A stretch of DNA of 64,000 nucleotides from Nitrospira sp. (lineage in GTDB: Bacteria > Nitrospirota > Nitrospiria > Nitrospirales > Nitrospiraceae). Shown here one piece after another: positions 1-64,000 of the stretch (positions are counted from its first letter, which is position 1; every line of letters starts with the position of its first letter). The notes beneath the pieces were generated by a model that saw nothing but the letters and a program-made list of their open reading frames with translations, ran no database searches and was not told the DNA's origin. The position numbers were made by a program, and so were the translations under genes. The stretch covers positions 1,054,001 to 1,118,000 of the forward strand of contig JARFXR010000002.1 in NCBI GenBank assembly GCA_029194535.1, given 5' to 3'.

Positions 1-363
1 CTGAATGGTCCCAAAGCTATGCTGCAACACCATCTTGATAGCATATCGATAGAAATTGTCCTTGGACTGCCGGAGCTCCGGACTATAAATCACGCTCTTT
101 CGCATCACGATCGCACGCACACGAAACGTGGATTGCGCCACACGTGTGAGGAAGGCCTTCCGAAAGCGATCGCAACACTTGCTGAACTTGAATTCGAAAT
201 GATCGGTCAGGCCCAACTCACGCCGCAGTTTCTTGATCTCCACGGCACAGGTCTCAGCTTCCAAATGATCGTCAAAGATCACCAAGGCGATCACGAAGCA
301 GGGAGAGGAGCCCTTCTTTACCTTAAAGCCGGGGTCTCCGGAATCATCGAGAAAGACCAGCAT
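1..363 (-). CDS. DUF3800 domain protein, 3' part outside the window
   Basis: The reading frame begins with ATG at 363 and stays open for 121 codons to the window edge, so the C-terminus is missing. The N-terminus MLVFLDDSGDPGF is the typical start of DUF3800 proteins, which open with an acidic (I/L)D(D/E)SGD strand. A later FEFKFSK stretch (near residue 70) also fits the family, whose members are thought to have an RNase H-like fold and are often found near defence genes. It lies 139 nt downstream of the DprA-like gene in the same orientation, so it is probably the end of the same operon or the first gene of a following one. No catalytic role can be proved from this fragment. Confidence 0.75.
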   Translation of the reverse strand, partial: MLVFLDDSGDPGFKVKKGSSPCFVIALVIFDDHLEAETCAVEIKKLRRELGLTDHFEFKFSKCCDRFRKAFLTRVAQSTFRVRAIVMRKSVIYSPELRQSKDNFYRYAIKMVLQHSFGTIQ

Positions 364-502
364 CTGTGTCCGGTTCCTGGTGTCCTGAGCTAAACCGCGG
401 GAGTCAGCGCTTCAAGCCGGTTGGTCATCGGACCAGACCGGTGACCCCGCACTGGCTCAGGAAAGACTCCCGGTACTTTGTATTCGTCCGAACAGCGGGT
501 GA

Positions 503-1138
503 CTAAAACTTAAGAGCGAACTCATCGACAGATCCCTCCACCGATCGTGCGCCCAGCTTGAGAAGCGCGCCGTTCGCTTCACTCGCCAGCGTGGAGACAG
601 GCTTCTTCCATGAGGTGAGAACCCGGCACAGTTCGAAGGTTTTGCTGTCAGGAGCGGCGTAGGGAACGACAATGTGCTCGGCCAGGGCGGCCACAAAGCG
701 ATTGCGACGCAGAGCGGTGTCAACGGTTGCGCGGCGCACTGTGTCAGAAAACGGCGAGAGGTACAAAAGCCGACCTTCTTCAAAAGCGGGCTTATGTTCC
801 GACGGTATCCGCATCCCCTGAAGTCCCCTAGCTGGGCACACAATGACCGGCTGCATTCCGCGTAGAAGAATCCGCAAACACTCTTGTTCCATCGGCGAAT
901 GAAAACCGCCAATAACCGGCACACCAGCCTCACGTAACTTCTTCGCAAGGTCGTAGGTTTGGAGGATGATGTTGCCAGGACATTTCACCGAACAGATAAG
1001 AGCGAGGGGTTTGCTGTTGAGGATTTCGGGATTCCCAATGGAGGCAATCCGAGAAGGAGCCTCAGCGCCGAGGTACTGAGCCAGCTGTGAAGGGAACCGC
1101 GCATCTCTAGAAGAACGCCACACAAGAGCTGTCGGCAT
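503..1138 (-). CDS. DprA-like SLOG-fold protein
   Basis: A 211-residue protein related to DprA/Smf, the Rossmann-fold single-strand DNA binding RecA loader, and to other SLOG proteins. Visible family features are the GGFHSPMEQECLRILL segment (the place of the GIDxxAHxxAL motif), the strand PVIVCPARGLQ (place of TIAVLxxGl), the RRNRFVAALAEHIVV segment (place of the RNRIIAGLS motif), and a C-terminal ANGALLKLGA like the NxLIxxGA end of DprA. It has no N-terminal SAM domain and no C-terminal winged helix, so it is a minimal DprA. It starts 20 nt after the DarG-like gene. In this setting it more likely senses nucleotides or single-stranded DNA for a defence system than serves transformation; that is inference. 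Confidence 0.75.
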   Translation of the reverse strand: MPTALVWRSSRDARFPSQLAQYLGAEAPSRIASIGNPEILNSKPLALICSVKCPGNIILQTYDLAKKLREAGVPVIGGFHSPMEQECLRILLRGMQPVIVCPARGLQGMRIPSEHKPAFEEGRLLYLSPFSDTVRRATVDTALRRNRFVAALAEHIVVPYAAPDSKTFELCRVLTSWKKPVSTLASEANGALLKLGARSVEGSVDEFALKF

Positions 1139-1158
1139 GCTGTCTGTGAACCCACGAT

Positions 1159-2283
1159 CTAGGCTGGGATGGCCTCATCCTCCGGCACCGGTAGATTTGG
1201 ATCGGCCGTAATAGCCAGCCATCTCAAGGTGGCGAGATTGCGAATGGTCGAGGCGACCGTACTTCGATCAAGAGGCGGACGACGTTTCTGCTTCCACTGC
1301 ATGACCGCCTCCAGTACCGTCATCTCAGAAGGTACCTCGCGCTGTGCTCCCGCAAGTTCACGGGCAGCAAACAAAACGGTAGCAATGACCTCGGCTTGAT
1401 CAGTGTTGACCCTGGTGAATAGGTCGGCGGTCTTGTCGAGGACCTTATCCCATTGTTCAAAGGCTGGCACATACTTCTGGCGAATGCGGCTGAAGTTCGG
1501 CCCCACAGTGACCATGAACATCTTCCCACGGCGTTCTTCCTGTAGCAGGCCATTATTGACCAACTTCGCTCCGAGAGCTTTCAACTCGCCTGAGAACGGG
1601 CCGAAGCTGCTTCGCTGATAATGTAACCCGGTTGGCAACCCTTCGTTGGTGGCAACGTAGGCGATTTTCTGAAACAGCGTTCTTCCAATCGGCCAATGGT
1701 AGGGTTGTTGCTCGATGCGAGCAAGAATTTCAACCAAGGCCACCCAAGCCGGATTCAGTGCTGACTGGCCATTTTTAGCGGCCGGCTCTGCATGCCGATC
1801 GGTGTCTTGAGCCAAAAACTCTACTGTGAGTTCTTTCGGGTGCGTGCCATAGGGGGCATACATCTCAATGGGAATACCCATGTCCTTCACGAACCGATAA
1901 ATCACGGGGCCAACCACCCGCCATTCCAATTGTCCGTTGCCGCATCCCAGGGGAGGAATGGCCAATGACGTGATACCCCATTCCCGATAACGCTCCACGA
2001 GGTGTTGCAGTCCACGCTCGATGTCGCTCAGTTTGGAGATCGACTTCCAATGGTCCTTGGTCGGGAAATTGATGATCTGTGGCGGGAACAGCGTCTTGTA
2101 GAGGTACGGGACGCCGGGTTTCACCTCACCACGTCGGCATCGGTTAACGTAATCCTCATACATGTCCGGGAATCGGTTCTTGAACTCAAGCGCGATCCCT
2201 TTTCCCATAACGCCCACGCAATTGACCGTATTGATCAGCGTCTGCGCCTTCGACTTCAGTATATCTCCGATTAGGATTCTCAT
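1159..2283 (-). CDS. DarG-like macro-domain protein with SocA/DUF4065-like C-terminus
   Basis: The first ~155 residues are a macro domain of the DarG/TARG1 type: MRILIGDILKSKAQ, NTVNCVGVMGKGIA, INFPTKDHWK with the family lysine, and IPPLGCGNGQLEW. Such domains remove ADP-ribose from thymidine in DNA. After a linker, residues from ~185 on (IGRTLFQKIAYVA, SSFGPFSGELKAL) resemble the SocA/DUF4065-like half found in DarG antitoxins. The usual toxin DarT (about 210 residues, DUF4433) is not next to it. I chose ATG at 2283 because it gives the family N-terminus; a GTG at 2292 in the same frame, 11 nt after the previous stop, is also possible. Known DarG neutralises DarT. Here its substrate is unknown. 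Confidence 0.8.
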   Translation of the reverse strand: MRILIGDILKSKAQTLINTVNCVGVMGKGIALEFKNRFPDMYEDYVNRCRRGEVKPGVPYLYKTLFPPQIINFPTKDHWKSISKLSDIERGLQHLVERYREWGITSLAIPPLGCGNGQLEWRVVGPVIYRFVKDMGIPIEMYAPYGTHPKELTVEFLAQDTDRHAEPAAKNGQSALNPAWVALVEILARIEQQPYHWPIGRTLFQKIAYVATNEGLPTGLHYQRSSFGPFSGELKALGAKLVNNGLLQEERRGKMFMVTVGPNFSRIRQKYVPAFEQWDKVLDKTADLFTRVNTDQAEVIATVLFAARELAGAQREVPSEMTVLEAVMQWKQKRRPPLDRSTVASTIRNLATLRWLAITADPNLPVPEDEAIPA

Positions 2284-2303
2284 AGCGGCCACATTTTCAA
2301 GAT

Positions 2304-2906
2304 CTATAACGCTACCCCGGTTGCCTTGGCGGCGAAACGGATGAAAGAGGCACAGCGCTTGATCCTGTTCAAGTCAGGCATCACTTCGATGATCTGCTTG
2401 GCATGGATCCGGTCGGTGTAAGGACGACCAGTATGTTGCAGAAAGGTTTTCATGATCCGTTTTTTCGGGTTGTTGACTTTGTCGGAGCTCTTCACATCAG
2501 CAACTCGGACTGGATGGGCCGGTCGAGACAAGACTTGTGAGATGGCCCTTCCGTCCGTAATCAACCAGGCTTCCAATTCCTGTTCAATGCAAACGAGATA
2601 CACGTGTTTCGATGAGACCTTCGCCTTCTTCAGTGATCGCGCAATAGTTTGTCGGTCTTCTCTTCGACAGGGTTTAGCCCCAGCTTCACGCCATGGCGGA
2701 TAGAGGTCCCACACGATGACCACGCGCTCGCATCCATCCTTGAATAACTGAGATGTCGCCTCTCCGCAATCCGGCAGCAGCTTGCGTTTGTTATCGAGCG
2801 TGATGCTGACGATCTGGATTGAAGGTTTGAGGCGACGTGCCAGCAGCTCGCACACGACTTTGTCGGCACCGGCTGGACCGCACTCGAAGATCATCCCGAC
2901 TTTCAT
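2304..2906 (-). CDS. DUF4276-type TOPRIM-like protein
   Basis: A 200-residue protein that starts inside the stop of the AAA ATPase gene (ATGA at 2903-2906). It has an early glutamate in IFECGPAGADK, an acidic strand VVIVWDLYPPW near residue 70, and CIEQELEAWLITD near residue 107, the E-x-E-A-W-L-x-x-D signature typical of DUF4276. That family is predicted to be TOPRIM-related and is usually encoded directly after an AAA_21 ATPase. The acidic residues could bind metal for a nuclease reaction, as in OLD nucleases or the AriB effector of PARIS. A role as effector controlled by the upstream ATPase is inferred from gene order. Confidence 0.7.
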   Translation of the reverse strand: MKVGMIFECGPAGADKVVCELLARRLKPSIQIVSITLDNKRKLLPDCGEATSQLFKDGCERVVIVWDLYPPWREAGAKPCRREDRQTIARSLKKAKVSSKHVYLVCIEQELEAWLITDGRAISQVLSRPAHPVRVADVKSSDKVNNPKKRIMKTFLQHTGRPYTDRIHAKQIIEVMPDLNRIKRCASFIRFAAKATGVAL

Positions 2907-4063
2907 CGGGCGTGCTTCTTGTTGAATAGGCCCATCGTGTAGAGACGTCCCGGGCTGAAGTCACGCGCCCAGCGCTGTAAGGCCTTCTGGTCCGCTGGCC
3001 GCGTAAAGGTGGGTTGGCCATCAATGCGCTCGACCATGATGATGTGGGAGAGGTCCAGAAGATCCAGAAGATAGGGCGAATGGGTCGTGACAATGACCTG
3101 CGAACGCCCTGATTCAACGAGGGTGCGAATTTCATCCACGAGCAAGTGTAGAGTTCGGGGATCGAGCCCGTTTTCGATTTCTTCGATCACAATCAGAGGC
3201 GGCGGAGTCGGATGACGAAACAGCGCGAGGAACGCGAGAATCCGAAGGGTGCCGGTCGATAACAGCCAACCAGGAACTTTGAAATCCGCTTCCGACAACT
3301 GGAGGTAGACAGTCCGTTCTAATTCTGACGTCAGAGCAGGCTGTAAGTCCTTGGCGTATGGCAAGACGTGTTGCAGTGTCTCTACGATGCCGTCGAACGC
3401 CGCCTGATCGAGCCTGCGAATGCTTAAGAGATAATCGGCCAAGTTTGCCCCTTCCTTGTTCAACCGGACCTGGCCACCGGTCCGGTGCTGGGGAACCGGG
3501 GCTCCCATGGATTGGGGGATGAGGGACACAAACTGCCAGCTCGATATTTCACTTCCCAGAGATCCCACAATGCCGGCTTGGCCATCGCTAAAGACTCTTC
3601 TATTCGGTTCCACACCTGGGACGCGAAGTGTCATTCGTCCCTTTGAGTCGCGAACCATTGTAGGTTGGTTCGGAACCTTCACCTCCTCGTGTTCAATGAA
3701 GATCTCGTTTGTCCCGGGAGCAGCATTGAGGACAAGAGCGGCGGTGAATGGACCCAAGGCTGAACGCCCAGCAAGTTGAAAACTCATTGGATTCTCAAAG
3801 CATGGGCGTCTCTCGCCAGTCCTCCTGATATTCCGCCGAACTCCCTGATGCCACACATGTTCAAAACCTCGCCAGGGTTGCATGGCAACATCCAAGCCGC
3901 GCTCAACAATCGCTTGGAGGGTCTCTAAGCCCTCTGTGATGCTGCTCTTGCCGGAACCGTTGTTGCCGATGAAGACGGTCAATGGTGTGAAGCGGACGGG
4001 GCCGCTATCCCTCACAGCCTTGAAATGCTTGAGGCGGAATGATCGAAGGAACCGCGTTCTCAT
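2903..4063 (-). CDS. AAA family ATPase (AAA_21, SMC/OLD-like)
   Basis: A 386-residue ATPase. FIGNNGSGKSS near residue 32 is Walker A, LLSTGTLRILAFLALF occupies the place of the ABC signature, and LIVIEEIENGLDP near residue 290 is Walker B with its catalytic glutamate, followed by an H-loop VIVTTHSPYLLDLL. The fold is that of RecF/OLD-type ATPases in which the two halves of one ABC domain are joined by an inserted region. Its start overlaps the methylase stop by 4 nt and its stop overlaps the DUF4276 gene by 4 nt, so the three are translated together. The pair ATPase plus TOPRIM-like protein recalls PARIS and OLD/Gabija-like systems. It probably senses invading DNA or phage proteins and triggers the partner. 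Confidence 0.85.
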   Translation of the reverse strand: MRTRFLRSFRLKHFKAVRDSGPVRFTPLTVFIGNNGSGKSSITEGLETLQAIVERGLDVAMQPWRGFEHVWHQGVRRNIRRTGERRPCFENPMSFQLAGRSALGPFTAALVLNAAPGTNEIFIEHEEVKVPNQPTMVRDSKGRMTLRVPGVEPNRRVFSDGQAGIVGSLGSEISSWQFVSLIPQSMGAPVPQHRTGGQVRLNKEGANLADYLLSIRRLDQAAFDGIVETLQHVLPYAKDLQPALTSELERTVYLQLSEADFKVPGWLLSTGTLRILAFLALFRHPTPPPLIVIEEIENGLDPRTLHLLVDEIRTLVESGRSQVIVTTHSPYLLDLLDLSHIIMVERIDGQPTFTRPADQKALQRWARDFSPGRLYTMGLFNKKHAR

Positions 4064-7000
4064 CGGACCAGTCCTCGCTCCACATCGCGGTAAGCATTGC
4101 GTGCCGCTTCCTTCACTGGATCAGGAACCAGCGGGAAGGTGGTGAGGATATATGCGAACTCTTCTTCCGTGAGCCCGTAGAGATGTGCGATGAGGCCGTC
4201 GAGTTCGGCCCGGAGCTTCGCCCGCTCGGTGGAGTCTATCGCACCCGCCTTGAGACTCTTGAGGCCGACTTCCTTTGCGAGGTCATTAAACTCAGGCGTA
4301 GTACAGATCAACCGTGCTGCCCGCTCTACAATCGGCCAGAACGCCTCGTTCTTCTCCGTAAGACGAGGAGTCGGTATCTCATAGAGGAAAAACATGTTCA
4401 TGTTCGTCAGGATTTTCTGACGAATGAACCAGTCTGCCGCGAAGCTCGAAAGCACGGAACATGCGAAGAGTAGACGCGGAGGGTTGTCATTCTCAGCTTG
4501 AAGCCAAGTTTCCCCCTCAATTTCGTCACGAACCGGGAGACTGACTAGAATAGAGTTGCCGGCGAATACCATCTTTGGAATCACTGAAACGACCAAGGTC
4601 CGTTCATTAGTTGCGCCAGTCACAGCGCGAATCCCGACCCTGTAATGGCTGTACCCAAGAATAATCTCCTCCTCATTCACTTCTTCAGGCAATCCATGTT
4701 GGCGCAGCATTGTTCTGATACCACGGACCCTTGCTGCGAGCAGTTCATTTACGCCCTCGCGCTCGTTGATCCAGTACCGGATGCCGCTCTTTCCATGTTC
4801 GTAATGCCAGATCATCTTCCCTTCGTAAAGGGGTAACCGTCCTGGGCCAGGAGAAGTCTTGAACAGGCGGCTATCGTTGGTCATATGGAATTCTGCCGTA
4901 AGCTTCAAATTCCAGGCTCCTTCGACCTGGTTACCTAACAGTGGAAACCGCAGCATCTTTTCGGCGATTCGAACGTCCAGATCGTTTTTGAACTCCATGA
5001 TCGACAGGGAACCGGGAGAGAGCCGGCGGATAAGATCCACGGACATCTCGATGGCGCCCTCTTGAGGAAACCGGTCCAGTTCCTGAACATCGAGTCGCAT
5101 GAAGGCAGCAGGGAACTGCTTGGTGACGCCCCCGTTCTCGAAGGTTAAAACAATGAACTTGTAGCTTCGATGCACGCCGTCGAATATTTCCTTACGGTTC
5201 TCAAAACCAAATAGGCCCGTGACATTGGTCTCCGAGAAGAGCATTTCTCGGAGCTGCTTGGCGCCTAGGTCGGTGTAAATTCCGCTGGGAATCACAATGC
5301 CGCAATGCCCGCCCTGTCGGAGAAGATTGAAGCATTGCTCTGTGAACAGTTTGTAGAGGTTAATGTCAGTTCCGGCCTTCTTGCCATCCACGACGGTGAT
5401 TTGGTTTTTGTACTGGGGAGCGGATCGGAAGAACGCGCTGATGTGGGGAAATCGGCTCAGATATGCAAGATATTTCTCCCGCACTTTCGGTTGCTCAAGC
5501 AATTTGACAAGGCGCTTCTCAAAATCTTTGATGTCTGTGCCACGTCGCTCCACCTCAGGATCATATTCGTAGCAGAACTCCTTCGCGATGGGTTTGAAGA
5601 TTTCCCAGGGTGGATTGGTGATGATGGCATCAAACCCGCCTCTCTTGTTGAGGATCTCGTCGAATTCATAGCCCCAGTGAAAAGGCTTCAGCTCTTGGAT
5701 ATCGGTTTCCGATAGCGGACGCTTGTGCGTCTTCCCTTCCTTATTCTTTTTCTCGTCCCAGGTGGCCTCTTCGTATTTGATCCCCAGAGATTGAAACTGA
5801 TCGAGTAGTAGTCGATCCAAGAGCCCTTTTGCTGTCCGTTTCTTGTCTTCGATATCGTGCCGAAGATGTCGCAAGTCTTCGGCATACACGGATGCGTGCC
5901 GATAGGTCTCAACGAGGCGGTTCTTTTCTGCGAGCGCCTGCCGATAATCCTTGAAGTAACTGGCGGTCGCCAGATCGTCGGCATACTTGGCAAAGTCCTG
6001 GTCATCCACACGTAGTAGCCCGATGAGAGAGTTCCCCGCCAGAATATTGAAATCAATGTTGGGCAATGGTTCCAATTGATCGGCAGTTTCCGCGGAGGCG
6101 ACGAGGGCGAGAAAGAGACGAAGCTTCGCGATTTCCGTCGCCTCTTCCATGATGTCCACGCCGTAGAGATTGTCGGTAATGATGCGTTTCTTGATGAAGT
6201 AGCTCAGGCTCTTGTGCTCCCGCTCGGCCTGAGCCAGCCAGGCGGACAGATTGCGGTCGTTTAGAAACTTGATCTTCCCGATGATGGCTGCGTAGAGGTT
6301 GATGAGGGTCTTCATCGCTGCGACCAGAAACGCGCCGGACCCACAAGCCGGATCGAGTAGGCTGAGACCAGCTAGCACGTCATTCAGAAGCTGTCGGCAA
6401 AGCGGCGCATCCAGGTCCATAATGAGGTCAGGAATGTTTTGATACTGATAGTTCTTCACGCCAGGGATATGATGGGTTTCGATTGTCGCTGGTGTGTTGA
6501 TGGCGTTGAGGATCAACCGGTAGATGGTGGCTTCGCAGAGATACTCCGTAATTTCCGGTCTCGTGTAGTAGGCACCGAACGCTTTCTGGTTGATGTATTT
6601 CTCAAAGATGTACCCCAGAACGTCCGGGTTAATCTCGTTGTCTTCTCCGCCTGGGGTGTCGTTCAAATTCCAGGAATACCGCTCAAACAGGGCGAATAGA
6701 TTTTCAAATGCCTTGTCCGGCACGTCGATCTTGGGATTGTCTTCCTCGATGTTGTGCTGCAGGAAAAGACCGCCGTTGAGATACCGTATCGAGCCGAGCC
6801 GCTCTCGCGCCTCCGCCGAGCGTTCTTGCTCTGGTTTGGCGAAGCCTTCGAAGAAGAGGAGTTTCAAGAACGTTCCGAAATACCGGTTGGGTCCTACCGT
6901 CTTCCGAGTCTCTGCCAGCTTGGTCTGGAGATAGTCAAAATTGCCGTTGTCGATAAAGCCCTTGCGCTGAAGAAAGTAGATAAACATGAGCCGATTGAGG

Positions 7001-7614
7001 AGCACGGAGGCGTACCACCGGCGGTCCCGTTCATTGGCGATCCCACGGATATATTCCAGGAAGGCCAGGTGTTGTTCTGAGAATTCTCGATAGAATTTCT
7101 TTGTGACCTTCTCGACATCCAGCGCTTCTCTGAGCCGGCCGGCGACTTCGACCACTGGCACACGCCCCAATTCGTCCAGCTCGCTGATGTCGAACACCAT
7201 GGCGCTCAGCTTGCTCAGGAAGAGGTCTCCCGGCTGACCTTGCACGTAGATATGCTCGCGCGGATAGGTTTTCGAGCCTTCGCGCTTGACCCAATACCAG
7301 AGGCTTTGGGTCCGGTGCCGGTCAAGAAAGATCAGGAGGTTTTCATGATGCTGCCTGGCAATCGATTTGTAGGCAGCCGCCCGGATCTTCGCGTTGGGGA
7401 TGGCGCCGTCTTGTGCCATGATTTCCAGCACGACGACTCCGGACAATTCCGCGATCTGTTGAATCGCGAACTGTATTCCGTCGTGGATTAAAGACGTTGG
7501 TTTTCGGACGGATGGTTGAGACCAGCCCAATTCCTCTATAAAGAGGGTCCGAAATTCGAATTTCTGGAGCAGCGACCGAGTTCTAGGGATGTTGAGTTTG
7601 GCCATTGAGATCAC
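4060..7614 (-). CDS. Eco57I-type DNA adenine methyltransferase (1184 aa)
   Basis: A large class-I SAM-dependent DNA methylase. AYYTRPEITEYLCE near residue 345 precedes motif I, LLDPACGSGAFLV near 417, and the N6-adenine catalytic motif NPPW lies near 667. The ~340 N-terminal residues and the ~450 after the catalytic motif hold helical and target-recognition regions; I see no clear PD-(D/E)xK nuclease site. The frame opens at GTG 7614, overlapping the helicase stop (GTGA); ATG at 7605 is an alternative start. Proteins of this size occur as the methylases of type ISP and DISARM class 1 systems. It probably marks host DNA, with cleavage or translocation supplied by the upstream PLD-helicase. Confidence 0.9.
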   Translation of the reverse strand: MISMAKLNIPRTRSLLQKFEFRTLFIEELGWSQPSVRKPTSLIHDGIQFAIQQIAELSGVVVLEIMAQDGAIPNAKIRAAAYKSIARQHHENLLIFLDRHRTQSLWYWVKREGSKTYPREHIYVQGQPGDLFLSKLSAMVFDISELDELGRVPVVEVAGRLREALDVEKVTKKFYREFSEQHLAFLEYIRGIANERDRRWYASVLLNRLMFIYFLQRKGFIDNGNFDYLQTKLAETRKTVGPNRYFGTFLKLLFFEGFAKPEQERSAEARERLGSIRYLNGGLFLQHNIEEDNPKIDVPDKAFENLFALFERYSWNLNDTPGGEDNEINPDVLGYIFEKYINQKAFGAYYTRPEITEYLCEATIYRLILNAINTPATIETHHIPGVKNYQYQNIPDLIMDLDAPLCRQLLNDVLAGLSLLDPACGSGAFLVAAMKTLINLYAAIIGKIKFLNDRNLSAWLAQAEREHKSLSYFIKKRIITDNLYGVDIMEEATEIAKLRLFLALVASAETADQLEPLPNIDFNILAGNSLIGLLRVDDQDFAKYADDLATASYFKDYRQALAEKNRLVETYRHASVYAEDLRHLRHDIEDKKRTAKGLLDRLLLDQFQSLGIKYEEATWDEKKNKEGKTHKRPLSETDIQELKPFHWGYEFDEILNKRGGFDAIITNPPWEIFKPIAKEFCYEYDPEVERRGTDIKDFEKRLVKLLEQPKVREKYLAYLSRFPHISAFFRSAPQYKNQITVVDGKKAGTDINLYKLFTEQCFNLLRQGGHCGIVIPSGIYTDLGAKQLREMLFSETNVTGLFGFENRKEIFDGVHRSYKFIVLTFENGGVTKQFPAAFMRLDVQELDRFPQEGAIEMSVDLIRRLSPGSLSIMEFKNDLDVRIAEKMLRFPLLGNQVEGAWNLKLTAEFHMTNDSRLFKTSPGPGRLPLYEGKMIWHYEHGKSGIRYWINEREGVNELLAARVRGIRTMLRQHGLPEEVNEEEIILGYSHYRVGIRAVTGATNERTLVVSVIPKMVFAGNSILVSLPVRDEIEGETWLQAENDNPPRLLFACSVLSSFAADWFIRQKILTNMNMFFLYEIPTPRLTEKNEAFWPIVERAARLICTTPEFNDLAKEVGLKSLKAGAIDSTERAKLRAELDGLIAHLYGLTEEEFAYILTTFPLVPDPVKEAARNAYRDVERGLVR

Positions 7615-10600
7615 TCTGAAGATCCTGCCAGTCCCATGGAACAGATGATCCGTGGTTCCTGGGTCTGTTCTTCCTCATGAATCAGACAGAGCCGGTCCTC
7701 TTCACGGAGCGCAACCACCAGTTGTGCCAGTGCTTCATCAGACACCCCGCTTCGGAGTTGGCGATTGAGCGTATCCACGGCGGCTTGGCGGAGGGGATAG
7801 CGGTAGATTTCATCAATCGCTTTCAGGAGTTCCTGAGACTCGAACAACGTGCCTTTGACATGTTCCGCATAGCGCTTGAGGCGTTCATACGTGCGGAAAC
7901 GTGCCCCCGAAGGCCGTCCCAATTGTCCCCCAACTGTTTTCTCTTCCGTGATAATCAACTCGACGCCCTTCTGGACGAGTTCGTGATGGTTCTCCTGGCG
8001 ATGGAGAGCCGGGGTGTCTGAGCTACACGCCGCGGCCTGGAGGATGGCGAACTGAGACTCCGTGACGGCGGTACCGTGTTTGTCGATCCAGGCCAGCGCG
8101 TCGTTGCCTTCGGCCGTTCTGAGATACACCAGCACCCCGCCTGGCTGCTTATCCGTAGGATCATGCGCCCGTGTGGCAAAGATCACGGGCGGCAGATCGG
8201 GAATGGTCTTTTGTAAGCCGGGATCGGCGGTAATCGCGTTCTTCCAGATTTGGTAGGCATAGGAGGCCAAATCGACTTCCGTATCCGCCTCTCCATCCAG
8301 GATGCCTGCTTTCTCATGGTAGAGATTGAGGACGGCATGATCGTTTCGATCATCCTCGAAGAAGGCCTCGTCGGTTCCAACCACCTCCGCATTTTCTTGC
8401 AGGCGACGCCGCACCATGGCTCGGAGTCGAATGATGCGCTCGACGCCTTCGGCTGGCAAAAACGAGTAGCAGAGGATGTTCTCAGCTTTCTGTCCGATGC
8501 GGTCCACTCGGCCCGCTCGTTGGACGAGGCGAATGATGGCCCAGGGCAGGTCGAAATTCACCACGACGGCCGCGTCTTGCAGGTTTTGCCCCTCACTGAG
8601 GACATCCGTGGCAATCAAGACTCGCAACTCTTCGCCTGGTTTCAGTCTGTCGCGCTTCTCATTGCTGTCCGGACTGAACCGCCACGCCAAGGCCGTCGGG
8701 TTCGGAGAGTCTCCGGTTGCACCAGCCAAGGATGAGATTCCGCGAGCCGCGAGCTGAGTCTCTAAGAAGCGGACGGTATCGGCAAATTGCGTAAAGATCA
8801 GGACTTTGTCATTCCGGTGTTTCTTCATGAGCAAAGCGACAAGGGCCTGAAGCTTGGCGTCTTTGTTCGCGTCCCATTCACCGCAGCGTTGCAAGATGTT
8901 TAGTAGAGCCTCTGTATCGCTCCGCAAATCGTTCTCTAACGATTTCACAAGGAGTCCTGGCGGCACCCACTTAAATCGCCGCTTGAATTGACCAGCGAAC
9001 TCCTCGTAAATCTCAGCTCCTCGACGAGCGAAGTCCTTGGCCGTTCTTAGCGATCCTGTTCGAGGCCGCTCTTGCTCATGATCGGTCTCGTCATCCTCAA
9101 ACAATCCCGTCTTAGCTCCGGGGGCGTCGGCATCTTCGTCGTAGATGCGCGCATCGAGCATCTCGGCATCTTGCGTGCCGATGGGGATGGGCTTCTTCTG
9201 TTCGATCGCATGTAGGTAGACGTGATTGCGGAGAATATGGCGTTCGATGGATTGGAGAAAGGCCTGGCCGCTGCTTTCGAGACGCTTGAACAGATTCGTC
9301 CGACAGAACCCCATGAGGCGTTTTCCGGCGCGAGACAGGTCTTGCAGCAATCTCGCTTCCGCTTGTGTCGGTGGTTCATGCGGTGTCGCCGCGACATAGT
9401 TTCCCAATCCGTACCGAGGGAGATTGAGGGCGTTGATGGTATCGACGATATCGTCGGCGTAGAGCCGCGCATACTGGTCCGTGGGGTTGGCATCGTCAAT
9501 CGTAAAGGGCACTGTTCTTGGGACTCTGACGGGAAAGTACGACCGGCTCCCATCCTCAAAGGTGAGAAATCTCCGTCCGCTGGCCGGGTCGGTCTGGGCA
9601 TAGTTGTCCTGAATGAAACTGCGGGTGCGTCTCACCATGTAAAGGCGCATCAGTTCTCGCCAGTCGTCCGCATAGTCGCTCTTCTCGAACGCCGCCAGGG
9701 AGCGCACGGGACATTGATGCCGTCGACTAAACTCGGTTTCGGTGAGCTCGCGAATTAATCGTTCGGGACGAACGCCGAGGTCTTTGTCTTCTTTGACGAA
9801 GAGACGCAACTGGTTGGAAAGGTCGAGATAGGTTTTGTTGTACGGGGTGGCAGAGAGCAGAATGCATTTGCTCTCGTTGGCTTGAATGTATTCTTGAATG
9901 GCTCGATAGCGTTTGCCGTCACGGTTGCGCAGATTGTGGCTTTCGTCGATGAGCACGAGGCGGTATCGGCGCAGATCAGGCAGTTCTCCCACTACCTGGC
10001 TGATGGACAACACCTTCGCGTGCAACCGGTATTGCGCGCGATAATCCTCCCACATCGAGACCAAGTTCTTGGGGCAGATGATGAGCGTTTCGAGTCCGTG
10101 GTCGTCCTCCATGATGCGGGCGAGAGCCGTAGCCATAAGAGTTTTGCCCAGCCCTACAACATCCCCAATCAATACACCACCACGCTTGTTCAGGTGATGC
10201 GCAGCAATTTTGACCGCCGCCGTCTGGAATTCGAATAGTCGATTGCCAAAGTCCCGTGGAATTCGAAATTCAGAAAGCCCGGCCCGTGCCTCTTGCGAAA
10301 GATGGTACGCCATCTTGATATAGATATGGTACGGAAGCGCAAGTTCTTCCCGAGCCCAACTCTCTTCGATAATACGGACGAGTTCTTCGGATATATCCAC
10401 ACACCAACGGTCGTTCCATCGGTCCTCAAACCACTTGGCCAACTTCTGGCAGGCGTCGTGATCGAGGACATCCACATTCAGCTCGCCCTGCTTGGAAAGA
10501 CCTGCGAGCGTCAGATTGCTGCTTCCTAGGTACCCGACGGTGGGATTGATGGGATCGGGGCGGAACAGCAGGTACAACTTGGCATGGAGAGGATGCCGGA

Positions 10601-11000
10601 GGAACAGTTTGACAATGACCTTCTTGGATTTAATCTGTTCGGCCAGCTTGCGTAGACCGGCTTCGTCTTCGTTGGTCGGAATGCCGACGCTCAATTGCTC
10701 GCGGAACTCTTCGGCGAGCTTCTTTTTAAGGCGAATTGCCGTCTGGTTGTCTATCTCGCCACCCCGACTGATCAGGCTCAACGCTTCACGCAATTCGTCC
10801 TGTGGCAACCGCTGCATGCCGACGAGAAGTCTGCAGCAATGGCCATCTCCGCCGGCCCATTGTTCGATGTGCGAGTCGAGCTGCTTCCATCCGCGCAAAT
10901 TGAAGTATCCAACACAGAAATCCGCGCGGTCGGCAACCTGGATGGTTGCGCGCAGAGCAGGTAGGAGAGATTGTTCGATGTTGTCGAAGATTCGGGGCAT
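7611..11000 (-). CDS. Phospholipase D-like nuclease fused to SNF2-type helicase (1129 aa)
   Basis: The N-terminal ~230 residues are a phospholipase D-like domain with one HxK motif (HAKLYLLF near residue 138) followed by GSSNLT near 158. The rest is a superfamily 2 SNF2-like motor: VVGLGKTLMA (Walker A, near 278), DESHNLRN (motif II, near 348), LLSATPYNK (motif III), and QRAGRVDRIGQ (motif VI, near 827). One HKD motif per chain suggests that the nuclease works as a dimer. It is the first gene of the seven-gene block and overlaps the methylase gene by 4 nt. No strong Shine-Dalgarno or consensus promoter is visible upstream; a TACACT hexamer (reverse of 11032-11037) is a weak -10 candidate. Fusions of this kind are found in restriction-like and DISARM-like systems. 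Confidence 0.9.
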   Translation of the reverse strand: MPRIFDNIEQSLLPALRATIQVADRADFCVGYFNLRGWKQLDSHIEQWAGGDGHCCRLLVGMQRLPQDELREALSLISRGGEIDNQTAIRLKKKLAEEFREQLSVGIPTNEDEAGLRKLAEQIKSKKVIVKLFLRHPLHAKLYLLFRPDPINPTVGYLGSSNLTLAGLSKQGELNVDVLDHDACQKLAKWFEDRWNDRWCVDISEELVRIIEESWAREELALPYHIYIKMAYHLSQEARAGLSEFRIPRDFGNRLFEFQTAAVKIAAHHLNKRGGVLIGDVVGLGKTLMATALARIMEDDHGLETLIICPKNLVSMWEDYRAQYRLHAKVLSISQVVGELPDLRRYRLVLIDESHNLRNRDGKRYRAIQEYIQANESKCILLSATPYNKTYLDLSNQLRLFVKEDKDLGVRPERLIRELTETEFSRRHQCPVRSLAAFEKSDYADDWRELMRLYMVRRTRSFIQDNYAQTDPASGRRFLTFEDGSRSYFPVRVPRTVPFTIDDANPTDQYARLYADDIVDTINALNLPRYGLGNYVAATPHEPPTQAEARLLQDLSRAGKRLMGFCRTNLFKRLESSGQAFLQSIERHILRNHVYLHAIEQKKPIPIGTQDAEMLDARIYDEDADAPGAKTGLFEDDETDHEQERPRTGSLRTAKDFARRGAEIYEEFAGQFKRRFKWVPPGLLVKSLENDLRSDTEALLNILQRCGEWDANKDAKLQALVALLMKKHRNDKVLIFTQFADTVRFLETQLAARGISSLAGATGDSPNPTALAWRFSPDSNEKRDRLKPGEELRVLIATDVLSEGQNLQDAAVVVNFDLPWAIIRLVQRAGRVDRIGQKAENILCYSFLPAEGVERIIRLRAMVRRRLQENAEVVGTDEAFFEDDRNDHAVLNLYHEKAGILDGEADTEVDLASYAYQIWKNAITADPGLQKTIPDLPPVIFATRAHDPTDKQPGGVLVYLRTAEGNDALAWIDKHGTAVTESQFAILQAAACSSDTPALHRQENHHELVQKGVELIITEEKTVGGQLGRPSGARFRTYERLKRYAEHVKGTLFESQELLKAIDEIYRYPLRQAAVDTLNRQLRSGVSDEALAQLVVALREEDRLCLIHEEEQTQEPRIICSMGLAGSSE

Positions 11001-11116
11001 GGCCTGCGAGTGTCCGGCTCGGTTCCGGCGCAGTGTACCCGTTTCATTCGAGGAAATCAGCCAAGGGATGCACTTGGAGGTTTGCGAACGCGGCAGCAGG
11101 GTTGCGCGGGGCCGGA

Positions 11117-11272
11117 CTAGAACCTATCTCAAAATTGTTTCATGATGGGATGGGGTCTGTTGTCATCATTCCCGCGCAGGCGGGAATCCAGTCTTTTCGG
11201 ATCATTCTGGATGCCCGCTTTCGCGGGCATGACCAGTTCTTACTGGAACAGTCATTTTGAGATAGTTTCTAG
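11117..11272. mobile_element. MITE-like element, 156 bp
   Basis: Terminal inverted repeats CTAGAACCTATCTCAAAA (11117-11134) and TTTTGAGATAGTTTCTAG (11255-11272) match at 17 of 18 positions. Inside are two palindromes: one at 11168-11187 with arms ATTCCCGC/GCGGGAAT and one at about 11208-11231 with arms ATGCCCGC/GCGGGCAT. There is no open frame for a transposase, so it would need one in trans. The CTAG ends may contain a TA target duplication. It lies directly upstream of the defence block. Confidence 0.75.
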
Positions 11273-11303
11273 TGTTGTGTCCCGCATGTTCCGGCATTGA
11301 TTC

Positions 11304-11491
11304 GTTCGCCCTGAGCGTGTTGAAGGGCGCCCGATTTCAGGAAGTTCCGTTCATGCGGTTCGACCGAGCTCACCGCAGGGTTCGACAGGCCTGCTCTGGG
11401 CGAAGTCGAAGGGCCTGTCCTGAGGAAACCAACCGTCTCCTTCGAGAGCCTCAGGACGAACGGTTGGTTTATCGAAGGGCTCACCACGAAC
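11304..11491. repeat. Cluster of short dispersed TCGAAGG-type repeats
   Basis: Three related units of 21-25 bp occur: 11304-11328 (plus), 11439-11461 (minus) and 11471-11491 (minus). Read in the same sense they share GTTCG, then TGAGs, then a TTCGA/TTGAAGG end. An 11-bp perfect inverted repeat AAACCAACCGT (11426-11436) / ACGGTTGGTTT (11460-11470) forms a hairpin between two units. These look like intergenic REP-type sequences rather than a gene. Confidence 0.6.
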
Positions 11492-11510
11492 GAACTTCTG
11501 AGGCACTACG

Positions 11511-14500
11511 CTAGATGGCTTCCGGCCGCCGTCGCAAATCGAGGGTGAAGGGGAAGTCGCGATTCCGTGCTTCAGATTGGATGGTCATTGGGCCGGGCGT
11601 GTGGCCGTGGTCCCAGAAGCGAGTGAGGCGGCGGGCCTCGGCTTCGTTTGCATTGACGGGAAACGTGGAATAGTTCCGTCCTCCCGGATGCATTACATGA
11701 TAGGTGCAGCCGCCGATGGAACGGCCGGTCCAGGTATCGACCAGATCGAACGTCAGCGGGGACTGTACCGGGATGGTCGGATGCAGGGCAGACGGTGGTT
11801 GCCAGGCTCGATACCGCACTCCCGCGACGAATTCGCCGTTCGTCCCAGTCGGATGGAGCGGAACCGGACGGCCATTGCACGTGACGACGTGACGTGTCTC
11901 GACCATGCCGTTGACTTTGACCTGCATCCGTTCCACCGACGAATCCACGTAGCGCGCGGTGGCGCCGGCCGCCGCTTCTTCCCCCAGCACGTGCCAAGGT
12001 TCGATCGCTTGCCGCAGTTCCAGCTCGACATTGTCGTAGACCACGCTCCCGTATCGCGGAAAGCGGAACTCCAGAAACGGCGCGAACCATTCGTCGCGAA
12101 AGGCATAGCCGCCCGTCTGTAAGTCCCACAGCACGTCCTTCAGATCCTGCGAGACGAAATGGGGCAGCATGAACCGGTCGTGCAATTCAGTGCCCCAGCG
12201 CACGACCTGAGCTTGATAGGGTTGCTTCCAGAATTTTGCAACGAGCGCGCGTAGCAACAAGAGCTGCGTCAGGCTCATCCGCGCGTGAGGCGGCATTTCA
12301 AAGGCCCGGAATTCCACCAGGCCCAATCGTCCCGTCGCGGAATCAGGCGAGTAGAGCTTGTCGATGGAAAATTCCGCGCGGTGCGTGTTGCCGGTCAGAT
12401 CCACGAGCAGATGCCGCAGCAAGCGATCCACCAGCCAGGGCGTGACCCGGTCTTGCCCGGCCTCCTGCTTGGCCGCCATTTGCTGAAACGCAATCTCGAG
12501 TTCGTACAGGTGATCGTGGCGCGCTTCATCCACCCTGGGCGCTTGACTTGTCGGCCCCACAAACATGCCGGAGAACAGGTAGGACAACCCCGGATGGTTC
12601 AGCCAGTACGAAGTGAGGCTTCGGAGCAAGTCCGGACGGCGCAACATTGGACTATCCGACGGGGTGAGGCCGCCTAATGTGACGTGGTTTCCGCCACCCG
12701 TGCCGGTATGGCGGCCATCGAGCATGAACTTTTCCGTACCCAACCGGGAGCTGCGGGCCTCTTCGTAAAGGATGCGCGTGTTGTCGACCAGTTCGTCCCA
12801 GCCCGTGGCCGGGTGAATGTTGACTTCAATGACGCCTGGATCGGGCGTGACTTTGAGCGATTGTAATCGTGGATCATAGGCAGGTGGATACCCCTCGACC
12901 CATAGCGGACTCTGTAACTCAGCCGCAGTCTGCTCAACCGCGCTGATCAGATCGAGATAATCTTCCAGATACGACTGCGGCGGCATGAAGACGTGCAGCC
13001 GTCCTTGGCGAACCTCGACACAGAGCCCCGTCCGGAGCGTACCCTGAGTCGATTCACCGATCGCCGATGAACTGGTGATCGCGAGTTGCCGTTGATCTTG
13101 TGTTCCCGACGCGCGTTTTAGTGCCTCGGCTGGTCCTAACGGCTCACGCAGTTCCAGTGGGTCTTGTTCCGGCTCGATGTCTACATCATCCGGGGCCGCC
13201 CATGGTAGTGAGGCCAAGGGCAGACGATAGCCCATCGGCGAATCTCCTGGTAACAGGTACAGCCGCCCTCGCTTCAGCGGCCAGGGGCCGGAAATCCAGC
13301 GGGCCCTGCGCGGACTAGATCGGCTAGACGACGGTGCGACCGCTCTCAACGGCAGCACATAGCCGGTGATTTGACCCAATCCTCGATCCAGCAGGCGCGC
13401 TAATCTCTGACGCTGTTCAGGATCCTTGAGATCTCGTTGAAGTGGGTCCACGTTGATGGGAAGCTTCTGTTCCTCCATCAGGTAATGCCAGACGTCCTCG
13501 TAGGCTGGAATGGCAAAAGCGGGATCGAGGCTCAATCGTTCGGCCAACCTCGTCGCAAACTTCTGCGCATGATCCGCCGAATAGCCGTAGGCGACTGCTT
13601 CATCGGCAACCAACGCCGGATCGTGCCAAACCGGTTCGCCGTCCAGCCGCCAATAGCACCCCAGCGCCCACCGAGGGAGTACTTCACCCGGATACCACTT
13701 GCCCTGGCCGTAGTGCAGCAGGCCACCAGAAGCAAAGCGGTTCTTCAGACGTTTGAGCAAGTCACCGGCGCGCTTCCGCTTGGTGGGACCGAGCGCATCG
13801 GTGTTCCACTCGGCCCCCTCCATATCGTCAATCGAGACGAAGGTCGGCTCTCCTCCCATCGTGAGGCGCACATCGCCGGCCTGCAGATCGGCATCGACCT
13901 GGCGTCCCAGCCATTCGATGGCCCGCCATTGCTCCTCAGTATAGGGCTTCGTGACGCGCGGATCTTCATGAATCCGCGTCACCGACATGCGGAAGTCCAG
14001 CCCGGACTCGCACACATCCGTGCTGCCGATCACCGGAGCGGCGCTGGACGGAGAGGCCGTGCAGGCCAAGGGGATGTGACCTTCACCCGCCAATAAGCCG
14101 GAGGTCGGATCGAGTCCGATCCAGCCGGCCCCGGGAATATAGACCTCGGCCCACGCATGTAAGTCCGTGAAGTCCTGCTTGGGCCCGGCCGGTCCATCCA
14201 GCGGCTTCACATCGGCCACCAGTTGAATCAGGTATCCCGACGCAAACCGCGCAGCAAGGCCGAAGTTCCGCAGAATCTGCACCAGCAACCAGCTGCTGTC
14301 ACGGCACGAGCCTCGGCAGAGTTGAAGGGTCTGCTCGCAGGTCTGGACGCCTGGTTCAAGCCGAACGATGTAGTCGATGTCTTTTTGAAGCCGTTGGTTG
14401 AGCCGGACCAGAAAGTCGGTGGTCGCGCTCGATTCGGCGCGATCGCCGACCTTGAATCGTTCCAGCCATGCGCCGAGCAACGGGCCGCAGGGGTCCACTT

Positions 14501-14855
14501 CAAGAAAGGGCGCCAGCTCCTTGGCCAGCCGCGGCTGATACGCAAAGGGGAAACGTTCGGCGGAGGGCTCGATGAAGAAGTCGAACGGGTTGATGACCGT
14601 CATGTCGGCCACGACGTCCACGACGACGTTCAGTTCGGTGGTCCGTTCCGGAAAAACGACGCGAGCCAGATAATTGCCATAGGGGTCCTGCTGCCAGTTG
14701 AGGAAATGATTGGCTGGATGAACGTTCAGCGAATAGCTCTGAATGCGGGTCCTGCAATGGGGGGCGGGTCGCAGACGGATCTCATGTGGGGAGAGGCTCA
14801 CCGGCCGATCAAACCGATAATGGGTCTGGTGGCTCAGGGCGACCCTGGTGCTCAT
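11511..14855 (-). CDS. Transglutaminase-like protein with DUF2126 domain (1114 aa)
   Basis: Residues 1-~85 are the bacterial transglutaminase N-terminal domain. The core follows with a complete catalytic triad: Cys184 in GSCRDSSWLL, His233 in DLHAWAEVY and Asp249 in GLDPTSG. From about residue 290 to the end is DUF2126, including GTGGGNHVTLGG. Such proteins are usually encoded with Anbu, an alpha-E (DUF403) protein and a circularly permuted ATP-grasp protein, a set proposed to make and cut a peptide-like product. Here only Anbu is adjacent, ending 4 nt before this start, so the two are co-transcribed. No signal peptide is seen, so it is probably cytoplasmic. Confidence 0.88.
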   Translation of the reverse strand: MSTRVALSHQTHYRFDRPVSLSPHEIRLRPAPHCRTRIQSYSLNVHPANHFLNWQQDPYGNYLARVVFPERTTELNVVVDVVADMTVINPFDFFIEPSAERFPFAYQPRLAKELAPFLEVDPCGPLLGAWLERFKVGDRAESSATTDFLVRLNQRLQKDIDYIVRLEPGVQTCEQTLQLCRGSCRDSSWLLVQILRNFGLAARFASGYLIQLVADVKPLDGPAGPKQDFTDLHAWAEVYIPGAGWIGLDPTSGLLAGEGHIPLACTASPSSAAPVIGSTDVCESGLDFRMSVTRIHEDPRVTKPYTEEQWRAIEWLGRQVDADLQAGDVRLTMGGEPTFVSIDDMEGAEWNTDALGPTKRKRAGDLLKRLKNRFASGGLLHYGQGKWYPGEVLPRWALGCYWRLDGEPVWHDPALVADEAVAYGYSADHAQKFATRLAERLSLDPAFAIPAYEDVWHYLMEEQKLPINVDPLQRDLKDPEQRQRLARLLDRGLGQITGYVLPLRAVAPSSSRSSPRRARWISGPWPLKRGRLYLLPGDSPMGYRLPLASLPWAAPDDVDIEPEQDPLELREPLGPAEALKRASGTQDQRQLAITSSSAIGESTQGTLRTGLCVEVRQGRLHVFMPPQSYLEDYLDLISAVEQTAAELQSPLWVEGYPPAYDPRLQSLKVTPDPGVIEVNIHPATGWDELVDNTRILYEEARSSRLGTEKFMLDGRHTGTGGGNHVTLGGLTPSDSPMLRRPDLLRSLTSYWLNHPGLSYLFSGMFVGPTSQAPRVDEARHDHLYELEIAFQQMAAKQEAGQDRVTPWLVDRLLRHLLVDLTGNTHRAEFSIDKLYSPDSATGRLGLVEFRAFEMPPHARMSLTQLLLLRALVAKFWKQPYQAQVVRWGTELHDRFMLPHFVSQDLKDVLWDLQTGGYAFRDEWFAPFLEFRFPRYGSVVYDNVELELRQAIEPWHVLGEEAAAGATARYVDSSVERMQVKVNGMVETRHVVTCNGRPVPLHPTGTNGEFVAGVRYRAWQPPSALHPTIPVQSPLTFDLVDTWTGRSIGGCTYHVMHPGGRNYSTFPVNANEAEARRLTRFWDHGHTPGPMTIQSEARNRDFPFTLDLRRRPEAI

Positions 14856-14859
14856 AGGA

Positions 14860-15588
14860 TCAATTGTCCCAGTGTGGATCGGGCAGCTCGGAGAACAGGC
14901 GCTTTAACCCAGATCCCCACCGCCGACGCACATCGTCAAAATACGGGTCTTGGTCTCCGAGACGCCGCTGGAGTCCGACTTTCAGGCTGTCCCGCTCGTA
15001 GCAGAGCAAGTCGATCGGCGGGCCGACGGAAATATTGCTGCGCATGGTGGAGTCGAACGAGATCAGGACGCATTTCGCCGCTTCCATCAGGCCGGTGGAA
15101 TAGGAGATCACTCGATCGAGGATGGGCTTCCCATACTTGATCTCGCCATTCTGGCAGAACGGCGTATCCGGGGTGGCTTCGATGAAATTGCCTTCCGTAT
15201 AGATGTTGAACAACCGGTGCCGCTCGCCGCAGATCTGCCCTCCCAGAATAAAGCCGGCGCCCGCGTCGATATTGTGCTGCATGAGATAGGGCCCATCTCG
15301 TTTGTGGACTTCGCGCAAGGTCTCTCCGACGAGACAAGCGACCTCGTACAGGGACCCGCTGTTCCAGATATTCTGTTGATGCATCTGGGCCCGCTGTTCC
15401 AGCAGGGCGACCACGCCCTGGGTCACGGCAAGATTGCCGGAACTGAGCATGACGATCATCCGGTCACCGGGGCGGTCGAAGACCGTCATCTTACGAAAGT
15501 TGCCGATTTGATCCACGCCGGCATTGGTGCGTGAATCCGACGCGAGCACCAAGCCCGAATCCAGGATGATCCCCACACAATACGTCAT
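14860..15588 (-). CDS. Anbu, proteasome-like peptidase
   Basis: A 20S proteasome beta-type subunit of the bacterial Anbu family, 242 residues. I placed the start at ATG 15588, not at the GTG 15594 of the longer frame: an AAGGAG site lies just upstream, and removing the first Met then leaves Thr1 (TYCVGIILDSG) as the N-terminal nucleophile. Counted from that Thr, Asp17 (LASDSRTNAGVD) and a Lys at 32 fall where the proteasome catalytic residues do. GQICGERHRLFNIYTEGNFI is another family-like stretch. It is encoded 4 nt before the transglutaminase/DUF2126 gene. Anbu forms open helical rings. Its substrate is not known. Confidence 0.9.
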   Translation of the reverse strand: MTYCVGIILDSGLVLASDSRTNAGVDQIGNFRKMTVFDRPGDRMIVMLSSGNLAVTQGVVALLEQRAQMHQQNIWNSGSLYEVACLVGETLREVHKRDGPYLMQHNIDAGAGFILGGQICGERHRLFNIYTEGNFIEATPDTPFCQNGEIKYGKPILDRVISYSTGLMEAAKCVLISFDSTMRSNISVGPPIDLLCYERDSLKVGLQRRLGDQDPYFDDVRRRWGSGLKRLFSELPDPHWDN

Positions 15589-16003
15589 CGTCACTCCTTG
15601 TAGTTCTGATACGGCTGAAACCGCACTCGATCGCCGGTCGCGAGCTTAGAACGAACCGGCGTCCAGAAGCCTACAACACCCGCAGGCTGTTCAGAAAGGC
15701 CGTCCAGCAAGGCCGCAGCGAGCGAAGTGGCGAAGCGTACTCAGTTCTGTACATGGAGCCTCTGAGCGATGCGAGAACGCCGCTGGCGAACTTTATCAAC
15801 AGCCTGCTAGGAATTCGAGCGTAGACTATGCCCCTGCAGCCCGTCAAGCCGACTCGTCCTTGCTGAACGCGCCGTGCCAGACCTGTGCATCGACCGCAGA
15901 AATCCCAATCTCCGTCGTGGAGGGATCGATGTGGCACGGCGATCGATGTCCCAGGCAGGCTGCTGCTCGAAATTCCGTGACGGCCGCGGCGTGAAGGTAC
16001 TCC
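15589..16003. other. Intergenic region with a repeat and one doubtful small frame
   Basis: Between Anbu and the methyltransferase stop there is the Anbu leader, an inverted-repeat element (15682-15807) and a doubtful 61-codon frame (15844-16029, minus). I see no other gene and no clear terminator. Confidence 0.5.
15682..15807. repeat. Inverted-repeat element, about 126 bp
   Basis: The ends are imperfect inverted repeats: GCAGGCTGTTCAGAAAG at the left and the reverse complement GCAGGCTGTTGATAAAG at the right. The interior (GCGAGCGAAGTGGCGAAGCG, then GAGCGATGCGAGAACGCC) has no frame of its own. It looks like a non-coding mobile repeat of the kind scattered between genes in Nitrospira-like genomes. 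Confidence 0.6.
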
Positions 16004-16029
16004 TCACCCAACGGTCGGCTTGACGGCAT
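15844..16029 (-). CDS. Doubtful small open frame, 61 aa
   Basis: ATG at 16029 opens a 61-codon frame that overlaps the end of the methyltransferase gene by 26 nt in another frame and runs into the intergenic region. The product (MPSSRPLGEEYLHAAAVTEF at the start, GISAVDAQVWHGAFSKDESA at the end) looks protein-like and its third codon positions are mostly G or C. No Shine-Dalgarno site is present and I recognise no family. It may be a remnant or chance. Confidence 0.25.
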   Translation of the reverse strand: MPSSRPLGEEYLHAAAVTEFRAAACLGHRSPCHIDPSTTEIGISAVDAQVWHGAFSKDESA

Positions 16030-16765
16030 GGCAGCGCAGGCGGACGTAATCCACCGTCCAGCGACCATCGGAGGTCGCCAACTCAGGCCGCAGCGCCTCG
16101 CGCACGCGCCGGAGGAATTCAGCGCGGCTCGTGTCCGGGATCAGGCCGAGGAACGGCTGAGCGAACATCTCCAACCAGGTTGTGATATCCCCAGGTAAAT
16201 TCGTCGGACGAGGAACCAAGTCGATCGAGATGACCCGGAAGCCCTGCCGCTCCAGTCTGGAACGATATTCCTCAGCGGTCGGGAAGTACCAGGGTTCAAT
16301 GGTGGTGGAATCGCAGCCGTACGTCTTGAGAATGGTGTGAAGCCCGGCCAGCACCCTGGTCAAGTTGCCTTTCCCGCCAAACTCCGCCACAAACCGGCCG
16401 CCAGGTCGTAAGGCCAGTCGAATACTGCGCAGCGCTTCGTCGGGTTTGACCATCCAGTGCAACGCTGCGTTGCTGAAGACCGCGTCGAAGGCCTCGTGGA
16501 AGGGAAGCTGATGCCCGTCCATCACCTGGGCGGGGACGCCACGGGCCTTCGCTGCCTCGACCATCGCGGGACTCGCATCGATTCCGACCGCGTCGCAGCC
16601 CAGGTCCATGAGCTGCTTGGTGAGCACCCCATCGCCACAACCCACATCCAAGACATGCTCGCCCGGTTGGGGCGCCAGCAGGTCGATCAGCGGGGCTCCG
16701 AGGTCCGTCACGAACCGCGCGTGCTCCGCGTACTGTTGAGGGTCCCAGACTTGTCGGGCTGCCAT
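16004..16765 (-). CDS. Class I SAM-dependent methyltransferase
   Basis: A 253-residue methyltransferase. HVLDVGCGDGVLT (residues ~37-49) is the SAM-binding motif I, VGIDASPAMVEAAKARG is motif II with the ribose-binding acidic residue, and FDAVFSNAALHWM is motif IV. The HWM element and overall length resemble trans-aconitate 2-methyltransferase (Tam)-like enzymes acting on small carboxylic acids, but that does not fix the substrate. The neighbouring acetyltransferase ends 12 nt upstream in the same direction, so the two may form a small operon. Confidence 0.8.
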   Translation of the reverse strand: MAARQVWDPQQYAEHARFVTDLGAPLIDLLAPQPGEHVLDVGCGDGVLTKQLMDLGCDAVGIDASPAMVEAAKARGVPAQVMDGHQLPFHEAFDAVFSNAALHWMVKPDEALRSIRLALRPGGRFVAEFGGKGNLTRVLAGLHTILKTYGCDSTTIEPWYFPTAEEYRSRLERQGFRVISIDLVPRPTNLPGDITTWLEMFAQPFLGLIPDTSRAEFLRRVREALRPELATSDGRWTVDYVRLRCHAVKPTVG

Positions 16766-16777
16766 GGAAGATTGAGT

Positions 16778-17317
16778 TTAGCTCAACGAGCGAAACATCA
16801 TGAGCGCGTCCTGGTAGCGACCATCGTTCTTACGCACGGCATCGGGAATCACGCCAAGTACCCGAAAGCCGAGCTGCTCCCACAAGTGGCGCGCGACCTG
16901 ATTTTCAGAAAAGACAAGATTGAAAATGACACTGCGAAAGCCGAGCACCTGGGCATAGTCCAGCATCGTCGCGCCGAGGAGGCGACCCAAGCCGCGATTC
17001 CGCCAGTCCGGCGAGACGATGAAGCCGGCGTTCGCCACATGCTTCGCCCGCCCAGGCCAGTTCGGCTTGAGATAAAATGCGCCCAGCAATTCACCGCTCG
17101 GCTTGCGTGGCCGCTCATAGGCCACCACCGTACTCTTGCCCTTGACCCAATAATCCTGAAATTCCTCTTCCCGAAGGAGCTGGTCGTGGGGGTACGACGT
17201 CCCCTCGGTCACGATCTTCTCATAGAGCGTGGCGAGCAACGACAAATCCCCCTGTCCTGCCAGGGTCAATTCGATCGCTGTCCCGTCCTTCAAATTGGCG
17301 TCAAGAGGAAATGGCAT
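16778..17317 (-). CDS. GNAT family N-acetyltransferase
   Basis: A 179-residue GNAT enzyme. The acetyl-CoA pyrophosphate loop is RNRGLGRLLG (residues ~106-115), followed by the typical helix and the C-terminal ENQVARHLWEQLGFRVLG motif. The open frame extends to 17581 but its upstream part lies across the end of atpC and is unlike the family, so I use ATG at 17317 (MPFPLDANLKDG). No clear Shine-Dalgarno precedes it. The substrate cannot be told; proteins of this form acetylate small amines or protein N-termini. It lies 163 nt beyond atpC. Confidence 0.8.
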   Translation of the reverse strand: MPFPLDANLKDGTAIELTLAGQGDLSLLATLYEKIVTEGTSYPHDQLLREEEFQDYWVKGKSTVVAYERPRKPSGELLGAFYLKPNWPGRAKHVANAGFIVSPDWRNRGLGRLLGATMLDYAQVLGFRSVIFNLVFSENQVARHLWEQLGFRVLGVIPDAVRKNDGRYQDALMMFRSLS

Positions 17318-17480
17318 GGAAGCTGAGCAGGTTCGTGATGTGGAGCCGCCGGGTGGATTGGAGTGTAGGGCGATGACGTCACTCACCCGACCTTGAGCCG
17401 ATTTCCGGAGGCATTTCCTTTTGGAAACCTCGACGCTCGTGCTCCGCAGCGGAGAAACATCCCCCGGCTTTGCGGGATTC

Positions 17481-17902
17481 CTAGGCGTGGCCGCTCTTGC
17501 CGGCTCGTTCAGCGATCTTCTTACGGAGGCGGGCTTTTTCGAGGCTGATTTCAGCCTCCTTGAGTTCGGAGGGAAGACCACCGGCCTTCAGGCGTCGCTC
17601 CGCCGATTCGACGGCGGCCTGTGCCCGGTCCACGTCGATATCCTCGGCTTTTTCCGCGATCTCGGCCATGATGGTGACACGATCGGGCGTCACTTCGGCG
17701 TAGCCCCAGAGGATGGCCATGTGAAACGTTCGGTCACCCGTGCGATAGCGGAGTTCACCGATTCGCAAGGTGGAAAGGAAATGACAGTGGCCGTGCAACA
17801 CCCCGAACTCTCCTTCAGAGCCCGGCGCGATGACTTCATCCACCTGCTGGCTCAGCAGCTGTTTTTCCGGCGTGACGACTTCCAACAGAATCTTTCCAGC
17901 CA

Positions 17903-17903
<1 letters not shown>
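17481..17903 (-). CDS. atpC: ATP synthase F1 epsilon subunit
   Basis: A 140-residue epsilon subunit of the central stalk. The N-terminal beta-sandwich (LLEVVTPEKQLLSQQVDEVIAPGSEGEFGVLHGH) is complete and the C-terminal helices follow (RAQAAVESAERRL, KARLRKKIAERAG). It starts at GTG 17903, whose G is the last base of the atpD stop codon (TAGTG), so translation is coupled. It is the last gene of the F1 operon. Confidence 0.96.
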
Positions 17904-20412
<2,509 letters not shown>

Positions 20413-20558
20413 GCGATCCGATGAAAACGGCCCCCAACCTTGTTCTCAGTCGCCCTCCTCCTTGCGACGTACATGCCCCGTACGCCTCAGTCGTCGGGCT
20501 CCCTGCGGCCTCGTTGGATGGCCGTTTTGATCGGCCGCAGAGAGACTGCCCTGATCTG

Positions 20559-22076
20559 CTACTTCCCGCCGTATCCCATCTTCTGCTTGAACGTCGCGAG
20601 GATTTCCTTGAGTCGGCCGCCGACTTTATCATCGATCTTGCCGATGCTGACGATTTCCTTCTTCAGTTCCGCATGGTGCTGTTGTACGTAGTGGAGAAAA
20701 TCGGCTTCGAACTGCTGAACCTTGTCCACCGGCACATCGTCGAGAAAGCCGTTGACCCCGGCATAGATGGACAGCACCTGATCACTCACCGGCATCGGCT
20801 TGTACTGCCCCTGCTTCAACAGCTCGACCATTCTCACGCCGCGCGCGAGCTGCAGCTGCGTGGCCTTGTCCAGTTCGCTGCCGAACTGCGCGAAGGCCGC
20901 CATTTCCCGGTATTGCGCGAGGTCAAGGCGAAGGGTTCCGGCCACCTGTCTCATCGTCTTGACTTGGGCCGAGCCCCCGACACGCGACACGGACAACCCG
21001 ACGTTGATCGCCGGCCTGATGCCCGAGTAGAAGAGGTCGCTGCCGAGATAGATCTGTCCGTCCGTGATCGAGATGACGTTGGTCGGAATGTACGCCGACA
21101 CGTCGCCCGCTTGGGTTTCGATGATGGGAAGCGCAGTCAGGCTCCCCCCGCCGAGCTTGTCGCTGAGCTTCGCCGCGCGCTCCAACAGCCGAGAATGGAG
21201 ATAGAACACGTCGCCCGGATAGGCCTCGCGTCCGGGAGGTCGTCGCAACAACAGCGACAATTGCCGGTATGCGACCGCATGCTTCGACAGATCGTCGTAG
21301 ACGATCAACGCGTGCTTGCCGTGGTCTCGAAAATATTCGCCGATTGCGGCGCCGGCGAAGGGGGCCAAGAACTGCATCGGAGCCGCATCGCTGGCGGTCG
21401 CCGACACGACCATGCTGTAGTCCATGGCGTGGTTTTCTTCCAGAGTCTTGACCACGCGGGCAACGGTCGAGCGCTTTTGGCCGATGGCGACGTAGATGCA
21501 GAACACGCCGAGGCCCTTTTGATTGATGATGGTGTCGACGGCGATGGCGGTCTTCCCGGTCTGCCGATCCCCGATGATCAACTCCCGCTGCCCGCGCCCG
21601 ATCGGGATCATGGCATCGATCGCCTTGATGCCGGTCTGTAACGGCTCGCGCACCGATTGGCGGGTATTGACGCCGGGAGCCACCACCTCGATACGCGATG
21701 AATGCGGCGATGTGATCGGTCCCTTCCCGTCGATCGGCTGCCCGATGGCGTTCACAACGCGGCCGACCAGGGCCTCGCCGACGGGAATCTCTGCGATGCG
21801 GCCGGTGCGCTTCACCGGATCGCCTTCCTTGATTCCGACGTCGTCACCCATCAGGACGGCGCCGACATTGTCCTCTTCGAGATTGAGGGCGATGCCGTAC
21901 AAACCGCCGGGGAATTCCAACATTTCGCCGGCCATGGCACCGTCCAAGCCATAGACCTTGGCGATGCCGTCGCCCACTTGAATGACTGATCCGGTCTCTT
22001 TGACGTCGACCTGCTTGTCGAAGCCCTTGATCTTCTCTTTGATGATCGCGCTGATTTCGTCCGCTTTGATCTGCAT
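20559..22076 (-). CDS. atpA: ATP synthase F1 alpha subunit
   Basis: A 505-residue regulatory nucleotide-binding subunit. Walker A is GDRQTGKT at 169-176 and [16 protein letters not shown] is the Walker B/alpha-specific segment. The N-terminal crown domain (residues 1-95, [21 protein letters not shown] split over two strands) is complete. It starts 18 nt after the atpH stop, consistent with one transcript. Confidence 0.97.
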
Positions 22077-22094
22077 GGCTGCTCCTCTATGGTG

Positions 22095-22634
22095 CTATTC
22101 GCGCGTCAACACCGCTCGTATGGTATTCAGGCGCCCCCGAACCGTGCTGTCGACCACTCGGCTCCCGATGAGAATCTGGAGACCGGCCAGGAGGGCGGCA
22201 TCGGTCTGAAAGGCGACGTCGACCTCGCGTTTCAACGTGTCGGTCAAACGAGCCTTGATGCGCTCCTGTTCCGACGACGGCAGTGTGACGGCCGAGGACA
22301 CCACCACGTGCTGTCTGCCTTTTGAACGATCGACGAGATGGGCAAAGGCTTCTGCGATTTCCGGCAGGAATGCGACCCGGTGCTTCTTGACGAGCTGAGC
22401 CAAAAAGGCCTTCGCGGCCGGAGGGCAGCCCAGACGGCTGCCGAGTTCCGTCAACACGGCGATTTTGTCATGGACCCCGAACGCGGGAGAGGCCACCGCA
22501 TGGCGGAGGGAGGCGGATTCCTTCATGGCCTGCCCGAGACCAGCGAGGGTACCTCTTGTGGCTTCTATGGACGATGGATCGAGAAGCTCGAAGAGTGCCT
22601 GTGCGTAACGTCGCGCAACTGCCGTCTTTATCAC
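22095..22634 (-). CDS. atpH: ATP synthase delta subunit
   Basis: A 179-residue peripheral stalk subunit that joins F1 to the b subunits. I place the start at GTG 22634 (IKTAVARRYAQALFELLDP), because the usual family N-terminus begins there and because a promoter lies across the longer upstream frame (to 22709). The C-terminal LQILIGSRVVDSTVRGRLNTI is the conserved end motif. It is first in the F1 operon; genes for subunits a, c and b are not in the window. Confidence 0.93.
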   Translation of the reverse strand: MIKTAVARRYAQALFELLDPSSIEATRGTLAGLGQAMKESASLRHAVASPAFGVHDKIAVLTELGSRLGCPPAAKAFLAQLVKKHRVAFLPEIAEAFAHLVDRSKGRQHVVVSSAVTLPSSEQERIKARLTDTLKREVDVAFQTDAALLAGLQILIGSRVVDSTVRGRLNTIRAVLTRE

Positions 22635-22707
22635 TGTGCTGGCCCGCTCTTTCCTCTTTTGGACAAACGAGAAACCTTCGTGCTGGACGCACGAAAATCG
22701 GCGCGCC

Positions 22708-22737
22708 AAGTTAGCACTGGCCGATGGGAACTGTCAA
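22708..22737 (-). promoter_or_regulatory. Candidate sigma70 promoter of the atp operon
   Basis: On the minus strand TTGACA (22737-22732) is followed after 18 nt by TAACTT (22713-22708). It sits in the mnmA-atpH gap, about 75 nt before the chosen atpH start. The -35 is consensus and the -10 is weak. Confidence 0.5.
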
Positions 22738-22760
22738 TACGAGGACCACCCTGTGGGAGA

Positions 22761-23843
22761 CTAGTCGGCGCGAATGATGCCGCCGCCGAGCACGGCGTCC
22801 TCCTGATAAAAGACGGCGGACTGGCCGGGACTCACGGCTCGCAGCGGAGCATCGAAGCGGACGCGGAGAGTGGTCCGATCGACCGGCTCGATCGTTGCGG
22901 GGCAAGCCGGCGTGGCATGGCGGATTTTGACCTCGGCTCGAATCATCTGCGTGAACAGATTCGGATGCAACAGGTTCAGATCCACGACCTGACAACTGTG
23001 TTGCGCAAGTGACTCTTCGGGACCCAGGACGACGGTGTTGGTCGCGGCGCGGACTTCCTGAACATAGAGTCGCCGGCCGGCCGCCACACCCAGGCCGCGC
23101 CGCTGTCCCGGCGTATAGAAGGCGATGCCTTCATGGGCGCCGAGATATCGCCCTTCCCGGTCGACGAAAGCCCCGAGCTTTTTTGCTCCGGGCAGTTCTG
23201 TTTCAATGAAGGTCCGATAGTCGCCGCGGCTCACAAAGCAAATTTCTTGGCTTTCCTTCAACTCATCGGCGGGCAGCCCCAGCGCTTCCGCCTCGCGCCA
23301 GACCTGCGCCTTGTGCATTCCACCCACGGGAAAGATGAGGCGTGGCAGCCAGTCGGCATGCAGGCGATAGAGAAAGTAACTCTGGTCCTTCTTCGCATCC
23401 ACGGATCGGTACAGCATGGTCTTCCCGTTCTGCTGCGCGGTCCGAACGTAGTGACCGGTCGCGACGTACTGAATGCCGCGAGCGTCCGCAAGCTCAACGA
23501 GGCCGCGCAGTTTGACGCGTTCATTACATCGCACGCAGGGATTCGGGGTCGTGCCTTCTCCGTAGGCCCGGAGAAAGTCATCGATGACTCCTTCCCGGAA
23601 GGGCTGCCGCATGTCGATCACTTCGTAGGGAATGTTCAACCTGTTCGCGACAAACTTCGCGATCCCGATTTTGCAGCATCCCCGCTCCTGCCACTTTTTC
23701 GACACGGGGGCATGCTCGTCCTCAGGCTCCCAGACTTGGAGGGTGACACCTTGAACGTCGTAGCCTTGCCGGACCAGCAAGACAGCGGCCACGGAGCTAT
23801 CCACTCCGCCGCTCATGCCGAGGAGTACTGTCGAACGCGCCAT
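22761..23843 (-). CDS. mnmA: tRNA-specific 2-thiouridylase MnmA
   Basis: This enzyme makes 2-thiouridine at the wobble position (U34) of tRNAs for Lys, Glu and Gln. It has 360 residues from ATG 23843 (MARSTVLLGM); the longer frame runs back over the bactofilin gene. The PP-loop SGGVDSS is at 11-17. The two catalytic cysteines are C103 in TPNPCVRCN and C202 in ESQEICFV. MnmE and MnmG, which modify carbon 5 of the same uridine, are encoded about 4 kb upstream in the same direction, so the two halves of wobble modification are close together. Confidence 0.95.
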   Translation of the reverse strand: MARSTVLLGMSGGVDSSVAAVLLVRQGYDVQGVTLQVWEPEDEHAPVSKKWQERGCCKIGIAKFVANRLNIPYEVIDMRQPFREGVIDDFLRAYGEGTTPNPCVRCNERVKLRGLVELADARGIQYVATGHYVRTAQQNGKTMLYRSVDAKKDQSYFLYRLHADWLPRLIFPVGGMHKAQVWREAEALGLPADELKESQEICFVSRGDYRTFIETELPGAKKLGAFVDREGRYLGAHEGIAFYTPGQRRGLGVAAGRRLYVQEVRAATNTVVLGPEESLAQHSCQVVDLNLLHPNLFTQMIRAEVKIRHATPACPATIEPVDRTTLRVRFDAPLRAVSPGQSAVFYQEDAVLGGGIIRAD

Positions 23844-23911
23844 AGTGGATCGTATTCTACCGAGGCAGAAGGGAAAGGGCCAGGGGACGGTGGGGAGAGT
23901 CTCTTCTGTGA

Positions 23912-24313
23912 CTATGAGGCGAGAGTGACGGCGGGTTCCTCCTCCGGCCACCGCTCCAGCCCCATATCGCACATGCCGTGAAAATGCGACCCCTCTTCAA
24001 TCGCGATCGACGGGGTACGGATGTCACCCACGAGGACACCGGGCTTGTGGACGCTGATTTTTTCCACCGCCGTGATCGTCCCGTTGATCCTGCCGCTGTT
24101 CATGAGAACGCCGGCCGACACGACTCCCTTGATGACCGCCGTTTCTCCGACGATCAAGGTCCCGGTCGTATGGATTTCGCCCTCGACATGGCCATCAACC
24201 CGCACAGTGCCGTCGAATTTGACGACACCCTTGAAGCGGACGTCCTTGGCGAAGAGCGTGATATTGTCGCGCCCCTGCACCATCGGATTCTGGCGTTCCT
24301 TCAGTGCCCACAT
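23912..24313 (-). CDS. Bactofilin (DUF583)
   Basis: A 133-residue bactofilin. The central beta-helix has the regular pattern of short strands with glycines: GVVKFDGTVRVDGHVEGEI, TGTLIVGETAVIKGVVSAG, MNSGRINGTITAVEKISV. Flanking tails are short, with an acidic C-terminus. Bactofilins polymerise without nucleotide into filaments that scaffold the cell pole, the envelope or the segregation machinery. A second bactofilin is 67 nt upstream and parAB precede both, suggesting a pole or segregation role. Confidence 0.92.
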   Translation of the reverse strand: MWALKERQNPMVQGRDNITLFAKDVRFKGVVKFDGTVRVDGHVEGEIHTTGTLIVGETAVIKGVVSAGVLMNSGRINGTITAVEKISVHKPGVLVGDIRTPSIAIEEGSHFHGMCDMGLERWPEEEPAVTLAS

Positions 24314-24380
24314 GCCTACCTCCCGAGGGTTGTAGTTGTAAAGGATACTGGGTGTACGCCGGCCGATCGAGGATCAGCGG

Positions 24381-24872
24381 CTAGGCGCCCACCCGTTTGA
24401 CACCGGAGGCGCTGCTTCCGCTCAGGGTATGTACCGTGGCACCTTGAGTACCCTGACCCATCTCCAGCCCCCCGTTGAACTGCACGCCGTCTTCCATCGA
24501 GAGAATCGGCGTCTTCACGCTGCCGTTGACGACGGCCGGTGCGCGCAGCTTGACGCGTTCTCTGGCGACGACGTCTCCCGTGATCTTGCCTTTGCAGACG
24601 ATCGTTCCCGCGGAGATTTTGGCCTGAATGACGGCGTCCTCTCCGATCAACAGCGTGCCGTCCGTTCGAATTTCCCCCTCCAACGAGCCGTCGATCCGCA
24701 CCGTGCCGTTATAGGAAATGGTGCCCTTGAAATCCACGCCTTTCCCGACGAAAGCACTGATGTCTTCCAAGCCTTCCTTGCCGGTGGTGGACTCCGTTTG
24801 AGACTGTTCAGTATCCTGATCTTGGTCTCCCTCTGTCTGGCGTTTGGCGTCCTGTTTATCCTGTCCCCACAT
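24381..24872 (-). CDS. Bactofilin (DUF583)
   Basis: A 163-residue bactofilin with a strong AGGAGGAG site 6 nt before ATG 24872. The N-terminal ~35 residues are polar, rich in Gln, Glu, Asp and Thr, and probably disordered. The beta-helix follows (AFVGKGVDFKGTISYNGTV, IDGSLEGEIRTDGTLLIGED, KISAGTIVCKGKITGDVV). It differs enough from the downstream copy to be an old duplication. It may co-polymerise with that copy. ParB is encoded 154 nt upstream. Confidence 0.92.
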   Translation of the reverse strand: MWGQDKQDAKRQTEGDQDQDTEQSQTESTTGKEGLEDISAFVGKGVDFKGTISYNGTVRIDGSLEGEIRTDGTLLIGEDAVIQAKISAGTIVCKGKITGDVVARERVKLRAPAVVNGSVKTPILSMEDGVQFNGGLEMGQGTQGATVHTLSGSSASGVKRVGA

Positions 24873-25026
24873 GAGCGCTCCTCCTACATGTATCGATGCC
24901 GGATGTGATCTGAATGTGCCTTAGCGCTCGGAGACATGGACTGACAGTGCCATCAGCCGCCTGATTTGGCAACTGATATGCCATTTCTCTCGAGCGCATA
25001 AAGCGTTGACGCTAATTTCAGCGCGG

Positions 25027-25852
25027 TCACTGAAGAATATTTTCCAGAATCCCGTCGAGCTCCGCGGGAGAAAAATAGTGGATGATGATTCTGCCGCCAC
25101 GGCGGCCGCTGGCGATCTTCACCTTGGTGCCGAGCCGTTTCTCCAACCGATGTTCGACATCCGACAAAGGAGACCGCCTGACCTCTTTGATCTTGCGCTT
25201 CTTCTCACCGAGAGCGGATTCGACTAAGTTTTCGGTTTCTCGGACAGAGAGACCGCGGGCCGCGATCAGTTGAGCGATCCGTTGCTGCTCGACAGGACTC
25301 GACAGCCCTAGAATGACCTTGGCATGGCCCAAGGTAAGCTGATCGGTCTCGATGAGTTGTTGTACGTCGGCAGGAAGGTTCAGCAGTCGGACGATATTGG
25401 CAATGGAAGACCGTTCACAACCGACCCGCTGGGCGATCACCTCCTGTGTCAGACCGAATTCCACCAGCATGCGGTGATAGGCCCTCGCCATTTCCAAAGG
25501 ATTGAGATCCTCACGCTGGAGATTCTCCACCAGGGCCAGGACCATGGACTCGTCGTCGCTGCAGTTCCGGACGACGGCTTGAATGGTCTCCAGCCCGGCG
25601 GCTTTCGAAGCACGCCACCGACGCTCTCCCGATATCAACTCATAGATCCCGTCTCCCTTGCGCCGAACGAGTATCGGCTGCAGCAACCCGCTTTGTTTGA
25701 GCGAGGCCGTCAACTCATCGAGTTCCTGCGGCGAGAAGCTCTGTCTCGGTTGATATCGGTTGGGGACGATCGCATCAACCCGAAGGTGCTGCACATCAGT
25801 TGCGTCAGGCACCGCAGTCGGTTTGCCGGAGGGAAGGAGCGCCTCCAGACCC

Positions 25853-25875
<23 letters not shown>
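25027..25875 (-). CDS. parB: Chromosome partitioning protein ParB
   Basis: A 282-residue CTP-dependent DNA clamp that loads at parS. The N-terminal domain has the family boxes YQPRQSF and SGERRWRASKAAGL, where CTP binds. A helix-turn-helix EVIAQRVGCERSSIANIVRLL follows near residue 140, and a C-terminal dimerisation part (HYFSPAELDGILENIL) ends it. It starts inside parA with a 23-nt overlap. Two parS palindromes lie about 0.8 and 1.4 kb upstream. Confidence 0.96.
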
Positions 25876-26629
<754 letters not shown>

Positions 26630-26657
26630 CGATCTCTCTCTAACCTTCATCCTCGCC

Positions 26658-26673
26658 TGTTCCACGTGGAACA
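26658..26673. promoter_or_regulatory. parS site
   Basis: TGTTCCACGTGGAACA, a perfect 16-bp palindrome matching the bacterial parS consensus, lies between rsmG and parA. It is the loading site for ParB encoded about 0.8 kb away. Confidence 0.95.
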
Positions 26674-26681
26674 GGCCTACC

Positions 26682-27332
26682 TCATTTCGGTGACAAAACG
26701 GTAATCACTCGCTCACCGGCATTCTCTGGCAAGTCAAACTTCCGCTGGGCTTCGATCACAAACTTCGTTGGAGAGTCTTTCAAAATCAGTGGCTCTGTTC
26801 GATACAGCACGATTTTACCGGTGGGCAGAGCCAGGGAGAGCAATTCTGAATGAATGACGTCCGCGCGTACTGCCCTCGCTGTAATAAAGCGCGTGTGAGC
26901 ATCACCATGGTCCTGATACTCCTGAACCGTTCGAGCAAATACCTCAATGTCCGTGAGTCTGAGTGTTCCGATGAGGGAGGACAGAAACGAGCATTTTTTC
27001 TTATTTGATTCAATCAACGTCACCTGCAGATCAGGTCGAACAATCTTGAGGGGAATTCCAGGAAAGCCTGCTCCGGTTCCCACATCAATCAATTTTGCTT
27101 GATAAGGAAATAGAACCGTCGCAAGCGATACTAGGGAGTCGATGAAGTGCTTTATCACAATTTCACGGGGGTTTGTGATGCTTGTGAGGTTAATTGTCCT
27201 GTTCCAATACGTGAGTTGTGACAGATACCTCATGAACTGTGTGCATTGGTCTCCCGTGAGGGCAATTTTAAATTTCTCGGCTGAATGAATGAGGAGCTTC
27301 TCCAAATCCACTTCATGTTCCACGTGGAACAC
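26682..27332 (-). CDS. rsmG: 16S rRNA (guanine-527-N7)-methyltransferase RsmG
   Basis: A 216-residue methyltransferase that modifies G527 of 16S rRNA. The SAM motif is LIDVGTGAGFPGIPLKI, preceded by NLTSITNPREIVIKHFIDSL, the family signature. It starts at GTG 27332, so the first codons read FHVEHE; they are the parS palindrome itself, as seen in other GidB proteins. It follows mnmG by 22 nt. Codons are more AT-rich than in the neighbouring genes. Confidence 0.95.
   Translation of the reverse strand: MFHVEHEVDLEKLLIHSAEKFKIALTGDQCTQFMRYLSQLTYWNRTINLTSITNPREIVIKHFIDSLVSLATVLFPYQAKLIDVGTGAGFPGIPLKIVRPDLQVTLIESNKKKCSFLSSLIGTLRLTDIEVFARTVQEYQDHGDAHTRFITARAVRADVIHSELLSLALPTGKIVLYRTEPLILKDSPTKFVIEAQRKFDLPENAGERVITVLSPK
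27316..27331. promoter_or_regulatory. parS site inside the rsmG start
   Basis: A second perfect TGTTCCACGTGGAACA palindrome covers bases of the rsmG start and codons 2-6. ParB bound here would sit on the rsmG ribosome-binding and start region. Confidence 0.95.
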
Positions 27333-27354
27333 TTACGTGAACCGGAGAGAGAGG

Positions 27355-29268
27355 TCAAGACTGAATCTCGACTCTACCGTCTTGAGCAACGGTGGATCCG
27401 CCTTGTCTCTTACTTTTTTCCAGGGCCACGAGAAGAAGTGAGATCGCCGCCGGAGTGACACCAGAAATTCTGGAAGCTTGACCAATCGATTCCGGTCGGA
27501 CCTTGAGCAACTTTTCTCGCACCTCCTGGGAGAAGCCAGGAACGTGATGGTATGGGAAGGTCGGTGGAATCAGCTTGCCCTCAAATTTGCTGAAACGAGC
27601 AACCTGCTGAAGCTGACGCCTGATGTATCCGGCGTACTTGACATGAATCTGAACTTCTTCAATAATTTCAGCATCTTCTTGTCGATCAATATCCAAACAT
27701 GCGAGCAAACTCTGATAATTAACACCTTGTCGACGAAGCAGCTGCGCCACGGTACATGTGTTGGACAAGTCCGAAATACCTGCTCCGTATAGGCGCGACC
27801 GGACATCATCCGTCGGATTCAGGCGTAGGCTCTCCAATCGCTCAATTTCACGGGTAATTGCTTCTCGCTTTTTCTGGAAGCGCGCAAAGAGCTCTTCCGA
27901 AACCAATCCCACTTGTCGACCTTGCTCGGTCAAACGTAGATCGGCGTTCCCGTGCCTGAGTAGGAGACGATATTCAGCGCGGGACGTAAACATGCGGTAG
28001 GGTTCGCGTGCATCCTTCGTAATCAAGTCGTCGATCAGGACTCCAATGTAGGCTTGCGAACGGTCAAGCACGAGCGGAGACTTCCCCTGCAGCTTCAGGA
28101 CGGCGTTGATCCCGGCCATCAGACCTTGGGCGGCAGCCTCCTCGTATCCGGAGGTTCCATTGATTTGTCCCGCATGGTAGAGCCCCTCAACCAGCTTGGT
28201 TTCCAAAGTCGGATGCAACTGCCGCGGCGGGAAATAGTCGTACTCGATCGCATAGCCGGGCTTGAGCATCGTGGCCTGCTCCAATCCTGGGATGGTCTTG
28301 AGGATCGCAGCCTGCGCGTCTACAGGGAGACTGGTCGAGATCCCATTGGGATAAAACTCTCGACTCTCTAGGCCTTCAGGCTCAACAAAAACCTGATGTC
28401 GTTGCTTATCCGCGAACCGAACCACTTTGTCTTCGATCGAAGGACAATACCGTGGTCCTGCAGATTCAATCACTCCGGCATACAACGGCGACCGATCGAG
28501 ATTATTCCGGATAATGTCGTGCGTGCGCTCATTCGTGTGAGTCAGGTGGCAATCGCGCTGAGGCGTCCGCACGTGATCGGTTCGGTATGAGAACGGCGGA
28601 GGAGGCTGATCTCCCGGCTGAGGAATCATGACGGAAAAATCGATAGTATCCCTATCCAATCGGGGAGGAGTGCCGGTTTTCAACCGGCCCACCTCAAAAC
28701 CGAAATCCCGCATGCAGTCGGACAAGTGCTCCGCCGATGCTTCGCCCGCTCGACCGGCCGCAAAATGCTGGAGACCAATATGGATGAGACCCTTAAGGAA
28801 TGTACCTGAAGTCAAAATGACCGCTTGGGCGTCCAGGCGCTCGCCGCCTTCCGTGACGATGCCGGTGACCTTCCCTCCGCTCGTGAGCACCCGATCGACC
28901 GTTCCCTGGGCGATGGTCAACCTCGACTCGCGCTCGAGTGTCGTCCGCATGGCCTCTCGATACAGCCCCTTGTCGCACTGCGCCCGTAACGCCCGCACCG
29001 CCGGCCCCTTACTGGTATTGATAAAGCGAAACTGGATGCCGGCCAGATCCGTGTTTCTGGCCATCTCGCCTCCGAGGGCGTCGATCTCCTTGACGAGATG
29101 CCCCTTTGCAATGCCGCCGATGGCCGGATTGCACGACATCTGTGCAACGCGCTGCAGGTCCATCGTCAACAGGAGGGTCCGAGCCCCCATGCGCGCCGCG
29201 GCCAAGGCGGCTTCACAGCCGGCATGCCCGCCTCCCACGACGATGATTTCGAATCGGCGTCGATCCAT
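27355..29268 (-). CDS. mnmG: tRNA uridine-34 5-carboxymethylaminomethyl modification protein MnmG (GidA)
   Basis: A 637-residue FAD enzyme that, with MnmE, adds the aminomethyl-type group to C5 of wobble uridine. The FAD motif [19 protein letters not shown] begins at residue ~11. [20 protein letters not shown] and [10 protein letters not shown], which carries part of the active site, are visible. The C-terminal tRNA- and MnmE-binding helical domain ([32 protein letters not shown]) is complete. It starts 9 nt after mnmE. Confidence 0.97.
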
Positions 29269-29277
29269 GCCTTCTCG

Positions 29278-30696
29278 CTATTTCCCGATGCAGAACTCCG
29301 CAAACACCCGCTCCAGAATCTCGTCGGTTGTAATCGCACCGGTGATCTCTGCCAGCGCCTCCGTTGTCACGCGTAAATCCGCGGCGATCAATTCGGCCGC
29401 GACACCCTGTTCGAGCGAATCCAACGCTTGATCCACCGCCTCCGCCGCTCGTTGCAATGCAGAGTGGTGACGCACGTTCGTAACGATCACCGTCTCTCCC
29501 GCATCGCCCCCGCCCGAGATCAATTGTCTGCGCACCTCGGACCGCAAGCGATCCAACCCTACGCCGGTCACGGTCGATACCGAACAGACCAGGGCGTCGG
29601 ACGGCATCGCCTCGGATGGCACGACACAAGGGAGATCCGCTTTGTTTACGACGATGACACGGAGGCCAGCACCGGTTGCCTCGATCAGCTGCCGGTCTTC
29701 GTGAGTCAGAGGCTGACTCCCGTCTACCACAACCAGCGACAGGTCCGCCTCCCGCTGGGCGGACCTGGTCCGTTTGATGCCCTCCAACTCGACGGGGTCC
29801 TCTGTCTCCCTGAGGCCGGCCGTATCTATCAGATGGATTCGGAGTCCCTCCAGATCGATGGACTCCTCGATCACATCTCTCGTCGTGCCAGGAGTCGCCG
29901 TGACAATCGCCCGATCTTCTCGTAGCAACTTGTTCAGCAAGCTCGACTTCCCCACGTTCGGGCGTCCAAGAATGACGACACGCGCTCCCTCCCGCAAGAC
30001 CTTGCCCTGCCGAAAGGAATCGGCGAGCCTACGGATCATGACTGCCGCGTTCTCGATGGTGCGACGAAGCTCTTCTCCCGTCACGAAACTGATTTCTTCC
30101 TCGACAAAATCGATTCCGGCCTCGACATGCGCCAACAACCTCAGCAGGGCCGAACGGACTGATTCCACCTCCGTCGCCAGTTCGCCCCGCAGCTGACGCT
30201 GTGCCAGGCCCAGGGCTGCCGCAGACCTCGCGCGCACGGTATCCAATACGGCTTCGGCCTGGGAGAGATCCAACCGTCCGTTCAGGAAAGCTCGCTTCGT
30301 GAATTCACCGGCTTCCGCAGGTCGAGCTCCCGCTTCAGCGCAAACCTGGCAGATCAAAGACAGAATCAATCCTCCTCCGTGCGATTGGATCTCCACGACG
30401 TCCTCACCCGTAAACGATCGCGGGGCCTTCATATGCACGACGAGGGCTTCATCCAGAAATACGCCCGGACTCGGACCTAGGGTCCCTTCACGGCTCGTCA
30501 TCAAAACAGGAGCTAGCACATCGGCGAGATGTAACGTATGGGTGGCCACTGCGCCAAGAAGCCGCCCGGAACGCAATCGGACGACTGTCTCGCCGATCCG
30601 CAGCGCTTCAGGCCCGCTCAGCCGCACGATGCCGACGCCCCCTTCACCGACAGGGGTGGCTATCGCACAGATTGTGTCATCGAGCGATCCGCGCAT
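29278..30696 (-). CDS. mnmE: tRNA modification GTPase MnmE
   Basis: A 472-residue GTPase partner of MnmG. I place the start at ATG 30696 (MRGSLDDTICAIATPVGEGG); the longer frame to 31086 lies across yidC. The N-terminal folate-binding domain, the G domain (GRPNVGKSS, PGTTRDVIEE, DTAGLRE, NKAD) and the essential C-terminal CIGK are all present. The stop of yidC is 17 nt upstream, so it belongs to the rpmH-led operon. Confidence 0.96.
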   Translation of the reverse strand: MRGSLDDTICAIATPVGEGGVGIVRLSGPEALRIGETVVRLRSGRLLGAVATHTLHLADVLAPVLMTSREGTLGPSPGVFLDEALVVHMKAPRSFTGEDVVEIQSHGGGLILSLICQVCAEAGARPAEAGEFTKRAFLNGRLDLSQAEAVLDTVRARSAAALGLAQRQLRGELATEVESVRSALLRLLAHVEAGIDFVEEEISFVTGEELRRTIENAAVMIRRLADSFRQGKVLREGARVVILGRPNVGKSSLLNKLLREDRAIVTATPGTTRDVIEESIDLEGLRIHLIDTAGLRETEDPVELEGIKRTRSAQREADLSLVVVDGSQPLTHEDRQLIEATGAGLRVIVVNKADLPCVVPSEAMPSDALVCSVSTVTGVGLDRLRSEVRRQLISGGGDAGETVIVTNVRHHSALQRAAEAVDQALDSLEQGVAAELIAADLRVTTEALAEITGAITTDEILERVFAEFCIGK

Positions 30697-30713
30697 GATG
30701 CGTGACGACGAGA

Positions 30714-32393
30714 CTATTTCGCCGGTTCGGCTATCAGCGGTTTGGCGAAGAACAGGCGGTCCGTAACCAACTGCTGCGTGATGGTCAGGACATTGTTCGT
30801 CAACCAATAGAGCACCAATCCGGCGGGAAAATTGATGAACAAGAACGTCATAAACGCCGGCAACATGAGCATGATCTTCGCTTGTGTCGGATCCATCGTC
30901 GTCGGCGTGATCTTCTGCTGAAGGACCATTGTCGCGCCCATGATGATCGGAAGCACATAGTACGGATCCTGCACCGACAGGTCGGTGATCCAGCCAACGA
31001 ACGGGGCCTGCCGCAGATCGATGGTCATGTACAGGATATTGAACAAGGCGACGAAGACCGGCATTTGCAGGACCATCGGCAGGCATCCCCCTACCGGATT
31101 CACCTTGTGATCGCGATACAGCTTGATCAATTCCTTGTTCAAGCGGTCGCGGTCGTCTTTGAATTTTTCTTGGACCGCCAATACCTTCGGCTGAATCACC
31201 TGCATCTGCTTCATCGATTTATAGCTCTTATACTGCAGGGGGACGAACAACAGCTTGATGCCCATCGTCAGCAGGATGATCGTGACGCCGTAATTGTGGG
31301 TAAATTCATTGATGAAGCGGAGAACATAGAAAATCGGTTTTGCGACAGCCTTGACGACGCTCCAGCTTCCGAATATGAACCAGCCGAAATCGATCGTATC
31401 TTCCAGCCCCACGCTCAATGAGCGCAGCGTGTCGTACTCCTTGGGGCCCGCATAGAGCCTGAGCTGATTGACCGCTCCGTCGCCGACCAAGGCCGTCTTC
31501 ACGCTCACGGACACCAGCTTCTCCCCTTCCTTCTTCTCCACGGCCGTCGTCCCACGTTGCGGCATCAAGACACCGATGAAGTACTTGTCTTGAAGCGCAA
31601 CCCATTGCACTGCTCCCTTCCGTTCCAGTTGGGTATCCGGTATCTCCTTTTCGACCTTTCCGTCCACCAACGAGGCCGGACCGATCGATCCGATCATTCC
31701 GTCACCCCACTCCACGATGCCGAAATTCGTTCCTAAGGCCACTTCATACGGCTGCGAGACTCCCTGCACCGTCACGGCCACATCAACTTCATAGCCGCCG
31801 ACATGAAAGGTCAGCTGCTTTTGAACCGTCAACCCGGTTGCCGCGTCATGGAACCGCATCGTCACGTGGCCTTCCGGATGAGCCGCATCCAGCTTCACAA
31901 AATCGCTGTCGAGGGAAAATACTCCTTCGCGCACCGTCCTATCCGCCGAGGATTCGGCCAGCACGATCGAGAGAGGGCCTCGGAACTTCCCATTCTGCTT
32001 CTGCTGGCTCTGGTGAACCAATTCCACCCATTTTTCCTCAGTGGGGGCACTGCGATACTGCTTGAGCTGCCAACTGGAGATCACGCCGCCGCGTGCACCG
32101 AGCACGACCCGCAGGAGGTCTGTTTCAACGGTCAGCTTGCCGTCTGCCGCAGCAGGCACAGGATTCGCTCCGGGCGCGACCGCCCCGGCCTCGGACGCCC
32201 CTGTCTGAGACGTCATGGGAGCAGCGGGGATCGCGGACTCGGGCTTGCCGGCGAGCTGCGGTGGCGTATCGCGCGCCGGTTCCTCCTGAACGGAGCCAGA
32301 TTGCGGCAGCCATCCGAACTGCTTCAGCAGCCAGTCGTAGCTGAGGATCACGGCAAGGGAAAGGACAAGAAATATGACGACGCGTTTTTCCAT
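30714..32393 (-). CDS. yidC: Membrane protein insertase YidC
   Basis: A 559-residue insertase. An N-terminal membrane segment (VVIFLVLSLAVILSYDWLL) is followed by a Pro/Ala-rich linker, the large periplasmic beta domain (~residues 85-340) and the conserved membrane core (NYGVTIILLTMGIKLLFVPL, LPMVLQMPVFVALFNILYM, AKIMLMLPAFMTFLFINFPAG). The long periplasmic domain is the Gram-negative form. It follows yidD by 20 nt. It inserts proteins such as ATP synthase subunit c with or without Sec. Confidence 0.96.
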   Translation of the reverse strand: MEKRVVIFLVLSLAVILSYDWLLKQFGWLPQSGSVQEEPARDTPPQLAGKPESAIPAAPMTSQTGASEAGAVAPGANPVPAAADGKLTVETDLLRVVLGARGGVISSWQLKQYRSAPTEEKWVELVHQSQQKQNGKFRGPLSIVLAESSADRTVREGVFSLDSDFVKLDAAHPEGHVTMRFHDAATGLTVQKQLTFHVGGYEVDVAVTVQGVSQPYEVALGTNFGIVEWGDGMIGSIGPASLVDGKVEKEIPDTQLERKGAVQWVALQDKYFIGVLMPQRGTTAVEKKEGEKLVSVSVKTALVGDGAVNQLRLYAGPKEYDTLRSLSVGLEDTIDFGWFIFGSWSVVKAVAKPIFYVLRFINEFTHNYGVTIILLTMGIKLLFVPLQYKSYKSMKQMQVIQPKVLAVQEKFKDDRDRLNKELIKLYRDHKVNPVGGCLPMVLQMPVFVALFNILYMTIDLRQAPFVGWITDLSVQDPYYVLPIIMGATMVLQQKITPTTMDPTQAKIMLMLPAFMTFLFINFPAGLVLYWLTNNVLTITQQLVTDRLFFAKPLIAEPAK

Positions 32394-32413
32394 GGGTCTT
32401 CCGTAGCTCGGCG

Positions 32414-32638
32414 CTAGTCCTTCACCGGATCATGCCCTCCGGGGTGAAAGGGATGGCATTTCAAGAGGCGACACAGTGCCAGAACCGATCCGCGCCCCAC
32501 GCCGAACCGGCTGATGGCCTCGGCAGCATAGGCGGAGCAGGTGGGCTCAAAACGACAGGCCAGCCCCAGCCACGGAGATATCCAGTAGCGATACCCGGCG
32601 AGCACAGACAGACAGAGTCCTCGCATCCCATCCTTCAT
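32414..32638 (-). CDS. yidD: Membrane protein insertion efficiency factor YidD
   Basis: A 74-residue protein with the family signature [20 protein letters not shown] followed by [10 protein letters not shown] and [16 protein letters not shown] 32638 overlaps the rnpA stop (ATGA), which settles the start against a longer frame to 32701. It probably assists YidC at the inner membrane and lies between rnpA and yidC as usual. Confidence 0.93.
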
Positions 32639-33015
32639 AGAGGCCGCGACGCATCGTCTTCGTCGCGAAAGAGCCCTTGTCGACGGAGCGTCGAACACCA
32701 TGCCGTCCGCAAACGTTCAAAGGGCAAGCCCAGCGCCTCGCGCTTTGGAAATACCAGAAGCGCGTAACCTTCCGCCAAGCGCTCGGACACGTGCCTCGTC
32801 AACTCGCGGAACAGGCGCTTGGCTCGATTCCGCCGTACGGCAACCCCGAATCGCTTCCCGACCACGATCCCGACGCGGGTGTCCGTCCTCTCGATCCTGC
32901 ATATCAGCAGATTGAACAGCCCCGTCGCCAGACGACGCCCGTGCTGCTTGACGTACGTGATGTCACGACTGGCACGGAGGAAGCGTTCGCGTTTCGCATG
33001 TCTGATCCCTGTCAT
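32635..33015 (-). CDS. rnpA: Ribonuclease P protein component
   Basis: A 126-residue basic protein that helps the RNase P RNA cut the 5' leader of pre-tRNA. The signature [14 protein letters not shown] is at about residues 60-73, preceded by [14 protein letters not shown]. The length and the position between rpmH and yidD are standard. A 160-nt gap separates it from rpmH. Confidence 0.94.
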
Positions 33016-33175
33016 GCCGGCACACCCCCGCGCGGCGCCCGCCAGGATGTCCCGGCCTACAAGGCTGAGCGTGACCGCACCGAACCATGCTGGATGGAAA
33101 CTTCCCGAATGGGGGAACGGACGGGGGACAACGGGTGCTCGCGATGCTCGGCGGTATCCTGATCGGATTCGTTGG

Positions 33176-33313
33176 CTACACGGTCAATCTAGCCCGCCCT
33201 TTGGCGCGACGGCGAGCCAGCACCTTGCGACCGTTCTTGGTCGACATACGTTTGCGAAACCCGTGCTCACGCTTCTTCTTCAAATTCGACGGCTGTTGAA
33301 ACGTAAATGACAT
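33176..33313 (-). CDS. rpmH: 50S ribosomal protein L34
   Basis: A 45-residue protein, [20 protein letters not shown] at the N-terminus, then [20 protein letters not shown] and RLTV. It is a complete L34. The start ATG 33313 follows from the family. It opens the operon with rnpA, yidD, yidC and mnmE. Confidence 0.97.
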
Positions 33314-33742
33314 ACCGTGACTCCTTCGATCATTTTCCGAAACGAACGGTGCATTATAGGTAGGGGTCTTCGAGCTGTCAAACCGCGTCAGGCAGGTTGC
33401 ATACCCGTGATCATCCCGCCGAGTCTCTTTCAACAGCTCCACGCACCTGTATCGATGTCATGTAGTAAGCCCTTGAAAAGCCGTTCAAATTGAGGCGCTT
33501 TTGTAGATCTTTTCGCCCGACTGAGCTAGACTGCCTCAGAGTCGCCGTGGACCGATGGCTTGGCGCCCTCCAATCGTCAATGTTTGCGGGCAAGATGGCG
33601 ATTTCCAAGGGACGATTCAGTGGCACTGCCTTTGCGAATGTCCTGTATTTGCCGCATCATAGACCGACGTCATTTGTATCGATTACGCCCAACATCCCGT
33701 TTCATCCACCGACCTCTGTCGGTGACTGAAGGAGGAGAGCTC
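33314..33742. other. 429-bp divergent intergenic region
   Basis: The region separates rpmH (minus) from a lipoprotein gene (plus). It holds the rpmH promoter and a short inverted repeat TTGAA/TTCAA (33473-33488). I searched by eye for DnaA boxes of the TTATCCACA type and for dnaA and found neither. The plus-strand promoter is not clear. Confidence 0.6.
33353..33381 (-). promoter_or_regulatory. Consensus sigma70 promoter of the rpmH operon
   Basis: On the minus strand TTGACA (33381-33376), a 17-nt spacer and TATAAT (33358-33353) form an exact consensus promoter, 40 nt before the rpmH start. It can drive rpmH, rnpA, yidD, yidC and mnmE and perhaps genes beyond. Confidence 0.88.
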
Positions 33743-34360
33743 ATGGTCAAGCCATGGACATGTTTCATCACGCTCTACGCCCTGCTGCTCCTCGGCGGCT
33801 GCGCGCAACCCCCGGCCGACCAAATCAGTTCGGCCGAACAGGCAGTTAAGGATGCCCAACACAGCGGTGCGGCCACCTACGCCGCCGACGAGTACGCCAA
33901 GCTCGAGGGCGGCATCGCCGCCATCAGGAAAGAAGTGGCCGATCAAGAAGCCAAGTTCGCCTTGTTCCGAGATTACGGCAAGGTCGACCAGTTGGTCGCC
34001 ACGGTGAAGACGGACGCCGAACGAATAAAGGCCGAGTCGCTCAAAAAGCTGGAGGAGGCCAAGATGAGCGCCGTTCAGGCCCATCATGCCGCCGAAGACG
34101 CCGTTAAACGCGCGGCCGATTTGATCGCCACGGCCCCGGCCGGCAAGGACCGCGCCGCCCTTGAGTCGATCAAGGCCGATGCGGACGCATTGAAGGCGTC
34201 CCTCAACGATGTCCAGATGATGATCGACAAATCGGACTACCTCACGGCCCAGACCAAAGCCAAGGCCATTCAGGAAAAAAGCCAGGCGTTGGCTCACGAA
34301 GTCGAAGCGGCCCTTGCGAAGATCGCAAAGGCCAAACCGGTTCGCGGCAGGAAAAAATAG
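33743..34360 (+). CDS. Lipoprotein with long helical body (DUF4398-like)
   Basis: A 205-residue predicted outer-membrane or periplasmic lipoprotein. A strong GGAGGAG site precedes ATG 33743; the longer frame back to 33560 lacks support. The signal peptide ends in the lipobox LLGGC (Cys ~19). The rest is almost entirely helical and rich in Ala, Lys, Glu and Asp (SSAEQAVKDAQHSGAATYAA is typical of DUF4398), ending in the basic KPVRGRKK. It starts a run with three envelope genes of the L,D-transpeptidase type and is 11 nt from the next, so a role at the cell wall is likely. Confidence 0.8.
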   Translation: MVKPWTCFITLYALLLLGGCAQPPADQISSAEQAVKDAQHSGAATYAADEYAKLEGGIAAIRKEVADQEAKFALFRDYGKVDQLVATVKTDAERIKAESLKKLEEAKMSAVQAHHAAEDAVKRAADLIATAPAGKDRAALESIKADADALKASLNDVQMMIDKSDYLTAQTKAKAIQEKSQALAHEVEAALAKIAKAKPVRGRKK

Positions 34361-34371
34361 GGGACGTCGTC

Positions 34372-35520
34372 GTGGTGACAGATTCTCGCACAACCAGGCC
34401 GTTCCGGTGGAGCATGACAGTACTGACTCTGTCCTGCCTCCTGACGGGTTGTGTGAAGGCCGTGCCGGAGGAGGTCGTGCAGGCGGTCGCATCCATCGAC
34501 CACGATCTGGTCCGATTGCGCGCCTCGGAGATCGCCCCGCGTGAATATGCGCGCTTCGCTCAACAGTGGATCATTCTCAAGGCTCGCGTCGAAGCAGAGG
34601 ACGACACGATTCGGTGGCCCTGGGAACCCAACGATTTGGAATCCGCGCTTCGGGGCTTGCACGAAGAGGGTGTCCAGACTGTCCGCAGACTGACTGAGCA
34701 GCGCGAATCGCTTCGCCGCACTGCGGAGCAGCAGCTCGTACGCGCCGAAGACCGTTCGCGCACCCTCGCACGGCAAGTCGGCACGATCGACAGCCGATTG
34801 GTCCTCGGTCGGAACCCTGTGGAAACGGACTTGCTGCTCAAGCAGGCCCGGTCGTTTTATCAGCTCCAGGAGTACGGCCACTCTCTCGCCGCTTCAGAAC
34901 AGGCTGCCCAAAGACTAGCGACGCAAGCCTCGCTGCTGAACAACGAACTCGGACGCTACGCCAGCCGCGAACGCATCGCCCGTTGGCAGAAGATGGTCAA
35001 GGAAACCGTGGAGTGGTCGCGATCACACCGCACCGCCGCCATCGTCGTGAGCAAAGCGGACCGCCGTCTCATCCTCTATAGAAACGGACAGCACGTGCTG
35101 TCATACTCGGTCCGGCTCGGCTTCAACGGCATCCGTGAAAAGCGCTACCAGGGCGACGGCGCCACCCCGGAGGGGCGGTACCACGTGACGACCAAACGCG
35201 GACAGGGTCAAACGCAGTTCTTCCGCGCGCTCGTGTTGGACTATCCCAATGCCGAGGACCGGCAGCGATTTCTTCTGGACCGGAAGACCGGGCACATTCC
35301 CAATTCGCGCGGCATCGGCGGTCAGATTGAGATTCATGGCACTGAACGCCAACTGATGGCGCCATCTCTGGGCTGCGTCATGCTTGAAAACCCTCAAATG
35401 GCCTGGCTCTTCAGCCGGGTTGAAAAGGGCACCCCGGTGACCATCGTCGGGGCGCTGGACGAACAAAATTCCGTGGCCCTCGTCTTGGCCGATCTTCGCA
35501 ATGACGCGAATGAAATATAG
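34372..35520 (+). CDS. Lipoprotein L,D-transpeptidase (YkuD domain)
   Basis: A 382-residue protein with a lipobox (CLLTGC, Cys ~27), a long helical region (residues ~60-220) and a C-terminal YkuD domain. The catalytic motif runs from His322 (IHGTERQLMAPSLGCVML) to Cys335. L,D-transpeptidases form 3-3 crosslinks in peptidoglycan or attach lipoproteins to it. The insertion before the catalytic domain resembles the helical body of the preceding lipoprotein. The next gene, another YkuD protein, begins 9 nt after this stop. Confidence 0.88.
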   Translation: MVTDSRTTRPFRWSMTVLTLSCLLTGCVKAVPEEVVQAVASIDHDLVRLRASEIAPREYARFAQQWIILKARVEAEDDTIRWPWEPNDLESALRGLHEEGVQTVRRLTEQRESLRRTAEQQLVRAEDRSRTLARQVGTIDSRLVLGRNPVETDLLLKQARSFYQLQEYGHSLAASEQAAQRLATQASLLNNELGRYASRERIARWQKMVKETVEWSRSHRTAAIVVSKADRRLILYRNGQHVLSYSVRLGFNGIREKRYQGDGATPEGRYHVTTKRGQGQTQFFRALVLDYPNAEDRQRFLLDRKTGHIPNSRGIGGQIEIHGTERQLMAPSLGCVMLENPQMAWLFSRVEKGTPVTIVGALDEQNSVALVLADLRNDANEI

Positions 35521-35529
35521 CGGCATCCG

Positions 35530-36162
35530 ATGAAGCAAGGTCGCTTGATCCTCGCCTCAAGTGTGGTCGCCTTTCTCCTGTTGAGTCTGGTTCAAAGTAC
35601 TCCGCGAATCGAGCCCGGCCCGCTCGACGAGTCTCCGACCGTCGGCGATCCGGCCGCTCTGCTTGTCCTGCAAACCCGTTACAAGTCCTTGACAAGACAA
35701 CTTGCGCAGTTGGTTCCGAACCGTCCGTACATCGTCGTCGACACAGCGAGAAATCATTTGTTCATCAAACGCCGCGACCGAGTCATGTTGGATGCCCTTG
35801 CCTCGACAGGAAGCGGAACGATACTCGACAAGCCCGGCGAAGCCGCCGGCCAATGGATCTTCGATACGCCGCGGGGCGAATTCTATGTTCAATCCAAGCT
35901 GGTGAATCCCGTCTGGGTCAAACCTGATTGGGCCTTCGTCGAAGAAGGCCTGGCCGTTCCCACCAGTCACGCCGATCGGATGGAACCGGGCGTGCTCGGC
36001 GAATATGCGCTGGGATTCGGAAAGGGCTACTTCATCCACGGCACGCTCTATCCGAGACTCCTGGGAAAGAACGTCACGCACGGCTGCATCCGACTGAATG
36101 ACGACGATTTGAAGAGCGTCTATCAACTTGCGCGCGTCGGCACGCCCATCATGATCTTCTAG
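35530..36162 (+). CDS. L,D-transpeptidase (YkuD domain)
   Basis: A 210-residue periplasmic enzyme. A signal peptide or anchor (LILASSVVAFLLLSLVQST) is followed by a short helix and the YkuD domain (YIVVDTARNHLFIKR at its start). The catalytic His170 and Cys186 stand in HGTLYPRLLGKNVTHGCIRL, the family motif with spacing as expected. It is a paralogue of the upstream gene but lacks the helical insert. Position in the run suggests one transcript with the genes on both sides. Confidence 0.9.
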   Translation: MKQGRLILASSVVAFLLLSLVQSTPRIEPGPLDESPTVGDPAALLVLQTRYKSLTRQLAQLVPNRPYIVVDTARNHLFIKRRDRVMLDALASTGSGTILDKPGEAAGQWIFDTPRGEFYVQSKLVNPVWVKPDWAFVEEGLAVPTSHADRMEPGVLGEYALGFGKGYFIHGTLYPRLLGKNVTHGCIRLNDDDLKSVYQLARVGTPIMIF

Positions 36163-36166
36163 CCGA

Positions 36167-36928
36167 GTGCAGAACCGCCCGGCCTTCGCATCTCTTCCCC
36201 GCCCGAAACCAACCTCGTACACTGGTCCGGTGCGACCTCTACGGCAGCCAGCGGTCCGAAAGGCGCACAGGGCCCTGCGCGCCTGGAGGAATACGATCCT
36301 GTTCCTCTTGCTGTCCTTGCGGATCACGACGGTGCAGACAGCATGGGCGGCCGAGTCCGACAATCCGCTCGACGTGAACATCAACGATCCGGTCGCGCTG
36401 CACGAAGCGACGCGCGTCTTGGCCGAGGAAGTCAAATTGGCCGCGCGCCCGCAGGCCTATCTGCTGATCGATCTCGCAACCAAGACTGTCGTCCTCAAGG
36501 CACGCGGAGTGGAACTCCACCGCCTGCCGATCATCGAGTGGTACGCGCAATCTCAGGACAGGATGACGGGCACTTTTCGTCTCACTGGGCGACCGGCCGT
36601 GGTCCGGCGCAAAGCAGACTCGCCGGGGACGGAGCAGGAACCGATTTCTCTGGCGGACATGCCGGATTCTTATGAACTGGTGTTCTCTCCTCCTCTGACG
36701 CTGGCGGTCGTGGCTCCCCCAGAGCAGGCGCCGGTTCGTTGGACGCTTCTTCGCATGAAACGCTGGTGGCACTGGTTGGATACGAGGGTTCGCGCCCTGT
36801 CCTCCGGCATCGATGTACAACGGCCCCCCTCCGTCGAACTCATTCTGTCTGAACGCGAGGCACAATCTCTCGCCTGGTCCCTGACCAACGGTATGCCCAC
36901 AATTATCCGCCGCACGAGTCAACACTGA
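36167..36928 (+). CDS. Periplasmic YkuD-like protein without catalytic motif
   Basis: A 253-residue protein with an internal export signal (NTILFLLLSLRITTVQTAWA). RPQAYLLIDLATKTVVLKAR lines up with the first strands of the YkuD domain in the previous gene, but the His...Ser-x-Gly-Cys motif is absent and the C-terminal half differs. It may be a non-catalytic relative that helps the two active enzymes. It begins at GTG 36167, 4 nt after the previous stop; later GTG codons at the same frame are possible starts. Confidence 0.65.
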   Translation: MQNRPAFASLPRPKPTSYTGPVRPLRQPAVRKAHRALRAWRNTILFLLLSLRITTVQTAWAAESDNPLDVNINDPVALHEATRVLAEEVKLAARPQAYLLIDLATKTVVLKARGVELHRLPIIEWYAQSQDRMTGTFRLTGRPAVVRRKADSPGTEQEPISLADMPDSYELVFSPPLTLAVVAPPEQAPVRWTLLRMKRWWHWLDTRVRALSSGIDVQRPPSVELILSEREAQSLAWSLTNGMPTIIRRTSQH

Positions 36929-37078
36929 CAGATCAGAAGCGTTGCCTTTCCGTTTTTCGCCCCATAAGATACCCGGAAAGACATCGCCGCCGTACCATCC
37001 ACTTGCCGTGACGCCGACAGACGCGATCGTTCCGTCAGGAGTCACTGGCCCATTCCAGTTGTAAGGAATGCCGCGACT

Positions 37079-37831
37079 ATGCCATCCGACATACGCATCA
37101 GCCGAGAAGCCCGGTGGGCGGACGACACGGCAGAGTTCCTGTGTGACCACGGCCGACAAGCCATCCGGCTCCGCAGCCGCTTTCTCCTCACGCTCTCAGG
37201 CGGATCGACGCCTCAGCGTCTCTATGAGATGTTGACCCGATCGACCGAGGCGCAGCAGATGGACTGGCACCGCACCGTCTTTTTGTTCGGTGACGAACGC
37301 TGCGTGGGCCCCAGCGATCCAGACAGCAATTATGGAATGGCTCGCACCTCGCTCTTTGCCCCGTTAGGCATCGCCCCGGGACAGGTGCATAGAATGACGG
37401 GCGAGAATCCGGATCCTCGCTCGGCCGCCGACGACTATGAACGTGTGCTCCGTACCGTCACGGGCTGCGCCGTGCCGGAAATCCCACGCCTTGATGTCGT
37501 TCTTCTCGGGTTGGGGGAAGACGGCCATACGGCCTCGCTGTTTCCGGGCACCGCTGCGCTGCATGAGCCCCATCGGCTTGTGGCTGTCGGCCGATCTCCA
37601 AAGGGTGTTCCTTCGCGACTTACCCTGACCCTGGGTGTGATCAACCGGGCGAATGTGATACTGTTTCTAGTCACCGGCTCATCGAAGGCCGGGATCGTTC
37701 GCCGGATCTTGGAACCGCAGAACGCCGCCGATCGCACACTGCCGGCTGCTCTGGTGACACCGGATCAGGGGCATCTGGTCTGGATGCTGGACCAAGCGGC
37801 CGCATCCGAATTGACAAGCCGTATAAGCTGA
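37079..37831 (+). CDS. pgl: 6-phosphogluconolactonase
   Basis: A 250-residue enzyme of the NagB/Pgl fold that opens 6-phosphogluconolactone in the oxidative pentose phosphate pathway. LTLSGGSTPQRLYEML binds phosphate, DERCVGPSDPDSNYGM and LLGLGEDGHTASLFPG are the family motifs. It is followed by glk and rpiA, which use linked intermediates. Zwf and Gnd are not in the window. Confidence 0.93.
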   Translation: MPSDIRISREARWADDTAEFLCDHGRQAIRLRSRFLLTLSGGSTPQRLYEMLTRSTEAQQMDWHRTVFLFGDERCVGPSDPDSNYGMARTSLFAPLGIAPGQVHRMTGENPDPRSAADDYERVLRTVTGCAVPEIPRLDVVLLGLGEDGHTASLFPGTAALHEPHRLVAVGRSPKGVPSRLTLTLGVINRANVILFLVTGSSKAGIVRRILEPQNAADRTLPAALVTPDQGHLVWMLDQAAASELTSRIS

Positions 37832-37857
37832 ACAAACCCGTTTGACGAGAGGCCGTC

Positions 37858-38919
37858 ATGATCCTTGCTGGAGATATCGGAGGAACCAAGACACATCTGG
37901 CTCTCTTCGACTGGAAGGACGAACGAACCGAACCCATCCGCACTGAATCCTTCCCGAGCAAGGAATACGCATCGCTGGAAGAGATTCTGGAAGAATTCCT
38001 CATCCCCCGCACCCCTACAACGACACCTCACGAAATCGAGGCTCCCTCAGCCGCCTCTGGTGAGCAACCCGTGCCGCCTCTTCCTGAACCGGCGCGCATC
38101 GCCGCCGCCTGCTTCGGGGTCGCCGGACCCGTGATTCAAAACCACAGCAGCACGACCAATCTCCCCTGGGTCTTGGACGGAGAAGCACTGGCCAAGCGTT
38201 TCGACATTCCCGTCGTCCGGCTGCTGAACGACCTGGAGGCAACCGCCCATGGGATTCTGCTTCTTCGCCCGGAGGAGCTCCACACCCTCAATACCGGAAT
38301 CCCTCCCACCCATCGTCAAGCGATTGCGCTGATCGCGGCAGGGACTGGCTTGGGAGAATCCATTCTCTTCTGGGACGGCACCCGGTACCGGCCCATGCCC
38401 TCGGAGGGAGGCCACGCCGATTTCGCGCCCAATAACGACAACGAAATCGAATTGTTGCGGCACGTGCGAAGTCACTACCTCCACGTGAGTTACGAGCGCG
38501 TGGTGTCCGGCCCGGGTATCCATATGATCTATGAGTATCTCCGTGATACCAAAAGAAATGAACCGACTTGGCTGGCTGAGAAGATCGCGGCCGGCGATCC
38601 CGCCGCGGAAATCGCCGCCGCCGGCTTGAAGGGACAGGCGGAGATCGCCAAGCAGACCCTGGACATGTTTGCATCGATATTCGGCGCCGAAGCGGGAAAC
38701 CTCGCGTTGAAAGCCATGACGCTCAACGGCGTCTATGTCGGAGGAGGCATCGCGCCCAAACTCCTGCCGAAGCTTACGGACGGCACCTTCATGCGCGCCT
38801 TTACGAACAAAGGCCGCTACAAACGTCTGATGAGTGCGATTCCGGTCTACATCGTACTGAACGACCGGACCGGTCTCATCGGTGCCGCCGCCACCGCGGC
38901 GCGGTTGGCCCAATCATGA
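37858..38919 (+). CDS. glk: Glucokinase
   Basis: A 353-residue glucokinase of the ROK-independent (Glk) type. ILAGDIGGTKTHLALFDW is the phosphate-1 motif, AACFGVAGPV follows, LNDLEATAHGI holds the catalytic Asp, and IAAGTGLGESIL and GGHADFAP are family motifs. An insertion rich in Pro and Thr (about residues 48-78) is absent from the enterobacterial enzyme. It lies 26 nt after pgl and overlaps rpiA by 4 nt, so the three form an operon. Confidence 0.92.
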   Translation: MILAGDIGGTKTHLALFDWKDERTEPIRTESFPSKEYASLEEILEEFLIPRTPTTTPHEIEAPSAASGEQPVPPLPEPARIAAACFGVAGPVIQNHSSTTNLPWVLDGEALAKRFDIPVVRLLNDLEATAHGILLLRPEELHTLNTGIPPTHRQAIALIAAGTGLGESILFWDGTRYRPMPSEGGHADFAPNNDNEIELLRHVRSHYLHVSYERVVSGPGIHMIYEYLRDTKRNEPTWLAEKIAAGDPAAEIAAAGLKGQAEIAKQTLDMFASIFGAEAGNLALKAMTLNGVYVGGGIAPKLLPKLTDGTFMRAFTNKGRYKRLMSAIPVYIVLNDRTGLIGAAATAARLAQS

Positions 38920-39614
38920 GCGGCACCGATCTCGGTTCGTTGAAGCGCTCCGCCGCCTTGAAGGCGTTGGACTATGTGAAGGACGGCATGGTCGTGGGTC
39001 TGGGCACGGGATCCACCGCCAAAGAATTCGTCATCGCATTGGGTGCGAAAGCTGCATCGGGCGTGAAACTGCGCGCGGTGCCGACTTCCCGTGAGACGGC
39101 CGCGCTTGCCGACCGGTCGGGCATTACCTTACTGGACGAGAACGACCATTGGCCCATCGACGTCGCCGTCGACGGCGCAGACCAGGTCGATCCCTCGTTC
39201 AACCTGATCAAGGGAGGGGGAGGGGCTCTGTTGAAGGAAAAGATCGTCGCGGCCTCGGCGAAGCAGTTTATCGTTCTGGTCGATTACACCAAGCGAGTGC
39301 CGGTCTTGGGAAAGAGCGCTCCGCTGCCCGTCGAAATCGTTCCGTTCGGCTGGCACAATACCGCGCGCGCGATTGAAGCGCTCACACGCAGCCGCGTCAC
39401 CGTGCGGGAACAAGCCGGATCGCCTTTTCGAACCGAATCCGGGAATCTGATCGTGGATGTCCACATGGCCCGCATCGACGATCCGCGCGAACTTGAAGCG
39501 GCCCTTCACCACATCCCGGGAATCGTCGACACCGGCCTGTTCGTCGGCCGCACGGATGTCTTGATCGTCGGCACCCCCGAGGGCGTCGAAACGTACAATG
39601 CCACAAGGCCGTGA
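38916..39614 (+). CDS. rpiA: Ribose-5-phosphate isomerase A
   Basis: A 232-residue isomerase interconverting ribose- and ribulose-5-phosphate. GLGTGSTAKEFV binds phosphate, VDGADQVDPSFNLIKGGGGA and LLKEKIVA carry the catalytic Asp, Lys and Glu, and it ends with a standard C-terminus. ATGA overlap with glk indicates coupled translation. Confidence 0.95.
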   Translation: MSGTDLGSLKRSAALKALDYVKDGMVVGLGTGSTAKEFVIALGAKAASGVKLRAVPTSRETAALADRSGITLLDENDHWPIDVAVDGADQVDPSFNLIKGGGGALLKEKIVAASAKQFIVLVDYTKRVPVLGKSAPLPVEIVPFGWHNTARAIEALTRSRVTVREQAGSPFRTESGNLIVDVHMARIDDPRELEAALHHIPGIVDTGLFVGRTDVLIVGTPEGVETYNATRP

Positions 39615-39756
39615 TCTCGTCGGTCGACGAGATCTGCTCCGTATCATCAGCCGGACGGGTTCCGTTCTGTTCACTGCTGCGCTCACGTCGGACCTACGGC
39701 CGTCGTCCGTACGAGCCGCCGGGCCGGGCAGGACGGCACCGCCAAAGGAGAACTCC

Positions 39757-42366
39757 ATGAACCTTCAGACGCCGACCCGCGGCGCTGACCCCTATCGACT
39801 GCCGCGCCACGTGGTACCCCTCAAGTACGACTTGCGCCTCGAGCCGGATTTGATCGCAGCCTCGTTTCACGGTCAAGAAACCGTCACGCTGTCGGTCCTG
39901 GAACCCACGACCTCGATGCTCTTGAATGCCGCCGACCTCCTCATCGAGGGCGCGCAATTGGAAGGGCCGCGGGGCGAACGGTTGGACGGTATGATTGAGT
40001 TGGAAGAACCCTTGGAGCGCTGTCGGTTGACGTTTCCCGTAGGGATCACCCCTGGGCAATGGCGGCTACATGTGTCGTTTCGTGGCACACTCAACGACAA
40101 ACTTCGAGGCTTCTATCGCAGCACCTATACGGACGCCTCGGGCAGGACCAGGACTCTGGCGGCCACCCAATTCGAGGCGACCGATGCCAGACGGGGGTTC
40201 CCCTGTTGGGATGAACCGGACTTCAAAGCGGTCTTCTCCGTTACGTTGGTCGTCGACCCCGCGATGGCCGCCGTGTCGAACGGCCGAGTCGAGGCTGAAA
40301 CCCTGGATCGGGGCAAGAAGGTGGTTCGATTCGCCGACACGATCAACATGTCGACGTATCTGGTCGCGTTCGTGGTCGGACACATCGAGTCTACCGCCCC
40401 GACGTTCGTCGGGAGGACCCCCATTCGCGTCTGGTGCGTGCCGGGCAAACAGCATCTCGCCTCGTTCGGCCAGGACATCGCCACCGCCTCGCTCAAGTTC
40501 TTCGAGGAGTATTACGGCATTCCCTATCCGGGGGGCAAATTGGACCTGCTCGCCATTCCGGACTTTGCGTCGGGAGCCATGGAAAATCTCGGCGCCATCA
40601 CCTTTCGTGAGACCGCATTGCTCGTCGATCAACGCCACGGGACGCACGGGGAGCTGGAGCGCGTCGCCGACGTGGTCGCCCACGAGAACGCCCATATGTG
40701 GTTCGGCGATCTCGTGACCATGGCCTGGTGGAATGGTCTCTGGCTCAACGAAGCCTTCGCCACATTTATGGAAATGTTGGCCGTCGACGCGTGGAAGCCG
40801 AACTGGAAGCGCTGGGAGACGTTCTGTATTTCCAGGGCCGCCGCCCTGTCCGTCGACGGCCTACTCAGCACCAGACCCGTCGAATATCCCGTTCACGCGC
40901 CCAAGGACGCGGATGCGATGTTCGACGTCCTAACGTATGAAAAGGGTGCCTCGGTCCTCCGGATGCTCGAACAACATATCGGCCCCGACGTGTTTCGCAC
41001 CGGTGTGCGCGACTACCTCCGACGACACGCATACGGCAACGCGGACACCAACGACTTGTGGGTTGCCCTGGGGAATGCGGCGAAACACCCGGTGCCGGCG
41101 ATGATGAACGGTTGGATTTTTCAGCCCGGATATCCCCTGGTCACCGCCGAACTCAGCGGCGAGACGACGTTGACGCTCAAACAGGAACGGTTTACCTACC
41201 TGTCGCCCGACTCCCGCTCCTCATCGTCTGTCTCACCGAGTTGGCACGTGCCGATCCAGCTTCGCGTGCGGTCGGAGGGCAAGAGCGAAACCATGAGACT
41301 CCTCATCACCGAACAGGACACGCATCTGACGATGGCGACGGCGCCGGAATCCGTGCTCGTCAACGAAGGCGGCCACGGCTTCTACCGGGTACGGTACGGT
41401 CCCGTGCTGCGCGGCAAACTCCTTGCGGCCGGCGTGGCTCGCCTGGCCGCGACCGAACGCTTCAATCTCATAAACGACTCATGGGCCACCACGGTCGCCG
41501 GCCTCACCTCGCTGGTTGACTATCTTGACCTGACGGCGGGATTTTCCGAGGATCGCGACAAGAACGTGTGGGCCATCCTCCTCGATTCATTCGCCTTCCT
41601 CAACCGACTCATTGAGCCGGAGCAGCGCCCGGCCCTCCAAGCGTTCGTCCGACGACGGGTGCACCCCGCATTCTCAGCCGTCGGATGGACGGCGGAGCCG
41701 GGCGAAGACGACCTGATCCGGCAACTGCGCAGCGAATTGGCCGCGGGGATGGGCCGTCTCGGCAACGACCCGGTGACCCAGACGCGTGCCGCGGAGTTGT
41801 ACGAGACGACCAAGCAGGATCCGGCCGCCGTCGATCCCAATCTCCTCCCGGCGCTGGTCTCCATCCTGGCGTTTACCGGCGACGAAGCACGATACGCGGA
41901 GTTTGCAGAACGGTTCCGGACGGCCAAGACCCCCCAGGAAGAACGACGCTACCTCTTCTCCTTGACCGCCTTCCGCCAGCCTGAATTGCTGGAGAAGACA
42001 CTGGAACACACGCTCGACGGACACATTCGACTCCAGGATGCCCCTGCGATCGTCAGCGCCGTCATGGGAAACGTCTACGGCAAGCATCTCGGATGGGACT
42101 TCGTGAAGACCCACTGGGACCGGATGGACCGTGAGTTTCCCAAGCAAGGCCTTCGCCGCATGTGCGGAGGCATCACCGCGCTCGCAACCCCGGCGCTCGA
42201 GGCCGACGTCAGGGCTTTCTTTTCCTCGCGAAAGATCGATCTGGGGGGAAAGACCTTGGAGCAATACTTGGAACAGCTGCGCATCGCCGTGCGTTTCCGC
42301 GAACGACACGCCTCGACGCTTCACGAGTATCTGCTTGCCCACACCGACAGGGAAGACATCCCATGA
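39757..42366 (+). CDS. M1 family aminopeptidase
   Basis: An 869-residue zinc aminopeptidase of the puromycin-sensitive/ERAP group. I start it at ATG 39757, which follows an AAAGGAG site; the longer frame overlaps rpiA. GAMEN is at 273-277. The zinc site is His309-Glu310-Asn-Ala-His313 with the third ligand Glu332 (LWLNEAFATF). The C-terminal ERAP1-like helical domain covers the last ~350 residues. There is no signal peptide, so it is probably cytoplasmic and trims peptides for amino-acid recycling. Confidence 0.93.
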   Translation: MNLQTPTRGADPYRLPRHVVPLKYDLRLEPDLIAASFHGQETVTLSVLEPTTSMLLNAADLLIEGAQLEGPRGERLDGMIELEEPLERCRLTFPVGITPGQWRLHVSFRGTLNDKLRGFYRSTYTDASGRTRTLAATQFEATDARRGFPCWDEPDFKAVFSVTLVVDPAMAAVSNGRVEAETLDRGKKVVRFADTINMSTYLVAFVVGHIESTAPTFVGRTPIRVWCVPGKQHLASFGQDIATASLKFFEEYYGIPYPGGKLDLLAIPDFASGAMENLGAITFRETALLVDQRHGTHGELERVADVVAHENAHMWFGDLVTMAWWNGLWLNEAFATFMEMLAVDAWKPNWKRWETFCISRAAALSVDGLLSTRPVEYPVHAPKDADAMFDVLTYEKGASVLRMLEQHIGPDVFRTGVRDYLRRHAYGNADTNDLWVALGNAAKHPVPAMMNGWIFQPGYPLVTAELSGETTLTLKQERFTYLSPDSRSSSSVSPSWHVPIQLRVRSEGKSETMRLLITEQDTHLTMATAPESVLVNEGGHGFYRVRYGPVLRGKLLAAGVARLAATERFNLINDSWATTVAGLTSLVDYLDLTAGFSEDRDKNVWAILLDSFAFLNRLIEPEQRPALQAFVRRRVHPAFSAVGWTAEPGEDDLIRQLRSELAAGMGRLGNDPVTQTRAAELYETTKQDPAAVDPNLLPALVSILAFTGDEARYAEFAERFRTAKTPQEERRYLFSLTAFRQPELLEKTLEHTLDGHIRLQDAPAIVSAVMGNVYGKHLGWDFVKTHWDRMDREFPKQGLRRMCGGITALATPALEADVRAFFSSRKIDLGGKTLEQYLEQLRIAVRFRERHASTLHEYLLAHTDREDIP

Positions 42367-42581
42367 TCAAGTCCATCCCGCTCACGACGTCTCCCTCCAC
42401 GGATCTTGCCCGCGCTCGAGACTTCGGAAGAGCCTGGATCGAATACGACCCGGAGAAGGCACGTTCGCGGCCACGACCATGGCTGAACGCCTGCCCCCGA
42501 GCGACGACGGGCTGTTTCAGCAGCCTTACTCGTGTCGCAAGATGGAAAGCGGCCGCTCTCCCAACATGCGAAAGGTGCTGA
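42363..42581 (+). CDS. Doubtful small open frame, 72 aa
   Basis: ATG overlaps the aminopeptidase stop (ATGA) and opens a 72-codon frame. The first half (SPSTDLARARDFGRAWIEYD) looks protein-like; the second half is rich in Arg, Ala and Cys. Its last 56 nt lie antisense to the end of the ABC permease gene. It may be a degraded gene. I recognise no family. Confidence 0.25.
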   Translation: MIKSIPLTTSPSTDLARARDFGRAWIEYDPEKARSRPRPWLNACPRATTGCFSSLTRVARWKAAALPTCERC

Positions 42582-45189
42582 GAAACCCGACGCTCAAGGT
42601 CAGCGTCATGGTGAGCAGCACGCCCAGGAGCAACACGCCCAAATGCAGGCTCCAGGATAACTCGAAGACATAGGTCAGGATCAGCCACGACAAGGCGCTC
42701 GATAGCCAGACCGCGACGGCCCCGCCGACCAATCCGAGCAGAAGGTATTCGACGGCGAACGTCCCGGCCAACAAGGCTCTCGTCGCTCCCAGTGCCTTCA
42801 GAATCACCGCTTCATAGAGTCGTCGATATCTGGTCGTCGCCAATGCCGCCGCCATCACCAGCGCGCCTGAGACGAGGCAAAACAACGCCACAGCTCGGAT
42901 CGCCAGCGACAGTCGGTCCAATACACGCCCGAAATTGTCCAGCACATCGCCGACATGAATGGCGCTCATGTTGGGGAAGGCCGCCACGACCGCTTGCTGC
43001 AGCGGAATTTCCTGTGCCGCCGCCACATGTATCGTGCCGACATACGTCAGCGGAGCCCCATCCAACGACCCCGGCGACAAAATCATGTAGAAATTCGTCG
43101 AAAAGGTCCCCCAGTCCACCTTTCGAATACTGGAGATTTCGGCGGCGACGGTGGTGCCTTGAATATCGAATTCCACCGTCGAACCGATATCCAATCCCAT
43201 CGCCTTGGCGGCCTCTTCCTCGATCGACACCAACGGTTTGGAGAAGGTTTGCCCCGCTGTCCACCATCGTCCTCGAACGATCTCATTGCCCTTCGGTAGT
43301 CGTTCCAGGTAGGTCAGCGCATACTCGCGCGAGACATACCATTGTCTTCGCCGCTCTTCCTTGGTTTCGTCGCGCTCCTCGTCCTGCCCCTGCGCCTCGT
43401 CGACCGTGACCGCCTCTCCGCCGACGCGATGAAGCCGAGATCGAACCAGCGGAGTCAGATCCGGCTTCGAGCCGCCTGTCTGCTTTTCCACAAGCCGTAC
43501 GAATCCCTCCGTCTGGTCCGGCTGTATGTCGATAAAAAAGAAGGTCGGGGCATCGTTCGGTCTGGCCTCGCCCACTTCCCGAACCAGCGCCTTCTCGATG
43601 AGCGACACGGTGACGATAATCGTAACGCCCAGACCGATCGCAATCAGAATGCCCGTACTATCGCCGCCCGGGCGCGTGACGTTTCCCACGGCATAGCGCA
43701 GACAGACCGAGCCGGGCCTGGGCAGACGCGTCAGCCAGTAGAGCAGGCCCTTCGCCGCCAGAAACAACAACGCTACGGCCAGTGCCAAGCCGCCGATGAA
43801 CAAGAGGCCGACGTTCCAGCTTCCGGCCTGCCAGATCGCAAGACCTCCCAAGCCGGCTCCCAACGTCGAGGCCGTGAATACCTTGAGCCGCTCTCTCATG
43901 ATCCAACGGACAACGCCGGTCGCCCGTACGGACCGCCCGCCATCTGCGTTCGTCTCCACGTCCTGCCGCAGAATGACGGCCGGCTTGATTTCTCTGATGG
44001 TCAGCAGCGGCCATGCGGCAAAGAGGACCGTCGCCAGCAGACCCAGAAGCCCTCCCTTGACCAAGGGGACGATGGACGCAGCAGACAGTCCGGTCGATAC
44101 CCCAAGTTGCTGCAGCACTTCGGAAGCCACCGCATTACTCAACAAAGGAGGAAGCACGACCTGCAGCGCGTAACCGGCCGCCATCCCGACGAGGCTGCCG
44201 AGCAGTCCCAAGCCCAGGGCCTGCAGGAGGTAGATCCTCACGACAGCGGCGGAATCGGCTCCGAGGGACTTCAGAATCGCGATGGTCTTGAGCTTCTCGC
44301 GAATGAACGCTCGGATGGACATCGCAACCCCTACACCGCCGATGAACAACGCGGTCAGACCGATGAGGCCGAGATACCGCGACAGCTGCGCAAGAAACTG
44401 CTTCAGCTGCGGTTGGGCTTCCCGATAGCTGGTCACGCGTACGGACTCGGACTTGAGGCGCACTCGCAGCTCAGCGCGGAGCGGCTCCAACTCGATGCCC
44501 TCGGGCACTTTCAGCAAGTGACGTTCGCGCACACGGCTTCCCCGCTTGATCAGGTCCGCCCTCTCCAACCCCTGCCGAGAAATGATGACCCGCGGGCCGA
44601 GGCTGAACGCGTTCGCCATACGATCCGGTTCAAGACGCACGATGCCGGTGATCAGGAATACGGCCTGTCCGATCTTCAACCGCTCACCGACGGCGAGCCC
44701 CATGCGGAGCAGCAACGTCTCCTGAACCACCGCGCCCACACAGGCCGACTGCCCGCAGGTCTCCCGGTCCGGATGGAGCAACCGGTCCAACGGTTGAGCG
44801 GGCTCCAGTTTCAACGTGCCGTAGAACGGATAGGCCGCCTCAACGGCCTTCAGTTCGACGATCTGAGTCGTCTGTGATGTCGCCCCGGCCGCGGGCGACT
44901 CACGCACGGCCATGGCCACCAATTCGCTCACGCGCGTAGACGCGATCCGTCGTTCCGCCAAGTCGGCCAGCAGTCGCTCGCCGCTGTCAGTGAGCCGATG
45001 GGACGAACGGATTTCGATGTCGCCTCCGAGAAGTCCCCTGGCCTCCTTGGTGACCGCGCGATTCACGTGATCGGCGAAGAGGCCCACGGCGACCAAGGCT
45101 CCGACTCCGACCGCGATGCAGACAAAAAAATAGGCAAAATGCCGCCAGGCGCCTCGGGTTTCTCTCCAGGCCATTCGGAGTTCAAACAT
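42526..45189 (-). CDS. ABC transporter permease, FtsX/YbbP type (887 aa)
   Basis: A large permease with two FtsX-like modules. An N-terminal membrane helix (FAYFFVCIAVGVGALVAVGLF) and a periplasmic MacB-like domain are followed by three helices (~residues 270-400), a second periplasmic part and a final set of helices near the C-terminus. The layout is that of E. coli YbbP. It works with the ATPase encoded 89 nt upstream. Such systems are thought to move lipids or lipoproteins out of the membrane. The SGNH esterase encoded divergently next to the ATPase matches the ybbA-ybbP-tesA arrangement of E. coli. Confidence 0.88.
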   Translation of the reverse strand: MFELRMAWRETRGAWRHFAYFFVCIAVGVGALVAVGLFADHVNRAVTKEARGLLGGDIEIRSSHRLTDSGERLLADLAERRIASTRVSELVAMAVRESPAAGATSQTTQIVELKAVEAAYPFYGTLKLEPAQPLDRLLHPDRETCGQSACVGAVVQETLLLRMGLAVGERLKIGQAVFLITGIVRLEPDRMANAFSLGPRVIISRQGLERADLIKRGSRVRERHLLKVPEGIELEPLRAELRVRLKSESVRVTSYREAQPQLKQFLAQLSRYLGLIGLTALFIGGVGVAMSIRAFIREKLKTIAILKSLGADSAAVVRIYLLQALGLGLLGSLVGMAAGYALQVVLPPLLSNAVASEVLQQLGVSTGLSAASIVPLVKGGLLGLLATVLFAAWPLLTIREIKPAVILRQDVETNADGGRSVRATGVVRWIMRERLKVFTASTLGAGLGGLAIWQAGSWNVGLLFIGGLALAVALLFLAAKGLLYWLTRLPRPGSVCLRYAVGNVTRPGGDSTGILIAIGLGVTIIVTVSLIEKALVREVGEARPNDAPTFFFIDIQPDQTEGFVRLVEKQTGGSKPDLTPLVRSRLHRVGGEAVTVDEAQGQDEERDETKEERRRQWYVSREYALTYLERLPKGNEIVRGRWWTAGQTFSKPLVSIEEEAAKAMGLDIGSTVEFDIQGTTVAAEISSIRKVDWGTFSTNFYMILSPGSLDGAPLTYVGTIHVAAAQEIPLQQAVVAAFPNMSAIHVGDVLDNFGRVLDRLSLAIRAVALFCLVSGALVMAAALATTRYRRLYEAVILKALGATRALLAGTFAVEYLLLGLVGGAVAVWLSSALSWLILTYVFELSWSLHLGVLLLGVLLTMTLTLSVGFLSTFRMLGERPLSILRHE

Positions 45190-45278
45190 CGGAGCTCACC
45201 CGTTTCCCTTTACTGAGCGCCATTTCGCGTTCCGACGATTGTGCGTCGGTGAACCGGACCATGAAGTCGACCGCGCTG

Positions 45279-45956
45279 TCATGGGGTCTTGATTTCGTCG
45301 GATTCCACGCGTCCATCGCGCAAGGTGATGACGCGTTGCATCAATGACGCGATCGAGGGATCATGCGTGACCAGGACCAAGGTGGTCCCGTGGTCTCGTT
45401 GGAGCGCGAGGAGCAGATCCATGACGTGTTGTCCCGTTGTTGAATCCAAGTTCCCGGTCGGTTCGTCGGCTAACAGGGCAGCCGGCCGACAGGCATACGC
45501 CCTGGCGACGGCCACCCGTTGCTGTTCGCCTCCCGACAGCTGCACAGGATAATGATGGAGTCGATCGCCCAGACCTACTGCGGACAATAACTCGGCCGCA
45601 CGCTCTCCGGCCGCCGACGCACCGGCAAGCTCCAACGGCACCAGCACATTTTCCAAGGCCGTCAGGGTGGGAATCAGGTGAAAGGATTGAAAAATGTAGC
45701 CGATCTGCGCACGTCGATACTTCGCGAGATCTCCCTCTCTCATCCGGGTGATATCCAGGCCGTTGAGCCGAATGGTTCCCGAGGTGGGCCGGTCCAACCC
45801 CGCAATGAGCCCCAGCAGTGTGGACTTTCCGCTCCCTGATGGCCCGACGATGGCCACCATCTGCTTGCTCGGAATGTCCAGCGTCACATCGTGAAGAATA
45901 TTGACCGGTCTTCCTCCCGCCGTCAGCCGCATAGACACACGGACGATGTCGATCAT
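45279..45956 (-). CDS. ABC transporter ATP-binding protein, YbbA/LolD type
   Basis: A 225-residue ATPase. Walker A VGPSGSGKSTLLGL, Q-loop IFQSFHLIPTLTALEN, signature LSGGEQQRVAVARA, Walker B ALLADEPTGNLD and the H-loop LVLVTHD are all intact. I use ATG 45956 with a GGAG site upstream rather than the TTG 45971. It pairs with the large permease downstream. Confidence 0.92.
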   Translation of the reverse strand: MIDIVRVSMRLTAGGRPVNILHDVTLDIPSKQMVAIVGPSGSGKSTLLGLIAGLDRPTSGTIRLNGLDITRMREGDLAKYRRAQIGYIFQSFHLIPTLTALENVLVPLELAGASAAGERAAELLSAVGLGDRLHHYPVQLSGGEQQRVAVARAYACRPAALLADEPTGNLDSTTGQHVMDLLLALQRDHGTTLVLVTHDPSIASLMQRVITLRDGRVESDEIKTP

Positions 45957-46006
45957 AAGCCGGTTCTCCAAAGTCTGTCGTCCGATGTTATTATACTGAA
46001 GTTCTT

Positions 46007-46663
46007 ATGGTCCCTCTGCACATCGCAACCGCCACCGGCTGTATCGTCATCGCTGTCGCGTCGCTCGCCGGTGCGGCAGCCGCTCCGACCCTCGCCGAAG
46101 CGCCGATCGATGCTCGCCCCAGGCTCGTGGCATTCGGAAACAGCTTGACGGCCGGATCGGGGGTGGCAGCGGAGGATGCCTATCCCGCTCAACTCCAGCA
46201 CCGGTTGGATGAAGCCGGATTTCGCTACCGTGTGATCAATGCCGGAGTCAGTGGAGAAACGACTGCGGGCGGCCTGCGGCGCGTGCGTTGGATCCTCAAC
46301 AGCAAGCCGACTCTGGTTATTCTTGAATTGGGCGCCAACGACGGGCTGCGCGGGCTGAGTCTCGCCGAAACCAGACACAATCTTGAGCTGATCATTGAGC
46401 AGTTGCAGCAGGCCTCGGTTACGGTCGTGCTGGCCGGTATGAAACTTCCGCCCAACTACGGGCAAGACTATACACGAGGGTTCGAAGAGATCTATCCGGC
46501 GCTGGCGCGCCGCTATCACCTCACGCTGATCCCCTTCTTTCTGGACGGGATTGCGGGCGAGACCGATCTCAATCAGGCGGATGGCATCCATCCCACGGCC
46601 GAGGGTTACCGCATCATCGTGGGAAACATGATCGAACCGCTGAAACCGCTTCTGAAGAAATAG
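46007..46663 (+). CDS. SGNH/GDSL esterase, TesA-like
   Basis: A 218-residue exported lipase or esterase. A signal peptide (residues 1-~26) is followed by block I AFGNSLTAGSG with the catalytic Ser46 (GNSL in place of GDSL), block III ELGANDGLRG and block V DGIHPTAEGY with the catalytic Asp and His. E. coli TesA has thioesterase and lysophospholipase activity. It is divergent from the ABC pair with a 50-nt gap that has a TATTATACT -10-like sequence. Confidence 0.9.
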   Translation: MVPLHIATATGCIVIAVASLAGAAAAPTLAEAPIDARPRLVAFGNSLTAGSGVAAEDAYPAQLQHRLDEAGFRYRVINAGVSGETTAGGLRRVRWILNSKPTLVILELGANDGLRGLSLAETRHNLELIIEQLQQASVTVVLAGMKLPPNYGQDYTRGFEEIYPALARRYHLTLIPFFLDGIAGETDLNQADGIHPTAEGYRIIVGNMIEPLKPLLKK

Positions 46664-46759
46664 CACAAGGAGGAGAAAGACGTCGGTGGGGACGGCAGTA
46701 CGGACACCGGCCGGAGGCCTCCGAGCCGGATGTCCGCTTCGCTGTCGTCAAGACACTCG

Positions 46760-46948
46760 TCAGTTCTTTTTCAAGAACGTATCGTAAACCCCGTAGGCAA
46801 GGACGATCCCGATCAGCACGTAATACATACCGGTGATCCCGGAATAGTCCGGCGGTCCTTCACCCGCCGGCGCATTGGCCAGCACCGGGGCCGCTGCAGC
46901 CAGGATCACGAACGTCGTCCAACCCACTTGCGTCATCAGATTTCTCAT
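46760..46948 (-). CDS. Small membrane protein, 62 aa
   Basis: An unrecognised small protein with a good GGAGG site before ATG 46948. Residues 5-26 form a signal peptide (WTTFVILAAAAPVLANA) and residues ~42-58 a membrane helix (YYVLIGIVLAYGVYDTF), ending in LKKN. A short PAGEGPPDYSGITG segment lies between, probably in the periplasm. It is convergent with the esterase gene. Such small exported proteins can be subunits of respiratory complexes, but nothing here shows a partner. Confidence 0.7.
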   Translation of the reverse strand: MRNLMTQVGWTTFVILAAAAPVLANAPAGEGPPDYSGITGMYYVLIGIVLAYGVYDTFLKKN

Positions 46949-47047
46949 AATACCGTCCTCCTCAGATTCGAGAAGTGAAAAGACGCCGCATTCTACTGAA
47001 TTTGGACGCTGGGACGCAAGGGGACAGGGGCGAGGGGTAGGGACGCG

Positions 47048-47953
47048 TCAGGAGGCTTGGGAACCGGATCGCTGACCGGTCTTCAAGGCCGTCGCGACCT
47101 CCCGAAAGGAGGCGGCAAGCTTGTCGAGTTGAGCCCCCTTCGCCAACAACTCACCGGAAATCGACTTAATCTGGCTGTCGTAGCCGGCGACCTCCGAGGC
47201 AAGGTCGGTAATCTTGGCAAACATGTCCTGATACCGGGTGATTTCCTCCTGCAACTGCTGGCTCGCCTGCTGCGCGGCCTGGACCTCGGCCATTGAGGTC
47301 TGCAATTGCTGAGTCAAGCGCCCGACGTAGGCCTCTCTGTCGCGCCGCTCCAACTCCATCGTCGATTGACGGTCTTCACTCTCCCGCCGTCGTTCATCAA
47401 GACCTCGAATGGTCTGAATCCAAGTTCCGACCTCGCCAGAAGCCCGACTTGAATCGGGGAGAGCCTGTCCCTCTCCTATCGCCGTCATCGCCGACTGAAG
47501 CCATTCGATAAACGCCATGACCTCACTGAGCTTCAGATCCGGTCCGCCGTGGGAGGCCGCGGCCGGCGCTCCGCCGCCGTTTGCCTCCGATGCGGCGGCG
47601 ACGGGGGAGGCCGACGGCTGCTTCGACCTTTTGCTCTGAGACTTCGGCTGAACCCAGCGGTGATACTCCAGCAACACGGCGATACAATGCCGGCACATCG
47701 GTTCCTCCGGCAAGGAGCAACTACACCGCGACACGAGGTGCCCGTCCTTCAGCTTGATCGTCTGCTCGTAGAGGCCCGAATTGCCGATCACGGCGGAGGA
47801 GATCTGGGAATCGTCGGCCTCGACGATCCGAACGCGGTTCTCGGAAAGGTACTGATTGCCGATGTGGAAGGCATTACGGTCGACGACGCCTTGGATCATC
47901 GGAGGATCCAAGAGGCTCAGACGTTCGGCGGAACAGGGAATCTTGTTTCGCAT
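47048..47953 (-). CDS. SWIM zinc-finger protein with coiled coil
   Basis: A 301-residue protein. Residues ~55-92 are a SWIM domain (TIKLKDGHLVSRCSCSLPEE with CxC, then PMCRHCIAVLLEY with CxHC), which binds zinc and can bind DNA or protein. A low-complexity linker rich in Ala, Ser and Gly follows, and the C-terminal ~140 residues form a long coiled coil (QQLQTSMAEVQAAQQASQQL). I know SWIM domains mainly from SWI2/SNF2 ATPases and MuDR transposases. Here there is no enzyme domain. Start could be internal (Met 19). Function unknown. Confidence 0.75.
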   Translation of the reverse strand: MRNKIPCSAERLSLLDPPMIQGVVDRNAFHIGNQYLSENRVRIVEADDSQISSAVIGNSGLYEQTIKLKDGHLVSRCSCSLPEEPMCRHCIAVLLEYHRWVQPKSQSKRSKQPSASPVAAASEANGGGAPAAASHGGPDLKLSEVMAFIEWLQSAMTAIGEGQALPDSSRASGEVGTWIQTIRGLDERRRESEDRQSTMELERRDREAYVGRLTQQLQTSMAEVQAAQQASQQLQEEITRYQDMFAKITDLASEVAGYDSQIKSISGELLAKGAQLDKLAASFREVATALKTGQRSGSQAS

Positions 47954-48067
47954 AAGGTCAGTATCCGCTGCGGCAGCCGTGGCCCTGCCGCCCGGGCTTA
48001 GTGTGAAACGGCTCGGGTAAAGCTGTCAAGCATTCGGCGCTTCCTCACGTTTGGCTGCCGGATTCTA

Positions 48068-49102
48068 CTACCGGCAACGGCGAGGGGGCCCCTGTGGGCT
48101 GACGGCCGTGAGCCACACATAGTCCGCGATCTTGTCGCTGAGCATCTCACGGATCTCTTCGGTGCGGCCATGATCGAACGACGTCATATAGAGGCTCACC
48201 TGCCGAACCTCCCACTCCAGCCGCCGCGCAACCCTCTTGGGAACGGGCAGGTTGTATTGCACATGGCCGCCTCCGGTGTAGCTCACCACCGGACCGGCCG
48301 CACGATCACTTCCCTCCCGTAGACGCCGGACCTGTATCGCGAGGGTCTTGGCCATCCCTTCGTCTCGCACCATGGATGCCTCGTACATCGCCTGATACAT
48401 GACGTCCTGCCCGCCGTCATGACAGGCCTTCAATTGATGGAGGATGCGGGCGCGGTACGCCGGGTCCTCGACGAAGCTCTCGTCCTGCAGGCCCCACTGC
48501 TCCATCTCAGCGCTCCGTCGAACCTCCTCGAGTCCCTGTTTGGCCACATTCCTCACCACCATCTTCGGAGGATTCATCGCGATCAGCGCAAGATGCTGCT
48601 CCTTGGCAAGCCGGACCAACGGCTCATAATCTTCGAACGGACCGCCCCAATTTTGCTTCCATCGGACCGCCGTAAGGAACTCCTCACGGCCGAGATTCTC
48701 AGGACCAAGATACTGATCGAGTGCGCCCTGACCGTCCCAGCCGAACATTTCCATGGCAAGGACGGGCCGGCGCCCATCGGTGATCAAACTGTCGATGACC
48801 ATGCGGGCCGCGTCGATATGGAACCGGTTGTGATGTTCCTCTCCGAGATAAATGACCTCCTGTTCGCGCAGCATCGGCCCCAGCTGTTCCAATGACAGAG
48901 TCCGGCCGGTGACCGTCTCGATGATCTGGCCCATCTGAAAGGCGGGCGCCGGTTCGCCCGACAGAGCCGACTCGTGCCGTTCGACGCCGGCACAGGCCGT
49001 CGTCCAGGACAAGAGCACAAACCCGATCGCGGTCCGCCACCAACCGCCGGACGGAAGGATCGACATTGCCAGTATGGCTCTCATGACTTTCACCCCTAAC
49101 AT
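48068..49102 (-). CDS. ChaN/Tiki-family lipoprotein
   Basis: A protein of up to 344 residues with a lipobox (TTAC, Cys ~37). The domain begins VIYLGEEHHNRFHIDAARMV and contains LAMEMFGWDGQ and VVSYTGGGHVQYNLPVPKRV, as in the haem-binding ChaN protein of Campylobacter and the EreA/Tiki fold. The His and Glu residues may bind haem iron or another metal. ATG at 49084 with AGGGG upstream is an alternative, perhaps better, start. The gene diverges from the unknown gene at 49219. Confidence 0.8.
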   Translation of the reverse strand: MLGVKVMRAILAMSILPSGGWWRTAIGFVLLSWTTACAGVERHESALSGEPAPAFQMGQIIETVTGRTLSLEQLGPMLREQEVIYLGEEHHNRFHIDAARMVIDSLITDGRRPVLAMEMFGWDGQGALDQYLGPENLGREEFLTAVRWKQNWGGPFEDYEPLVRLAKEQHLALIAMNPPKMVVRNVAKQGLEEVRRSAEMEQWGLQDESFVEDPAYRARILHQLKACHDGGQDVMYQAMYEASMVRDEGMAKTLAIQVRRLREGSDRAAGPVVSYTGGGHVQYNLPVPKRVARRLEWEVRQVSLYMTSFDHGRTEEIREMLSDKIADYVWLTAVSPQGPPRRCR

Positions 49103-49218
49103 AGGTTCCCGTCGACGGCAACTGCCGACCTTGACCCTCCATTGCGAGGATCGCTATGCTGCCGAATGCCCTGTGAAGCGCGTCTCATCCCTGGACCCCG
49201 CGAAACACCCCGATCGTC

Positions 49219-50535
49219 ATGAATCCCCAAGCCCAGGCATTGGCAGACTTTCGCTCACAGGTGACCAGACTCTTGCAGGAGCGCGACCTTGAATGGGAGA
49301 TCTCCCGCAAATTGGTCGGGGCCGGTCGGCTGCCGGAGACACTCCGGCGTTTGACCGAAGAGATCCGTCGCGTGGACCTTCCGCCTTCCATTTGCGAGGC
49401 GATCCTGACCGCGTTGAGTTTCGGTCACGTCGAACGGATCCAGGATCTCCCTGGTCCCAGGTTGAAGGAACTGACCGGACTGCCTCCTACCAAGGCGGTG
49501 AGGGCGCTTTGCGTCTGGTTCGATCTGGCCGGTAGTTCCGAGTTCCGCGCGACCGCCTCCTCCTTGCCCGCGACAGTCCTGGAGGCCGCGCTCCTAGACG
49601 AAGCCAGCCCATTCGCCGCCCTCCTTGCCGCCGATGCCCCCTCTCTGCTGGACCTCGGTGCCGGCGATCTCTCGTTCGCAGGCGAATTGGCGGATGGTTA
49701 CGCCGCGGCGGTGCGAGCGGAAGGCAAGACGTTGGTACTTCATGCTGTCGATCGACTTCATGCTCAATCCAAGCTCGGTGGCCCTCTGCACCCGGATCGA
49801 ACGACGCTGGATCGGCTGCGGTCCCGCCCGGACCTTTCCTTTCAATTCTTTTCCGGTCAGGACATGTTTGCACTGGAGCGTCTGGACCGATCCGGTAAGC
49901 TCGTCCCCTGCTATACCCTCGTCACCTGCTGGGCGCCGGCGACGCCGGCGTTCGCCTACGAACCCACGCGTCTTGACCAGGGCGTCATTGCCGGAGAGTT
50001 GCAACGGACCAAGGGACTCTATCATCAGACGGACTACGGCGGAGAACCGGCGCTTGAGGTACGCCACGGCGAGAGGTCCTTGCTTTTTCCGCCGTGGAAG
50101 TTCGACATCCGCGGCCCGTTGGCATTGCTCGATCTCCTCTCTCGGCGGGGGCAGATCTGCATCCTTGGCGCCGTGGATGATCAGGTGTTCTGGGAACTCC
50201 TGTCCCAGGTGCTCGAGGGGCCGCAGTATCGACCGCCGAATCGCCCCTTCACGCCAGACACGATCAAGACGGTCTTCGCGGACATCTACCCGCGCCTCTC
50301 GCAGCTTGCCCTTGGCGCATCGTTGAGTTTGGCCGATTGTGCGCCGTTGCGTCGCCAGATCCCCCGCGTACTGCCCGTTCACTCTCCTCACGCCGCCCAC
50401 TATGCCTTCCAGTCGATCCGGGTTCGACGCGGCGCCTTGTTCAGTGGGATGCCGGCCAGCAGCACCGCCCGCAAATTCCCCGACATGATAGAAGAATCCC
50501 CTCCTTGGATGCTGACGCTCATTCCCGCGCGCTGA
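49219..50535 (+). CDS. Conserved-looking protein of unknown function, 438 aa
   Basis: I do not recognise a family. The first ~110 residues are helical (LLQERDLEWEISRKLVGAGR). APSLLDLGAGDLSFAGELAD near residue 140 looks like motif I of a Rossmann methyltransferase. WKFDIRGPLALLDLL and ICILGAVDDQVFWELLSQVL are other structured parts. There is no signal peptide or membrane helix. It could be a SAM-dependent enzyme or a fold relative that lost catalysis. Coding is supported by its length, codon use and isolated position between two promoters' worth of gap. Confidence 0.75.
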   Translation: MNPQAQALADFRSQVTRLLQERDLEWEISRKLVGAGRLPETLRRLTEEIRRVDLPPSICEAILTALSFGHVERIQDLPGPRLKELTGLPPTKAVRALCVWFDLAGSSEFRATASSLPATVLEAALLDEASPFAALLAADAPSLLDLGAGDLSFAGELADGYAAAVRAEGKTLVLHAVDRLHAQSKLGGPLHPDRTTLDRLRSRPDLSFQFFSGQDMFALERLDRSGKLVPCYTLVTCWAPATPAFAYEPTRLDQGVIAGELQRTKGLYHQTDYGGEPALEVRHGERSLLFPPWKFDIRGPLALLDLLSRRGQICILGAVDDQVFWELLSQVLEGPQYRPPNRPFTPDTIKTVFADIYPRLSQLALGASLSLADCAPLRRQIPRVLPVHSPHAAHYAFQSIRVRRGALFSGMPASSTARKFPDMIEESPPWMLTLIPAR

Positions 50536-50693
50536 CCGCGGAGCCTCCACAGATCCTCCTCGTCACCGCCGCACCCTGTCCGTTGCACTGCGCAAATCAG
50601 CGGTTAAATTGACCGTCTCCACCCCCTTTGTTAGACTCCAGCGGTGTCACGGCCGTGTCAATTCCAGGTTCTTCACCGCACCCCATCCTCGAC

Positions 50694-51635
50694 ATGAATT
50701 CATCCCGGACCATTCAAGCTATTCAGGACAATATTGCCCGCGTCATCAAGGGGAAGGCACAGGCCATCGAGATGGCGGTGGTCTGTCTGCTGGCGCGCGG
50801 CCATCTGCTGCTGGAGGACGTCCCCGGTGTCGGGAAAACGACCCTGGCGCACAGCCTGGCCCGATCGCTGGCTTGCTCGTTCAAGCGGATCCAGTTCACC
50901 AGTGATCTGCTGCCCTCCGACATCGTCGGAGTCTCGATCTTCAACCGCCAAAAACAGGGCTTCGAATTCATGCCCGGCCCCATTTTCTCAAATATCGTCC
51001 TCGCGGATGAAATCAATCGTACGACCCCGAAAACCCAAAGCAGCCTGTTGGAGGCGATGAGCGAAGCGCAAATCTCCGTCGACAACCAGACCCATCCCCT
51101 CCAGCAGCCGTTTATGGTCATCGCCACGCAGAATCCCGCCGAGTACCACGGCACCTTCCCGCTTCCGGAATCCCAGCTCGACCGATTCCTCATGCGTCTC
51201 CGTCTCGGGTATCCGTCGCCGGAAGAAGAGCGCAAGGTGCTGGACAGGCCTCAAGCCCTGCATCCGGCGGAAGTACTCGATCCCGTCCTCTCGGTGGAGG
51301 AGGTACTGGCCCTGCAACGGCGCGTCGATCAGATCCATATGGATGACACGCTGACCGATTATCTGTTGGCCATCGTGCAGGCGACGCGTCACAGTGAGCT
51401 CCTCTCCCTGGGTGTCAGCACGAGAGGAGCGCTGGCTCTCAGCAAGACCGCGAAAGCCCTGGCCTGTGTGCGAGGCAGAGACTATTGCCTGCCGGACGAC
51501 ATCAAGGAATTGTCCCCCATCGTGTTGTCGCATCGAGTCATGCTCAATCGCGCCCACGGAATGCGCACGCACGGCTTCGATCAGGCCGAGCGCATCATTC
51601 TCGATATCGTGGACACGGTTCCCGTGCCCGTCTGA
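50694..51635 (+). CDS. MoxR family AAA+ ATPase
   Basis: A 313-residue MoxR ATPase with Walker A PGVGKT (44-49), Walker B NIVLADEINRTTPKTQSSLL and sensor motif VIATQNPAEYHGTFPLPESQ. I use ATG 50694 (MNSSRTIQAI) rather than the longer frame to 50628. MoxR proteins act as chaperones that help assemble or activate partner complexes. The next two genes, DUF58 and a membrane transglutaminase, are its usual companions. Confidence 0.92.
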   Translation: MNSSRTIQAIQDNIARVIKGKAQAIEMAVVCLLARGHLLLEDVPGVGKTTLAHSLARSLACSFKRIQFTSDLLPSDIVGVSIFNRQKQGFEFMPGPIFSNIVLADEINRTTPKTQSSLLEAMSEAQISVDNQTHPLQQPFMVIATQNPAEYHGTFPLPESQLDRFLMRLRLGYPSPEEERKVLDRPQALHPAEVLDPVLSVEEVLALQRRVDQIHMDDTLTDYLLAIVQATRHSELLSLGVSTRGALALSKTAKALACVRGRDYCLPDDIKELSPIVLSHRVMLNRAHGMRTHGFDQAERIILDIVDTVPVPV

Positions 51636-51765
51636 ACACAAATGGACGCTCGCCCTGATTCCACGGCATAGCGCTTCGCCGCCGCTCGGCGTCCATCGCC
51701 CCGGCCGTCTCGCGACAACTGCCAGACTCCGGCCTCTCTACGGTGATCGCATCAGGGAGATCTTG

Positions 51766-52902
51766 ATGACGCACGGCCTCCGACATGACTGGGATCTCCT
51801 CTGCGCGAGCCTTCGCCTATTCGCCACCCGCCGGTCGATCCGTCTGACTCCCGAGGGCATCCGCTTTCTCCTCTTCACCGTGGCCATCGGCGTCGCCGCC
51901 ATCAATACGGGAAACAACCTGTTCTACCTGTTGCTGGCTCTGATGCTGAGCGTGATCATCATCTCCGGATTCCTCTCCGAACATTGCCTCCGGCGTCTCG
52001 CGTTTCACCGACATGCTCCGGAGCTCATCATGGCTCATGACCCCGCGACAGTGTCCCTCTCGGTGACGAACCGCAACAGATATCTGCCCAGTTTTTCACT
52101 GCGCCTGTTCGATGTCCTCGGCGGATCGGACGTCGATCGGGGGCTCTTCGTCCGACAGTTGCCCGCCCGGCACTCCGTCCTCTTGTCCTACCCTCTGCTG
52201 GCGACGAAGCGGGGACGCATTGTCCTGGAGCAGATCCGGGCCGAGACACTGTTCCCGTTCGGACTGTTCTTGAAACGCGCGCTCTATCCTGTGGCCACCG
52301 AGGTCCTGGTCGGACCGCCGGTTAAACCGCTGTCGGTCCGCTTTGTCGACGAGCTGGTCAGTGAAGGACAGGGCCGGTCCCTGCCCCGCCGGGGCCACGG
52401 GACGCAGCTCTATAACCTGCGTTTGTACCAACCGGGAGACGACTCCCGGGCGATTCACTGGATGACGACGGCGCGGACGGCGCAGCTGATCGTGCGCGAG
52501 ACCGAAGCCGAGGACCAGCGACGTGTTACCATTATCCTGTCCTGCACGGCTCCCGACCATCTCGATGCCTTGTTCGAACGGAGCGTCACGCTCGTCGCCT
52601 CGCTGCTCTGGCAATTGACTCAGCGGAATTTTCCTCTTCGGCTCCTCATCGGGGAAGAGGATTCCGGCCCGGGAGTCGGCTCCGAGCATTTGTTGGCCAT
52701 GATGCGGCTGCTGGCCTTGTGCCGGCGCCGTCCGACAGGGTCACAGGGCAACGGACCGGATGTGTCGGCACTTCTGGACGGCGATCCAGGCTATACGTTG
52801 GCCGTCGTCCCATGGATGGATCCGGACGGGGGCGGGACGACGGTCGCGGCTGATCGGATCGTCGAGGGAGCACAGCTCGAGGACTTGACCCATGCCTTTT
52901 GA
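51766..52902 (+). CDS. DUF58 domain protein
   Basis: A 378-residue membrane-anchored protein. Two adjacent membrane segments lie near the N-terminus (FLLFTVAIGVAAI, LFYLLLALMLSVIIISGFL). The DUF58 signature NLRLYQPGDDSRAIHWMTTA and RTAQLIVRETEAE is at about residues 220-255. The domain is thought to be VWA-like. ATG 51766 is chosen because it starts the family-like sequence; the frame upstream overlaps moxR. It overlaps the next gene by 11 nt. Confidence 0.9.
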   Translation: MTHGLRHDWDLLCASLRLFATRRSIRLTPEGIRFLLFTVAIGVAAINTGNNLFYLLLALMLSVIIISGFLSEHCLRRLAFHRHAPELIMAHDPATVSLSVTNRNRYLPSFSLRLFDVLGGSDVDRGLFVRQLPARHSVLLSYPLLATKRGRIVLEQIRAETLFPFGLFLKRALYPVATEVLVGPPVKPLSVRFVDELVSEGQGRSLPRRGHGTQLYNLRLYQPGDDSRAIHWMTTARTAQLIVRETEAEDQRRVTIILSCTAPDHLDALFERSVTLVASLLWQLTQRNFPLRLLIGEEDSGPGVGSEHLLAMMRLLALCRRRPTGSQGNGPDVSALLDGDPGYTLAVVPWMDPDGGGTTVAADRIVEGAQLEDLTHAF

Positions 52903-55075
52903 GCAAGCCTTCAAATTAAGCTCGCTGCTGTTGGCGGCCGCCGCCTTCTCTGGAGTGATCCTGAGCCACGGCATCCCTGCCTGGGTCGCCCTCTTGACGG
53001 GATTCGCGTTGACCCTTGCGGTGCTCGATGCCGCAGGGATCGCGGTCGTTCCTCGGTCCTCTCGACATGCCGTGACCCCGGCCCGTTTACGGAGCCTGGC
53101 CTTGCTCTCGGCATTCGCGTTCTTCCTTGTCGATTTGATCGCGGTGTCTCGCGAACTCCTGACGGCGGGCATTCATTTCCTGGTCGTCCTGCTCATCATC
53201 AAACTGACCTCGCTGGAAGAACGCCGCGACTTCCGCCAACTATACGCGATCAGCCTTATGGCCATTCTGGCTTCCGCAGCCTCGACGACGGAGGCCTGGT
53301 TCATTCCCGTATTTGTTTTGTATCTCCTCACCGCGGTGTGGACGCTGCTGCTCTACCATCTGACGGGCGCGCATCCGGCCGGTACGACGGCAGCAACTCG
53401 CACCGGCGCGCCCGCCGCGCCGTCCCTGAGCATTAGCGGCCGCTTCTTCTGGTTGACAAACGGTATCGCCGTCGCCACGTTCAGCCTGACGCTCGTCATC
53501 TTCTTCCTGCTACCGCGCATCGGTGTCGGGATCCTTCAGAAGTCCCGCGGCGAGGGACTGAAAACCACGGGCTTCGCGGAACGGGTCGACCTGGGCATGA
53601 TCGGATCAGTGAAGCAGGACCCTCAGGTGGTCATGCGGGTCGAACTTCCAGATCGCCCCGCCAGCGTACCGGACCGGTTGTATCTGCGAGGTGTGGCTTA
53701 CGATCAATATGACGGGAGATCCTGGAGCGCCGGGAATATACGACGCCGTAATCTCGGCACCTTCGGCGACGGGACATTTGTCGTCCGTCCGTCCGGAGGG
53801 CGACATGCACAGGTTGCCTCCGTCTCCATCCAACAGGACATTTTGCTGGAAGCCCTGGACACCGCGGTGCTCTTCGCGGTCCCCTTTGCGGAGTACCTGA
53901 GCGGCGACCTTGCCGGCGTACAATCAGACGGGATGGGAGCGCTTTATCTGCCGTTTCCCGCCTCCTCCCGCGTCAGATATTCCGTCACATCGCGGGTGCA
54001 CAACGTCGACGATCATGAGAGACATGCCGTGGTAATGGACTATCCTCGCCCCGTGGCGGAACGGTACCTGTCGCTTCCCGAACTTTCCGATGGAATTCTC
54101 AAACTGACGCAGCACATCGTACGGGATACCCCCGCGCCATTCGATCAAATCCTGGCGATCCAGCAGCACCTCCTCCATACCTATCGTTACAGCCTCGATC
54201 TCGAAACGACGACGTCGCTCCACCCCCTTGAAGATTTCCTTTTTATCCGCAAGTCCGGGTACTGCGAACACTACGCCACGGCGATGGTCGTCATGCTGCG
54301 ATCCCTCGGCATCCCAGCGCGTCTGGTCACGGGATTTCTGGCCACGGAATGGAACCAGTTCGGCGGGTATTTCACCGTCCGGCAGCGTGATGCTCATGCC
54401 TGGGTGGAAGTCTATTTTCCTCAATCAGGCTGGACGACGTTCGACCCTACTCCACCGACGGGAGCGTCCCCCGCCCCATCAAGTTTGAGCGCGCTGTTTC
54501 GGGCCGGTGAGTCACTGCGGCTCTACTGGGATCGCCTCTTCATCCGATACAGCGTGAGGGACCAGTTTGCGATGATTCAGGGCCTCCGAGACAGCGGCGA
54601 CACCGTTCGCGATCTGACCGGCCGATGGATCGCCGCGATGGATCTGACCGGGAACAGAGTTCTCACCGTCTTGGAGCGCTTACCGGCGCGGGCGTCGGAG
54701 AACGGCGTCGTCACGCTCATCGTCATGGGTCTGCTGGGTGTCGGCACCGTTGCCATCCTGCTGCGGAAGATGCTCCGCGTTCTCACTTCGCCGGAGCATC
54801 ACACACAGCGGCAGCAGTCGAGGATCACCAAGATCTACAAACAGATGGTCCAGACGGTCGGGCAGGCTGGGTTCGCAAAGGCCCCCACCACGACACCGCT
54901 CGAATTCGCAAGATTGGTCGCGACCAGGTGGGCGAACGCCGCCGAAACGGTTTCGCAACTGACGGAACTCTATAGCCGTGGACGATTCAGTAAAATCCAA
55001 CTCACGGCTGAGGAACTGGCGCATGCCGAACAGCAGCTGCGCGCGCTTCAGCGACTCCCCGGCAAACCTTCCTAG
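52892..55075 (+). CDS. Membrane transglutaminase (DUF3488, TgpA type)
   Basis: A 727-residue membrane protein. Five or six helices occupy residues ~1-200, followed by a periplasmic transglutaminase domain with Cys458 (SGYCEHYATAMV), His502 (DAHAWVEVYF) and Asp518 (TTFDPTPP). One further helix (VVTLIVMGLLGVGTVAILL) and a cytoplasmic DUF4129-like tail end it. TgpA of Pseudomonas is an essential enzyme of this build. With moxR and DUF58 it forms a compact operon, probably acting on cell-surface proteins. Confidence 0.93.
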   Translation: MPFEQAFKLSSLLLAAAAFSGVILSHGIPAWVALLTGFALTLAVLDAAGIAVVPRSSRHAVTPARLRSLALLSAFAFFLVDLIAVSRELLTAGIHFLVVLLIIKLTSLEERRDFRQLYAISLMAILASAASTTEAWFIPVFVLYLLTAVWTLLLYHLTGAHPAGTTAATRTGAPAAPSLSISGRFFWLTNGIAVATFSLTLVIFFLLPRIGVGILQKSRGEGLKTTGFAERVDLGMIGSVKQDPQVVMRVELPDRPASVPDRLYLRGVAYDQYDGRSWSAGNIRRRNLGTFGDGTFVVRPSGGRHAQVASVSIQQDILLEALDTAVLFAVPFAEYLSGDLAGVQSDGMGALYLPFPASSRVRYSVTSRVHNVDDHERHAVVMDYPRPVAERYLSLPELSDGILKLTQHIVRDTPAPFDQILAIQQHLLHTYRYSLDLETTTSLHPLEDFLFIRKSGYCEHYATAMVVMLRSLGIPARLVTGFLATEWNQFGGYFTVRQRDAHAWVEVYFPQSGWTTFDPTPPTGASPAPSSLSALFRAGESLRLYWDRLFIRYSVRDQFAMIQGLRDSGDTVRDLTGRWIAAMDLTGNRVLTVLERLPARASENGVVTLIVMGLLGVGTVAILLRKMLRVLTSPEHHTQRQQSRITKIYKQMVQTVGQAGFAKAPTTTPLEFARLVATRWANAAETVSQLTELYSRGRFSKIQLTAEELAHAEQQLRALQRLPGKPS

Positions 55076-55240
55076 CCGTTGAGCGTTGTGATCCATGGTC
55101 GACCGCACCGAACGGACGGCACGATCAACGGGCCTCCCCTCAAGCACATGAGCCAGAGACAACACGGCGAGGCAACGCGGGAATGGACCACCGAGCGGTA
55201 CTGAAATCCTTGTCGGTTGTGGCGGCCTGGCAGGAAAAAT

Positions 55241-55315
55241 TGGAGCGGGAAAAGGGATTTGAACCCTCGACCCTCGCCTTGGCAAGGCGATGCTCTACCA
55301 CTGAGCTATTCCCGC
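55241..55315 (-). tRNA. tRNA-Gly (GCC)
   Basis: A 75-nt tRNA read on the minus strand. It has a seven-pair acceptor stem GCGGGAA/TTCCCGC, D arm GCTCAGTGGTAGAGC, anticodon stem TCGCC/GGCGA with loop TTGCCAA (anticodon GCC), a T arm with loop TTCAAAT, discriminator T and an encoded CCA. The TTCAAAT loop is the standard form. Confidence 0.96.
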
Positions 55316-55344
55316 TCAAAACCAGAGTTGTTGAGAAGGAGTGG

Positions 55345-55373
55345 ATTCTACTGAGGGCCGCATAGACTGTCAA
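55345..55373 (-). promoter_or_regulatory. Promoter of tRNA-Gly
   Basis: On the minus strand TTGACA (55373-55368), a 17-nt spacer and TAGAAT (55350-55345) lie 30 nt upstream of the tRNA. One base differs from full consensus. Confidence 0.82.
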
Positions 55374-55394
55374 GCAAGCCGGAACAGGGGTGGT

Positions 55395-55560
55395 GGGTCA
55401 ATTTGCCATCAGCCGCCCTGACGTGTGCCATTCCCGCGGAAGCGGGAATCCAGTCAAGGCCTTCTCCTCAGCATCGAGTCTGGATCGAGCAGTGGATGCC
55501 CGCCGAAGCCTGCCCTCGACTGCGATCGGGGGCGGGCATGACGCAACAGGAAACTGACCC
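55395..55560. mobile_element. MITE-like element, 166 bp
   Basis: The ends GGGTCAATTTGCC and, inverted, GGGTCAGTTTCC match over the first 12 bases with two or fewer differences. The inside has the palindrome ATTCCCGC/GCGGGAAT at 55430-55449 and a second pair GATGCCCGC/GCGGGCATG at about 55497-55540. The 27 bases at 55429-55455 match the core of the element at 11117-11272 (11167-11193) at 25 positions, although the outer ends differ. Confidence 0.6.
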
Positions 55561-55731
55561 GCTACCGAAACACGCCCGGTATACCGGACGAGACAACGAG
55601 ATCGGTCTAAGGGATCGGCTCCACCAAAGAAGCCTGAGGATGAACGGAGCAGCGGAGCGCCCGGGCGACCGGACCTGGATGCTCCGAGACACCGGTCTTT
55701 CGGCTCAGGCGCCTCTGCTGCTTCTGTGCAC

Positions 55732-55760
55732 TTGACCGTCTCCGAGGGGTCCAGTAGAGT
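55732..55760 (+). promoter_or_regulatory. Candidate promoter of the gene at 55809
   Basis: TTGACC (55732-55737), a 17-nt spacer and TAGAGT (55755-55760) lie 48 nt before the start of the next gene. Each hexamer differs from consensus at one or two bases. Confidence 0.55.
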
Positions 55761-55808
55761 TGATCCGAGCAATTGAAGGCGGACGTTGATCCCTGAGGGG
55801 CCGAAAGC

Positions 55809-56138
55809 GTGACCTTCCGTCAGGAGCAGTCAATTCCATTTGCCGCTCAGGCCATTCCCTTCGATGAATTTTTGGCTGCAGGAAAATTGCCGGACGGATA
55901 CCTTCCGACGGAATATCTGGCTCAACAATTCGTCGAACGGCTCGTCCATTACGTGCTCAGTGTCCCGGCCGGCAGCTACACGATGGCGCAACTGAGCCAT
56001 CTCCTCGAGCAACTCGACCCCAGGGCGCAGGTATTTTTCTTCAAGCGCCTCAAAGAAACCAGTCCCGACAGCCTCAAAGACTTCGCGCCTCTCTATTACG
56101 GCTTCATGAACGAATTCCACTCGCTGCTGTTCACCTAA
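55809..56138 (+). CDS. Hypothetical protein, 109 aa
   Basis: An unrecognised soluble protein starting at GTG 55809. It is mostly helical (YLAQQFVERLVHYVL, YTMAQLSHLLEQLDPRAQVF) with a conserved-looking end YYGFMNEFHSLLF. No Cys pairs, signal or membrane helix is present. A promoter lies just upstream. It leads a row of small genes of unknown role on the same strand. Confidence 0.65.
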   Translation: MTFRQEQSIPFAAQAIPFDEFLAAGKLPDGYLPTEYLAQQFVERLVHYVLSVPAGSYTMAQLSHLLEQLDPRAQVFFFKRLKETSPDSLKDFAPLYYGFMNEFHSLLFT

Positions 56139-56160
56139 AAAAGTTCCCCGAAAATTTCCC

Positions 56161-56188
56161 TTGTTGCCGTCGAACTCTCGTGTATAAT
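56161..56188 (+). promoter_or_regulatory. Candidate promoter of the gene at 56231
   Basis: TTGTTG (56161-56166), a 16-nt spacer and a consensus TATAAT (56183-56188) precede the next start by 43 nt. Confidence 0.6.
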
Positions 56189-56230
56189 TGGGTGGTTAAC
56201 TCGTTGCGTTTGAACCTCTAAAGGAGTGCT

Positions 56231-56602
56231 ATGAATCCGACGTTACAGCGGGCTGTTACGAGCTTCTACAATCTGGTGTACGAAGCCCAGACCTTCGCCA
56301 CTGCCATGGCCCGAATCGATACGGCCGAACAGGAGCATTACGCCGGGCGGATTGAGGGGCTCAACTGGGTACTGGATCGATGCCAAGAGCTGGAGGACAT
56401 GGACGCCAACCTGACTCCCTCGTCGTTGCAGCGGGTGCTTACCGAGGTGAAATCAGATCTTGATCACGAATTGTCGGTCCAGCGTCGCGAGAAGGGACGC
56501 CGGGCGGATGGTCGAGAGGAAGCCCTGAATTTTGTTGCCGATTACCTCTCCAGCCTGATCACGGCCACAGAGATCGAATCAGCCAAGACCCCAGCGGTAT
56601 AA
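56231..56602 (+). CDS. Hypothetical helical protein, 123 aa
   Basis: An unrecognised all-helical soluble protein with an AGGAG site before ATG 56231. Helices include VTSFYNLVYEAQTFATAMAR and EALNFVADYLSSLITATEIE, with a charged middle (RREKGRRADGREE). It has its own promoter. Size and composition suggest a small binding or regulatory protein, but nothing identifies a partner. Confidence 0.7.
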   Translation: MNPTLQRAVTSFYNLVYEAQTFATAMARIDTAEQEHYAGRIEGLNWVLDRCQELEDMDANLTPSSLQRVLTEVKSDLDHELSVQRREKGRRADGREEALNFVADYLSSLITATEIESAKTPAV

Positions 56603-56653
56603 TCCTCGCGTCAGCCTTGCTTCATCTAGAGCACCCGGCGCGCCGAAAACGCC

Positions 56654-56887
56654 ATGTTGCGCGAGTGGATCATCTTCGCTCTCTGTCTCGGAGTGGGCGG
56701 CCATATCGCACTCGGCGTGATGCTCCACGCCCCGGACCTCTGGCCCTGGAGTACGGCTGGGTTCTATGGCCTGCTCAGCGGGCTCTTGGTCTACGCGGTC
56801 GTCCAATGCGGGCGGCTTATCTGGAAGATGGCTCGTCGGGATTCCCAAGTTCGATCCAAGGAACGACCAGATCCCTTCTCGTGGTGA
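56654..56887 (+). CDS. Small membrane protein, 77 aa
   Basis: Two membrane helices (IIFALCLGVGGHIALGVML and AGFYGLLSGLLVYAVVQCGR) joined by HAPDLWPWS, with a basic C-terminal tail. This suggests a hairpin in the inner membrane with both ends in the cytoplasm. No family recognised. It starts 51 nt after the preceding gene. Confidence 0.6.
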   Translation: MLREWIIFALCLGVGGHIALGVMLHAPDLWPWSTAGFYGLLSGLLVYAVVQCGRLIWKMARRDSQVRSKERPDPFSW

Positions 56888-56947
56888 CGGCCGTCAGCAG
56901 AGCCCTGAAGTTGACCCGCTCGGGACGACCGATTTACAATCCTGTTC

Positions 56948-57205
56948 ATGTCTATACCACCCCGACGCCCCGGTCGTCCCGTCATCCCCGGAAGGTCGCT
57001 CCAGCCGAACCAACCGCTACGACCCGGGGCGTCTGAGCAACCCGAGCAGTTCCGATCCCTGAATGCGTCGCTGCTCTACTGCCCCCGTTGCCGTGTGGCC
57101 ACACCGACACGCGAGCGACTGCTCCTGGTGTTGCCGACGGGGGATCTTTACGAGTATTTGTGCCAGCAGTGCGGAACGTCCACCGGATCGAAGACTGCAT
57201 CGTAA
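56948..57205 (+). CDS. Small zinc-ribbon protein, 85 aa
   Basis: A proline-rich N-terminus of ~40 residues is followed by a zinc-ribbon: CPRC (near residue 45) and CQQCG (near 74), with two beta-strand-like segments between. The four cysteines should bind one zinc ion. Function unknown. It is convergent with the Trm112-like gene. Confidence 0.65.
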   Translation: MSIPPRRPGRPVIPGRSLQPNQPLRPGASEQPEQFRSLNASLLYCPRCRVATPTRERLLLVLPTGDLYEYLCQQCGTSTGSKTAS

Positions 57206-57256
57206 GCCAGGTCGTGCAAGGGCCGTAAGGTTCGCCGTGGTGGAGAAGAACCGGAT

Positions 57257-57547
57257 CTAGGCGAAGTCGTCGAGCGGGATCGCTTCTTCGATCAGCATGA
57301 CGGGGATGTCTTCGCGAATCGGGTAGAGGAGCTTTCGGTCGGCCCGGACCAGCCCTCCATCCAGCGGTTCCGTCACAGGTTTCTTCCCCTTGTTCTTCAC
57401 GGTTCCCCGACCCACCGCCTCGTTGATCCTGTCGATCAAGACTTGATCGGCCAAACTCACATCGAGCTTGGTTTCCGGACAGCAGAGAATCGACAACAGC
57501 TCTTTATCGAGGTGCGCGGAGCGTCGGTTCCCTCCATCTTCCGTCAT
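57257..57547 (-). CDS. Trm112-like protein (YcaR/UPF0434 family)
   Basis: A 96-residue protein. LLSILCCPETKLDVSL and RKLLYPIREDIPVMLIEEAI are the first and last motifs of the family. The second cysteine pair usually found in the zinc-binding form is missing and the middle is longer (AVGRGTVKNKGKKPVTEPLD). Trm112 proteins activate methyltransferases. The bacterial relatives are of uncertain role. Confidence 0.8.
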   Translation of the reverse strand: MTEDGGNRRSAHLDKELLSILCCPETKLDVSLADQVLIDRINEAVGRGTVKNKGKKPVTEPLDGGLVRADRKLLYPIREDIPVMLIEEAIPLDDFA

Positions 57548-57681
57548 ACGTCACTCCTGCAACGGGTGCGGTCACGATCAATCGGTCGATAGAATAGGGT
57601 ACTGCTCCCCTAAGTGCAAGTCTCATACATCGCTCCATTCCATAGACGTTTCTGTTACACTACGACGAACACGGAGACTTC

Positions 57682-58296
57682 ATGAACACCTGGTGGCGGT
57701 ATTCCCTCGCCGGCCTGTTGATCCTGGTGCCGGCTTGGATCACGTTCTTGATCCTTTCTGCCCTCATCTCGACCGTCAATCAGATAATCGGGGAGCTGAT
57801 GCAAAATATCGGCCTTTCCGAGACACCGCTGATGGGCCTGGCGCTGTTCTGCCTCCTGGTGCTCTTGACCGGCGCCTTGGCCACGCGGATGTTGGGCCGA
57901 CAGGTCTTGACCAGGGCGGAACGGTGGATTGAAAGCCTCCCGCTCATCCGCAGCATTTACCTGACGCTCAAGGGCATGACGGATCTCTTTCAGTTCCGCT
58001 CCCGATTTGGTCGCAGTACGGTCGTGGCCTTTCCGTTTCCCCGCGACGGCTTATGGGCGCTGGGTTTCGTGATGGGAGTGGCACCGGCTGCGGTTCAGGT
58101 GGACCCCGCGGTCACCCTGACGACGATCTTCGTTCCGACTGCCATTCACCCCTTCACCGGTTACCTGGCCTTTATCCCAGAGAACAAGTTGCATCACCTC
58201 AATCTCTTGCCGGAAGAAGCCATGAAGATGGAGTTCTCCGCGGGCTTTTACAAGCCGACGACCGGCTGGTTGAGCGTCCCGAGATCCTCGACATGA
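57682..58296 (+). CDS. DUF502 membrane protein
   Basis: A 204-residue protein of the DUF502 family. Two membrane helices lie at residues ~7-28 (LAGLLILVPAWITFLILSAL) and ~52-72 (LMGLALFCLLVLLTGALAT). The conserved IRSIYLTLKGMTDLF and VAFPFPRDGLWALGFVMG follow. Members are thought to be membrane proteins with no known activity. Its stop overlaps the next start (ATGA). Confidence 0.88.
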   Translation: MNTWWRYSLAGLLILVPAWITFLILSALISTVNQIIGELMQNIGLSETPLMGLALFCLLVLLTGALATRMLGRQVLTRAERWIESLPLIRSIYLTLKGMTDLFQFRSRFGRSTVVAFPFPRDGLWALGFVMGVAPAAVQVDPAVTLTTIFVPTAIHPFTGYLAFIPENKLHHLNLLPEEAMKMEFSAGFYKPTTGWLSVPRSST

Positions 58297-58808
58297 CGCC
58301 CAGGCATGCATCGCACCAATTCATCATCAGGCGAGGGCGTGAGTCCGATGTCTCGTCCATCATCGGGTTCAGCGCCGCCCTGGCGCTCGAAACCGAAGGC
58401 CGCGAGCTGGATCCGGCCCGTCTCCGTCACGGCACGCAGGCGTTGCTTGGCTTACCGACCTACGGATTCTTCATGGTCGCCGAAATCTCCCATCCCGACC
58501 GACGCTTGGTCGGTCAATTGATGATCACCTACGAATGGAGCGACTGGCGGAACGGAGTGTTTTGGTGGATTCAGAGCGTCTATGTGGATCCAGCCTGGAG
58601 ACGACAAGGCGTCTTCAGGCGGCTGCACGACACCGTCATGCGGGAAGCCACGTCTGACCCGGGCGTGTGCGGCATTCGACTGTATGTGGAAAAAGCCAAT
58701 CACGCCGCCAAGCGCGTGTACGGCCGTGTGGGTTTGGCCTCGTCGGGATACGAGGTGTACGAAACGGACTTCACATGGCCGAAGCACAGTAATCTCCATC
58801 CACGGTAA
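58293..58808 (+). CDS. GNAT family N-acetyltransferase
   Basis: A 171-residue GNAT enzyme. SVYVDPAWRRQGVFRRLHDT (residues ~88-107) contains the acetyl-CoA loop RRQGVF and GIRLYVEKANHAAKRVYGRVG is the C-terminal motif. ATG 58293 gives a 4-nt overlap with DUF502, which settles the start against a longer frame. Substrate unknown. Confidence 0.85.
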   Translation: MTPRHASHQFIIRRGRESDVSSIIGFSAALALETEGRELDPARLRHGTQALLGLPTYGFFMVAEISHPDRRLVGQLMITYEWSDWRNGVFWWIQSVYVDPAWRRQGVFRRLHDTVMREATSDPGVCGIRLYVEKANHAAKRVYGRVGLASSGYEVYETDFTWPKHSNLHPR

Positions 58809-58840
58809 GGATGGAGACGGCACGCTCACAAGGAGGTGGT

Positions 58841-59221
58841 ATGACCGTGTTGCGGAACCTCGGTGTGCTCCTGCTTCTCGCCGTGAGCGCCTGCGCCTTC
58901 AACCGAGGGACGTTGGGCGACGACATCAAACCGGACGTCGTCAACAGCATCAAGAAATCCACCACCACAAAAACGGAAGTCCTCGCCCTGCTGGGCGCCC
59001 CGGATCGGATCCTTCAGGTCAACGGCCGCGACGTGTTTCAGTACTACCGCTACGATGCGAAAGCCGGCAGCTTGCTCCTCATCATCCTGAATTTTTCTCG
59101 CCTTTCCGTCAAGAGTGACGATTTGTTCATCCTGCTCAACCGCGAGGGTCTCGTCGAGGACGTGATCTCGTCCCGACGAACGGAGGCCTTGGAATTCCGT
59201 TTCTGGCCCTTCGGCGACTAG
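58841..59221 (+). CDS. Lipoprotein with BamE/SmpA-like fold
   Basis: A 126-residue lipoprotein with an excellent AAGGAGG site before ATG 58841. The signal ends in AVSAC (Cys ~18). The segment SIKKSTTTKTEVLALLGAPD is the helix and turn typical of SmpA/OmlA (BamE-like) domains, followed by VFQYYRYDAKAGSL. BamE helps outer-membrane protein assembly, but many proteins with this fold have other jobs. A second, similar lipoprotein follows after 9 nt. Confidence 0.75.
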   Translation: MTVLRNLGVLLLLAVSACAFNRGTLGDDIKPDVVNSIKKSTTTKTEVLALLGAPDRILQVNGRDVFQYYRYDAKAGSLLLIILNFSRLSVKSDDLFILLNREGLVEDVISSRRTEALEFRFWPFGD

Positions 59222-59230
59222 GCGATCACG

Positions 59231-59653
59231 ATGCCGCGACCTCGGAGCCAACTCCTCGTGCTGCCGATCGTGGCGCTGGCGCTCGCCATGGGGGCCTGCA
59301 ATGTCGTCCGCATCACGTTGAATACACCGATCACGCTGAACGACGTGACGTTCATCGAGCCGGGTCGCACCAACCTATCCGATGTGATCGCGAAACTCGG
59401 AGCTCCGGATTCCATGACGGACTCCGACAACGGCATCGTCGTGACCTATCGGTTTCTGGACGTGCGCTACTCACGAGTCAATTTCGGTTGGCTGGCCAAG
59501 CCCTGGTCGCCGGTCGATCCGGACCTGATTTTTTCCCGCCTCGGGTTGGGCGTGGATGCCTTCCAGGTGCTCTGCGACTCCAATTTGGTCGTCCAACACC
59601 GAAGTTTCCTTCGACACTTCGCCGGCCCGCAATTTACGCCGTATCCTTTCTAA
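59231..59653 (+). CDS. Lipoprotein with BamE/SmpA-like fold
   Basis: A 140-residue lipoprotein; the signal peptide ends in AMGAC (Cys ~23). FIEPGRTNLSDVIAKLGAPD has the same helix-turn as the upstream lipoprotein, followed by VTYRFLDVRYSRVNFGW. The two probably arose by duplication and are co-transcribed, 9 nt apart. Exact role unknown. Confidence 0.7.
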   Translation: MPRPRSQLLVLPIVALALAMGACNVVRITLNTPITLNDVTFIEPGRTNLSDVIAKLGAPDSMTDSDNGIVVTYRFLDVRYSRVNFGWLAKPWSPVDPDLIFSRLGLGVDAFQVLCDSNLVVQHRSFLRHFAGPQFTPYPF

Positions 59654-59683
59654 CACATCCTTCACACTTTCATAGCCTTCGCA

Positions 59684-59712
59684 TTGCCGGTCCATGCAGG
59701 TCCAGCTATAAT
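59684..59712 (+). promoter_or_regulatory. Promoter of the LOG-family gene
   Basis: TTGCCG (59684-59689), a 17-nt spacer and consensus TATAAT (59707-59712) lie immediately before ATG 59722. The expected start of transcription is within a few bases of the start codon. Confidence 0.7.
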
Positions 59713-59721
59713 CCCCCGCGT

Positions 59722-60543
59722 ATGGACCGTCTTCCAACGAGTTCCTCCTACATTCCTGCCGATCGCGATCTTGAATTTCTGCAGCGGGACGACCTGCGCG
59801 CCGTGCGCGTAGGCCTGGAATTACTGAAACCCGAATTGGTCCAGCGCGAGCATGGCATTCAGTCGACCATCGTAGTCTTCGGCAGCGCAAGGGTGTCGGA
59901 TCCGGTCACCGCCGGTCAGGCGCTTCGCATGGCGGAGGAAGACTCCGCACGGTTTCCGGATGATCGGATCAGGCGCCGGCGGCTGGAGATCGCCCGACGC
60001 CAATTGACCCTCTCCAAGTATTACGATGTCGCGCGCGAATTCGGCCGCCTCGTCTCTTCGACCTGTCAGGTCAACGGCCGCTGCGACTATGTGATCATCA
60101 CCGGGGGCGGGCCGGGCATCATGGAAGCAGCCAATCGCGGAGCCTCGGACGTCGGAGCCAAATCGATCGGGTTGAACATCACCCTGCCGCACGAACAATA
60201 CCCGAATGCCTACATCACGCCGGACCTCAGTTTTCAGTTTCGCTACTTTGCCATGCGAAAGATGCATTTCCTCATCCGAGCCAAGGCGCTGGTTGCCTTG
60301 CCGGGGGGATTCGGCACGCTCGACGAACTCTTCGAAGCTCTGACGTTGCTCCAAACCGGGAAGACCCGGCACCTTATCATTGTGCTCATCGGACGCGACT
60401 TCTGGGATCGCCTGATCGACTGGTCATGGCTTGTCGATAACGGCTTGATCGCTTCAGAGGATCTTCACCTCTTTCAGTATGCCGAAACGGCTCAGGAGGC
60501 CTGGGATCTTATTGCGCGCGACAACGGAGTGACGGGTTCGTGA
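59722..60543 (+). CDS. LOG family protein (TIGR00730 type)
   Basis: A 273-residue Rossmann-fold protein. The phosphate-binding motif ITGGGPGIMEAANRGA (middle) and PGGFGTLDELFE (194-205, with the catalytic Glu in GTLDE) are those of LOG proteins, which cleave cytokinin-type or purine nucleotides to release ribose-5-phosphate. ATG 59722 is chosen; the longer frame overlaps the upstream lipoprotein and runs through the promoter. With almost no 5' leader it may be translated from a leaderless mRNA. Bacterial members probably act on damaged or signalling nucleotides. Confidence 0.85.
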   Translation: MDRLPTSSSYIPADRDLEFLQRDDLRAVRVGLELLKPELVQREHGIQSTIVVFGSARVSDPVTAGQALRMAEEDSARFPDDRIRRRRLEIARRQLTLSKYYDVAREFGRLVSSTCQVNGRCDYVIITGGGPGIMEAANRGASDVGAKSIGLNITLPHEQYPNAYITPDLSFQFRYFAMRKMHFLIRAKALVALPGGFGTLDELFEALTLLQTGKTRHLIIVLIGRDFWDRLIDWSWLVDNGLIASEDLHLFQYAETAQEAWDLIARDNGVTGS

Positions 60544-60598
60544 AAGGTCCGTTTTCAATCATGGCGCGGCACAAGGGAACGGGCCGCGGAATCCATCG

Positions 60599-61822
60599 AT
60601 GATCCAAGAATTTCGCGTCTCCGTCGCTCTTGTCTGCCTCGCCCTGTCCGTTGCCGCCGCCGGTTGCGGCTCCGTCTTTGCCGCGGAATCTCAGGAACCC
60701 AGACACCGTGCCAGAGAAATCGGCATCGCGATCGGTTCTTATGAGCCGGGCCCGCTCAACGCCATCACGGACGTGAGCGGGGTCAAGGTCGGGCACCGGA
60801 CGCTGATCACGGGCAGCGGCCCGTTGAAGCCGGGATTCGGGCCGGTACGCACCGGCGTCACCGTCATTATTCCGCGCGAAGACATCTGGCATCGGAAAGT
60901 ACCGGCGGGCTTCTTCGTCCTGAACGGCACCGGAGAGACGACCGGCTTAGCCTGGATCGCCGAGTCCGGATTTCTGGAATACCCGATCGCCCTTACTAAT
61001 ACGCTGAACGTTCCGCGAGTCGCCGACGGCGTCATGAGTTGGATGATCCGGCACTATCCTGAAATCGGGATTACAGACGATACGCTCACCCCGGTCGTGG
61101 CGGAATGCGACGATGGCCGCCTGAACGACATCCAGGGCCGTCATGTCTCGGAAGCGGATGTAGCCCTGGCCCTGGACGGCGCCTCGACCGGTTCGGTGAT
61201 GGAAGGAACCGTCGGAGCCGGGACCGGTATGATTTCCTATGGATTCAAAGGCGGGATCGGAACGTCTTCTCGACGGCTGACGGCGGAAGAGGGCGGTTAC
61301 ACCGTCGGGGTCTTGGTCAACGCCAACCACGGGCGGCGGCAGGAACTGATCGTCGATGGAGTGCCGGTCGGTCGATTCTATGACGTCGCCCAACCGACGT
61401 CGGAGGCGCCTCGCATACCGGTCGCGGAGGCCGCGACACCTGGAGCCGGAGAAGGCTCGATCATCACCGTCATCGCGACCGACGCACCACTGGACAGCCG
61501 CCAGTTGACGCGTCTGGCCAAGCGGGCCGCGCTCGGACTCGCCCGGACCGGTGCGACAGCCCGGCACGGCAGTGGAGATTTTATGCTGGCCTTCTCCTCC
61601 GCCGGAGTCATTCCCCATTACCCGAAGGAGCGCACCTACCAGCTGACTCACTTGGCGGATACGCATCTCAACCCGCTGATTACGGCAACGATTGAAGCCA
61701 CGGAAGAAGCGGTTCTCAATGCGTTGACGACCGCCACTACGGTCGTCGGCCGTGACGATCGCCGAAGCGATGCGATTTCGCTCACCCGGCTGCGCGCGCT
61801 GCTGCAAGGACGCGCGCCGTAG
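60599..61822 (+). CDS. P1 family (DmpA/S58) peptidase, exported
   Basis: A 407-residue N-terminal-nucleophile enzyme related to L-aminopeptidase DmpA and beta-peptidyl aminopeptidases. An export signal ends near AVAAAGC-like residues (ALSVAAAGCGSVFAAE); a lipoprotein Cys is possible. The domain runs from ITDVSGVKVGHRTLI to the end. GAGEGSIITVIATDAP holds the self-cleavage site before Ser287, the nucleophile. It cuts peptides from the N-terminus in the periplasm. It lies 55 nt after the LOG gene. Confidence 0.85.
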   Translation: MIQEFRVSVALVCLALSVAAAGCGSVFAAESQEPRHRAREIGIAIGSYEPGPLNAITDVSGVKVGHRTLITGSGPLKPGFGPVRTGVTVIIPREDIWHRKVPAGFFVLNGTGETTGLAWIAESGFLEYPIALTNTLNVPRVADGVMSWMIRHYPEIGITDDTLTPVVAECDDGRLNDIQGRHVSEADVALALDGASTGSVMEGTVGAGTGMISYGFKGGIGTSSRRLTAEEGGYTVGVLVNANHGRRQELIVDGVPVGRFYDVAQPTSEAPRIPVAEAATPGAGEGSIITVIATDAPLDSRQLTRLAKRAALGLARTGATARHGSGDFMLAFSSAGVIPHYPKERTYQLTHLADTHLNPLITATIEATEEAVLNALTTATTVVGRDDRRSDAISLTRLRALLQGRAP

Positions 61823-61903
61823 CGTCGTGTCCGGTCGCCCTGACTTGCAATTTCCTCGTCGGCCTCGCTATTCTCACGCCGCGCCTTGCGTTCGGAGGTT
61901 CGG

Positions 61904-62131
61904 ATGAACGAATATCAGATCGGCGGCGGGTTGCGCTTGCTGACTGCGGTGGAGAAAACCGGCGCCTTCGGTGAATTCCTCAAAACCCGCATGGTGCGTG
62001 CACTGGAAACCGAAGATCCGACTGAATTGCATTATCTTCTCGCCCAACTCGACGATTACTATCACTACATGTGGCGGTACTATAAGAAATTGGCCAAGGA
62101 CCGCGCCGAGCGCATGAATCCCGGCGTATAG
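61904..62131 (+). CDS. Hypothetical protein, 75 aa
   Basis: An unrecognised small soluble protein, with a GGAGG site before ATG 61904. The C-terminal half is rich in Tyr and His (DDYYHYMWRYYKKLAKDRAE), mostly helical. It precedes the FIST gene by 22 nt and may be co-transcribed with it. Confidence 0.6.
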   Translation: MNEYQIGGGLRLLTAVEKTGAFGEFLKTRMVRALETEDPTELHYLLAQLDDYYHYMWRYYKKLAKDRAERMNPGV

Positions 62132-62153
62132 CCCCACCGCCGAGCGGTCGTGC

Positions 62154-63377
62154 ATGATCATGAACTACGTAACACAGACCGGAGCTTCCACCGCCCTTCG
62201 CTTCGCCGTCGCCCTCTCCAGGAAAACGGATACCGAAGCGGCGTTGCGCGACCTGGCAGATGTGGTCCGAGATCACATCGGACAGGCTCCGGTCGATCTG
62301 GCGTTCGTCTTTTTCTCGCCGCACCATGCAGCCAACGCCGAGTTGATCGCTCCCATGATTCGCGAGGAATTGCGGGTTCACACCTGCCTCGGCTGTTCCG
62401 GTGAGGGCGTCATCGCCGGCGCCGAAGAGCTGGAGACGGCGGCGGCGTTGACCCTGTGGGTCGCGCGCTTGCCCCACGTCTCGGTCAAGCCCTTGCGTCT
62501 GTCGTTTTCACAGGCACAGGATCAGATTCAAATGCCGGGATGGCCGGAGCCGACAGCCGGTGAATCCACCTTCATTCTCCTGGCCGATCCCTTCACCACA
62601 CCGCTGACCGACGTGCTCACCGTGCTGCACGAGCGGTACCCGGGAGGCAAGGCCGTCGGAGGTCTCGTCGGAGGCGGCCATGGACGAGGCGAGAACCGCC
62701 TGATCAGAAACGACGAACTGTTTGACGGCGGCCTCGTGGGAGTCCAGCTGTCCGGTCCCCTGTCGGTCCGAACGATCATCTCCCAAGGGTGTAGACCGAT
62801 CGGCGATCGGTTCGTCGTGACCAAATCTGAGCAAAATCTGGTGTATGAACTCGGCGGCCGACCCGCCCTCACACGCCTTCAAGACGTGTTCGAATCATTG
62901 CAAGGTTCCCAGCGCCGCGATGCGCATCAGGCCCTTCACATCGGCATCGTCATCGACGAACATCGCGATCGATTCGAGCAGGGCGATTTCCTCGTTCGGA
63001 ATCTTGTCGGGGCCGACCAACGGTCTGGCGCGATCGCCATTGGCGACACAGTTCAAGAAGGACAGACGGTGCAGTTCCACATACGAGACGCGAAGTCCGC
63101 CAGCGACGATCTTCATTTCCTCCTGGCCGCGGATCGACAGAAGCATCAGCGTCCTCCGCTCGGCAGCCTCTTGTTCAGCTGCTGCGGACGCGGGGAAGGC
63201 CTCTTCGGACGGCCGAATCATGACACCACTGTGGTGCAGGAACGTCTGGGCCAAATTCCTTTGGCGGGATTTTTCGCCCAGGGTGAGATCGGTCCAGTGG
63301 GTGGGCGGAATTTTCTGCACGGCTATACGGCCAGTCTGGCCCTCTTCGCGGAGCCCGAGTCATCCGAACGGGCGTGA
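62154..63377 (+). CDS. FIST domain protein
   Basis: A 407-residue protein with FIST_N (residues ~30-220: AFVFFSPHHAANAELIAPMI, CLGCSGEGVIAGA) and FIST_C (residues ~230-400: GIVIDEHRDRFEQGDFLVRN, LLFSCCGRGEGLFG) domains. FIST domains are predicted sensors of small ligands such as amino acids and are often joined or linked to signalling proteins. None of those is in the window. Its stop is 53 nt before the FKBP start. ATG at 62154 or at the third codon may be used. Confidence 0.88.
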   Translation: MIMNYVTQTGASTALRFAVALSRKTDTEAALRDLADVVRDHIGQAPVDLAFVFFSPHHAANAELIAPMIREELRVHTCLGCSGEGVIAGAEELETAAALTLWVARLPHVSVKPLRLSFSQAQDQIQMPGWPEPTAGESTFILLADPFTTPLTDVLTVLHERYPGGKAVGGLVGGGHGRGENRLIRNDELFDGGLVGVQLSGPLSVRTIISQGCRPIGDRFVVTKSEQNLVYELGGRPALTRLQDVFESLQGSQRRDAHQALHIGIVIDEHRDRFEQGDFLVRNLVGADQRSGAIAIGDTVQEGQTVQFHIRDAKSASDDLHFLLAADRQKHQRPPLGSLLFSCCGRGEGLFGRPNHDTTVVQERLGQIPLAGFFAQGEIGPVGGRNFLHGYTASLALFAEPESSERA

Positions 63378-63430
63378 CGGGCCGACCGGAGCCGCCACAC
63401 CGCTTATTTCACGACACAAAGGAGTCGACC

Positions 63431-63796
63431 ATGGAGCATGCGACCCCCGACGGCAAGGAAGTGACCACGTCTTCAGGTCTGCAATATCTCGATGTCGTAA
63501 CGGGAACCGGCGCCTCCGCGAAGGCGGGGCAAACCGCCGTCGTGCACTACACTGGCTGGTTGCAGAGCGGAACCAAGTTCGACAGTTCGGTGGACAGAGG
63601 TCAGCCGTTTTCCTTTCCCCTCGGCGCCGGGCGGGTCATCAAGGGATGGGACGAAGGGGTGCAGGGAATGAAAATCGGTGGCAAGCGTCGCCTGACCATT
63701 CCGTCCAACCTTGGATACGGCGCCAGAGGCGCGGGGGGCGTCATCCCTCCGCACGCGACGTTGATATTCGAAGTCGAACTCCTGGGATTGAACTGA
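63431..63796 (+). CDS. FKBP-type peptidyl-prolyl isomerase
   Basis: A 121-residue single-domain FKBP. VVHYTGWLQSGTKFDSSVDR, GRVIKGWDEGVQGMKIGGKR and YGARGAGGVIPPHATLIFEV carry the binding-pocket residues. ATG 63431 follows AAAGGAG. No signal peptide is present, so it is cytoplasmic and probably helps folding. A gcvT gene follows on the same strand. Confidence 0.94.
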   Translation: MEHATPDGKEVTTSSGLQYLDVVTGTGASAKAGQTAVVHYTGWLQSGTKFDSSVDRGQPFSFPLGAGRVIKGWDEGVQGMKIGGKRRLTIPSNLGYGARGAGGVIPPHATLIFEVELLGLN

Positions 63797-63844
63797 CACC
63801 ACCGTGGACGATCTCGGACGCGGTCACTGATCCCTCCTTTCACC

Positions 63845-64000
63845 ATGATGAACCGTACCCCGCTCTACGAGACGCATCGCGCAGCCGGCGCCAAGCTCGT
63901 CGATTTCGCCGGGTGGGACATGCCGATCCAGTACGGCAGCGTCGTCGAGGAGTATCAGACCGTACGGGCCAACGCCGGGCTCTTCGACGTCAGCCATATG
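63845..64000 (+). CDS. gcvT: Aminomethyltransferase GcvT, 5' part
   Basis: The first 52 codons of the T-protein of the glycine cleavage system, cut by the window edge. [20 protein letters not shown] and [20 protein letters not shown] are the typical N-terminus, ending in GLFDVSHM. A second ATG (63848) could be the start. No glycine riboswitch is visible in the 48-nt gap before it. Confidence 0.92.

Follow-up and report, generated by a model that had tools for sequence, protein, structure and literature searches.

What is an antitoxin kept for in a genome from which its toxin is missing? This question is raised by a 64,000-nucleotide stretch of a Nitrospira genome (contig JARFXR010000002.1, positions 1,054,001 to 1,118,000; hereafter the window), where a gene for the antitoxin DarG (darG, 1159–2283, minus strand) lies 20 nt ahead of a gene for a DprA-like protein (dprA, 503–1138, minus strand). 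An initial annotation of the sequence had already placed both genes at these positions. The answer depends on whether DarG is complete, on whether a DarT toxin exists anywhere in its reach, and on the company that the two genes keep in other genomes.

DarG and the search for DarT

DarG is recognised by the Pfam Macro profile (E 1.7e-15), by the PADLOC DarG model (E 4e-90) and by the NCBIfam equivalog antitoxin_DarG (NF048014), the latter at 297.6 bits (cut-off 250). Because the NF048014 match spans residues 3–350 of 374, it also covers the C-terminal DarT-binding domain (approximately residues 186–374). The macro domain (residues 1–150) carries the catalytic lysine K76 in an FPTK motif that aligns with T. 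aquaticus and other DarG structures, which bears out the earlier reading of a macro domain with the DarG motifs, FPTK lysine included. The macro domain of DarG takes ADP-ribose off thymidine (PMC11543638), and its C-terminal domain is an ssDNA mimic that occludes DarT, according to a passage of PMC11481870 citing Deep 2023. Compared with DarTG2 systems, the window protein thus possesses the macro domain with its catalytic lysine (NF048014, K76) and the full DarT-binding domain, as judged from the full-length profile match and from the conservation of all 55 invariant C-terminal residues. It differs in that no DarT (DUF4433) adjoins it in the window or occurs elsewhere in the genome, and in that an AAA_21–DUF4276 gene pair stands where its relatives have DarT.

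The toxin was sought at several levels. A whole-genome search with the PF14487 profile returned no DarT from an assembly that is 99.88% complete, and the same profile detected DarT in the genomes of relatives and controls. A second search used an alignment of the cognate DarT subfamily, assembled by way of relatives of the window DarG, and gave zero matches in the genome up to an E-value of 10. No remnant of DarT was detected at the operon junctions by tblastn with 11 DarTs, nor by direct inspection of the bases preceding darG. The initial annotation had reported no DUF4433 toxin nearby and had suggested looking for one in the rest of the genome; the first statement holds for the entire window, and both genome-wide searches came back empty. 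A DarT was equally absent from the genome containing L019, the locus of a Nitrospira orthologue of the window DarG. Beyond the host, the cognate DarT subfamily was found in none of 50,697 phage records, and all plasmid DarTs were less than 32% identical to it. DarG-like macro domains are encoded in 280 phage records; none spans 80% of the window DarG, so that most would be devoid of the DarT-binding domain.

The operon and its DprA-like protein

The darG–dprA pair closes, at the 3' end, a minus-strand operon of six genes, a context missing from the initial annotation. The operon starts with a PLD (HKD) and SNF2 helicase of 1129 aa (7611–11000; Pfam, NCBIfam, PADLOC), followed by a type IIG-like Eco57I restriction-methylase of 1184 aa (4060–7614; Pfam, PADLOC), an AAA_21/OLD-like ATPase resembling HEC-01A and MAD3 (2903–4063), a DUF4276 protein that occupies the place of DarT in DarT-linked relatives (2304–2906), DarG and finally the DprA-like protein. 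The junctions consist of 4-nt overlaps (GTGA, ATGA and, between the ATPase and DUF4276 genes, ATGA) and then of 20-nt gaps. Two more genes, which may or may not be operon members, lie downstream of dprA on the same strand: a DUF3800 gene, which lies 140 bp after dprA and runs from 363 past the window start to −197, and a nucleotidyltransferase-like gene (−1465 to −965). A promoter and terminator scan around the 3' end of the operon (L001 10000–13300, corresponding to −2000 to 1300 of the window) stayed at chance level. A search of the genus for an empty site gave no clean example: in a relative (G353) the flanking alpha-E gene is present and the island absent, but the neighbour is a different one, so that the precise insertion point could not be delineated.

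The composition of the operon predicts a restriction-type phage-defence locus, an assignment that we hold as rather likely as part of the overall explanation given below. The methylase has its Eco57I domain in one long protein, as in type IIG enzymes (PDLC03628 REase_MTase_IIG, E 2e-122; Eco57I, E 2e-24), and the helicase matches the HKD+Snf2 model C3a139. The likeness to DISARM DrmD–DrmMI is distant: DrmD scored 124.7 bits against a cut-off of 610, and drmA, drmB and drmC are absent among the operon proteins. What sets the operon apart from PLD-SNF2/type IIG systems is the additional DprA-like 3' gene together with a slot for cargo genes, for which we found no description in the papers searched. 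The AAA_21 and DUF4276 proteins match HEC-01, MADS3-4 and OLD-like AAA plus DUF4276 modules; they differ from these in scoring below the curated NCBIfam cut-offs and in lying inside a restriction operon.

The last gene encodes a protein of 211 aa with the family motif GGFHSPMExECL..LLRGxQPVIxCPAR, identified by Pfam (DNA_processg_A, E 7e-11), PADLOC and its modelled fold. The AlphaFold (AF2) model (pLDDT 95) is a bare Rossmann domain whose nearest PDB folds are S. pneumoniae DprA (E 4e-13, TM 0.79), H. pylori DprA and ShosA, in keeping with the 'minimal DprA-like SLOG protein' of the initial annotation. It scores far below the level set for the transformation protein DprA, with 30.6 bits for TIGR00732 against an NCBIfam cut-off of 191. 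DprA homologues are also known from toxin–antitoxin defence pairs such as ShosTA and RqlHI (PMC9122126). The fold is shared with the DprA-homologue antitoxins of ShosTA, PsyrTA and RqlHI, ShosA (8zva) and PsyrA being among the best matches; the protein described here differs in comprising the minimal Rossmann domain only and in being found with a methylase. Pfam scans of the operon proteins revealed no adjacent partner toxin of the PsyrTA/ShosTA kind, such as a phosphoribosyltransferase.

Relatives of the DprA-like protein were sought in 84,980 species genomes, which yielded 80 loci. DarG is absent from the flanking DNA examined in 76 of them and present in four, and it is missing altogether from six genomes that encode the DprA-like protein. 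A methylase of the family seen in the window operon precedes dprA in 35 of the 80 loci, each time with both genes on one strand and never in the other orientation; of the 45 loci whose upstream sequence reaches 5 kb or more, 28 have it. In 10 loci it directly adjoins dprA. Wherever the contig extends far enough, the PLD helicase precedes the methylase. The DprA-like protein and the PLD helicase co-occur in four of 148 genomes of the phylum (nine genomes with each) where 0.5 would be expected (hypergeometric P 0.0007, ignoring kinship). The remaining loci have other genes upstream, among them Schlafen-AlbA, DUF1016/YhcG and type I/III restriction genes, which shows that the type IIG methylase is not the sole associate of the DprA-like family.

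The cargo slot and the probable loss of DarT

The slot between methylase and dprA measures 0 to 5 kb and changes its gene content between loci. DUF5615/PIN with DUF433, NTase with HEPN, SLFN_AlbA, OLD-like AAA with TOPRIM, and Mrr are among its occupants elsewhere, and AAA_21 genes precede dprA without DarG in L081 and L092. A DarT–DarG pair fills the slot in L012 and L065, DarG without DarT in the window and L019, and, in L039, a DarG reduced to its macro domain in a genome without DarT. Seven loci have dprA immediately after DarG: the window, L019, L012, L026 (where a contig edge interrupts DarG), L039, L065 and L138. L138 is a degenerate helicase–DarG–dprA remnant with an N-terminally truncated DarG in a genome where DarT was not found; it lies, like L135, beyond the 80 loci and was reached via the helicase. 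Because these adjacencies involve two DarG subtypes, they probably arose more than once. Macro-domain and DprA-like neighbours without DarT, which the initial annotation had proposed to look for, do recur (window, L019, L039, L138); such a pairing is not general in the family, given the 76 loci without a nearby DarG and the presence of DarT in L012 and L065. In L135, a PLD-helicase/methylase locus without dprA, a RelE/HigA-like toxin–antitoxin pair is followed by a macro-only DarG (9022–10801), and the genome has no DarT. In L027, an N-terminal DprA-like fragment (3997–4266) and a full copy (5965–6588) lie on either side of a Schlafen-AlbA cargo gene, a pattern suggestive of a cargo insertion that duplicated part of dprA.

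The ancestry of the window DarG points to a toxin that was once there. Of the full-length DarGs encoded outside such operons, the ten closest (54–83% identity) all lie directly behind DarT and none adjoins dprA, and the tree places the window and L019 DarGs inside a supported clade (100/98) with four DarT-linked Nitrospiraceae DarGs. From these two observations we infer that DarT linkage is probably ancestral and that DarT was lost in the window lineage, which supports the option of toxin loss raised by the initial annotation. L019, whose DarG is 87% identical to that of the window and likewise lacks DarT, shares the layout methylase–AAA_21–DUF4276–DarG–DprA, and the loss would therefore most simply predate the split of the two lineages. 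Separate losses shortly before sampling are less probable, as the shared AAA_21–DUF4276 pair argues for one older event.

Both DarT-less proteins retain all 115 residues that are invariant among eleven DarT-linked DarGs (60/60 in the macro domain, 55/55 in the C-terminal domain). Between the window and L019, dN/dS of darG is 0.118 (macro domain 0.135, C-terminal domain 0.106) at a dS of 0.64, a value within the range of the other operon genes (0.080–0.192). Both domains of DarG are thus under purifying selection, probably also since the loss of DarT; the full-length DarT-less state is represented by a single orthologous pair (window and L019) from two genome assemblies, that of L019 being a MAG. 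In contrast, other DarT-less DarGs (L110–L112, L039 and L135) have shed a domain.

Competing explanations for the retained DarG

We consider it rather likely that DarG is a stand-alone antidote to DarT, an anti-toxin or anti-addiction shield carried as cargo of a restriction-type defence operon whose DarT was lost. The operon runs from the PLD-SNF2 helicase through the type IIG methylase and a variable cargo slot to the DprA-like protein, the cargo of the window lineage being the AAA_21–DUF4276 pair plus a DarG bereft of DarT. DarG would still act on DarT and its product: the macro domain would use K76 to remove ADP-ribose from thymidines of ssDNA, and the C-terminal ssDNA-mimic domain would bind the toxin. 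It would be kept for shielding the cell from the DarT of DarTG-bearing plasmids or of competing defence islands. The DprA-like protein would act for the restriction system rather than for DarG, probably as a sensor of ssDNA or DNA ends. On the conserved residues and the dN/dS, protection from incoming DarT, one of the options raised by the initial annotation, is the most likely reason for the retention. Against this reading, no DarT source matching the window DarG was found, given the low identity of the plasmid DarTs and the lack of a phage match.

Could DarG instead be a decaying, functionless leftover of a DarTG module? Degenerate DarGs do exist, as the macro-only L039 and L135, the truncated L138 and the single-domain L110–L112 in DarT-less genomes illustrate, but the window darG has an uninterrupted counterpart in a second species, and its invariant residues and low dN/dS extend across both domains, which makes decay unlikely. 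We also doubt that the C-terminal ssDNA mimic has been re-used against another ssDNA-binding member of the operon, be it the DprA-like protein or AAA_21–DUF4276, turning DarG into an internal regulator or antitoxin. Such re-use would account for purifying selection on a DarT-binding domain without DarT, for the seven DarG–dprA adjacencies across two subtypes and for the known recruitment of DprA homologues into ShosTA and RqlHI; it fits poorly with a DprA-like protein that mostly lives without a nearby DarG, with AAA_21 preceding dprA without DarG in L081 and L092, and with residues that are exactly those of DarT-binding DarGs and betray no altered interface. An elaborated form, in which DarG is a domesticated, toxin-free operon component whose C-terminal domain restrains one of these partners and whose macro domain repairs ADP-ribosylated DNA, appears improbable.

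Two further readings carry even less weight. DarT diverges fast (24–30% identity between subtypes), and a partner might have escaped both searches or lie in the 0.1% of the genome absent from the assembly; this is very improbable, since the cognate subfamily, ~41–68% identical wherever the window subtype is DarT-linked, would be found by the searches used, and nothing scored even at E 10 in a nearly complete genome. That the SLOG protein is the toxic effector of a new macro–DprA module, with the macro protein as its antitoxin, was proposed by the initial annotation and is scarcely credible. The 20-nt spacing and the few recurrent adjacencies are in its favour, but a toxin requiring DarG could not live as this family does, in loci and whole genomes without DarG and in ten loci directly behind the methylase; moreover, the DprA-like protein most resembles the solved structures of ssDNA-binding DprA and of ShosA, and DprA homologues in such pairs stand on the antitoxin side (PMC9122126). 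The two neighbours are therefore probably not toxin and antidote.

DarG itself, DarTG2 inside a restriction system (documented for the RRDM island of EPEC; PMC12255303) and DprA homologues in defence pairs (PMC9122126) were already known. The EPEC island resembles the present locus in placing a DarTG-type module within a restriction operon, but that island includes DarT and its host is a type I HsdMSR system, whereas here DarG stands alone in a PLD-helicase/type-IIG/DprA-like operon. Our literature search found no paper linking DarG with DprA and no description of a defence system that combines DprA with a methylase and a PLD/SNF2 helicase; the toxin-free yet constrained DarG and the PLD-helicase/type-IIG/cargo/DprA-like layout are thus apparently undescribed. 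The locus offers an antitoxin intact after toxin loss, including a domain whose sole known job is toxin binding, and makes the idea of 'antitoxin as immunity' testable for DNA ADP-ribosylation. It also points to a widespread PLD-helicase/type-IIG/DprA-like defence layout with an internal slot that swaps toxin–antitoxin and nuclease modules.

As a separate observation, three DarT-less Nitrospiraceae genomes (G333, G147 and G257; L110, L111 and L112) contain pieces of DarG, two C-terminal-only and one macro-only, and all three pieces adjoin the same citramalate-synthase-like gene.

Follow-up and report, generated by a model that had tools for sequence, protein, structure and literature searches.

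A parS site locked into the rsmG reading frame next to conserved promoter-like blocks in Nitrospira: a possible part of the start signals of the rsmG-parA-parB operon

One of the two parS sites that lie beside the parA and parB genes of Nitrospira sp. is placed on the very start of rsmG, and comparison across the family of this genome indicates that the site is kept in the rsmG reading frame and abuts a conserved pair of promoter-like blocks. We propose, with confidence evenly divided for and against, that this site (parS2) helps to provide the start signals for an operon of rsmG, parA and parB, plausibly autorepressed by ParB. Under this proposal, a promoter (TTGAC, a 17-18 bp spacer and TA..TG) would end in the first bases of parS2, transcription would start inside the site, and translation of rsmG would begin on a codon that the site provides. 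ParB at parS2 would then compete with RNA polymerase and lower the output of all three genes; by this negative feedback, Par protein levels would be coupled to the availability of free centromere sites.

In the window, i.e. the whole stretch of 64,000 nucleotides that was analyzed, the gene order is mnmG - parS2 - rsmG - parS1 - parA - parB, with all genes on the minus strand. The mnmG (gidA) gene (27355..29268; TIGR00136, 889.7 bits) ends in a TGA stop (27357-27355) that, in the source genome, overlaps the TTGAC block described below; rsmG (gidB; 26682..27332; TIGR00138, 134.8 bits) starts either at GTG 27332 or at the central GTG of the parS site, at 27323. For parA, which encodes a Walker ATPase (25853..26629), the likeliest start is the ATG at 26629 (MAKIIAVTNQKGG), and the longest open reading frame begins at a GTG within parS1 (26665); the protein contains the motif NQKGGVGKTT and matches ParA-type models, all below their curated cut-offs. 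The parB gene (25027..25875) encodes a chromosomal protein of the ParB/Spo0J type (ParB/RepB/Spo0J family, TIGR00180, 184 bits against a cut-off of 58.45), which resembles solved chromosomal ParB and Noc proteins, its closest solved chains being ParB proteins (7bnk, E = 7.9e-55). As expected of a ParABS system, a ParA ATPase gene adjoins parB. The genes rsmG, parA and parB follow each other on the same strand with short gaps, parA and parB overlapping, and presumably share one transcript.

The G+C content across rsmG and its flanks (26001-28000) is 0.496, compared to 0.59 for the whole window. Downstream of parB lie two adjacent open reading frames (23912-24872) that we take to be bactofilin-like; for the one at 24381-24872, NCBIfam gave no match. 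With respect to the chromosome, the window's genome has dnaA on one contig and parS on another. In one relative (G055; 4,317,083 bases), dnaA coincides with a sign change of the skew and is separated from parS by 328.6 kb (7.6% of the genome), and in a further genome (G110) the dnaA-parS distance is 1.1 Mb and the skew is irregular, the skew in each case being sampled from 20-kb stretches, not from whole chromosomes.

The sites parS1 (26658-26673) and parS2 (27316-27331) are the same 16-mer, TGTTCCACGTGGAACA, a perfect palindrome, located 658 bp apart from start to start as an earlier sequence-only reading had described, and both fit the parS consensus kind TGTTNCACGTGAAACA. In the source genome (3,979,322 bases in 5 contigs), TGTTYCACGTGRAACA has exactly two exact matches, parS1 and parS2; no place in the whole genome matches with one mismatch, and five further places match with two. 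The chance expectation per genome under a base-composition model is 0.0007 exact copies of the 16-mer and 0.002 for any Y/R form. Given exact consensus sites and a ParB of the right family nearby, both palindromes are, to judge by sequence, ordinary parS sites of a chromosomal ParABS system; their identification as parS in the sequence-only reading is therefore upheld, these being the only exact copies in the genome and adjoining parA-parB. That reading had also treated the two sites as equivalent, which they are not. The first site, parS1, lies outside genes, downstream of the stop of rsmG (26682) and ahead of the likely ATG of parA, and is there the centre of a longer perfect palindrome of 22 bp (26655-26676). 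Alignment of 58 loci revealed no conserved blocks in its flanks, and it stands in no uniform frame to rsmG, so that parS1 was rejected as a second regulatory element of the kind proposed for parS2, which is embedded in putative expression signals. In the same 58 loci, parS1 tends to extend into a longer palindrome, the first flanking pair being complementary in 32 of them compared to a mean of 22.3 in shuffles.

The overlap of parS2 with the start of rsmG is likewise seen, with a correction to its extent: although the site does lie within the rsmG start, it is not equal to codons 2-6; with GTG 27332 as the first codon, it extends from the second base of codon 1 through codons 2-5 to the second base of codon 6. 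Read on the minus strand, it thereby supplies rsmG with an edge N-TG (codon 1) and a central GTG (codon 4, 27323-27321). Across the window's family, the length of the match from parS to the NLT codons of rsmG equals 1 mod 3 in 100 of 100 matches, which fall into seven length classes from 136 to 160. For comparison of individual loci, a set of 71 was assembled from the window, 30 loci from the family search and 40 of the 100 matches selected to spread over genera. On a tree of 68 RsmG domains from these 71 rows (three were omitted because they were short or the motif was not found), the parS-NLT length changed at least nine times and never went off-frame. The rsmG frame after parS2 is free of stops for 35 codons in all 71 loci, whereas the other two frames contain stops in 52 and 63 loci, respectively, which argues that the sequence behind parS2 is translated in the rsmG frame. 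Taken at the level of sequence comparison, parS2 is locked into the reading frame of rsmG across the family.

Immediately upstream of parS2, two promoter-like blocks are conserved in the 71 loci, namely a -35-like block, TTGACC (27353..27358, minus strand), and the TTNNCGTA block with a -10-like hexamer, TANNTG (27330..27341, minus strand). The last two bases of the hexamer are the first two bases of parS2, its sixth base, G, being fixed by the site. All 71 loci have TTGAC at a distance of 27-29 bases upstream of parS2 (identified by script in 69 and by eye in L129 and L193), and the CGTA just before parS2 is nearly fixed, with 1.8-2.0 bits for each of C, G, T and A at positions −6 to −3; flanking columns mostly hold 0-0.3 bit, and those from −60 to −29 and from −19 to −11 mostly less than 0.4 bit. 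TA follows TTGAC at 23 or 24 bases, corresponding to a spacer of 17-18 bp, as it does in sigma-70 promoters. With this sigma-70-like spacing, the blocks may constitute a promoter, and the predicted transcript start falls inside parS2. The CGTA block may also be read as an ECF-type element, which we presume to be possible. The stop codon of mnmG was rejected as the reason for the conservation of TTGAC: its distance upstream varies from 26 to 197 bases, and it falls on the TTGAC block in only three of the 69 loci compared, an mnmG match being missing in two of the 71. Two observations count against the proposed combination of promoter and centromere. A strict sigma-70 scan of window positions 26500-27500 gave no promoter, the -10-like hexamer having the parS-fixed G as its sixth base, and the pair TTGAC-N15-18-CGTAA is not enriched in the source genome (19 matches vs. 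16 in the reversed control), so that the block pair is unsupported as a frequent genome motif. The sequence-only reading had suggested that ParB could affect the expression of rsmG and parAB; such an effect is plausible, the more so because a conserved promoter-like block pair abuts parS2.

The position of the rsmG start can be narrowed by exclusion. In 38 of the 71 loci, codons 6-28 contain no ATG, GTG or TTG, so that translation in those loci must, as far as the sequences indicate, start within parS2, on either the edge N-TG or the central GTG, barring an unusual start codon. At the edge, 43 loci have TTG, 14 ATG, 13 GTG and one CTG; an in-frame stop immediately precedes this codon in 61 of the 71, and a Shine-Dalgarno-like motif precedes it in none of the 71 (in one locus, L178, the NLT search used in this analysis picked an earlier NLT). 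This combination of a TTG-rich edge codon, a preceding stop and a missing Shine-Dalgarno would be odd for an ordinary start and suggests that, in many members, a leaderless message is translated from the central GTG. In that case, the edge N-TG would have no coding role, which would explain the predominance of TTG, the single CTG, the preceding stop and the lack of a Shine-Dalgarno. In loci with ATG at the edge, such as the deeper-branching L053 and L056, translation may begin at this ATG. In its fullest form, the proposal would have parS2 act as ParB loader, operator, transcription start point and start codon, with a leaderless or nearly leaderless rsmG mRNA starting at the central GTG; we offer this version tentatively and consider it rather doubtful. 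Among 453 open reading frames without a Shine-Dalgarno-like motif, TANNNT is found 14 to 10 bases before the start in 34, compared to a background of about 19, a weak general sign of leaderless-type starts in these genomes.

Loss of parS2 was observed in genus g63. In two loci of this genus (L304 and L306), the site has decayed, with five and four mismatches, and TTGAC, CGTA, the ATG, the central GTG and the frame are all kept, as is an exact parS1; the two genomes are close relatives and are 88% and 72% complete. Since the blocks persist without parS2, the expression signals appear separable from ParB binding, and parS2 would be dispensable in these two genomes. The pattern fits a promoter and start codon onto which parS was fitted, and the loss itself counts against the proposed joint function. 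In total, 19 genomes of the window's family lacked the parS-NLT pattern; a GidB match was present in 12, 11 loci (L298-L308) were read and eight genomes were left out. The 11 loci comprise three with an exact parS2 and a variant NLT, four with TGTTCCACGTGGAACG, one with TGTTCTACGTGGAACA, two decayed and one truncated. Thus, five of these 11 further loci have a parS2 with one mismatch, which again counts against the proposal; four of the five are altered at the last base. The same last-base change (TGTTCCACGTGGAACG) is found in L298, L302, L303 and L305, from three genera, and turns codon 6 into Arg; TGTTCCACGTGGAACG is perhaps a tolerated parS variant.

At least one exact parS site is present in 103 of 118 genomes sampled across the phylum. 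Within the window's family, parS is followed by the rsmG NLT codons 109-139 bases later in 99 of 118 genomes (81 of the 91 of high quality), representing 18 of 22 genera. With a slightly shorter range of gaps, the pattern occurs in 26 of the 118 phylum genomes, of which 21 belong to the window's family, four to family f5 and one to another. In the four f5 genomes, a stop closes the frame shortly behind parS and is followed by an ATG, which places parS ahead of rsmG and not inside it. In these loci (L154-L157, from G013, G003, G039 and G046), parS opens a mini-ORF of about eight codons (MFHVEQ...) that ends before rsmG and resembles an upstream ORF. A scan of genome contigs gave at least 116 loci, which are not an unbiased survey; among the matches listed, parS is at the 5' end of RsmG in at least 18, and 13 of these 18 have it in an open frame (12 Nitrospirota and one Clostridia). 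Two oddities were encountered. One genome (L128; G125:C139:14050-14197) carries two near-identical parS-rsmG starts on two contigs, reflecting duplication or mixed strains, and a genome from a different family of the phylum has a pair of exact parS sites just 33 bp apart (G011:C11:121504-121552).

The same observations can be accommodated in other ways. It is a realistic, if not the favored, possibility that parS2 is merely a centromere site at the rsmG start, that the blocks are the rsmG promoter, and that ParB occupies the site without any regulatory effect. Sites of this kind near or in gidB are known elsewhere, according to the available part of the T. thermophilus study (PMC4409726), and B. 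subtilis without Spo0J is described, in the portion consulted of PMC5521831, as showing no significant expression change; more generally, these excerpts and those of PMC7022226 indicate that, in most well-studied species, ParB at native levels affects nearby genes little, which counts against autorepression here. In the window itself, parS1 is a nearby second site without conserved flanks. What a centromere alone leaves unexplained is the base-exact placement of parS2 relative to both the blocks and the frame throughout the family, unlike that of parS1, although shared ancestry combined with a separate constraint on each part could produce such a fixed placement.

It is improbable that rsmG is translated from the edge N-TG in coupling to mnmG on a longer transcript, the blocks being no promoter (e.g. 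the site of another protein) and parS2 simply encoding FHVE(H/Q). The mnmG stop is close in the window (22 bases), the edge codon is ATG in 14 of the 71 loci and in deeper-branching ones, and the strict promoter scan was negative; however, the edge codon is TTG or, once, CTG in most loci, a stop usually precedes it and a Shine-Dalgarno-like motif never does, the mnmG stop is up to 197 bases distant in other members, and the 23- or 24-base distance is that of sigma-70 promoters. Very unlikely is the further suggestion of the sequence-only reading, that ParB spreads from both sites and silences the whole region. Excerpts of PMC5521831 do report ParB spreading of up to 20 kb in ChIP studies and silencing of parS-near promoters on test plasmids by P. 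aeruginosa ParB, but the region here contains mnmG, rpmH and other housekeeping-like genes. Moreover, as far as the available text of PMC5521831 and PMC7022226 goes, B. subtilis shows no broad silencing at native levels (a spo0J null mutant did not differ significantly), and local repression is limited in V. cholerae, S. pneumoniae and P. aeruginosa.

The proposal that parS2 belongs to the operon's start signals has partial precedents. In M. bovis BCG (PMC2346475, in the part available), as in the window, parS lies at the 5' end of gidB, there over the -10 of a sigma-70-like gidB promoter; gidB and parA are co-transcribed, and control of the operon by ParB was proposed. Unlike the window, the BCG site is described as upstream of gidB, not as gidB codons, and the second mycobacterial parS is inside parA; the portion seen of that account contains no family-wide analysis of conserved blocks or frame. 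Similarly, the T. thermophilus chromosome has a parS within gidB just upstream of parA, bound by ParB in gel shifts, but this parS is single, and the available text mentions no link to a promoter or start codon (PMC4409726). Direct repression of adjacent promoters by ParB at parS3 and parS4 of P. aeruginosa resembles the role proposed for parS2, except that these sites are intergenic and the targets are PA0011 and PA0013, not gidB-parAB (PMC5521831, as excerpted). Plasmid par operons, for which autoregulation of the ParA or KorB type is common, also have a partition protein controlling its own operon; there, ParA usually binds the promoter, whereas in the window the centromere itself would be the operator, and chromosomal ParA proteins do not have the N-terminal domain that serves autoregulation on plasmids (PMC7022226, available sections). 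Literature searches on parS, gidB, ParB and start codon returned only the T. thermophilus and M. bovis BCG cases; those on parS, rsmG and ParB returned nothing, and those on Nitrospira parS or on leaderless starts in Nitrospira nothing on the point. A description of parS as both rsmG codons and the end of a conserved promoter-like element was not found in a search that left the subscription literature mostly outside. A parS in gidB and a parS over a gidB promoter are already known; the unexpected part here is parS2, with its fixed frame and its promoter-like neighbors.

For annotation, these observations carry a warning: in this family, it is a DNA site and not the function of the protein that determines how RsmG begins (FHVEH or FHVEQ), and translation may not include all of these residues. 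The control of ParA and ParB levels in chromosomal systems is poorly settled. If the proposal is true, a centromere fused to the start signals of the operon would be a simple alternative, with ParB reading its own free sites, and the family-wide locking of the frame together with the decay of parS2 in g63 offers a natural comparison of operons with and without the site.
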